A stretch of DNA of 33,978 bases from Nitrospiraceae bacterium (GTDB lineage Bacteria; Nitrospirota; Thermodesulfovibrionia; UBA6902), in contig QZKC01000048.1 in NCBI GenBank assembly GCA_003599425.1, positions 1 to 33,978 of the forward strand, read 5' to 3'. The number at the start of each line of letters is the position of its first letter. Within the stretch, counting starts at the first letter, position 1. The notes beneath the pieces were generated by a model. It ran no database searches, had not been told where the DNA came from, and saw only the letters and a list, made by a program, of their open reading frames with translations. The position numbers and the translations under genes were made by a program. Shown here in pieces: positions 1 through 33,978 of this stretch.

Positions 1-1436
1 CCGCATGCCGGAACGTCGAAAACCCGTTGGTTCACGGCCTCTCCCATCTGCAGATGCGTTGCGTTAAAGTTCACGATGCATGCGTTATACAGCAAGGGGG
101 TCTCATTGTAGTAGTTCAATGCTCCGCTGATACGATAACCGTTGTTCAATAAGCTCTTCCAGCCAGTATCCCCATATATCTGTGGATTGAGATCTTTCAG
201 TTTTTCAATGCACGAAAGGCGGTATTGGAGTGTTGCCGTCCATAGGACAGCAGCCTCGATATCAAGCCTTTCCCTGAGGGTTAAATTCACAAACTCACTC
301 TCTTCATCTTGGACCGCGTCATCAAAAGATATTCTTGCCGCACTCATCTTAAGAGCAACCCTGTCAATGAGTGAATGGTACTTGCCGGGCACCTTTTGCA
401 GCTTTTCCTTTACTGAATCAAAAAGGGAATTGCCGACAAAACAGACATCTGTATGGTATTTCCGGTAAGCATACTGGTTCAGCTTCAGGGGTTTGAATAC
501 GCTTTCATCTGTACCGAGAGGGAGATATTTAACAGATTCAAAACCCGTCTCATTCATCCGGCCTATATACTCTTTGTCCCACATGAACATTGACACGAAA
601 GGGGATGCATTCTTTTCAAAGGCCTGAACAATAAGCCGCGGACTATCAATAAACCACGATGCGACCGGCATATCGATAGATCTGAGAAAAGACGTCAGTA
701 CCCCCTGCTCATCAAAGCCGAGATGGTTTATGGTCAGGATGAAATCTGGCCTGTTCTCGAGAATGATTTTAATAAATTGAGGTATCAGAGCGTGCCCATC
801 AACACTGCCAAATGGAATTCTTACAACCCTGTGTCCGAGTGATCTCAAAGCCTTTTCTGCTTCCCGAACAAGAAAGTATCCTGTATCGATCAGCGCCACA
901 TTTGAAAAATCTGCAATGAACTTCGGATACTTCAAACGCTCCCATAGCTTTACTGCCATGGTCCTGTTCAGAGCGTCCAGGATCGGCTGGTAGTATGAAG
1001 GGAATGCTGATATTACAGAAGCTGCCGTAAATACCGCAACTGGCTTTATACCGTCTTTCATCTGAATTCCTGTTATCTTCCTGATCGCATCCTCAGGTGA
1101 AAGTCCCACAATGGATTCTATATTCCCCTGGAGATGAGGTCCATATTCTTTTGCAAGGCCATGCAGCTCACTGTGCGGTTCAACAGACACGATCTCAGCG
1201 TCAGGGAATCTCTTCAACAGCTCTGCAAGACAGTACCCGAGCCCGGCCCCCAATACAACAAGTATCCCCTTCCCTTGAAAATCAAATGAGTCCGCAGCCG
1301 CCCTCGCCTCTTCTTCAGGATCGTACAGGCTGTGAAGCGTCTTGACCGAACCGTCTTCTCCTGTCACCCGGAGAGAGAAATTCCCCTTTTGGGTCTCAAC
1401 TAATGTGAACCTGCTATTCTTTACTGTTGCATCCAC
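1..1436 (-). CDS. CgeB/Maf-like glycosyltransferase, 3' end beyond the window
   Basis: The frame is open from a GTG at 1436 to the window edge (about 478 codons), so the C-terminus is missing. The N-terminal half has a nucleotide-binding-like strand-turn (VVLGAGLGYCLAELL) followed by VSVEPHSEL, as in flagellin-modifying Maf/MptE-like proteins. The second half looks like the DUF3880/CgeB glycosyltransferase family: WFIDSPR, then a KYLPLGTDESVF segment, then the NQRVFDVPACG motif right at the edge. The frame closes upstream at a TGA, and GTG 1436 is the only usual start codon. It overlaps the end of the TPR gene by 16 nt, so translation is probably coupled. It is the last visible gene of the glycosylation operon and probably transfers a sugar to flagellin or builds its glycan. 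The family is fairly clear; donor and acceptor are unknown. Confidence 0.75.
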   Translation of the reverse strand, partial: MDATVKNSRFTLVETQKGNFSLRVTGEDGSVKTLHSLYDPEEEARAAADSFDFQGKGILVVLGAGLGYCLAELLKRFPDAEIVSVEPHSELHGLAKEYGPHLQGNIESIVGLSPEDAIRKITGIQMKDGIKPVAVFTAASVISAFPSYYQPILDALNRTMAVKLWERLKYPKFIADFSNVALIDTGYFLVREAEKALRSLGHRVVRIPFGSVDGHALIPQFIKIILENRPDFILTINHLGFDEQGVLTSFLRSIDMPVASWFIDSPRLIVQAFEKNASPFVSMFMWDKEYIGRMNETGFESVKYLPLGTDESVFKPLKLNQYAYRKYHTDVCFVGNSLFDSVKEKLQKVPGKYHSLIDRVALKMSAARISFDDAVQDEESEFVNLTLRERLDIEAAVLWTATLQYRLSCIEKLKDLNPQIYGDTGWKSLLNNGYRISGALNYYNETPLLYNACIVNFNATHLQMGEAVNQRVFDVPAC

Positions 1437-2287
1437 GGGAAACTCTTTGTAATGTTTCTTCCATTCTTCATGACTGATCTCATCCCTTCTTCAACACTCA
1501 CAAGATTCGTCTGCGCCTCACGGTATTCCGGATTGATGTCAAGCGATTTCCTGAAGCATTTGTAAGCGCTTTCGAGATTGTTTACCGACCACATGAGAAC
1601 CCCTATATTGTTCCATGCTTCATGGTTGCGCTGGTTCATTTCAAGGGCTTTCTTGAAGATGCGCAATGCCTCTTCTTTCTTGCCCAGCATATAATATCCT
1701 TCGCCGAGGCTTACGTACTTCTTTTCCCCGCCCCCGTAAGGGTTGACCTGTATTGATCTCTCAAGACATGTCACCGCCTCTTCAGGGTTACCGAGTTTCA
1801 GGTAGCACTCGCCCATATATTCAAACGCTGATGCCTTTTTCTTTTCCCTTGCGGGCAGCCTTTCTTCAGCTTTGCTCAGGTGCACAAGGGCATCATCCCA
1901 TTTATTTCCATAGTAGAGAATAACTCCCATATAAAGATTGATCTCCGGTGAATCCGGTTCCTTCTCCATATATTTCAGGCAATGCTCCCTAGCCTTCTTA
2001 AGTGAAAGCAGCCTCAAATAGCATCTGCACAAATTCAGGTGCGTTTCAATCAATTTTGGGTACTTGCCCAGAGCTTGCTCAAAATAATCTATTGCCACAT
2101 CAGTCTCACCCTGAAACTCAAATATTTCCCCTGTCCTGAGGAGCCGCATAGCCCTTGTCTTTTTTGAGAATAATAAAACAAATTCCCGTATGCCTACCCA
2201 GCATGTTTCAAAACAGAAAAACAGCTTAGCACACATCTTGTGAAGCCTTATATTGTAATATTCATGTCTGGTTAACTTTCCTGTCAT
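1421..2287 (-). CDS. TPR-repeat protein of the glycosylation operon
   Basis: A 288-residue protein made almost wholly of tetratricopeptide repeats: about six helical pairs with the usual A/G-Y/F-P spacing (for example AIDYFEQALGKYPKLIETH and AWNNIGVLMW). No catalytic domain is visible. The first 45 residues are cysteine- and aromatic-rich and not TPR-like. I chose ATG 2287 because AAAAGG precedes it at good spacing; a TTG at 2302 directly after the upstream stop is also possible and adds five residues. It is sandwiched between a SPASM radical SAM gene and the CgeB-like gene. A scaffold or docking role for the modification enzymes is inferred from this setting and from the TPR segments in its neighbours. 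Confidence 0.85.
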   Translation of the reverse strand: MTGKLTRHEYYNIRLHKMCAKLFFCFETCWVGIREFVLLFSKKTRAMRLLRTGEIFEFQGETDVAIDYFEQALGKYPKLIETHLNLCRCYLRLLSLKKAREHCLKYMEKEPDSPEINLYMGVILYYGNKWDDALVHLSKAEERLPAREKKKASAFEYMGECYLKLGNPEEAVTCLERSIQVNPYGGGEKKYVSLGEGYYMLGKKEEALRIFKKALEMNQRNHEAWNNIGVLMWSVNNLESAYKCFRKSLDINPEYREAQTNLVSVEEGMRSVMKNGRNITKSFPWMQQ

Positions 2288-2302
2288 GACAGCCTTTTTC
2301 AA

Positions 2303-3427
2303 TCAGCCAAAAACTCTCTGTAATATATTTTTCTTCGTTGTCTTTTTCTTTACGCAGGATAACGCATCGCTTGAATTGGGATAAATAGTACAGTTAAGCC
2401 AGCAGTCGCAGAAGCCTTTATCTATTTTCTTCCGCAGATCATTTGCTTTCTTCCCCATCCATATTTCATCGAAAGGATCTTCTCTCAAGTCACCTACGGC
2501 CATATTTTTTAAAATAGGGCAAAAGTAAATCTTTCCCTCAGGACTGATCGTAGTGAACCTCCTGCCAGCCACACATCTTTTGAATACCCTTCTGGGATTT
2601 CTCTGATAATCTATAAGCCCGGTCAGGTAAAACAGCTTTGACATCAGTCCTTTCTCGTCTGTCTTCCCGGATTCATGATCACTGACAGCATCCTCGATAA
2701 TACCGGTCATGAGATGTTCTATTTCATCGATCTGCTCATTGCCGAATGTAAATATCTCCGCTCCTTTCCAGGGCACAGGGAACTGTATACTCAGATCAAG
2801 GGCATTGTCCCTGCAGAATCTGTGTGTATCATATATGCCTGTGTAATTGTCAGTGGTAAGAGTATAGTTGACTACAATAGAGAGATACGGCAAGGTCTTC
2901 CTGATGACCTTCAGGCTCTCCTGAAATTTCTCAAAGGCATCATCTATCCCTCGTGTATTATTGTGCAGATGACCGAGTCCGTCAAGGGATGTGCCGATCC
3001 ATACCCTGTCGATATAACTTCCCAAGCCTTTCAGTTTTGAAGTAATGATCGAATGATTATAAAGGTTGGACAATATACCTACCGACATGTTCTTATAATT
3101 CTTCAGGAAATAAAGGCATAGTTCCTGAAAGTCTTTTTTCAGAAAAGGCTCTCCGCCTGATATGACCAGCCCGTTTATTCCCTTGAGTATTTTTGATTCA
3201 TCAATATAATCAACAAGCTCTTCCACAGGCATCTCTTTCCTGGGCATCATATGGTCATTCCTGTTTATGGCCCATACATTGCACATCCTGCATCTCATAT
3301 TGCAGGCGTACGTAAGCTCCAGATACAGTTCTGTGATTTCCTTGTCAGGGGAGTTAAAGTCCTGGAATGATTCTTCTCCTTTCAGAATTGTATTCCTGCT
3401 TTTCTCTACCCAGTCTGTTACATTCAT
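2303..3427 (-). CDS. Radical SAM protein with SPASM-type C-terminus
   Basis: A 374-residue protein. The radical SAM 4Fe-4S motif CNMRCRMC gives C42, C46 and C49, and VISGGEPFL supplies the SAM-binding GGE motif. The C-terminal part has a SPASM-like cysteine series (CVAGRR, YFCPILK, then CDCWLNC) that would hold one or two auxiliary Fe-S clusters. Such enzymes modify peptides or small carbon skeletons through a 5'-deoxyadenosyl radical. ATG 3427 is chosen over an ATG 33 nt further upstream because AGGAGAG sits 6 nt before it. The gene begins 10 nt after the stop of the GT2-GT4 gene. Here it probably modifies a sugar or a nucleotide-sugar precursor of the surface glycan; the substrate cannot be read from sequence. 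Confidence 0.88.
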   Translation of the reverse strand: MNVTDWVEKSRNTILKGEESFQDFNSPDKEITELYLELTYACNMRCRMCNVWAINRNDHMMPRKEMPVEELVDYIDESKILKGINGLVISGGEPFLKKDFQELCLYFLKNYKNMSVGILSNLYNHSIITSKLKGLGSYIDRVWIGTSLDGLGHLHNNTRGIDDAFEKFQESLKVIRKTLPYLSIVVNYTLTTDNYTGIYDTHRFCRDNALDLSIQFPVPWKGAEIFTFGNEQIDEIEHLMTGIIEDAVSDHESGKTDEKGLMSKLFYLTGLIDYQRNPRRVFKRCVAGRRFTTISPEGKIYFCPILKNMAVGDLREDPFDEIWMGKKANDLRKKIDKGFCDCWLNCTIYPNSSDALSCVKKKTTKKNILQRVFG

Positions 3428-3437
3428 CCGTTCTCTC

Positions 3438-5798
3438 CTACAGGAGGCCGCTGTAGACATCTGTCATCTTTCCGGCAAGCACCTTCCAGTCAAACTTCTC
3501 CTCAATAAGTCTTCTTGCGTTTAATGAGATCTTTTCTCTGAGCATTTTGTCCATAAAAAGGGCCGATACTTTAGATGCAAATTCATCGGGAGCTGAAGCA
3601 ATAAAAATTTCCTTTCCATTCTCAGCGTGTATCCCCGCAGCAGCAACCGGAGAGGCTACGACAGGGATGCCCACTGCCATGGCCTCCAGCAGTTTTCCTT
3701 TGAGCCCCCTTCCGAGCCTTACTGGCGCAACAAATACCGTCCCCTTAGCCAAATAACTGTTCACGTCGGCAACGGAACCTGTAATAACAATATCCTCACG
3801 CACCCTTAAACGGTTTATTCTCCTTGTCGGGTGGCTGCCTACAATGTAGAATTTAACATCTCCATGTTTCGCTTTTATAAGCGGCAGTATATTTTCCACA
3901 AAATGCACCACGGCATCTTCATTAGGATAATGTTTGTAATGACCCAGATACACAAGGTTCTTCTCATTGCTGTTTGAGTACTGATAGGGGAACGCGTCCG
4001 TATCTACTCCCTGCTCAACAGACGTCACCGATATATCAGGGAACAGGACGTCGAGATATTGCCTGTCTTCATCAGTTACCGATATAACTTTGTCATAAGA
4101 ATATATATGATTTTTTTCGTAGTTAATCGCTTTAAGGGGCGAAAGATAGCGCTCAAGCCCCTTGTCGCTCTTAGCGAATCCTTTCCCGTAAAACATGGCC
4201 CCAACATCATGCTCAACAAATACGGCAGGATGGTTATTGACAAGCCTGCCGTAATAAGCCATCCATGGAAATTCAACCTGCACAATATCTATGCCATCTT
4301 TCCGCAAAATGTCCTCAATCGTTTCCCTCATGGAATAGCTGATATAATGAGTGAAGGTATCCGGAATTTCGCTCCTCAGGATTCCCTCGTCAGGTGTCGG
4401 CTTCCTCTCCACAAGATGTACATTCTTAAACACTTTCTTAAGTTCATCAATATAATCAAACTGTGCCCTGGATTCGATGAAACTCACCAGGGAGAAGTCA
4501 TAACGGTCCTTCAGGCTGCTTGTAAGATTATATATCCTCATTGCTCCTCCGTTATTCAGAGGGAAGGGAGTAAATGGGGTGACAATTAATATATGCGGTT
4601 TGTGGCCATGCGTCCTCTCCTCGCGTCTTTCCTTGCGGGTCAGAAAAAGCGCTTCTTTGTCAGACAGCCTGATCCATGGAGACTCTCTTATCCGTCTTCG
4701 TAACACCTCAAATATCTGAAGAAAGGCGACAAGATAAGAGGCGATCTGCAGATAGTTCCCGCGCTCAACAGCAAGACTAACCCTTCTCGGTATGCTCCCG
4801 AGGTACTCTTTAAGATATGGTCTATAAGTGAGATTTTTCCAGAGAAAGAGCAGCATGTTCTTTTCTTTTATGGCTGTCGTATAGGCCCGCGGCAGCTTAT
4901 TGCTGCTTGCAGCATTTTTGTGGATGACTGCAACCCGTGGATCATACATTACTTTGTATCCTCTCTTAAAGGCCCTGTATCCGAGATCATCATCTTCCCA
5001 GTAGAAAGGGCTGAACATCGGATCAAGCCCTCCCATATCAAGGTATAATTTTCTGTCCATTATCGCACATGCGCCTATAGGGTAAAGAGTAAGCGACGGC
5101 TTTTTAACAACCTCAAATCCCGGGGACTGCCGTTCATTGTAAAACCGCATTATGCCCTCCCTAAAGTCTCCCCATGAGTGGCCTTCATTCAGGCTGCCGT
5201 CCTCAAGAACAACCTTGGGAGCAACCGCAAAAACCTTATTATCATCGAAGTGGTGCAGGAGCAATGAAAAGGTCTCTTCTGAAAGAAGGATATCATTATT
5301 CAGAAGCATGATGAGGTCTTTATTTGCCGCCTTGATGCCCTTGTTGTTCCCTTTGGAAAATCCCATATTCTTCTTCAGTTCTACTCTTATTACCCGGGGA
5401 AATTCTTTTTTCAGCATCTCAACGCTTCCGTCTGTGCTGCCATTGTCCACTACGATCACTTCATGTTCACCAGTTGTATTTCTCAAAGCACTCTCAAGAC
5501 GGGTTAGACATTGTGAAAGCATTTCTCTGCCGTTCCAATTAAGAATAACAACAGAGACCTCCTTTTTCCGGTTGCCGGCCGGGCAAAAGTCTTTTTTGCC
5601 ATGTACCCTTAGGTATAGCTTATTGATCAACTCTTCCATGAAAAATAAAACCGGCAGTATCGCAGCCATCCCTTTCCCGTATGCAGCGATAAGCCTCTCA
5701 GGAACTCCGCGGGCTTTACTCTTCTGCCGTTTTTCGATCCATTCCATGACCCGGATGAGCGGGTTTCTGTGTGCCTCAAAAAATGATGATATATTCAT
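3438..5798 (-). CDS. Bifunctional glycosyltransferase, GT2 + GT4
   Basis: A 786-residue two-domain protein. Residues about 81-330 are a GT2 domain of the rhamnosyltransferase type: VSVVILNWNG, VDNGSTDGS, LLNNDILL as the metal-binding DxD-like strand, and FYWEDDDLGYR as the acceptor or base region. Residues about 400-786 are a GT4 (GT-B fold) domain, with HILIVTPFTPFPLNNGG at its start and GLKGKLLEAMAVGIPVVAS as the donor-binding E-x7-E region. A hydrophobic stretch near residues 44-58 may tether it to the membrane. Its ATG overlaps the upstream stop as ATGA, a classic coupling arrangement. It probably adds two successive sugars to the glycan assembled by this operon. Confidence 0.9.
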   Translation of the reverse strand: MNISSFFEAHRNPLIRVMEWIEKRQKSKARGVPERLIAAYGKGMAAILPVLFFMEELINKLYLRVHGKKDFCPAGNRKKEVSVVILNWNGREMLSQCLTRLESALRNTTGEHEVIVVDNGSTDGSVEMLKKEFPRVIRVELKKNMGFSKGNNKGIKAANKDLIMLLNNDILLSEETFSLLLHHFDDNKVFAVAPKVVLEDGSLNEGHSWGDFREGIMRFYNERQSPGFEVVKKPSLTLYPIGACAIMDRKLYLDMGGLDPMFSPFYWEDDDLGYRAFKRGYKVMYDPRVAVIHKNAASSNKLPRAYTTAIKEKNMLLFLWKNLTYRPYLKEYLGSIPRRVSLAVERGNYLQIASYLVAFLQIFEVLRRRIRESPWIRLSDKEALFLTRKERREERTHGHKPHILIVTPFTPFPLNNGGAMRIYNLTSSLKDRYDFSLVSFIESRAQFDYIDELKKVFKNVHLVERKPTPDEGILRSEIPDTFTHYISYSMRETIEDILRKDGIDIVQVEFPWMAYYGRLVNNHPAVFVEHDVGAMFYGKGFAKSDKGLERYLSPLKAINYEKNHIYSYDKVISVTDEDRQYLDVLFPDISVTSVEQGVDTDAFPYQYSNSNEKNLVYLGHYKHYPNEDAVVHFVENILPLIKAKHGDVKFYIVGSHPTRRINRLRVREDIVITGSVADVNSYLAKGTVFVAPVRLGRGLKGKLLEAMAVGIPVVASPVAAAGIHAENGKEIFIASAPDEFASKVSALFMDKMLREKISLNARRLIEEKFDWKVLAGKMTDVYSGLL

Positions 5799-7891
5799 AC
5801 CGCTACTGCCCTGTCAAGATAATTTCTGATGCCTTCCCTGTAATCTTTTGCCTGTTCAAAGTCAGGCCTTTCCTCCATCAGGGCGTCAAGAACACTGATC
5901 GCGTCTGCATATTTATTTCCGTTTACATATATTTCAGTAAGCAGCAGATAGAAATTTATATTCCTCTTATCTATGTCCAGAGCCTCAATAAGCATTTGTG
6001 CTGCCTCGCTCAAATTCCCGTTTGCGATCTTATCCTCGGCCCTCCTCTCAATCTCATCGCGAAAAGTCTTAACGATGGAGGCACCTGATGATATATCGTC
6101 AAAAATTATGTCGTTAAACATATGCTGGATATCCTTCCAGCACTTAAAGAACACCTGCCGGTCATATGCTGTATCCCTGCCAGAGCCCATCAGGTTAATT
6201 ACATGCAGAAGCGCCTTTTTGTCTTCTCCTTTTTTCAGAAAATAATCTCTGAGCTTCTCATCCCTGTTGAGGAGACTTCTATGAGGGTACGTTGTATTGA
6301 TTTTCAGATCATCAACAACCCTGCAAAAGGCTTCGAACCTCTTGAGCCTTACCTCATAGTTATTTTTACCGTTATCTGCCTCCCAGTAATTATGTCCGTA
6401 TCTGAAATCAATACCGTATTTTTCAGGCTTCTCGTAACCACTTGTACCGGGAGCGAACAGGCAGAACCCTGCGCTGGGGTTTACCGAGCCTATATGATCT
6501 TTATTTTCCCTGATAAAATTCAGCACATCTTCGAAGTCCTTAACGCTCTCTCCCGGCAAACCAAACATGAAATTGAGCGAGCAATGCACGCCGGCTTTCT
6601 TGCTGTCCTCCAGTATCCTGCTCATGTCCGCCCCTTTTGAGAAGACCTTGCCTATTTTCTCCATCAGACTGACAGAAGCCGTTTCCATTCCGTAGCCGAG
6701 ACATATACACCCGGCTTTACCGAGTTTTGACAATAAATGAAAATCCATCTCTTCCCTGATGATCGCCTGCCCGGCCCATTGTATTATTAATCCGTCCTCT
6801 ATTATCAGGTCACAGAGTTTTTCAAGTTCCCTAATGCTGCCATTAACGAGACTGTCATGGAACTCAAAAAAGCGGATATGTGGATGAAATTTCATCTGAT
6901 GTTTCATGTCGCCAAAGATACTCTCAGCCTTTCTGGGCCTGAAGCGCCTTGAGAAGGATTTTTCATTGCAGTATATGCACCGGTTGGGACACCCTCTGCT
7001 TGATATAACAGGTATGGCATCGGACTTGGCGTATTGCTTGAGATCATAATCAGAAAAATCAGGGAATGGCAGGCTGCTTATATCTTTTATCAATTCTCTT
7101 TCTTCATGTACAGTAATACCGTCAGACCCTTTGCTGATAGTTCCGGGACACCCGGAGAGTTCTTTGTTCCCTTTTACTCTATCCACGATATCCTGGAGAG
7201 TCAGCTCACCTTCGCCATCCACAACCAGATCAACATAAGGGTTTGTTGCGGTGTTCTTTCCTGCCAGATACTTGCTCATATGGGGCCCGCCAAAGACAAT
7301 TAAGATCGAGCTCTTCTTTTTTTTGATGACTTCAGCAAGATACAAGCTCATAAAATAGGAAGACCCATATACACTAAAGCCTATGATATCTGCGCCGCTT
7401 CCTACAACATAATCAGCCCATCTCTCCAGAAAATCTTTATGAGTTTCAGCGAAATGCAGAACATCATCCATGTTGTTCCAGAATACAAGGGCCTCTGCAA
7501 GATCCCATGATCTCATAAATCTCTCTCCTCCCAAATGAAAGCAGGCAATATTCAGGTCCTGGACAAGTACCTTATACCCTTCCTGCCGCATATAAGAGGA
7601 CAGGGAGGCCAAAGCAAGTGGGGGAGTGCTGATGCCCCATGCCGGCGCCTGAACAAGAACCAGGTCATATTTTGCAGCCAGGGTATAGAGGTCTTTTGTT
7701 GTAATGAAGGGGAACTCCTTTCTTAACAGCTTTTCCATCTCGAACCTCTCTTTGCCCCCAATGCCTTTATTGACAATATCCCTGTAGAGGTCCAGGGCCT
7801 TCCAGGACAGGCCTTCTTTCACATGTGACTCTGCAAGATCGCTGAATCTTTTCATGGAGCAATCCTCTTCACTCATTTTATCTTCCATCAT
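5795..7891 (-). CDS. B12-binding radical SAM protein with C-terminal TPR
   Basis: A 698-residue protein. Residues about 75-240 form a cobalamin-binding-like Rossmann domain of the BchE type (LVQAPAWGISTPPLALA, then IVFGGPHMSKY). The canonical DxHxxG lower-ligand motif is not seen, which is common in this group. Residues about 290-520 are the radical SAM core with C301, C305 and C308 (GCPNRCIYC). The C-terminus (about 620-690) reads as one or two TPR units. B12-dependent radical SAM enzymes typically methylate unactivated carbons or rearrange carbon skeletons. A strong purine tract (GGGGAAAGAG) precedes the ATG, and the stop overlaps the GT2-GT4 start. It is paralogous to the next upstream gene. 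A role in methylating or remodelling a flagellar glycan or its sugar precursor is inferred. Confidence 0.88.
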   Translation of the reverse strand: MMEDKMSEEDCSMKRFSDLAESHVKEGLSWKALDLYRDIVNKGIGGKERFEMEKLLRKEFPFITTKDLYTLAAKYDLVLVQAPAWGISTPPLALASLSSYMRQEGYKVLVQDLNIACFHLGGERFMRSWDLAEALVFWNNMDDVLHFAETHKDFLERWADYVVGSGADIIGFSVYGSSYFMSLYLAEVIKKKKSSILIVFGGPHMSKYLAGKNTATNPYVDLVVDGEGELTLQDIVDRVKGNKELSGCPGTISKGSDGITVHEERELIKDISSLPFPDFSDYDLKQYAKSDAIPVISSRGCPNRCIYCNEKSFSRRFRPRKAESIFGDMKHQMKFHPHIRFFEFHDSLVNGSIRELEKLCDLIIEDGLIIQWAGQAIIREEMDFHLLSKLGKAGCICLGYGMETASVSLMEKIGKVFSKGADMSRILEDSKKAGVHCSLNFMFGLPGESVKDFEDVLNFIRENKDHIGSVNPSAGFCLFAPGTSGYEKPEKYGIDFRYGHNYWEADNGKNNYEVRLKRFEAFCRVVDDLKINTTYPHRSLLNRDEKLRDYFLKKGEDKKALLHVINLMGSGRDTAYDRQVFFKCWKDIQHMFNDIIFDDISSGASIVKTFRDEIERRAEDKIANGNLSEAAQMLIEALDIDKRNINFYLLLTEIYVNGNKYADAISVLDALMEERPDFEQAKDYREGIRNYLDRAVAV

Positions 7892-7918
7892 TTAAAACTC
7901 TTTCCCCAGTATAGTTAT

Positions 7919-9679
7919 TCAGGTCTTTGCCATTTCCTGTGCGAGCTTTTCATTCAATGTTGAGATCTCCTGGTCCCTTCTCTTTATATTCTTTCTCAAC
8001 AGTTCCAACTGTCTCTCGTGCTGCCTTTTTTCGGCAACGATCTCCTCTTTCAGAAATTTCACAGCCCCTTCGTAATAAAAAATCAATTTATCGAGACCTC
8101 TGTACGGGTCTGAAAGATCTATTCCCTCGCCCTGCCTGCTGCATTCCAGGAAGAACTTCACAGACTCGGCTGAATAACCATGCTTTACAATATCTTTCTT
8201 GTAACACTCAAGAGCTGTGTCATAAGCTTTCTTATGACGGTAATAGGCTCCAAGAAGCTTCCATTTGTCTATCTTTTCTTCAGTAACCCCAACCCCGCCA
8301 AGACCCAGTTCAATACAGAGCCTGCAAAAACGTTCATAACGCTCAAAGCGTGCCGGATAAGTATTCTCTCCATTGGCAGTCTGCCAGAACAAATGATGCA
8401 TATGAGTCTCTACTCCGAATTCGTCCGGATTCTCGTACAAGTATGTATTAGGGACGATAACTATAAATGACTGAGATGGACTGACGCCATCGATCCACGC
8501 ATGATTCTGACGGATGAAGTCAAGTGTCATGAGAAAATCCTCTTCTGTCTCGGTAGGATACCCGAACATGAAATTGGCATATGCCTTGATCCCGGCGTTG
8601 TGTGTATCCCTCAGTACCTGTGCAGCAGCCTCAGTTGTAAATCGCCCTTTGTTCATGCTTTTGCGCACTGCGTCAGAACCGCTCTCTATCCCGTAGCTGA
8701 GATACGTGCAGCCTGCCTTTGCCATCAGACTCAAGAGTTCAGGAGACATATCCTTGCGGACTATCGCCTGCCCTCCCCATGCGATCCTGACATTGTTCTG
8801 TAGCAACAGCTCAGAGAACTCCCGCAGAGTTTTCAGGGACCCATTAAGAACAGAATCACTGAAATTAAAGAACTTGAGATGCGGGAAAAGTGTCAGGTTG
8901 TGCTGAACTTCTTCAAATATCCTTTTGCCGGATCGCACACGGAATCTCTCAAAGTATTTTCTCTCATCACAGAAATAACATCTGTTCACGCAACTTCTGC
9001 TTGAAAAAATATCCAGCCTCTCAGGCGACGCATATTGCGCAAGATCAAATCCGCTATAGTCAGGAAAAGGCAGGGCATCAAGCGATGGAACAGGATTCCT
9101 GATGCCGCCATGTATGATCTCTTCTCCTTCCTTGAATACCAGCCCGGGAATACTTACAAAACGACCTTTCTCTTTATAAGCAGTGCAAAGTTCAGGCAGC
9201 GTCTCATCTCCTTCTCTCAGGACTATGGCATCCACACAGGGATTTTTCAATAATTCAAGCCCCCCGGCGTACTCCGCAGTTGAGGGCCCACCCAGAATAA
9301 CTGTGGTATCTGGGGAGCGGACTTTCAAGCGTTTGATAATTTCGAGAGTATAGTTCTTCGTAGTGAAATATACAGTAAAGCCTACAAGTTGACTGCCTGT
9401 TTCTATGATGCGCCTTACCTCGTCATCTACTTCTTCGCTATACTCTTCCATCAGGCCTTTTACTGATGTCTCTGATGACCAGAAAGTATAAGCCTCCTGG
9501 CTCCACTGCCTCTTGATATCATCTGACACTTTGTGAAACAGTTCATTATTGAAATCGAATAAATTGACACTGAATCCTTTGTTCCTCAAATTACCCGCAA
9601 GGAGAGAGATCGCAAGCGGAGGTGTTTCCCTGCCCCAGCAAGGACATTGCACAAGGGTAATTGAAAACTCTTTTAACAT
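7919..9679 (-). CDS. B12-binding radical SAM protein with C-terminal coiled coil
   Basis: A 586-residue paralogue of the neighbouring 698-residue protein, with the same order of parts. A B12-binding-like domain covers residues about 8-175 (LVQCPCWGRETPPLAI, ILGGPSTAEY). The radical SAM core has C230, C234 and C237 (SCVNRCYFC). After the core comes a short TPR-like segment (about 475-500) and a charged C-terminal coiled coil (about 540-586, LLRKNIKRRDQEISTLNEKL). The start is preceded by GGGGGGGAAAAT. The tandem pair suggests an old duplication that diverged to act on two positions or two sugars. The coiled coil may replace the TPR of its sister as the docking element. Confidence 0.87.
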   Translation of the reverse strand: MLKEFSITLVQCPCWGRETPPLAISLLAGNLRNKGFSVNLFDFNNELFHKVSDDIKRQWSQEAYTFWSSETSVKGLMEEYSEEVDDEVRRIIETGSQLVGFTVYFTTKNYTLEIIKRLKVRSPDTTVILGGPSTAEYAGGLELLKNPCVDAIVLREGDETLPELCTAYKEKGRFVSIPGLVFKEGEEIIHGGIRNPVPSLDALPFPDYSGFDLAQYASPERLDIFSSRSCVNRCYFCDERKYFERFRVRSGKRIFEEVQHNLTLFPHLKFFNFSDSVLNGSLKTLREFSELLLQNNVRIAWGGQAIVRKDMSPELLSLMAKAGCTYLSYGIESGSDAVRKSMNKGRFTTEAAAQVLRDTHNAGIKAYANFMFGYPTETEEDFLMTLDFIRQNHAWIDGVSPSQSFIVIVPNTYLYENPDEFGVETHMHHLFWQTANGENTYPARFERYERFCRLCIELGLGGVGVTEEKIDKWKLLGAYYRHKKAYDTALECYKKDIVKHGYSAESVKFFLECSRQGEGIDLSDPYRGLDKLIFYYEGAVKFLKEEIVAEKRQHERQLELLRKNIKRRDQEISTLNEKLAQEMAKT

Positions 9680-9748
9680 ATTTTCCCCCCCAGAAATGAG
9701 AATATAATGTCATTACAATGAATTCTGATCTCGATCATAATGATCCTT

Positions 9749-10885
9749 TCAAGATGCTGCTCCAGACAACGATTTAAGATTTACCCGCGCCTCCTGATAA
9801 TCAGGTTTCACCTGCAAAGCTTTCATAAAATATCTCCGCGCATCTCCGATATTTCCCCTCTGTAAGCTGACCACTCCGAGATTGTTCAGTGCATCAGCAT
9901 TCTGCGGATCAACAGTAAGGGCCTTCTCAAAAAAATGTCGCGCGCTGTCATAATTTTCAAATCCGAAGCATATCTCACCAGCTTCAACAAGCATCTCTGG
10001 GGAAGATGCTTCTTTATGAACCCTGGCAAGTAATTTTTCCATAGTTGGAATGATACCCTGCATATTGTTCAAGATATTACCTGTATGCTGATTTTGCTGT
10101 TCAGCCTGTCTAAGCCTTGATTCAAGCTCAAATATATGAGATTCCCGGCTCTCTTCAAACCTCTTTATTATTTCATGCTGAAAGACAGAAAAATTATTCT
10201 TTATGAATATTTGCTGATCATGTTTTATCATTTTTATTTGTTTATGCCGCTCGACAAAATAATGCTCTACTTCCTGAGCGCTATCGAAGAACTTTATCGC
10301 AGCATCTGATCTCTGTCTCAGCATGAACTCGTGAACGAAATAATTACTGCCATAAGCTTCATTGAATTTTTCCCTACTGGCCAGCTCTCTATTTACAAGG
10401 AAACAGCAGTCCGAACATGAAACGATCCGGAAATACCCTTCGCCAGCAGGTTCTCCCCAAAGCTGCAGATTATACATGTCCTGTTCTTCATGGTTCCAGA
10501 AGATCGTGTTCTCAGCGCTTGTGGTCTTATCAACATACTTCACCTGAAAGTTCATAATATCAGGCGGTGCAATGCTAAGCCTGCATAACAGATGTTCAAA
10601 GAAACCCTGGCTGAAAATTATGTCGCTGTGAACGAAAAGGATATATTGACCGTCTGCAATTTCTGAAGCAGCATTATATAAAGCAGCAAGTGATGAAGCT
10701 TTCTTATCAAAAGATATAACCTTTTCTATTCCTTCTTTCCCTGCCGCCTCTGCCGAGCTGTCGTTTGAGCAGTTGTCCGCAAATATAATTTCAAGATATT
10801 CCTTCCACTTTTTATCAATGGATCCCAATAACCTTTTAAGATAAAGGCGCTCATTGTCATTTATTATCACTATGGATACTTTCAT
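9749..10885 (-). CDS. GT2 glycosyltransferase fused to TPR
   Basis: A 378-residue protein. The N-terminal GT2 fold runs from KVSIVIINDNE through FADNCSNDSS to the DxD-like FVHSDIIF strand. A predicted coiled coil follows (FELESRLRQAEQQNQ) and then at least two TPR units (ARHFFEKALTVDPQNADALNNLG and ARRYFMKALQVKPDYQEA). ATG 10885 is chosen rather than an ATG 18 nt upstream because AGGTGA lies just before it, overlapping the stop of the preceding gene. GT2 with C-terminal TPR resembles the layout of protein O-glycosyltransferases that recognise their target through TPRs, so direct action on flagellin is plausible but unproven. Confidence 0.88.
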   Translation of the reverse strand: MKVSIVIINDNERLYLKRLLGSIDKKWKEYLEIIFADNCSNDSSAEAAGKEGIEKVISFDKKASSLAALYNAASEIADGQYILFVHSDIIFSQGFFEHLLCRLSIAPPDIMNFQVKYVDKTTSAENTIFWNHEEQDMYNLQLWGEPAGEGYFRIVSCSDCCFLVNRELASREKFNEAYGSNYFVHEFMLRQRSDAAIKFFDSAQEVEHYFVERHKQIKMIKHDQQIFIKNNFSVFQHEIIKRFEESRESHIFELESRLRQAEQQNQHTGNILNNMQGIIPTMEKLLARVHKEASSPEMLVEAGEICFGFENYDSARHFFEKALTVDPQNADALNNLGVVSLQRGNIGDARRYFMKALQVKPDYQEARVNLKSLSGAAS

Positions 10886-10893
10886 GGTTTCAC

Positions 10894-13800
10894 CTATAAG
10901 CATTCAATAAGGTCCATAGCTCTTTCCAGTGATTTTCCATCCATTTTGTGCGCAACATAGGCGACGGCCTCTCTTCTTGCTTTTTTTGTACCATCTGGAT
11001 TTTCGACAAGCAGTCTGAAGGCCTTTTGAATTTCGTCCTCCGTATAAGCCCCATATGCTGACTGCATCCTGACAAAAGGGTAAAAGTCTTTATCATCTGA
11101 GAGATTAATAAGCATGAGAGGCTTGTCGAGAATCAATGCGTCGATTGCGGTAGTTGAAAAGAACGTAATTACTCCATCAGATACAGCTATCAGCGATTCC
11201 GTATCATGATACTTTATGACCCTTGCATTGAAGGTGCCAACCTTTTCCGCTATGGCCTGAACATCAGATATTTCCTGTGAAGGATGTATCTGGAATAATA
11301 ACTGTACATCGGGATAAAACGCCGCAGATTTGCAGGTCTGGATTATTGCTGTTTCAATCTCCTCAGACGAAGGGCAGTTTCCCGGCCCCTGACCCTGAGT
11401 AGTAAATAAAATGATTTTATGCCCCGGATTAACCCCAACTTTCGCGCATATGTCCTTCCTGTCGGGCTTAAGGGCAAGCGTCCTGTCAAAAACAGGTCCT
11501 CCGGTGACTGTTACTTTGCTGGGTGATGTCCCGTTCTCTACCAGGAAATCCCTTGTAAAATCACCCCACGCCGCAAAGCAGTCCCCCTCAAACGGAGCAA
11601 AAGCATGGAGTGAATATTTATTAGGTGTTCCATGCTGGACGATCAGGGTTTTTATCCCGAGTTCCTTGCAATGATGGACTGCATTTCTCAAAATATAATT
11701 CACTTCTATTGCCATGAAAAGGTCCGGTTTTACAGTATCGATGGCGTTCATAAGCGGCTCCAGACCCCATGCAAGATCGAAATCCTTTGTCCGTTTCCTT
11801 TGGGTATAATCATCAAATTTTTGGTACCGTATGCCGTATCTGTCAGCCAGTTCCCACTCCTCTTTGGTCAGAAGCAATACGTTAAGGTCTATATCAGGGC
11901 GTTTTTCCAGCTCGCGGATCACAGGGATCATCTTCTTTAAATGTCTCTGCAAATACGAAACGAACAGTATCTTTTTTACCTTTATATTCTTCTTGCTCAC
12001 ATCTTTTTTGCAGACTAAAACATAAAAGTCAGCAGATGTCTTTCTCGCATCGATAATCCTGAAGCCGGCGTTTGCCATGACCAGCTTTAAGGTCTTCGGC
12101 GTAAAATAAAAGTTATGCGCAATCTGAAAAGTTACTTCGTCTTTTGGCAGAGACTCAATATTATTTATTGCCGGCACTTCGACAAAGAACCACCCATTAT
12201 CTTTTATAAGTTTACGAACAACTGAGAGGGACGCTGACAGGTCGCTCACATGTTCAAGGACATGCCACATGGTTACAACATCATATTGCGGAGTCCGGGG
12301 AATCATCTCAAGGGTTCCAGGGAAGACTTCAATTCCCTCATTTTCCCTAACATATTTTGCATAGTTTGGTTCGATCTCAGCTCCCCTGATATTATTAAAT
12401 CCATTCCTCCTCAACAGCGATAAAAATGTTCCCCCTCCACAGCCTATATCCAGCAAAGAGGCATTTCCCGAATCTATGACATGCTCTTTTATTAAATCCA
12501 TCCTTGATAGCGAGGCTGGCATTCTGACATTATGAAATTTTTCATCAGGAATGTTAGGGCATTCGTACAGCTTTCGGTAATTTTCACTGTACAGTCTTTC
12601 ATGCTCCTTACCCCGGACAATGGGAGAGAGATATATAAGGTCACATACCCTGCAGCGCACTACATCTCTATAAATTTCATATCTGTTTGTCCTCGTATAA
12701 AGATCAGACTCATTATCGCAAAAAGGGCATTTTTCATAGGTAACATCGAGAAGCGCGAGAACCTTTCTGTTGAAATTCATGAAATCCGCACTCTTTTGCC
12801 TGTACATATCGCAGTGTCGAATCATGTATTCATGCTTTTCATTTAGAAGTCTTTCCACGATCCGGATCATCCTGTCACCGTTGATCTGAATCTCATTCCG
12901 TGCATCTAAAATGTACTGTGGTTCCCCTATGTCTTCAATGAAATATCTGTTTTTCCTATGGCTTCCGATAGGAATAAACGGAACATGCTGGCCGAAGGAG
13001 ACAATATTAGCATGGCCTCTCATCCCGAGGACAAGGTCCATCTTTTTATAAATGCCGGCAAGCGCCTTGGCCCTTTCAGACTCAGCCGGATAGAGAAAAG
13101 GTACCTCTTCATCTGTTACAAAAAGTCCTTCACCCAGCCCATCTCTGAGTTTTCTGATGATCCCCCGGTCGAAATCGCCTCCCATGTGGCCAACATAAAT
13201 AATCTGTGCATTCTTTATATCTCGCAGGTATTTCAGCAAATAGATCAGATCCTTAATGAACGCATCCCTGTTTTCTTCCCATGGATCAGGGAAAGATTGA
13301 TTCTCTCTGTCTGTAGTCCAGTTGACAGCAACCTTCAGCCTGTCCTCTTTCAGGCCCGGAATTATGACATCTTTTGATTCAAGGAACATTCCGCTGTCAG
13401 GAATTACCTCTATCTTCCTCCCATCGCAGCCTCTGTTGATCAGTTCTCTCTTTGTTCCGGCGTTTCTTACCGAAAACAGTGTCGCCTTTTCTACGGTTTT
13501 TACGAGGTGCTTATTGGTGATCGGCAGAAAGTCGTTATTGTCATATTCAAATTTATTGAATCCAACACCGTATACAACAAAGGGTACTTTTATCTTATCT
13601 ATGAGATCAAAGTCTATATTGAACTGCCATCCGGATGTGCTCCCGTCCTGAGGTCGATAGAAAACCAATCCACCCCCACCAAGCAGAAAAAGGTCGGCCT
13701 CCCGGTTCATCTCTGAGATGACATCCTTGGTAAATGTTGTTTTCTGGCAGTTTATATATTTAAATTCCAGATGATGCTCAGATAAAGCTCTGAGATTGTC

Positions 13801-13896
13801 GGCAATAGACTGTTGAATGATATTGTCACCAAAATTGCCTGACCACGCACCCGCATGCCAGATAAGTTTTTTCTGATTCTTTGCTCTATTATTCAT
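10894..13896 (-). CDS. Three-domain protein: pyruvyltransferase-like + methyltransferase + GT-B-like
   Basis: About 1,000 residues with three recognisable parts. Residues about 10-375 match the polysaccharide pyruvyltransferase family (WHAGAWSGNFGDNIIQQS, LLGGGGLVFYRP, GMRGHANIVSFG). Residues about 385-610 are a class I SAM methyltransferase with a preceding zinc ribbon (CPFC...CRVC), SAM motif LLDIGCGGGTFL and MWHVLEHV. Residues about 630-1000 are a GT-B-like domain resembling UDP-GlcNAc 2-epimerase or CDP-glycerol transferases (KTLIVQHGTPNKY, GGPVFDR, DGVITFFSTTAIDALILDKP). ATG 13896 lies 7 nt after the upstream stop; an earlier in-frame ATG at 13947 would overlap that gene by 44 nt. The fusion would let one polypeptide pyruvylate, methylate and extend a glycan, which is inference. 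Confidence 0.85.
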   Translation of the reverse strand: MNNRAKNQKKLIWHAGAWSGNFGDNIIQQSIADNLRALSEHHLEFKYINCQKTTFTKDVISEMNREADLFLLGGGGLVFYRPQDGSTSGWQFNIDFDLIDKIKVPFVVYGVGFNKFEYDNNDFLPITNKHLVKTVEKATLFSVRNAGTKRELINRGCDGRKIEVIPDSGMFLESKDVIIPGLKEDRLKVAVNWTTDRENQSFPDPWEENRDAFIKDLIYLLKYLRDIKNAQIIYVGHMGGDFDRGIIRKLRDGLGEGLFVTDEEVPFLYPAESERAKALAGIYKKMDLVLGMRGHANIVSFGQHVPFIPIGSHRKNRYFIEDIGEPQYILDARNEIQINGDRMIRIVERLLNEKHEYMIRHCDMYRQKSADFMNFNRKVLALLDVTYEKCPFCDNESDLYTRTNRYEIYRDVVRCRVCDLIYLSPIVRGKEHERLYSENYRKLYECPNIPDEKFHNVRMPASLSRMDLIKEHVIDSGNASLLDIGCGGGTFLSLLRRNGFNNIRGAEIEPNYAKYVRENEGIEVFPGTLEMIPRTPQYDVVTMWHVLEHVSDLSASLSVVRKLIKDNGWFFVEVPAINNIESLPKDEVTFQIAHNFYFTPKTLKLVMANAGFRIIDARKTSADFYVLVCKKDVSKKNIKVKKILFVSYLQRHLKKMIPVIRELEKRPDIDLNVLLLTKEEWELADRYGIRYQKFDDYTQRKRTKDFDLAWGLEPLMNAIDTVKPDLFMAIEVNYILRNAVHHCKELGIKTLIVQHGTPNKYSLHAFAPFEGDCFAAWGDFTRDFLVENGTSPSKVTVTGGPVFDRTLALKPDRKDICAKVGVNPGHKIILFTTQGQGPGNCPSSEEIETAIIQTCKSAAFYPDVQLLFQIHPSQEISDVQAIAEKVGTFNARVIKYHDTESLIAVSDGVITFFSTTAIDALILDKPLMLINLSDDKDFYPFVRMQSAYGAYTEDEIQKAFRLLVENPDGTKKARREAVAYVAHKMDGKSLERAMDLIECL

Positions 13897-13903
13897 TGTC
13901 CGG

Positions 13904-15889
13904 TTACGCTTTGACACGTCTGCTTTCACATGCGGACATGTTAACAAAAGAGTATTTAAAGCAGCTTTTGCACAATTCAGGCATTTTATTCTTGTTTTTT
14001 CGTTTCAGATTTTTTCTCATGACTTTAAGCAAATGTGCTTTATAGTAAATATCCAAAAGAGTCTTCTCCATGATATTCCCGAGTTTCAATCTGCCGTCAA
14101 CATCTCTGCAGCATGCCGTAACATCGCCGTTATGGTAAACACCCATTGTAGTCCATGGGTATTTGCATTCATAAAAATAATCAGCATCTTCAACATCGTG
14201 CCTGTCCATTTCAGGAACAGGTTTCATAGAGTACATATGAGTTATCCTGCAATTGTCCACGCGGGGCTCCCAGAACTCAAGAAATTTATCATGCTGGCTT
14301 TTATTGAATACAGTGCCGATCATTTGAATCCTGATCTCAGGATATTCAGTCCTTAAGTCTTTTTTCATAGCGATCAGATCAGTAATGGTTTTGTTTATTT
14401 CATGGATACTTTTAACGCCTGGACGATGTTTTTTATAAATGAAGTCGTCATCAAAACTGTCAACTGAAAAGATGATCTGATCCAGCTTTAGATCCATAAG
14501 TTCTTTCATCAATCTTTCATGCAATAAGATACCATTGGTGTTAAAGCCAACTTTTAAGTTATTAGCTTTTGCTATTTTGACGAACTCTGTAAATTCGGGG
14601 TGCATCAACGCCTCCCCCCATAATGTAAACCGCACCATAGGGATGCCCCATGCCACCAACTGTTCAATTACACGCGAGAAAATTCCTTTCGTCATGTATC
14701 CCTTCCCCCTGACAGAACTGCGAAGCTCGCACATGCTGCACTTCACTGAACAGTGATTCGTCAATTCAACCTGAATATACTTTGGCCTTCCTGGAGTGCA
14801 GACCGAGAAGTCTTCATGAATCATATGGTTTATGAAGGCCTCAAGGGGTTGCGAAAGAAGCTTCCAGACAATTATGTCATCTCCTGAATCAGTATAATGA
14901 ATACCATCATTCGAAACCTTTTTATATTCATTGCCTTCCAGTGCACGATTCAGGTCCACATAATACAAATCATGCTCTTTCACGATCTGTTCCGATATCT
15001 CATTAAATTTACGAATATCACCTAAAAAACCTGGCCTGATATATTCAGAACTTTCAGATGTATTCAGGCATCCCATGAAAACAATATGTTCTGTAATGCT
15101 CTTCAGAAAAGTTAATTCCCGGTTCAGGTCCTTGATATATTCATCCTGAGAACTCCATGTGTTTTTGCCGAATATTTCATGAATTGTTCTCCTGTTGCGG
15201 ACCAATAATTCCCTTATGTCGTTTACAAACTCAGGATACCCGGCAGCACATGAATCCAGCCATTCAAACATAGTTTTTGGAAGGGACCTTGGAATGAATT
15301 CACACAGGTTCAGATTTACAATGATTACATCCGGGTAAAAACTTAGGATCTCGTCATAACTGAACTTCAAGGACTTAAGCATATAGTTTGGATAGGCTAT
15401 GGTTTTCATATTGAAATCTATATTTGAAAATCTTCCGCATAGCAGGTCCTTTAATTTGTGTTCCAGACATGACTTCTTGTTTTCCCAGGTCCTTGGCAAC
15501 ACGCGGGAGTCGCCCAATATCAATATATTTATTTGTCCCTGGATATTATGTTCACCATTCACCCCGCCATTTGGTTTATGATTGTTTTTCCCATGACCTG
15601 TTTTATTTCCTAATGCCTGCAATGCATTATAATTCTCGACAGCTTCTTTAAGGCACATCCCCTCTTTTATAAGAAAACGCAATATATCTTCTGCTTCTTC
15701 GAATTGCTCTCTGTAAATATGTACAACCGCCGTGTTATTTAAAAGCACACCCTTAAAAGCATTAATCTTGTCGAGTATGTCCTTGAAATAATTTTGCGCC
15801 TCCTCCATACTTCCGACATGGACCAGATCTTCCCCTGCTCCTATTATCCCTTCCATCGCTGAAGATAATTCTTTTAATCTGTCCAACAT
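13904..15889 (-). CDS. TPR + SGNH-hydrolase + radical SAM/SPASM fusion
   Basis: A 661-residue protein with three parts. Residues about 1-95 are helical and TPR-like. Residues 119-355 are an SGNH/GDSL-type domain with ILILGDSR (candidate nucleophile S128) and NDGIHYTDSG (D328, H331), a pair typical of O-acetyl- or acyl-handling esterases. Residues 370-661 are a radical SAM domain with C380, C384 and C387 (HCSVKCSMC), a TLWGEAL motif in place of GGEP, and a SPASM-like end (CCRDVDG, LCKSC). It is the first gene of the glycosylation operon. The ATG at 15889 has only a weak ribosome site. A CTG at 15928, in frame and 5 nt after a perfect AGGAGG, could be the true start and would add 13 residues. 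Confidence 0.85.
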   Translation of the reverse strand: MLDRLKELSSAMEGIIGAGEDLVHVGSMEEAQNYFKDILDKINAFKGVLLNNTAVVHIYREQFEEAEDILRFLIKEGMCLKEAVENYNALQALGNKTGHGKNNHKPNGGVNGEHNIQGQINILILGDSRVLPRTWENKKSCLEHKLKDLLCGRFSNIDFNMKTIAYPNYMLKSLKFSYDEILSFYPDVIIVNLNLCEFIPRSLPKTMFEWLDSCAAGYPEFVNDIRELLVRNRRTIHEIFGKNTWSSQDEYIKDLNRELTFLKSITEHIVFMGCLNTSESSEYIRPGFLGDIRKFNEISEQIVKEHDLYYVDLNRALEGNEYKKVSNDGIHYTDSGDDIIVWKLLSQPLEAFINHMIHEDFSVCTPGRPKYIQVELTNHCSVKCSMCELRSSVRGKGYMTKGIFSRVIEQLVAWGIPMVRFTLWGEALMHPEFTEFVKIAKANNLKVGFNTNGILLHERLMKELMDLKLDQIIFSVDSFDDDFIYKKHRPGVKSIHEINKTITDLIAMKKDLRTEYPEIRIQMIGTVFNKSQHDKFLEFWEPRVDNCRITHMYSMKPVPEMDRHDVEDADYFYECKYPWTTMGVYHNGDVTACCRDVDGRLKLGNIMEKTLLDIYYKAHLLKVMRKNLKRKNKNKMPELCKSCFKYSFVNMSACESRRVKA

Positions 15890-15925
15890 GCCGATCTGCT
15901 TATCGCCTGATTCAGTTGTGCCTTT

Positions 15926-15940
15926 CAGATTTACCTCCTG
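15926..15940 (-). promoter_or_regulatory. Strong ribosome binding site paired with a possible CTG start
   Basis: On the minus strand AGGAGG is followed by TAAAT and then CTG (15928-15926), in frame with the TPR-SGNH-radical SAM gene 13 codons before its first ATG. An in-frame TGA sits five codons before the CTG, and no ATG, GTG or TTG lies between. A ribosome site this good would otherwise serve no start codon, apart from a 12-codon ATG frame that begins before it. Confidence 0.4.
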
Positions 15941-16064
15941 ATTTCATGCAACGTTGCCTAATTTGAAACCCAGCAAATATATGTTTGCCCTTTAATCATC
16001 TTCAAAAAAATTTGCTTGATCTCCAAAAATAAATTACGTCACACAACAAAACATTGAGGTTTGA

Positions 16065-16079
16065 GCAAAATTTGTGCCT
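16065..16079 (-). promoter_or_regulatory. Sigma-54 (RpoN) -24/-12 promoter of the glycosylation operon
   Basis: The minus strand reads AGGCAC-AAATT-TTGC against the consensus TGGCAC-N5-TTGC. The invariant GG and GC are present with exact spacing; only the first base deviates. It points at the TPR-SGNH-radical SAM gene. Similar elements precede fliS copy 1 and the GT4 gene, which supports a shared flagellar RpoN regulon. Confidence 0.65.
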
Positions 16080-16317
16080 TATACGTGAGGTGATCGAATT
16101 TTGTGAGAGGGCATTTATCTTCAATGAGAACTCAACAGAAGAATTTCTTTAATTTTATTTATATTTCATTTAGTTAGGCATATATATTGATAAGTTACAT
16201 GAGTAAATATGAAAGTATTTTATTATTGGCCTCCTCAGCTATATTTGTGATGCCATTTTAAATATCAACGCAACCTGTCAATTTTTTGAGCTCTAATAGT
16301 GTTCGATATCAGGATAC

Positions 16318-16683
16318 TTATACTTTCCCGGCCTCCTGCATCTCCTTCCAGCCGCTTCTTAATATCTGGATAACCTTTTCAGCATCATCAATGGCAATCA
16401 TATCACCTTGTGTTCCAGCCTTATGAAGATTGCTGAGGACATAGTCATACAGACTCCTGAGATTCCGTGACACGTCTCCTCCTTCCACGTTCACAGAATT
16501 TGACAGTTCTTTTATTATTGCGGTGGTTTTCCCAAGATATAGCGACGTGCCGGTCGAATCTCCTGCCTCCAGTTTATTCCTCGCTGTTTTTATAAACTTA
16601 ACAGCGCCGTCAAACAGCATGGATACTATCTGTATCCTGTTCATATTGTTTTCGAGCTCCTGTTTGTTCACGGATCCCTCCAT
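16318..16683 (-). CDS. fliS: Flagellar export chaperone FliS, copy 1
   Basis: A 121-residue protein of typical FliS length and helical pattern: a short N-terminal segment, RIQIVSMLFDGAVKFIKTA as helix 1, a central LGKTTAIIKELSNSVN helix, NLRSLYDYVLSNLHKA, and the DAEKVIQILRSGWKEM ending found in FliS proteins. FliS binds the C-terminal helix of newly made flagellin in the cytoplasm and stops it polymerising before export. ATG 16683 is chosen because AAGGAGG precedes it; an upstream ATG at 16740 lies ahead of the predicted promoter and cannot be the usual start. It stands alone between glycosylation genes. The second copy in this window is only moderately similar, so the two may serve different clients or export stages. 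Confidence 0.9.
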   Translation of the reverse strand: MEGSVNKQELENNMNRIQIVSMLFDGAVKFIKTARNKLEAGDSTGTSLYLGKTTAIIKELSNSVNVEGGDVSRNLRSLYDYVLSNLHKAGTQGDMIAIDDAEKVIQILRSGWKEMQEAGKV

Positions 16684-16724
16684 TCTGTCCTCCTTATTAT
16701 GAGAAAATTTGTTATGCAGTAAAA

Positions 16725-16739
16725 GCAATATACGTACCA
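16725..16739 (-). promoter_or_regulatory. Sigma-54 -24/-12 promoter of fliS copy 1
   Basis: The minus strand reads TGGTAC-GTATA-TTGC, one base away from the consensus TGGCAC-N5-TTGC, with GG and GC correctly spaced. The expected start of transcription is near 16714, about 30 nt before the fliS ATG at 16683. This also argues against the longer fliS start at 16740. Confidence 0.7.
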
Positions 16740-16884
16740 TGAAATATTTGTAATTTTTCTGATGTGTTTACAGAAGGTGGAATTAACTTTCAGGAAATTT
16801 TTTCCATCTAAACGATATTTTTTCCTGTTATTGAAACAGCTTAGAAATATACCTGAAGAGTTTATTACTTCTTAGTCCGCAGAG

Positions 16885-18375
16885 TCATATAGACAACCTG
16901 GAATTAATCTGTTTTGTCAGATCAATGGCATGCTTGTTCTCAGAATCAAATAAAAATACTTTCTGGAGTTCTTCCTCTGCTTGAGCCGGCTTCCCCATGT
17001 TCAATAACGTTTCTGCAAGGACAAGGAGAGTTTCTATATTCGCCGGATGATAGCACAGATAATCTCTCAACCTGAGCTCAACATCCTCAAGCTTATTCAA
17101 TTCTCTGCCCATAGCAACGAGGGAATCCAGCATCTCCCTGTTATCAGGGTCTTCCGCAAAGGCGCTGCACGCAAGATGAAAGCCTTTCTCATTGTCTCCT
17201 GCCTCCCAGCATTGCAGTCCTTTTTCATAAAGAGCTCTTATATTCTCACCTCTGGTCCTTCTGGACAGTACCTTTTCAAAAACTCTTTTAAACCTCTCTG
17301 CGGTTTTTCTCGAATCAAATTCCCGTTCTGCTTTGTGCAATGCCTTTATGCTAATCTCTTCCCTTAATTCATTATCTGAAATTAATCTTTTCAAAGCTTC
17401 ACACAGAGAAACATGATCATTCGGCTGGACCAGTAAGCCTGCATCACCCACAACTTCAGGGATAGATCCTGACAGAGTCGATACAACAGGCTTCCTGCAC
17501 GCCATACTTTCAATTAGCACCATACCGAACTGTTCCTGCCAGTTCGGTGATGGTATACTTGGCAAAATAAAAATGTCGGCAATATTGTGCAGCCTGTGGA
17601 TCTCTTCATATGGGTAATTTTCTAAAAACAGAAAACTGTCGGCAATCCCCAGATGTGCAGTCCTTTCATAGAGCAATTTCAGTTCAGGGCCATTGCCTGC
17701 CAGTACAAATCTTATGCCGAATTTCTTTAACTCCCTGTCGCGCAATATTTTTGAAGCTGCATGGACAAGATCATATACCCCTTTTTCCCAGACTATCCTC
17801 CCAATAAAGAGAACAACAATTTCTTCAGTGCTGATATGCAGTCTCTTTCTTTCACTCATCATTGCCTGATCGTCCGGTTGGAATCTATTCAGATCGATCC
17901 CCATCGGTATAACATCTATAAATTCTTCCGGCACTCCCTCGAGAACAAGCGCTTCTTTTGCCCGGCTGGTAACAGCGATGAAATGATCCGCGTTCTCCCG
18001 GACCATTTTTTTTATTTTAAAGATCATTTCATGATCATCGTAATTGAAAGGTATATTTTCCCATTGCAGACAAATTACTTTATTGCCATGTTTGATCTTT
18101 GAATGTATAGCCTGTGCTGAGAACAAATATGAGCTATCTGCAGAAAATATAATTTCCTTGTCCGCAAGATGATCTTCCAGGCCTTCTATCTGTCCAAGAA
18201 GACCTCCACCTGTTCCGGGAAGATGCATTACCGAGAGCTTGATATGAGATGTGTCGTACTTGTGTACTGCCGTAGTATATGCTGTAATGTCGAAGCAGTC
18301 AGAGAGGGGCTCATAATTCTGCATTTCCCATTTATTAAGATTTGCCCCTCTGACTATGGCTAATTTCTTACGCAT
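16885..18375 (-). CDS. GT4 glycosyltransferase with C-terminal TPR-like region
   Basis: A 496-residue protein. The GT-B fold of family GT4 covers residues about 1-375, with IPMGIDLNRFQP at the domain junction, VVLFIGRIVWEKGVYDLV opening the donor-binding domain, and EQFGMVLIESMACRKPVVST as the E-x7-E nucleotide-sugar site. Residues about 385-490 are helical and TPR-like (CWEAGDNEKGFHLACSAFAEDP, LVLAETLLNMGKPAQAEEEL). It sits between the two fliS genes inside the filament block and has its own sigma-54 type promoter, which points to flagellin glycosylation. The TPR-like tail recalls the other enzymes of the island. Confidence 0.9.
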   Translation of the reverse strand: MRKKLAIVRGANLNKWEMQNYEPLSDCFDITAYTTAVHKYDTSHIKLSVMHLPGTGGGLLGQIEGLEDHLADKEIIFSADSSYLFSAQAIHSKIKHGNKVICLQWENIPFNYDDHEMIFKIKKMVRENADHFIAVTSRAKEALVLEGVPEEFIDVIPMGIDLNRFQPDDQAMMSERKRLHISTEEIVVLFIGRIVWEKGVYDLVHAASKILRDRELKKFGIRFVLAGNGPELKLLYERTAHLGIADSFLFLENYPYEEIHRLHNIADIFILPSIPSPNWQEQFGMVLIESMACRKPVVSTLSGSIPEVVGDAGLLVQPNDHVSLCEALKRLISDNELREEISIKALHKAEREFDSRKTAERFKRVFEKVLSRRTRGENIRALYEKGLQCWEAGDNEKGFHLACSAFAEDPDNREMLDSLVAMGRELNKLEDVELRLRDYLCYHPANIETLLVLAETLLNMGKPAQAEEELQKVFLFDSENKHAIDLTKQINSRLSI

Positions 18376-18421
18376 ATTTTATCTTACGTTTTATGGGCCA
18401 GCTCGTGGCACATGAATAGCA

Positions 18422-18439
18422 AGTTATTTTGCAATAACT
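18422..18439 (-). repeat. Inverted repeat over the -12 region of the GT4 promoter
   Basis: AGTTATT and AATAACT are perfect 7-base arms around a 4-base loop. They overlap the -12 element of the sigma-54 type promoter and the predicted start of transcription. It could be an operator, or it may arise from the AT-rich context. Confidence 0.4.
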
Positions 18440-18445
18440 CTGCCA
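18431..18445 (-). promoter_or_regulatory. Sigma-54 -24/-12 promoter of the GT4 gene
   Basis: The minus strand reads TGGCAG-AGTTA-TTGC, one base from the consensus TGGCAC-N5-TTGC with exact GG/GC spacing. Predicted transcription starts near 18420, leaving a leader of about 45 nt before the GT4 ATG at 18375. Confidence 0.7.
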
Positions 18446-18560
18446 ACGCAGGGATAAACAACCTTTCAAGCGTGCGGAGGAATAAAATCCTTCTAACTTA
18501 CTGTTATTATTGAGTAGATTGCTGACTGAAGCAATATGCGATTTTTTGGACTAACGCAGC

Positions 18561-18580
18561 ATTGTCAATAAAGTGACAAT
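18561..18580 (-). terminator. Possible hairpin after fliS copy 2
   Basis: ATTGTCA and TGACAAT form a perfect 7-bp stem with a 6-nt loop, 11 nt beyond the fliS stop codon. There is no T-run after it, so it may be a weak terminator, an mRNA-end stabiliser, or an operator. Confidence 0.35.
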
Positions 18581-18591
18581 ACGAGGAGAGG

Positions 18592-18978
18592 TCAAACACC
18601 AACTTTGACGTTCTGTCTTACTTCCTTCATCATCTCTTTCCAGCCTTCTCGCAGAGTGTCAATTACCTTTTCAGCGTCTTCTATAGCGTTGATATCGTTG
18701 TTTGCATTTGCCTGAAGCAGGCGCTGAAGCACAAAATTGTAAAGGTTTCTCAGGTTGCTGGCTATCTCACCGCCTTTTTCCATATCAAGCACATTTGACA
18801 GTTCTGTGACTATAAGAGTCGCTTTACTGATATGTACACCTTTGGACATGATATCTCTATTCTCCATTTTGCGTTTCGCGATCCTGAGATGATTCAGAAC
18901 ACCTTCAAAAAGCATGAGAATGATCTGAACTCTGTCTGTAGTAGCAAGAACTGTTTTCCTGTAACCTGCGATATCCAT
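18592..18978 (-). CDS. fliS: Flagellar export chaperone FliS, copy 2
   Basis: A 128-residue FliS of standard length. It starts MDIAGYRKTVLATTDRVQ, close to the usual FliS opening in which a YRK/YQ segment caps the flagellin-binding pocket, and ends IEDAEKVIDTLREGWKEM. AGGAGG lies 8 nt before the ATG. It follows fliD by 11 nt, giving the common order flaG-fliD-fliS, so it is the likely housekeeping flagellin chaperone. Copy 1 at 16.3 kb lacks the N-terminal YRK segment. Confidence 0.93.
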   Translation of the reverse strand: MDIAGYRKTVLATTDRVQIILMLFEGVLNHLRIAKRKMENRDIMSKGVHISKATLIVTELSNVLDMEKGGEIASNLRNLYNFVLQRLLQANANNDINAIEDAEKVIDTLREGWKEMMKEVRQNVKVGV

Positions 18979-18989
18979 TCAACTGCCTC

Positions 18990-20375
18990 CTATGCTCTTG
19001 TAGAAAAATTCACACTGGAGAGATAATTGCCTATGTTGGTATAACCGCTTACAAGAGCCTCCAGTGATGTAAATCTGCGGACCAGATCCTGTTCGGTTTT
19101 GTCGAGCCTGTACTCCATGTTCCTTATTGTTTCATCAATATTCTCTATGATATCTTTCAATCCATTTTCCCTGAGAGTTATTGAGCCGTCAACAGAACTT
19201 ATTGCAGTGTTGATATAACTGTACAATTGATTTGCGATGCCGTCAGTTGAGTTTGTGAAAAAAGTTGCAACGTCATCAAGATCAGAGGCAAGTTTTGAAT
19301 CCAGAGTACTGCTGTTAATATTCAGCTTCCCTGTCTTGCTGTCTGTCGTTATTCCCAATTGCGCAAGGATATTCATATCAGTGGGCTGGCCTGATACCGT
19401 ATTGGATATAATGCTCCTCAACCTATTTTGAATATTGCGCGCTGTCCCTTCTCCAGAGAGAATGCCGCTTTCGCCTGTAGCAGAGTCATATGCCATGTTG
19501 GTAGAAATAAGATCAACAGTATCATTATATGCGTTTACAAAGTCGTTTATCTGTTCTTTTATGGTGTCCCGGTCTGCAGTAACCGATATCTTTGTTGATG
19601 CTCCCACACCATCTTTTTTCAGGTTTATCGTTAGGCCTGTTATTACATCGGTTACGGAGTTCGAACTTCTTACTATCTGGAGACCGTCTATAGTAAAATC
19701 AGCATCTTTAGCTGTCTTTTTCTCGGTAAAGGTTGTGGCTCTGAAATCCGCAGTGCTTCCAGTTCCATCAAGTGTTGTGCCGGCGTCTATTGTTATGGTT
19801 TTTGCAGCGCCTGTACCATTGCCTTTTATGATCAATCGGTATGGTGTTGCTCCCACTCCGTCATTTACTATTGTCGCTGTTACCCCAGGATTGCTGGCAT
19901 CAGCATTTATAATATCTCTTAAACCCTCAAGCGTAGTGCCGTTTGTAACAGTAAGTGTGCGCTGGGTTCCACCATATGTATATTGAAATGCCTTGTCGGT
20001 TCCACTGTTATTAACAACAGTGGTTGATGCGGCGACTCCGCTGTGAGCTTCATTCTCTTCAGAAGCAAGAGTCGTAACGGTTAGTGTATAATTGCTTGTC
20101 GAGGCCGTATTGGAAACGGTCGCTTCAGCAACCGCTGAATCTCCTACAGACGCTGACTTTGCATAAAAGTTCGATGCTGACTTCAGCTTGTCCACAGCAC
20201 TTTTCAGGCTCGATAGTTTCGATGAAAGACTGCTGTATTGGGTTATCTTCTCATTATATGAAGATTTCTTGTCTTCCAGTATGTTTATGGGCTGACGCTG
20301 CGCCTCGATAAGTTTCGAGATCAGGTCATTATAGTCTATGCCGGTGCTTATGCCACCAACAGTAAATGACGACAT
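18990..20375 (-). CDS. fliD: Flagellar filament cap protein FliD (HAP2)
   Basis: A 461-residue protein. The N-terminus (SSFTVGGISTGIDYNDLISKLIEAQRQPI) is the classic FliD D0/D1 opening, followed by a coiled-coil stretch to about residue 70. The middle holds the threonine-rich beta domains (YTLTVTTLAS, TLTVTNGTTLEGLRDIIN), and the C-terminus returns to a coiled coil with LVRRFTSLEALVSGYTNIGNYL. FliD forms the cap at the filament tip and folds incoming flagellin. AAGGAGGGATAAG precedes the ATG. The gene starts 1 nt after the flaG stop. Length is at the normal lower end for FliD. Confidence 0.95.
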   Translation of the reverse strand: MSSFTVGGISTGIDYNDLISKLIEAQRQPINILEDKKSSYNEKITQYSSLSSKLSSLKSAVDKLKSASNFYAKSASVGDSAVAEATVSNTASTSNYTLTVTTLASEENEAHSGVAASTTVVNNSGTDKAFQYTYGGTQRTLTVTNGTTLEGLRDIINADASNPGVTATIVNDGVGATPYRLIIKGNGTGAAKTITIDAGTTLDGTGSTADFRATTFTEKKTAKDADFTIDGLQIVRSSNSVTDVITGLTINLKKDGVGASTKISVTADRDTIKEQINDFVNAYNDTVDLISTNMAYDSATGESGILSGEGTARNIQNRLRSIISNTVSGQPTDMNILAQLGITTDSKTGKLNINSSTLDSKLASDLDDVATFFTNSTDGIANQLYSYINTAISSVDGSITLRENGLKDIIENIDETIRNMEYRLDKTEQDLVRRFTSLEALVSGYTNIGNYLSSVNFSTRA

Positions 20376-20376
20376 C

Positions 20377-20733
20377 TTATCCCTCCTTGTTTATCAGGAG
20401 ACCTTTTAAGTCCTGTGAACGTTTTGAAAGTTCTATAACTTCTTCCGGTGGTATCTGGCGAATGACTTTATTGGTTTCGCCATCTACTACTTTTACTACG
20501 GTAATGCCCAGCTCTTTCTCTATTTCTATATGTATTTTCCTGTCAAAGTACTGTGCCGCTGTTGCGATCCGGTCAACAGCTTCCTGCACATCACGCTTTT
20601 CATTCTTTTTCGTATCTTTCGCTTCAACTGTAGTTTCAGATTTCTTTTTCCCTTTATCTAATGGATTGCGGGTTTCTATCTCCCGTGCCGGGATTCTATC
20701 AGAATTTTGTATTTTCAGAGTCCCTTCTATCAT
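20377..20733 (-). CDS. flaG: FlaG family flagellar protein
   Basis: A 118-residue protein. The first half is charged and low in complexity (lysine- and glutamate-rich). The second half is the FlaG domain: IHIEIEKELGITVVKVVDGETNK followed by VIRQIPPEEVIEL, the family signature. FlaG affects filament length and is usually placed beside fliD, as here. GGGAGA lies before the ATG. A strong hairpin separates it from fliC upstream, so flaG-fliD-fliS may be transcribed partly by read-through from the fliC promoter. Confidence 0.92.
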   Translation of the reverse strand: MIEGTLKIQNSDRIPAREIETRNPLDKGKKKSETTVEAKDTKKNEKRDVQEAVDRIATAAQYFDRKIHIEIEKELGITVVKVVDGETNKVIRQIPPEEVIELSKRSQDLKGLLINKEG

Positions 20734-20759
20734 TTTTTATCTCCCTGCTACCTTAGCTA

Positions 20760-20794
20760 TTCAGGAGCAGGGCGGGTTCCACCCTGCCCCTGAA
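20760..20794 (-). promoter_or_regulatory. Hairpin between fliC and flaG
   Basis: Two 13-base arms (20760-20772 and 20782-20794) pair perfectly except for one G-T position, around a 9-nt loop. The stem is GC-rich. No T-run follows it on the minus strand. It could protect the 3' end of an abundant fliC mRNA or attenuate transcription into flaG-fliD-fliS. A smaller ATCCC-TTT-GGGAT hairpin at 20800-20812 includes the fliC stop region. Confidence 0.6.
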
Positions 20795-20812
20795 CTTTAA
20801 TCCCAAAGGGAT

Positions 20813-21658
20813 CTATCCTAAAAGCTGCAATGCGTACTGTGGGAGAACATTCGCCTGAGCGAGAACGGCTACGCCTGCCTGTAAAATTATCTGGCTCCTT
20901 GTGAGATTTGCAGTCTCAATAGCAAAATCCGCATCTCCGATTCTTGAATTTGCTGCTTGGAGATTTTCAGCCGCGATCTGAAGGTTTGCAATGGTACTGC
21001 CAAGCCTGTTCTGAACACCGCCAAGATTACCTCTTCTCGTTGAAACCGTTGATATAGCGCTGTCAATGAGAGTCAGCATTGACTGAGCATTAGCTGCAGT
21101 TTCAATACTTGACTGGGTTCCACTGAGTCCGAGAGCCGAAGAGTCGATATCACCAAATGTAGAACCGGTGATCGAGATTCTGTCATTTGCGGTATTATTA
21201 ATACCTACCTGCAAAGACACTCCGCTTGCACTCAGGCTTCCATCCAGCAGTTTCAGGCCGTTGAATTCAGTGGTATCAGAAATTCTCGTGATTTCACTCT
21301 TCAGGTCCTGGAATTCATTATTCAATGCAGTTCTGTCTGAAGATGACAGCAGCCCGTTAGCAGCCTGTGTTGAAAGTTCTCTCATTCTCGTAAGAATGTT
21401 GTGAATTTCATTCATACCACCTTCTGCGGTCTGCACGACAGATATTCCGTCCTGCCCGTTTCTTACTGCCTGATTAAGGCTTCTTACATGTGCAGTCAAC
21501 TTCATGGAAATAGCAAGACCTGCTGCATCGTCTTTTGCTGAATTGACCCTTAAACCTGAAGATAATCTCTCAACAGATGTTCCGAGGGAACTTTGAACCT
21601 TACCGATATTTCTCTGAGCATTCAGAGAGAAAAGATTTGTGTTAACTATTAAACCCAT
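20813..21658 (-). CDS. fliC: Flagellin FliC
   Basis: A 281-residue flagellin, near the minimum size for the family. Both conserved ends are intact: MGLIVNTNLFSLNAQRNIGK and RLSSGLRVNSAKDDAAGLAI at the start, and ANLTRSQIILQAGVAVLAQAN with LPQYALQLLG at the end (D0/D1 helices and the FliS-binding tail). The middle (about 140-210) is short and rich in serine and threonine, so there is little or no D2/D3 domain, and these surface residues are the obvious O-glycosylation sites. AAGGAGG precedes the ATG, and a sigma-28 promoter lies about 170 nt upstream. The adjoining glycosylation island probably modifies this protein. Confidence 0.97.
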   Translation of the reverse strand: MGLIVNTNLFSLNAQRNIGKVQSSLGTSVERLSSGLRVNSAKDDAAGLAISMKLTAHVRSLNQAVRNGQDGISVVQTAEGGMNEIHNILTRMRELSTQAANGLLSSSDRTALNNEFQDLKSEITRISDTTEFNGLKLLDGSLSASGVSLQVGINNTANDRISITGSTFGDIDSSALGLSGTQSSIETAANAQSMLTLIDSAISTVSTRRGNLGGVQNRLGSTIANLQIAAENLQAANSRIGDADFAIETANLTRSQIILQAGVAVLAQANVLPQYALQLLG

Positions 21659-21726
21659 GGTTTCCTCCTTGATTTTTCAGTCATCTGCCATTTTGGCTTC
21701 TGACTCTGGTTTCCTTACCATTTATT

Positions 21727-21744
21727 AGCAAGCTCAAGCTTGCT
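21727..21744 (-). promoter_or_regulatory. Hairpin in the fliC 5' leader
   Basis: AGCAAGC and GCTTGCT are perfect 7-base arms around a 4-nt loop, about 70 nt before the fliC start codon. It lies between two copies of AAGGAGGAAA. A role in mRNA stability or in binding a translational regulator is possible. Confidence 0.5.
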
Positions 21745-21826
21745 GTTGCTACTTTAAGGATTAGGTCTTTTTTCTTCTTGTCTCTTTCCTCCTTTCCTGA
21801 CCATCACCTTTCATTCTTTAGGTCTT

Positions 21827-21853
21827 TTATCGGTATCTTTTAAAAAAACTTTA
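21827..21853 (-). promoter_or_regulatory. Sigma-28 (FliA) promoter of fliC
   Basis: The minus strand has TAAA at 21853-21850, a spacer of exactly 15 nt, and ACCGATAA at 21834-21827. The consensus is TAAA-N15-GCCGATAA, so only one base differs. It faces fliC, the standard target of sigma-28, and gives a leader of about 160 nt. Confidence 0.85.
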
Positions 21854-22014
21854 GCCCAATTGTAAATTTTTTTTTCAGTCGTAAAAACATGTCTTTTTAA
21901 TGATAGATGCAACTTTGTAAAAGAATGAAAGAATAGAGGGGAAATTGAGGAACTGCCGAACACGCTGGATAACTTCAAGGAATGATAAATGTAGGCTTAG
22001 ATTGTATTCAATCC

Positions 22015-22866
22015 CTAATAAAACTCTTTCAGAGTATGCTCTAATTTTGCAAGGTCAAATGATTGCCTTACAAGAGGTCTCTCTTTAATGACCGGTATCC
22101 TCTCCTCAAGAATAGGCCTTTTATTTCTGAAAATAATCCCTAACGGAATGCGATCACCCCATTCAAGGGCTCTCTGAAATGCAGCGATTCTGTCTTCTGG
22201 ATTGTGTTCAGTCTCTATGTGATAAACCCTTTGCTTATACCACTCAAACGTATTTATCTTGTTGAAAGTCACGCAGGGCTGCAGTATATCAACAAGACTG
22301 AAGCCGTTGTGATTGACCGCTTCTTTTATCAGCCATGTTAAATGTTCCATGTCACCAGAAAAGCTTCTCGCTACAAAACTGCAGTCAAGTGCTATTGCCA
22401 AAGCAAGGGGATTGAGCTGCCCTGAAAACACTCCGAAAGGCTGGTTCTTAGTCTTCATCCCCTCCATACTTGTCGGTGAAGCCTGCCCTTTTGTGAGACC
22501 GTATATCTGGTTGTCATGGACAAAGAGCTTTACATTAATGTTCCTTCTGATATTATGAACAAAGTGATTCCCGCCCTCGCCATAACAATCGCCGTCTCCG
22601 GTGAATATAAATACAGGATGCTCGTGGTTTGCAAGCCTTATGCCGGTAGCAACAGGCAATGCCCTGCCATGAAGTCCGTTAAATGTGTTGCATTTGACGT
22701 AATGGGGAAATTTGGCAGCCTGCCCTATTCCGGATACAATAGTAAACTGATGAGGCTCGATATTCATTTCAACCATTGCATCCTTAAATGCCTTCAGTAT
22801 GCCAAAATTCCCACATCCCGGACACCAAGCTGGATGCTGTCCTCTATAATCCTGTAAAGTAGGCAT
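22015..22866 (-). CDS. korB: 2-oxoacid:ferredoxin oxidoreductase, beta subunit
   Basis: A 283-residue beta subunit. CPGCGNFG near the N-terminus (C15, C18) supplies Fe-S ligands, and GDGDCYGEGGNHFVHNIRRN with FVHDNQIYGLTKGQ is the thiamine diphosphate and Mg-binding region. The enzyme family converts a 2-oxoacid and CoA to an acyl-CoA and CO2 with reduction of ferredoxin, or the reverse in the reductive TCA cycle. The short beta subunit next to a fused gamma-alpha subunit matches 2-oxoglutarate-type (KorAB) enzymes, but substrate cannot be fixed from sequence. GGGAGA precedes the ATG, and the start overlaps the alpha gene by 23 nt. No separate ferredoxin-like delta subunit is adjacent. Confidence 0.92.
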   Translation of the reverse strand: MPTLQDYRGQHPAWCPGCGNFGILKAFKDAMVEMNIEPHQFTIVSGIGQAAKFPHYVKCNTFNGLHGRALPVATGIRLANHEHPVFIFTGDGDCYGEGGNHFVHNIRRNINVKLFVHDNQIYGLTKGQASPTSMEGMKTKNQPFGVFSGQLNPLALAIALDCSFVARSFSGDMEHLTWLIKEAVNHNGFSLVDILQPCVTFNKINTFEWYKQRVYHIETEHNPEDRIAAFQRALEWGDRIPLGIIFRNKRPILEERIPVIKERPLVRQSFDLAKLEHTLKEFY

Positions 22867-24586
22867 TCAGTTCTCCCAGTAGCCCGTCCAGAGTAAACGG
22901 TCTTCCATCATATTTTGTGATCATATGCTTAAATGTATATCCTGTTTCAGCCCGCACGAGGCGTGCAAACTGTCCAGTTGCGTTGTTCTCGATACAGATG
23001 GAATGTTTTGCTTTATTTAAAATTCCAAGATAATCGAATTTTTCATTTTCAGGGAACGGGTATATCTCAGTGAAATGAAGCACAGCGACTTTATTGTGTG
23101 GATCAGGTGTATTTTGCAAAAGGACATCAACAGCTTCTTTTACCACTCCATATGTTGAACCCCAACCAACAAGCACTATTTCTGGATCACTATCACCATA
23201 AAAAATAGGCGGAGCTATCTCTTCCCTGACATGAGGCAGCTTCTTGAACAGCCTCTTATCCAGCATCCTTTTCCTTGTTTCAGAATCCTCAATAATATGA
23301 CCTTCCTCATTATGCTCATCGCTGTCGGTCACTACAAGAAAGCTTGAATCACCGGGAACCGCAAGAGAGGTCACACCATTTTCTGTAAATGCATGACGTT
23401 TATATTCTGTCAGATTTTTCAATCCATCCCCTCTCAATCGCTGATCGGAATAATGGATCTTACTGAGGTCAAATTTATCGAAAGTCCATTGGGTATCAGC
23501 AAGGTACTGGTCAGTAAGAATAATGACAGGTATCTGGTATTTCTCAGCAATACCGAACGCCTTATTTGTGAGATAGAAGGCCTGCTCAGGTGTTCCCGGA
23601 GCCAGAACAACACGAGGGAATTCCCCATGTGCCGTATAAAGGGCAAATAGCAGGTCTCCCTGTTCTGTCCGTGTCGGCAAGCCGGTCGCGGGGCCCGGCC
23701 TCTGTGCAAGAGCAATTACTATTGGTGTCTCGGTTATTCCTGCCAGTGAAAGCCCCTCCACCATAAGGGCAAAGCCACCTCCTGAAGTCCCTGTCATGGC
23801 CCTTACACCGGCAAAAGAAGCGCCAAGTGCCATGTTTATCGCAGCGATCTCATCTTCGGCCTGTTCAATGATGATCCCATATTCCTCTTCCTTGTCAGCA
23901 ATATAATTCATGATCCCTGTAGAAGGCGTCATAGGATATGCAGAATAGAATTTCAGTCCTGACGCAATAGCTCCAAGACCTATCGCTTCATTGCCTGCAA
24001 TGAGCATAAAGGGTAAACTGCCTCTTTTCACTATACTGAATGAGCATCTCTGGCAGTTCTTGACAGCAAACTCACGGCCTGCCTGTGCTGCCTTGATATT
24101 GCTGTTTATTATTTCATCACCTTTTTTGCTGAATGTAATTTTTAACATTTCAAATAGAACATCCAGTTCCATTCCCAGCATGCCGAGAACAGCTCCCACT
24201 GCAACAGTGTTTGCCATGATCTTGCTTTTTCCGTGTTCCTCAGCAAGCGCAACGAAAGGTATATCAAGAAAGTGATCCTTTTCATATTTTTGCTTTAATG
24301 CAGCGGAATCATAAATAATAATCCCATTTTCAGTCAGCTCTTTTTCATGCTGTACAATGCTTTCCTTGTCCAGTGCAACCACAATATCGATCATGTCCCT
24401 GGATGATGTGATCTGCTCATCAGATACCCTGACCTGAAAGAAATTGTGCCCTCCCCGAATGCGCGATTCATAATCCTGGTGGGTAAAGACATGATACCCG
24501 GATTTTGCAAAGACATGGGCAAGCGTATCCCCAACAGTCTGTATTCCCTGCCCTGCTTCACCACCTATTCTTATTGAATAATCCAT
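22844..24586 (-). CDS. korA: 2-oxoacid:ferredoxin oxidoreductase, fused gamma-alpha subunit
   Basis: A 580-residue protein. Residues about 1-180 are the gamma domain, opening with YSIRIGGEAGQGIQTVG. Residues about 190-580 are the alpha (pyrimidine-binding) domain with FYSAYPMTPSTGIMNYI, EDEIAAINMALGASFAG and GTSGGGFALM, all typical of the family. ATG 24586 is preferred, with GGAAG before it, over an ATG four codons earlier. The pair with korB makes a cytoplasmic CoA-acylating oxidoreductase that needs ferredoxin. The gene follows a rubrerythrin-like gene by 22 nt, so it may share that transcript. Confidence 0.93.
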   Translation of the reverse strand: MDYSIRIGGEAGQGIQTVGDTLAHVFAKSGYHVFTHQDYESRIRGGHNFFQVRVSDEQITSSRDMIDIVVALDKESIVQHEKELTENGIIIYDSAALKQKYEKDHFLDIPFVALAEEHGKSKIMANTVAVGAVLGMLGMELDVLFEMLKITFSKKGDEIINSNIKAAQAGREFAVKNCQRCSFSIVKRGSLPFMLIAGNEAIGLGAIASGLKFYSAYPMTPSTGIMNYIADKEEEYGIIIEQAEDEIAAINMALGASFAGVRAMTGTSGGGFALMVEGLSLAGITETPIVIALAQRPGPATGLPTRTEQGDLLFALYTAHGEFPRVVLAPGTPEQAFYLTNKAFGIAEKYQIPVIILTDQYLADTQWTFDKFDLSKIHYSDQRLRGDGLKNLTEYKRHAFTENGVTSLAVPGDSSFLVVTDSDEHNEEGHIIEDSETRKRMLDKRLFKKLPHVREEIAPPIFYGDSDPEIVLVGWGSTYGVVKEAVDVLLQNTPDPHNKVAVLHFTEIYPFPENEKFDYLGILNKAKHSICIENNATGQFARLVRAETGYTFKHMITKYDGRPFTLDGLLGELNAYFTGL

Positions 24587-24608
24587 GACTACTTCCATTC
24601 CAATCAGG

Positions 24609-25073
24609 TCACAGTGACTGCCTCATCTCTGCCAGCCATCTGATATGGCTCTTTTCCTCATTGATGATCTCATTCAGAATCGCATCTTCCCCTAATACAT
24701 CTTTAAGGCCATAATAGTATAAAAGAGTTTCTCTTTCAAAACCGATTGCAAAACGGACTGCGTCCGCTCCTGCATTAAGGTGTTCAAGTGAAACAAGCGA
24801 CTTGTTCTTGCCAAGGAAAAATTCAGACTCCGCAACGGCCCGGAGAAATGCCGATGCTTCACCTGTTTCATCAACAATATTGTCCGGCACTGTTTTTTTA
24901 AGTTCGGAGAACTTCATCTCATGCTGCAGCTCCTTTGCAGCAAGTGTCTCAAAAAGTTTTTTCAGTTTTGCATCCTCGCCGAATTTCCCAGACATGCGGG
25001 TATAAAAATCATATCCAAGCCTTTCCGTCTGAACTGCCTGTTCAACCACTTCCTGTATGGAATATTTTTCCAT
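24609..25073 (-). CDS. Rubrerythrin-like ferritin family protein
   Basis: A 154-residue four-helix protein with a full set of diiron ligands: E17 in QTERLGYDFY, E48-x2-H51 in AKELQHE, E113 in GFERETLLYY, and E140-x2-H143 in NEEKSHIRWL. It lacks the C-terminal rubredoxin domain (no CxxC pair), so it is an erythrin-like short form. Such proteins handle peroxide or iron in anaerobes. GGAGGG precedes the ATG. It lies 20 nt after the DUF255 gene and just before korA, which suggests protection of oxygen-sensitive Fe-S enzymes, as inference. It is one of four ferritin-like proteins in 6 kb. Confidence 0.85.
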   Translation of the reverse strand: MEKYSIQEVVEQAVQTERLGYDFYTRMSGKFGEDAKLKKLFETLAAKELQHEMKFSELKKTVPDNIVDETGEASAFLRAVAESEFFLGKNKSLVSLEHLNAGADAVRFAIGFERETLLYYYGLKDVLGEDAILNEIINEEKSHIRWLAEMRQSL

Positions 25074-25093
25074 ATACCCTCCTCAGTAGGAAT

Positions 25094-27049
25094 TTAAAAC
25101 TCTTTATCCAGAAATTTCTTCAACCCCTCAGGGTCATGTAGCGGCTCATAACAGATATTTTTTTTGCAGGGGATGATGTAACCCCTATCCTCGCGATATG
25201 AAATAAACATATAGGGTTTATACCATGTTATGGCTGCTGATGCAAGTTCACTTTCCGGCAAAGCATGCACCGCAAGTCTGAGTCCGTTAAAATAAGCGTC
25301 GAGCGCGTAAAAATAATATCCCGCATGGATTCCTATCCCCTTTGCCCTCAGAGAAAACACCTTGAGTATTTTTTCAGCATGCTGAAGATATTCTTCTTTC
25401 TGAGTCACAAAATGAAGCTTCAGAAATAACACCACAGCAAGTGAGTTTGCCGATGAATGCGGCATATCTTCCACTCCCTTGATAATCAGTCCCAAGAGAT
25501 GATCGTCGGTATCAAAGAACCCGCCTTCTTTTTCATCCCATAACTTTTTTATGCACAGACCCATGATCTCCTCTGCTGTCCGGAGATAAGCAATATCTGC
25601 AGATACTTCATAGGCTAAGATCAAGGCGTCAACAAGATGAATATAGTCATCCAGCAAGGCATTCACCCCGTCTGTATGAAAGAGCTGCCCTCCAACAAAA
25701 CGTATTTTCAAAATCCTGTCGAGGCTTTTTATGGCAAAATTTTTAGCCCTGTCATCCCTGAATACCCTGGAGTAAAGCAAGAAGGACGATATAAGCATTC
25801 CGTTTATTGATGTATACAATGTCCGGTCAATAAAAGGCGTCTGGCGCCTGTTTCTTTCCTGAAACAGTTTCTTCTTCCCCCTTTTTATTATATCCCCAAC
25901 TTCCTTCTTATCTTTTGCGGTCTGCCTTGCGATCTCCTTTTCATCCATAACCGTAAACAGGACTTTCTTGGTTGCATCATGATGCATGCTCCCCATCTCA
26001 TTCATGAGATGAAGAGAGAGGACTCTATATTCGTCTTCATTCAAAATTCTCCTGAAATCCTCATCGGTCCATGTAAAATAACCGCCTTCATCATCGGGAA
26101 TGACATCAGCATCCTGGCTCGCATAAAAACCTCCGTCAGGGTCTGAGAGCACCTGGGAGATAAACTCCATTGTTCCTTCGGCAACATCTCTGAACAGCTT
26201 ATCGCCAAATACAGAATACGCATGCACATAATTCCTGAGCAGCCACGCATTATCGTCAGCCATTTTTTCAAAATGAGGGATGACCCAGGCCTTGTCAGTT
26301 GAATATCGGTGGAACCCACCCCCTATCTGGTCATAAAAACCTCCCAATGCCATAGCCTCAAGCGTCTTCCTGACTGCAAGTCCAATGGTCTCACTTTTAA
26401 TAAGAGAATACCTTCCGATAAGGAACTCCAGGGCGCCAGCCATGGGGAATTTAGGTGCAGACCCAAAGCCACCATTTTGCAGGTCGACCTCCGAGAGAAT
26501 ATCAGTTACAGCTTCTTCAAGAAATGACTCTTTGATGTCCCTTGCAGCCGAAGGCTCAGGTTTCAGGGCATCTGACAGTTTATTTGTATAGTTGGTAATT
26601 TCGTCTCTTTTCGTTTTGTACAGTTCAGTAATTGCATTGAGTACTTTCCTGAAACCAGGTTTCCCGAATCTGTCTTCCGGAGGGAAATAGGTGCCGCCAT
26701 AAAAAGGCTTTTTATCATATGTCAGAAAGACACTGAGCGGCCAGCCGCCGCCTGAACCCATTGCAGCAACTGCCAACTGGTATCTTCTGTCTATATCAGG
26801 CCTTTCGTCCCTGTCAAGCTTTATACAGATGAAGTTTTGATTGAGGAACTGAGCAAGCTCATCGTCATAAAAACTTTCCCTGGCCATAACATGACACCAG
26901 TGACACCATACAGCTCCAGAACTGAGGAACAGCGGCTTGTCTTCCTGTTGAGCCTTTTCGAAAGCTTTTTCAGACCATGGATACCAGTCGATTTTCTGGT
27001 CTTCTGAGTGTTTCAGGTAAGCAGATTTTTCTTTGGAGAGCCTGTTCAC
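25094..27049 (-). CDS. DUF255/YyaL (SPATA20-like) thioredoxin-domain protein
   Basis: A 651-residue protein of normal length for this family. The N-terminal thioredoxin-like domain has FLSSGAVWCHWCHVM (C49, C52) and ESFYDDELAQFLNQNFICIKLDRDERPDID, the conserved family block. GGGWPLSVFLTYDKKPFYGG follows. The rest is an alpha/alpha barrel like that of glycoside hydrolases and N-acylglucosamine 2-epimerases (IGGGFHRYSTD, HFEKMADDNAWLL, YFTWTDED). The biochemical role is not settled. The GTG start overlaps the CBM48 gene stop by 4 nt, so the two are translated together, hinting at a carbohydrate-linked function. Confidence 0.92.
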   Translation of the reverse strand: MNRLSKEKSAYLKHSEDQKIDWYPWSEKAFEKAQQEDKPLFLSSGAVWCHWCHVMARESFYDDELAQFLNQNFICIKLDRDERPDIDRRYQLAVAAMGSGGGWPLSVFLTYDKKPFYGGTYFPPEDRFGKPGFRKVLNAITELYKTKRDEITNYTNKLSDALKPEPSAARDIKESFLEEAVTDILSEVDLQNGGFGSAPKFPMAGALEFLIGRYSLIKSETIGLAVRKTLEAMALGGFYDQIGGGFHRYSTDKAWVIPHFEKMADDNAWLLRNYVHAYSVFGDKLFRDVAEGTMEFISQVLSDPDGGFYASQDADVIPDDEGGYFTWTDEDFRRILNEDEYRVLSLHLMNEMGSMHHDATKKVLFTVMDEKEIARQTAKDKKEVGDIIKRGKKKLFQERNRRQTPFIDRTLYTSINGMLISSFLLYSRVFRDDRAKNFAIKSLDRILKIRFVGGQLFHTDGVNALLDDYIHLVDALILAYEVSADIAYLRTAEEIMGLCIKKLWDEKEGGFFDTDDHLLGLIIKGVEDMPHSSANSLAVVLFLKLHFVTQKEEYLQHAEKILKVFSLRAKGIGIHAGYYFYALDAYFNGLRLAVHALPESELASAAITWYKPYMFISYREDRGYIIPCKKNICYEPLHDPEGLKKFLDKEF

Positions 27050-27450
27050 ACTACAACTACAGAATCATCAGCGCCAAAATCATTGGGGACGTACTTGTCA
27101 GCAAACCAGTCATTTTCCCACTTGTTCGTATCAATGAGATATCTGAAACGGTATTCTCTGCTGCAGGGAAGGTCAAGCGTCAGGGTAAAATCCCCATTCT
27201 TCAATTTCTTCATCCTGTTCTCGGTCAGATCCCAATTATTAAAATCGCCCACAATGGTGACCATCTTTGCATCGGCTGCAGCCTCTTTTGGCAGCCTGAA
27301 AGTTACCTTGCATATTGCGCCTGATTTAACATATTGCTTCTTGAGGCTTTTAGATTCAGACGGTTTTATTGTTTTAGCTGGAGTTGGCCTTTTGGCCGGT
27401 GCTTTCATAGTCGCGCTGTATGCCTTCTTTTCTATGGCTTTTTTCATCAT
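27046..27450 (-). CDS. CBM48/AMPK-type glycogen-binding domain protein
   Basis: A 134-residue protein. The first 40 residues are lysine-, alanine- and proline-rich and probably unstructured. Residues about 45-134 form one CBM48-like domain: VTIVGDFNNWD, TLTLDLPCSREYRFRYLID, then WENDWFADKYVPNDFGADDS. These domains bind glycogen or maltodextrins. No catalytic domain is attached. GGAGGGGT precedes the tandem ATG-ATG start. The stop overlaps the GTG of the DUF255 gene. It may recruit its partner to a glucan or sense carbohydrate. Confidence 0.88.
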   Translation of the reverse strand: MMKKAIEKKAYSATMKAPAKRPTPAKTIKPSESKSLKKQYVKSGAICKVTFRLPKEAAADAKMVTIVGDFNNWDLTENRMKKLKNGDFTLTLDLPCSREYRFRYLIDTNKWENDWFADKYVPNDFGADDSVVVV

Positions 27451-27496
27451 ACCCCTCCTTTTTCTGTTTCAAACCCGAGTATCTTTTAAATTCCTG

Positions 27497-28333
27497 TTAA
27501 ACATTATACATACTGTTTAGCAGATTGCCAAGTCTGAGGAGGTGCTTTTTTTCTTCATCAATAAGCATGTTAAATATTTTCCGCATCCCTTCATTTTCTG
27601 TCTCACGGCTGATTTTCATATAAAGATCAAGTGAGTTTGTTTCAAGCTGCATTGAGAACTCAAGGATATCCTGAGGCTGCCTTTCCGGCTGCTTTACCCA
27701 TGCAATCGCCTCTGAAACCGAAATACCGCTTTCCATTATCCCGGACAATGTCCCTTGCCTGGCTTCTTCTGTCCAGTTATTGCTTCCCTTTATCAGGCGA
27801 TATGCTTCAAGGAGATTTGACTTGTGCATCTCCTCTGCCCTTACCAGAGAATCAAAGACCTTTTTAGCTGCTGCATCCAACAGCATATCTTTTACAGTTG
27901 CATAGAACTGAGCGGTTCCATCCTCAAGCGACCACGCCAAAGCAATAAATTCCTCGGCTGTTTTTCTGCCTTCAATTAAATACATCCCGGCTTCATACTC
28001 GCCGATAGCTTTCAGTCCCTTCCAGGCATCGATCCCGCCTTTTATGCTGTAAACATTTTCAAATCCCTGACCCTTTAACAGCGCCGCAGCCGAACTGCTG
28101 CGTACTCCCTTTTTTCAATACGTAACAATCTTTTTTGACGGGTCAAGCTCCTTCATCCTTTCCGGAAAAACCGACATAGGCATGAGAACCGCACCAGGCA
28201 TATGCTCTTTTTCATATTCATTAGGCTCCCTGACATCAACCAGCATGATCTCATCACCCTTATCCGAGATCATTTTCCCTGCATCATCAGGCGTGATAGT
28301 ATCTGCCCGGTGAAAGAGATCAGTAAGTTTCAT
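27497..28333 (-). CDS. Rhodanese-ferritin fusion, predicted selenoprotein (Sec73)
   Basis: The frame runs 278 codons with a single in-frame TGA (28115-28117). Before it is a rhodanese N-terminal half (IMLVDVREPNEYEKEHMPGA ... KKIVTY). After it come KKGVRSSSAAALL, GFENVYS and KGGIDAW, the standard second half. In rhodaneses the TGA position holds the catalytic cysteine (YCxxGxRS), so selenocysteine is the direct reading. Residues about 117-278 form a ferritin-like diiron domain with E137, E167-x2-H170 and a later DEEKKH. AAGGG precedes the ATG. Without Sec insertion the product is a dead 72-residue fragment. Alternatives are a nonsense mutation, with the ferritin part restarting at ATG 27985, or a sequencing error. 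Sec-type rhodaneses have been predicted before, as far as I know; this fusion form may be new. The Sec machinery is not in the window. Confidence 0.8.
28085..28117 (-). promoter_or_regulatory. Bacterial SECIS-like element after the in-frame TGA
   Basis: Starting 12 nt after the TGA, the mRNA can fold CGCAGC-AGUUCG-GCUGCG: a perfect 6-bp GC-rich stem and a 6-nt apical loop. The loop begins 18 nt after the UGA and has G as its second base. Both fit the known bacterial SECIS rules, which ask for a stem-loop directly downstream, a loop roughly 16-37 nt from UGA, and a G in its first two positions. Weak extra pairing is possible below the stem. Confidence 0.7.
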
Positions 28334-28347
28334 AGATATCCCTTACT

Positions 28348-28425
28348 TCAGTTTTTTCTGCTTTCTGAGTATTTAAGGAGTTCTGAATCTTCAAAGTTGT
28401 CTGCGCTGATGATCAGTGCCTTCAT
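28348..28425 (-). pseudogene. Remnant of a DJ-1/PfpI family gene
   Basis: A 25-codon frame starts by an ATGA overlap with the cytochrome c stop and reads MKALIISADNFEDSELL before losing similarity and stopping. That opening is the typical first strand and loop of DJ-1/PfpI proteins (KALI-x-SADxFED-x-EL). The rest of the domain, with its catalytic cysteine, is absent, and the rhodanese gene begins 14 nt later. It looks like a deletion that fused the start of a pfpI-like gene to the rhodanese leader. It may still be translated and couple ribosomes from the cytochrome gene to the selenoprotein gene. Confidence 0.6.
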
Positions 28426-28742
28426 TTGTGTTCCATCCCTTTCATGCCGTGATGGTGTATGCCGTAACCTCCGTAGTTCGATGTCAGATAATCGATGATG
28501 ATCTTTGCCTCTTCGTCTGATATGGGAGCTCCGTTCACATTCTTCATACGCATCACGGTACCGGCCCATTCCGCCTCTGTCTTCTTCCTTTCTTTAGACC
28601 AGCTCAGACTGTGGCACTGAATGCATTTATTTTCGAACAGGGTCTTTGCATCCATTTCTTTTTTTGACTCTCCTGCGGCATAAGCATTGTTTCCCATAAG
28701 AAGCATCGTAGCAGCACACAGCACCATCATTATCAGTCTCAT
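28422..28742 (-). CDS. Periplasmic monoheme cytochrome c
   Basis: A 106-residue protein with a signal peptide (RLIMMVLCAATMLLMG, likely cleavage after NAYA) and one heme c site, CIQCH (C40, C43, H44). EWAGTVMRMKN and a following ISDEEAKIIIDYLTSNYG match the small cytochromes related to the heme-binding domain of quinohemoprotein amine dehydrogenases; a methionine in VMRM is the probable sixth ligand. The C-terminus is histidine-rich (GIHHHGMKG), which may bind metal. AAAGGAGG precedes the ATG. Its redox partner is unknown. Confidence 0.87.
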   Translation of the reverse strand: MRLIMMVLCAATMLLMGNNAYAAGESKKEMDAKTLFENKCIQCHSLSWSKERKKTEAEWAGTVMRMKNVNGAPISDEEAKIIIDYLTSNYGGYGIHHHGMKGMEHK

Positions 28743-28778
28743 TGAATATTCGCCTCCTTTACGTATTTCAAAAGTCTG

Positions 28779-29033
28779 TCATTTTCTCTCTTCAAAGTTC
28801 TTTATAAACTCGCCTATTTTAACGCCGAGATAAATGCATTTGATGCCATCCATACATTCATCGGCATCCTGCTTTTCCAGATGAGTTACAAGCTCATGAG
28901 AATCTTTCTTTAATTTGATGTCATACGTTTTGAGCTCCCTGTTGAAATCGAGGTTTACCGTTATACCATGCTTCTCGATATCAGGATACATCTCCTTTAT
29001 TTTTTCCATCAGCGCGACATTTGTATAACCCAT
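28779..29033 (-). CDS. Small conserved-looking protein of unknown function
   Basis: An 84-residue, charged, soluble protein with no signal peptide or membrane segment. Two cysteines lie close together (C60 and C66 in ECMDGIKCIYLG), which could bind metal or form a disulfide. I do not recognise a family. A strong ribosome site (GGGAGGG) precedes the ATG. It begins 9 nt after a ferritin-like gene and lies 36 nt before the cytochrome c gene, so it belongs to the same redox operon. Confidence 0.75.
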   Translation of the reverse strand: MGYTNVALMEKIKEMYPDIEKHGITVNLDFNRELKTYDIKLKKDSHELVTHLEKQDADECMDGIKCIYLGVKIGEFIKNFEERK

Positions 29034-29042
29034 TGACCCTCC

Positions 29043-29543
29043 CTATGCCCACGGTGTTCCGCCATCAACAATAGTATGTTCTTCCCACATAAACCAGTTG
29101 CCGGTATCGTTAAGAAAATTAAAGGTATTCGAAAATATCTCATAATGCTGTTCTTCTTCTTTAATGAGCTTGGCAAAAAGTGCTTTTTCTTTTTCTGTTT
29201 TTGATTCAGACATCAGCTTTTTATAGAACTCAATGCCCTCCTGCTCCATCTTCATGGCTATCCTGAATGCCTCCAGCTCATCAGTTGTAGCCTCAACCTT
29301 CTGCATCATTTCGTCTTTCATGGATTCAAAAACAGTCCTGATATTCTTCATGGGGTGAACATCCTCAATGTGAATATCAAGTCCCTGCAGGATTTTTTTA
29401 ACGATCTCAAGATGCCGTTTTTCGTCCGCTGTCACGGTCTCAAACATCTTTTTCCCCGCTGGATATTTCGTTTTCTTTGCTGCCTCAGTATAAAACCTGA
29501 TTGCGTCTGTCTCCATTTTTTTTGCTACTTCTATGGCGTTCAT
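29043..29543 (-). CDS. Rubrerythrin-like ferritin family protein
   Basis: A 166-residue four-helix protein. Diiron ligand motifs are all present: METDAIRFY, TADEKRHLE (E-x2-H), MEQEGIEFY and KEEEQHYE (E-x2-H). The tail (NTFNFLNDTGNWFMWEEHTIVDGGTPWA) is aromatic-rich and is seen in some rubrerythrin-related proteins that lack rubredoxin. GGAG precedes the ATG. Expected to act in peroxide or iron handling in the cytoplasm. An inverted repeat (GCAATT...AATTGC, about 29580-29599) upstream could be an operator. Confidence 0.87.
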   Translation of the reverse strand: MNAIEVAKKMETDAIRFYTEAAKKTKYPAGKKMFETVTADEKRHLEIVKKILQGLDIHIEDVHPMKNIRTVFESMKDEMMQKVEATTDELEAFRIAMKMEQEGIEFYKKLMSESKTEKEKALFAKLIKEEEQHYEIFSNTFNFLNDTGNWFMWEEHTIVDGGTPWA

Positions 29544-29747
29544 AGTCTTTCTCCTTCCATGAATTAAATTTCACAACGCAGCAATTGAGACAAGAAATTG
29601 CAGATGTTGGGAAGAAATATATTTTTCGATACCTCAATGTAATTCCAATCAATACGAAAGCGCTTAGTATCATTTAAAGCTATATGCATAATTCAATAAA
29701 TTTTATCGAGTTAAAGATATTTCTGAACAATGTTTGCAGTTTTCTTG

Positions 29748-30218
29748 TCAACCAGTCCCTCCCAGCTTAAGACGCAGTTTCTTGAGATATTCAACATGCT
29801 TAACTTCCTGCTCCATCATATCTCTGAACACAACTCTTGCATTGGCGTCTTTCGCATCCCGGGACAGTTTGAGATATAAATTATAGGCCTTCCCCTCCAC
29901 TTCCATCGCTAACTTTAACGCCCCCATTTCATCCGTGATCTCATATTTATCTATACGTGATTTCAGATCCTTCACAGGGATACCCGCTTCCGTTACCGGG
30001 GCATTTGCTGTTTTATTGAATTCGTCAAAGGTTTGCGCCTCGATATCCCCCTGCATTGCCTGATATAAATACTGAATATAATCCATGTGCTTTGCTTCCC
30101 ATCCCGCCAGTTCGCTGAACATTTTCCTGGCCTCAGCGTTCTTCGATATTTCAGATGCATGTGAATAAAATTCCCTGGTACCTTTTTCCATAAGAAATGC
30201 TTCGATCAGAGACTGCAT
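29748..30218 (-). CDS. Rubrerythrin-like ferritin family protein
   Basis: A 156-residue four-helix protein with ligands in LMEKGTREFY, GWEAKHMDY (E-x2-H), MEVEGKAYNLY and EQEVKHVEYL (E-x2-H). No rubredoxin domain. ATG 30218 is chosen because GGGAGG lies just ahead of it at ideal spacing; an earlier ATG at 30242 has a poorer site. It follows the membrane operon by about 60 nt and leads into the other ferritin-like genes, but a 204-nt gap separates it from the next one. Confidence 0.86.
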   Translation of the reverse strand: MQSLIEAFLMEKGTREFYSHASEISKNAEARKMFSELAGWEAKHMDYIQYLYQAMQGDIEAQTFDEFNKTANAPVTEAGIPVKDLKSRIDKYEITDEMGALKLAMEVEGKAYNLYLKLSRDAKDANARVVFRDMMEQEVKHVEYLKKLRLKLGGTG

Positions 30219-30276
30219 CAGATCCTCCCTACCGGTAATCATCCTTCTGTTTTCTCCTTTCAGGAAATCTCATTTT

Positions 30277-30681
30277 CTACGTGCGCATGTAAATATCATA
30301 AAGGGACTTGCCGACAAAAAAATCTGCCCAGGCGATACCGATATCAGGAAGTGTTGACCGCAGGAACCATTGTCCGGACGGTACAGACTTCGCGGCAAAC
30401 TCAGCAATGCTGTAGTGCGCCATGAAAACAGTTCCGTAGATCACTATCATGCCATTTAAAATATATGCATAAACACAGGTCCTTTTCGATGTGAAAAGCG
30501 CGGTGACGAGTACAGTGTCAATGAGCGGAAATAAAAAAGACAGAAACTTTGTGCCGTCAAACGTTACGATCACAGGATTAATTTTGTCATGAACCATGAA
30601 ATTGTGGATCCTGTAATGAAGCATTAGTCCTGAGACAGCCATAAGGAACAATGATGTCAGCAAAACTCTTCTGGTATCCAT
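30277..30681 (-). CDS. Small multi-spanning membrane protein, unknown function
   Basis: A 134-residue protein with about four hydrophobic helices (RVLLTSLFLMAVSGLML, FLSFLFPLIDTVLVTALF, YAYILNGMIVIYGTVFMA, and a weaker C-terminal one). Histidines lie at helix ends (LMLHYRIH, FMAHYS), which could ligate heme, but this is speculative. The start at 30681 overlaps the stop of the upstream 34-residue microprotein as TGATG, so translation is coupled. A longer GTG-start version would read through that microprotein in another frame and is unlikely. Confidence 0.75.
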   Translation of the reverse strand: MDTRRVLLTSLFLMAVSGLMLHYRIHNFMVHDKINPVIVTFDGTKFLSFLFPLIDTVLVTALFTSKRTCVYAYILNGMIVIYGTVFMAHYSIAEFAAKSVPSGQWFLRSTLPDIGIAWADFFVGKSLYDIYMRT

Positions 30682-30785
30682 CAGAATGTAAATCTGGCCA
30701 GATGACCAAGATAGAATGTCAGCCCGATCATAATGATATGTAGTATCCACCAGCCAGGTTTGTATCTCATTAAATGTTTCAGCAT
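30681..30785 (-). CDS. Membrane microprotein, 34 residues
   Basis: A short frame reading MLKHLMRYKPGWWILHIIMI followed by GLTFYLGHLARF and a stop. It is one transmembrane helix with a positively charged N-terminus. It shares the pattern GWW-I-x-H ... Y-x-LGH with the 37-residue protein encoded just upstream, so the two are paralogues. The start lies 1 nt after the upstream stop, and the stop overlaps the downstream membrane gene. Such a compact, coupled, paralogous pair is very unlikely by chance. Function is unknown; the two conserved histidines could be heme or metal ligands. Confidence 0.7.
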   Translation of the reverse strand: MLKHLMRYKPGWWILHIIMIGLTFYLGHLARFTF

Positions 30786-30786
30786 G

Positions 30787-30900
30787 TTATCTCCACAGAA
30801 AATGCCCGAGCATATAAACAACCGTGATTCCCAGCAGGTGAACTATCCACCATCCTGCACGGAGAAAACCGATCTTTTTTGAAAAACTCTCTTTTTCCAT
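30787..30900 (-). CDS. Membrane microprotein, 37 residues
   Basis: A short frame that starts MEKESFSKKIGFLRAGWWIV and continues HLLGITVVYMLGHFLWR to a stop. One transmembrane helix, charged N-terminus, and the same GWW-I-x-H ... Y-x-LGH core as its downstream neighbour. GGGGTG lies before the ATG. It is the first gene of the three-gene membrane operon and of the whole leftward redox block. Confidence 0.68.
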   Translation of the reverse strand: MEKESFSKKIGFLRAGWWIVHLLGITVVYMLGHFLWR

Positions 30901-30914
30901 ATCCACACCCCAAC

Positions 30915-30946
30915 TCTCAGGCCTCGTTTATTAATAAAGCCTGAGA
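30915..30946. repeat. Inverted repeat ahead of the microprotein operon
   Basis: TCTCAGGC and GCCTGAGA form 8-bp arms; between them is CTCG and then the 12-base perfect palindrome TTTATTAATAAA. In RNA it makes one long stem with a 4-nt bulge. Sitting just before the first start codon of the minus-strand operon, it is a candidate operator or leader structure. Confidence 0.5.
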
Positions 30947-31048
30947 AATTCCTTATTCGCGGAAGCAAGTTTGATAAGAGGTTCTGTTTATCTCATTAAA
31001 GTTCGATGCGTTACATTATAAATCCTAAAAAAATTTTATCACATATAC

Positions 31049-31088
31049 TGAAAAAGTCAATTTCATGTATAAGTCACGGACTTTTTCA
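31049..31088. repeat. 10-bp inverted repeat in the divergent region
   Basis: TGAAAAAGTC and GACTTTTTCA are exact reverse complements separated by 20 nt. The spacing, two helical turns between arms, would suit a dimeric regulator; a hairpin with a long loop is the other option. Confidence 0.45.
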
Positions 31089-31381
31089 TTTCATCCAGTC
31101 TTCTTAATTAATTTTAATTTTTCAAATCGTTTGTACTTTAATCAAATATCCTATGAGTCCCGATATTGAGATTAATATTCGCAGGCTGTTATGTGGAACA
31201 AATAATGACAACAAGTAGAATTTTAAACTCCTTAAATTTTTTTAAGTATTTTTTTCTCTTAACTATATAATATATATATATAAGTGCATCAGGTCTTGCT
31301 TTTATAAATACAATTATACAGCATAAATAATAGCATGAGAGCTAACAATATAACTTTTTGTTTTATCATTGTTTTTAGCCA

Positions 31382-32002
31382 ATGAAAAGCACCCTTCCCA
31401 ACTGCAATATTATGTCTATCGTAAAGAAACATATACTTTATTTATGGGTTCTGTCATTTGCAGTTGTCACATATTCAAATATGAGTACTTTGTGGGCAGC
31501 ATCAAATATTCATATTGCCGACAGGAATGAATGGTACTACTTTAAAGGAACGGAGAAACCGCCAAGGAAATGGAATCATGAGGAATTTGACGATTCGCGA
31601 TGGATTAAAGGACTAAAAGGGACTGGGTATGGAAAACATCACTCCGCATTTGTTCTCGACGATATGAAGGGAAGTTATAAGCGAGTTTACGCACGCCGGA
31701 AGTTTAACGTCAATAACCCTCAGTCAATAATAAAAATGAGCCTTTCAGTGGTATGCGACGGTCCATTTGTGGCTTATCTTAACGGTATGATGGTGATCAG
31801 AAATGTCACCGGCCTTGCCACTTCAAACCCCGCGAAAGGCGGAAATCCCACAGGAGAAGAACTTGACATTAGCGGCTGGGCTCATGAATTAAACTCTGGA
31901 CAGAACGTTCTCTCAGTCCAGTGTGACAATGATGACATTAACAGTAATGATTTTATCTTTATCCCTTCTCTGAAAATACTTGAAGTTGAAAGTGCCAGAT
32001 AA
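31382..32002 (+). CDS. Secreted beta-sandwich (galactose-binding-like) protein
   Basis: A 206-residue protein with an N-terminal signal sequence (residues about 15-40, YLWVLSFAVVTYSNM, likely cleavage after LWA). The mature part reads like a jelly-roll carbohydrate-binding module: WYYFKGTEKPPRKW, FDDSRWIKGLKGTGYG, VYARRKFNV, FVAYLNGMMV and LNSGQNVLSVQCDN, the last two being typical late strands. No catalytic residues are evident. Neither ATG 31382 nor the in-frame ATG 31412 has a clear ribosome site. It precedes the alkaline phosphatase by 11 nt and is probably its extracellular partner. Confidence 0.75.
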   Translation: MKSTLPNCNIMSIVKKHILYLWVLSFAVVTYSNMSTLWAASNIHIADRNEWYYFKGTEKPPRKWNHEEFDDSRWIKGLKGTGYGKHHSAFVLDDMKGSYKRVYARRKFNVNNPQSIIKMSLSVVCDGPFVAYLNGMMVIRNVTGLATSNPAKGGNPTGEELDISGWAHELNSGQNVLSVQCDNDDINSNDFIFIPSLKILEVESAR

Positions 32003-32013
32003 GGATGAAATAA

Positions 32014-33978
32014 ATGTTTAAGAAATCCTTCAAGATGAGAAACCGGCCTATCAGGACATTTTGTAAGCTAATATCCCTCCTTGTTGTCATCCCTGCAGTT
32101 CTTGTCTTGCTTCAGGCCACGATTGTACTCGGGCAAGGCGTCCATGCCAAATACATCATCCTGATGATAGCCGATGGATGGGGAGCAAAGCATATAGAGG
32201 CAACGAATCGGTACTGTGCAAACGAAGGGGGCTGTGATTCTACTCCAACATACCAGGATCCTGACTGGAATCCAGGCGGTGCGTTATGGAAGAAGGAATG
32301 GATATCAACTTATTCTTACGGCGGAAGTTATAACACGAACTCTGCATGGAGCACCTTTACCTATGTATTGACAGGAGCTGTAACTGACAGCGCGGCGGCT
32401 GCAAGCGTGTTATACACAGGGGTTAAGACTGACGACAACAACATCAGTGTAAGCCATAATGATACAAACCGCCTTTTTACAATAGGGGAGAAAGCCAAAA
32501 ATCTGGGTAGAGGCGTTGGGGCTGTTAGTACAGTTCCTGTTTCTCATGCGACACCCGGAGCCTGGGTAGCTCACAACAATGACAGGGATAATTATTACGC
32601 TATAGCTGATGAAGGTTTTTTTGGAGATCCCAATACTACGGGAACCGTTTCCACTCATTCAAAGTATGGAGGCGGCCGCGGGCCGACAATACCTCCTGCT
32701 GACGTACTCATAGGTGATTCGCAATCTACTTATGTCCATAATAATATCCGGACCGAACTGCTGAATCAGCATAATTCAGGAAATTTATACTATGTTGACT
32801 GCCCCAGTACCGAAGGAGGGCTGTCCTACCCTGCTGATACTGATGGTGACGGAATCATTGATGACGGAGATAATAGCGGAACCGCAGGAGACAATCCCTG
32901 CATTGGGGGAAATACGGTCAACTGCGACGACAACTGTGTCAATTCAAGCAATGCTGATCAGGCTAATTCTGATTTTGACGAATTCGGCGATATATGTGAT
33001 TGTCAACAATTACTCATGTACGCAGCCACCAGCCCAGGAGATACGCGAATTGCCGGTTTGTTTGAGCGTCCCTGCTCAGATCTTGGAGGATGCTACATCA
33101 ATAATCCCACTCTATCGGAAAGCATAGCATCTGCTTTAACTCTTCTCGGTGATACGACGAAGTTCCCGAAGGGTGCTATATTCATGTTTGAAGGAGGAGC
33201 TGTCGACTGGGCTGCACATGCGAACGACATGGAATCAATAATCACGGAAATGAGGGACTTTAATGATGCCATTGACACTGTAATAAACTGGGTGAATGAT
33301 GGCACAAATGGCAGTGACTGGTCCAATACACTGGTTATTGTAACGGGTGACCATGAATGCGGTTATCTGACCCCGAAATCTGGTGTATTCCCCGATCAAC
33401 CTCTCGGGCTCGTCAATAACGATACAATTAAGGTTACCGGCAGTTGCTCTTCAGACAAAAAAGGTGAAAAAATAGTCAGCGGATCGGGGGGAAGACGTGC
33501 AAGCTGGAATGACCTTGATTGCGATAATGTAATCGATGGGGGTGAGACCGTCTACTGGCAATGGAACTCGGGCGGGCACAGTAACAGTCTTATACCTTTA
33601 TATTGCCGCGGAGTGGGTTGCAACCTTTTCTCAAATTATCATGAAGCCACGCCGGACCTGAAGCGAGGCAATTATCTGGACAACAGACATGTATGGTCGG
33701 TAATGAACACAGTCCTTATAAGCTGCACTGACAACGATGGTGACTCCTATGCTATTGAAGGTGGAGGATGCGGACAGGTGGACTGTAATGATAATAATAT
33801 AATGATTAACCCCGAAGCGCCCGAGACCTGCAACAACATTGACGACAACTGTGACGGCTCTGTTGACGAGAACCTGGCCCAGCCAACCTTTTGCGGTACA
33901 GGCGCGTGTGCGTCTACTGGTTTTGAGACCTGCGCTGCAGGCGTTTGGGGTGGTGACACCTGTACTCCGGGTTCCCCA
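32014..33978 (+). CDS. Secreted alkaline phosphatase with Ca-binding repeats, 3' end beyond the window
   Basis: The frame is open for 655 codons to the window edge. A signal peptide (about 16-40) is followed by an alkaline phosphatase domain with all main active-site blocks: D54 in MIADGWG, nucleophile S126 in VTDSAAAAS, SHATPGAW, E393, D398 and H402 in FEGGAVDWAAHAND, D446-H447 in VTGDHECG, and H522 in GGHSNS. These bind two zinc ions and Mg in the family. Residues about 275-329 are an insert of thrombospondin-type-3-like aspartate repeats (DTDGDGIIDDGDN). After the domain, residues about 571-620 form a MopE-like metal-binding motif (DNDGDSY, CNNIDDNCDG). AAGGATG precedes the ATG. It likely releases phosphate outside the cell or in the periplasm. 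Confidence 0.92.
   Translation, partial: MFKKSFKMRNRPIRTFCKLISLLVVIPAVLVLLQATIVLGQGVHAKYIILMIADGWGAKHIEATNRYCANEGGCDSTPTYQDPDWNPGGALWKKEWISTYSYGGSYNTNSAWSTFTYVLTGAVTDSAAAASVLYTGVKTDDNNISVSHNDTNRLFTIGEKAKNLGRGVGAVSTVPVSHATPGAWVAHNNDRDNYYAIADEGFFGDPNTTGTVSTHSKYGGGRGPTIPPADVLIGDSQSTYVHNNIRTELLNQHNSGNLYYVDCPSTEGGLSYPADTDGDGIIDDGDNSGTAGDNPCIGGNTVNCDDNCVNSSNADQANSDFDEFGDICDCQQLLMYAATSPGDTRIAGLFERPCSDLGGCYINNPTLSESIASALTLLGDTTKFPKGAIFMFEGGAVDWAAHANDMESIITEMRDFNDAIDTVINWVNDGTNGSDWSNTLVIVTGDHECGYLTPKSGVFPDQPLGLVNNDTIKVTGSCSSDKKGEKIVSGSGGRRASWNDLDCDNVIDGGETVYWQWNSGGHSNSLIPLYCRGVGCNLFSNYHEATPDLKRGNYLDNRHVWSVMNTVLISCTDNDGDSYAIEGGGCGQVDCNDNNIMINPEAPETCNNIDDNCDGSVDENLAQPTFCGTGACASTGFETCAAGVWGGDTCTPGSP

Follow-up and report, generated by a model that had tools for sequence, protein, structure and literature searches.

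The minus strand of a 33,978-nucleotide contig from a Nitrospiraceae bacterium (the window, that is, the whole stretch of DNA analysed) carries at positions 27497-28333 a gene that, judged from its sequence, almost certainly encodes a single fusion protein of 278 residues, composed of a selenocysteine (Sec) rhodanese domain and a ferritin-like domain. In translation the frame contains one internal stop, the TGA at 28117-28115, which is read as Sec at residue 73 and lies in the context IVTY-U-KKGVRSS, exactly where rhodaneses carry their catalytic cysteine. The 205 codons located 3' of this TGA are all open, and homology crosses it without a frame shift: the nearest relative among the matches listed is 59% identical across residues 1-278 and likewise has one TGA. 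A preliminary description of this DNA had reported both the single TGA at the catalytic position and the unbroken continuation of frame and similarity into a ferritin-like domain; the open frame, the Pfam matches given below and this relative bear it out, and the strand, which it left unstated, is the minus strand.

Since the same codon is TGA in 22 of 55 related fusions, a nonsense mutation or a sequencing error can be ruled out. A reassignment of TGA in the genetic code is also rejected, because TGA terminates 11 of the 26 open reading frames (ORFs) of the window taken as genes and is thus a normal stop here. There is a third reading, in which the TGA is a true stop: a rhodanese fragment of 72 residues would be made, and translation would re-initiate at 27985 to give the ferritin-like protein on its own. 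An in-frame ATG does exist at this position and opens an ORF of 162 amino acids, the only part of the fusion frame represented in a mechanical ORF list (at least 80 amino acids), and some of the assemblies that contain the TGA form lack part of the Sec genes. However, TGA recurs at this one position between intact flanks, a hairpin distinguishes the TGA genes, and there are relatives whose two parts are connected in frame through cysteine, all of which makes this reading very improbable. The gene of the window is therefore very probably, as far as sequence comparison can indicate, that of a selenoprotein rather than a broken gene.

For the relatives, 230 genomes of the class were searched (E ≤ 1e-18), and matches were found at 57 places in 56 genomes. 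Fifty-six of these places were extracted (the window and L068-L122), a short match in G202 being left out, and one (L121) lacks the rhodanese part, so that the counts of Sec and Cys forms rest on 55 fusions from 54 genomes, window included. The codon for residue 73 is TGA in 22 fusions and a cysteine codon in 33. In the 22 TGA forms it always occupies the same place in the motif Y-U-x-x-G-x-R-S, with intact flanks, and none of the extracted fusion rows has a second TGA in frame. Full-length cysteine homologues and further homologues with the in-frame TGA, which the preliminary description had named as support for Sec, are thus both present, and the two halves, far from being always separate genes, share a single frame in the extracted relatives. 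Together with the sel genes described below, these homologues support its claim of a Sec at the catalytic rhodanese position tethered to a ferritin-like domain. Some individual loci deserve mention. The Sec form of L096 (G218) has an extra in-frame TAG in its ferritin-like part (L096 3880-4060) and was kept in the counts; L078 has no stop inside the match but only at its end; and G299, which has a TGA form, stands outside the codon-position alignment counts. The genome G062 holds both versions of the fusion, Sec and Cys (L109, L112).

At the level of the phylum, 395 genomes were sampled; 53 had matches (E ≤ 1e-24), eight of them outside the class. Four more of these phylum loci (L128, L130-L132) show a stop aligned to residue 73, and one further locus has Cys. 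Searches beyond the genomes of the phylum matched one rhodanese part, from Paenibacillus; no plasmid or phage record matched 80% of the query at a single site, and no relative of the fusion was found among viral contigs.

The best tree of the fusions needs five changes between Sec and Cys labels (four to five in bootstrap replicates), compared with a mean of 17.4 for shuffled labels, and well-supported (starred) branches force two of the five. The window pairs with G001 on a starred branch, within a group, also starred, that comprises 19 Cys and three Sec rows.

A hairpin resembling a bacterial SECIS element (CGCAGC-AGTTCG-GCTGCG, 28085-28102, minus strand) lies 13-30 nucleotides past the TGA, with all six of its pairs formed (p = 0.003 against synonymous recoding). 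At least five of the six pairs are found from +13 to +30 in 21 of the 22 Sec genes and in only 5 of the 33 Cys genes, the specific stem having been selected after inspection of the sequences on which its test was run. The arginine codon of the stem is CGC in all 22 Sec genes, against 4 of the 33 Cys genes. When the sequences following the codon were compared by generic folding energy, Sec and Cys genes did not differ (mean z -0.89 and -0.53, respectively; p = 0.18), and a test by independent contrasts found two supported Sec/Cys contrasts, too few for significance. The Cys form L091 (G197), with a TGT codon, keeps all six pairs of the hairpin and sits in a Sec-rich group of the tree, the pattern that would be expected of a change from Sec to Cys.

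The preliminary description had also looked to selA, selB, selC (tRNA-Sec) and selD in the same genome, and all four were found over their cut-offs: selA with 625.7 bits, selB with 349.2, selD with 327 and tRNA-Sec with 74.5 (cut-off 47). Beyond this genome, selA was sought in 63 genomes, tRNA-Sec in 12 and selB in eight. Twenty-seven genomes have a TGA form; selA was found in 21 of these and not in the other six. Among these six, G158, G221, G265 and G299 have a tRNA-Sec over the cut-off but not selB; G001 has selB but no tRNA-Sec over the cut-off; and in G011 none of selA, selB and tRNA-Sec was found. As the assemblies are 74-99% complete, gaps may explain the missing genes, although the six genomes still count against the reading of TGA as Sec. 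Since 33 of the 36 other genomes searched also have selA, the machinery alone cannot decide between Sec and Cys.

Other candidate selenoproteins were seen along the way. In the selD gene of the same genome (L064, C40:19700-20611), an in-frame TGA lies within the motif G-G-U-A-A-K and a hairpin comes after it, which makes selenophosphate synthetase another probable selenoprotein of this genome. A separate rhodanese of the same genome (L123 5872-6135, on C96) has a TGA at the catalytic position, in a loop (VY-U-IFENRS) that lacks the usual glycine. In addition, at least seven standalone rhodanese matches contain two in-frame TGA codons (G003:C39, G011:C1, G020:C288, G021:C9, G027:C620, G040:C42 and G046:C36) and, from their sequences, are possible double-Sec rhodaneses.

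The rhodanese domain spans residues 14-105 (28019-28294, minus strand; Pfam PF00581, 82.6 bits against a cut-off of 22.2). The active loop of rhodaneses is CxxGxR, and the loop of the fusion is intact with Sec in place of Cys (Y-U-K-K-G-V-R-S; in general, U-x-x-G-x-R-S). Rhodanese chains were also the top Foldseek matches of the model predicted for the whole protein. The protein of the window has no cysteine besides the position of residue 73, and therefore its Sec has to work either unaided or together with a partner. The same is true of 18 of the 22 Sec forms, window included, in which there is consequently no intramolecular resolving thiol.

The second half (residues 126-276; 27506-27958, minus strand) is probably a four-helix ferritin-like domain with an intact predicted ligand pattern for a diiron site. 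Pfam Rubrerythrin matches residues 222-275 with 40.1 bits (cut-off 22.8). The structure of the whole protein was predicted from an alignment of 36 of the 55 fusions (pLDDT 89.5, pTM 0.80) and that of the C-terminal part from 18 (pLDDT 89.9, pTM 0.86), and four long helices appear in both models. The Foldseek matches of the C-terminal part include Dps-like proteins, COG1633, thioferritin, TM1526, Mn-catalase chains and a two-domain DJ-1/ferritin-like protein; they are weak, only one reaching E ≤ 0.001. Six ligands, E137, E167xxH170, E231 and E261xxH264, are assigned by pattern as two E/ExxH pairs. This pattern is complete in all 21 full-length Sec forms, the TAG of G218 being read through, and in 24 of the 32 full-length Cys forms. 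One starred Cys clade of eight members (L106, L112-L115 and L117-L119) lacks E167, E201, E231 and H264 throughout, which indicates that the fusion can persist without a diiron site. Since E201, located in the loop between the helix pairs, was lost together with three ligands in all eight, it may also belong to the site.

The explanation that we favour, with a probability of about 0.6 as a whole, is that the fusion is an enzyme of sulfane sulfur and peroxide metabolism. Sec73 would attack a donor of sulfane sulfur (persulfide, polysulfide or thiosulfate) to form a selenopersulfide, or would itself go through oxidation and reduction. With no other cysteine in the protein, the recipient of the sulfur or electrons would be either a partner or the fused domain, whose diiron site would consume peroxide or O2; the net result would be the handling of sulfane sulfur coupled to the removal of peroxide or O2. 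The individual chemical steps are less secure: that sulfane sulfur is the substrate of Sec is somewhat better than an even guess, and a link from there to peroxide or O2 through the diiron site falls a little short of even. More tentative is the idea that the Sec (or its selenopersulfide) directly reduces the diiron centre of the same polypeptide or serves it as substrate, with no protein thiol partner, thereby coupling sulfane sulfur to the reduction of O2 or peroxide. Two of the alternatives discussed below, a peroxidase and a sulfur-oxidising enzyme, are special cases of the favoured explanation, and hence their odds overlap with it.

The gene neighbourhood offers some clues about this function. 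Downstream of the fusion, on the same strand, there are a small protein with a CBM48/AMPK-type module (27046-27450, the next gene; similar genes, grouped as cluster c5 and judged alike by eye, occur in the vicinity of 8 of 56 loci), a thioredoxin-domain protein of the DUF255 family (25094-27049; PF03190, motif WCHWC), which is a possible reductant, a ferritin-like protein of the rubrerythrin family (24609-25073; cluster c2, nine loci), and the alpha (22844-24598; TIGR03710, 695 bits) and beta (22015-22866; TIGR02177, 369 bits) subunits of a 2-oxoacid:acceptor oxidoreductase. Upstream, also on the minus strand, lies the remnant of the start of a DJ-1/PfpI gene (28348-28425), which shares its first 17 residues with a gene that lies upstream of the L069 fusion and continues with eight unrelated residues and a stop; another member of this family, in L103, is DJ-1_PfpI by Pfam. 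It is followed by a probable small c-type cytochrome with one CxxCH motif (28422-28742), an 84-residue protein without a Pfam or NCBIfam match at E 0.001 (28779-29033; near 4 of 56 loci, window included) and two further ferritin-like proteins of the rubrerythrin family, assigned by domain match (29043-29543 and 29748-30242). The region 22015-30242 thus holds, on one strand, four ferritin-like genes, the fusion being one of them, besides the oxidoreductase, the DUF255 protein and the probable cytochrome.

Neighbours on the same strand and within 5 kb were counted at 56 loci; at 35 of them the sequence reaches 5 kb in both directions. Ferritin-like genes occur at 11 loci, DUF255 thioredoxin-domain genes at seven and DJ-1 genes at four (one confirmed by Pfam). 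Conservation is found mainly within the window's own group, in which ferritin-like, DUF255 and 2-oxoacid:acceptor oxidoreductase genes are the neighbours and DJ-1/PfpI accompanies some members; many loci have none of the redox or sulfur neighbours. Outside this group, the commonest named neighbour family is an ABC-type ATPase (10 loci, all Sec), with no evident link to sulfur or peroxide. The chemistry proposed earlier, in which the transfer of persulfide or selenide is coupled to the reduction of peroxide, is plausible and agrees with some of these neighbourhoods.

Part of the loci also point to an alternative in which the fusion is simply a peroxidase. Sec73 would reduce the diiron site without carrying sulfur, the rhodanese domain taking the place of the rubredoxin of rubrerythrins and thioredoxin-like or flavin partners reducing the Sec. 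For instance, superoxide dismutase (SOD) genes stand immediately upstream at three loci, all Cys and all confirmed by Pfam, and at four loci, all Sec and all confirmed by Pfam, the distance between the end of a Pyr_redox_2 flavoprotein gene and the likely start of the fusion is -1 to 20 bp; to these can be added the thioredoxin-domain neighbours, the complete ligand pattern, the lack of a Pfam rubredoxin match in the protein of the window and the absence of an intramolecular thiol in most Sec forms. Nevertheless, the active-site loop, which we take to be that of a sulfurtransferase, and the presence of Cys in 33 of the 55 relatives count against this alternative, which we regard as unlikely, though with a fair minority of the odds.

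Sulfur-related genes bear on two other alternatives. In the first, the rhodanese would load a persulfide for oxidation to sulfite at the diiron site, by analogy with the fusions of persulfide dioxygenase and rhodanese. Chains of such fusions (5ve3, 5ve4 and 5ve5) are among both the sequence and the fold matches of the rhodanese part; DsrC genes lie near the fusion at two loci, with Cys, and molybdopterin-oxidoreductase genes at three (one of each was scanned, the DsrC being confirmed by Pfam); and sulphur-transport genes (PF04143) are found 2.6-6.8 kb off at L086, L101 and L079, all Sec and one of them on the opposite strand. However, the metal domain of the fusion is a four-helix bundle, unlike the fold of persulfide dioxygenases, and its commonest redox neighbours are ferritin-like genes, so this kind of sulfur oxidation seems distinctly unlikely. 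In the second alternative, the fusion would serve the supply of selenium, sulfur or iron: rhodaneses can carry selenium, and the Sec-rhodanese would move selenide or sulfide for Fe-S or selenium metabolism while the ferritin-like domain holds iron. The Dps-like fold matches agree with such a role, as do the three loci with sulphur-transport genes and another three with class-V aminotransferase genes (4.1-5.7 kb off; one scanned with Pfam, the cysteine-desulfurase type being assigned by eye). Yet both kinds of gene are distant and absent from the core of the window's group, and the aminotransferases lie on the opposite strand at two of their three loci, as does the sulphur-transport gene at one of three; a supply role is, in our judgement, improbable.

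Several known proteins resemble parts of the fusion. An inventory of selenoproteins from 2026 lists five rhodanese-like forms, two of which (forms 2 and 4) have the motif UxxG (PMC13188914 Table 1). Like the protein of the window, with its U-K-K-G, they carry Sec in a rhodanese domain; their table entries, on which the comparison rests, give PF00581, the motif and one accession each, and name no ferritin-like partner. Neither "ferritin" nor "rubrerythrin" appears in the main text of that article, or in the main texts of PMC1088965, PMC1794560, PMC5029168 and PMC2398784. A literature search, with most subscription journals outside its scope, found no paper on a Sec rhodanese/ferritin-like fusion or on a rubrerythrin selenoprotein. 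Thus, Sec rhodaneses are known, while their fusion to a ferritin-like domain appears to be unreported within the literature searched. The TsoB rhodanese/DsbD selenoprotein (NF045694) and rhodanese_LYCAU (NF041203) are likewise families of rhodanese selenoproteins, but the protein of the window scores far under their NCBIfam cut-offs (33 against 805 bits and 47 against 115 bits, respectively), and none of the 20 NCBIfam models listed reaches its cut-off.

With diiron proteins of the rubrerythrin/COG1633 type (1vjx, 2oh3 and 2fzf), the fusion has in common the four-helix fold and the two E/ExxH pairs, assigned by pattern in the fusion. The vast majority of rubrerythrins have a C-terminal rubredoxin domain (PMC5114695). 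The fusion differs in having none, with no Pfam match to one and no cysteine besides the position of residue 73 in the protein of the window, and in carrying a Sec rhodanese at its N terminus instead. The persulfide dioxygenase-rhodanese fusion BpPRF (5ve3) also joins a rhodanese to an iron domain, as is proposed for the fusion of the window. In BpPRF this domain contains non-haem iron and the dioxygenase has a metallo-beta-lactamase fold, for which the protein of the window gave no Pfam match, its metal domain being of the four-helix ferritin-like type; the order of the domains is also reversed, since the rhodanese of BpPRF occupies residues 288-367 of 373. Finally, a protein of Anabaena (3fse) ties a ferritin-like to a DJ-1-like domain, which recalls the DJ-1 genes adjoining the fusion at 4 of 56 loci; compared by its title, it has a different partner domain and no mention of Sec.

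For genome annotation, the finding means that ordinary ORF calling drops the rhodanese half and the selenium from this gene, and probably does so in the other 21 genomes with the TGA form as well. The family also offers natural pairs of Sec and Cys forms, together with a Cys clade devoid of the iron-site pattern, so that the benefit of selenium over sulfur is open to study in a single fold. Should the two centres prove to be coupled, the fusion would be a selenium-diiron enzyme that links sulfane sulfur to the removal of oxidants.
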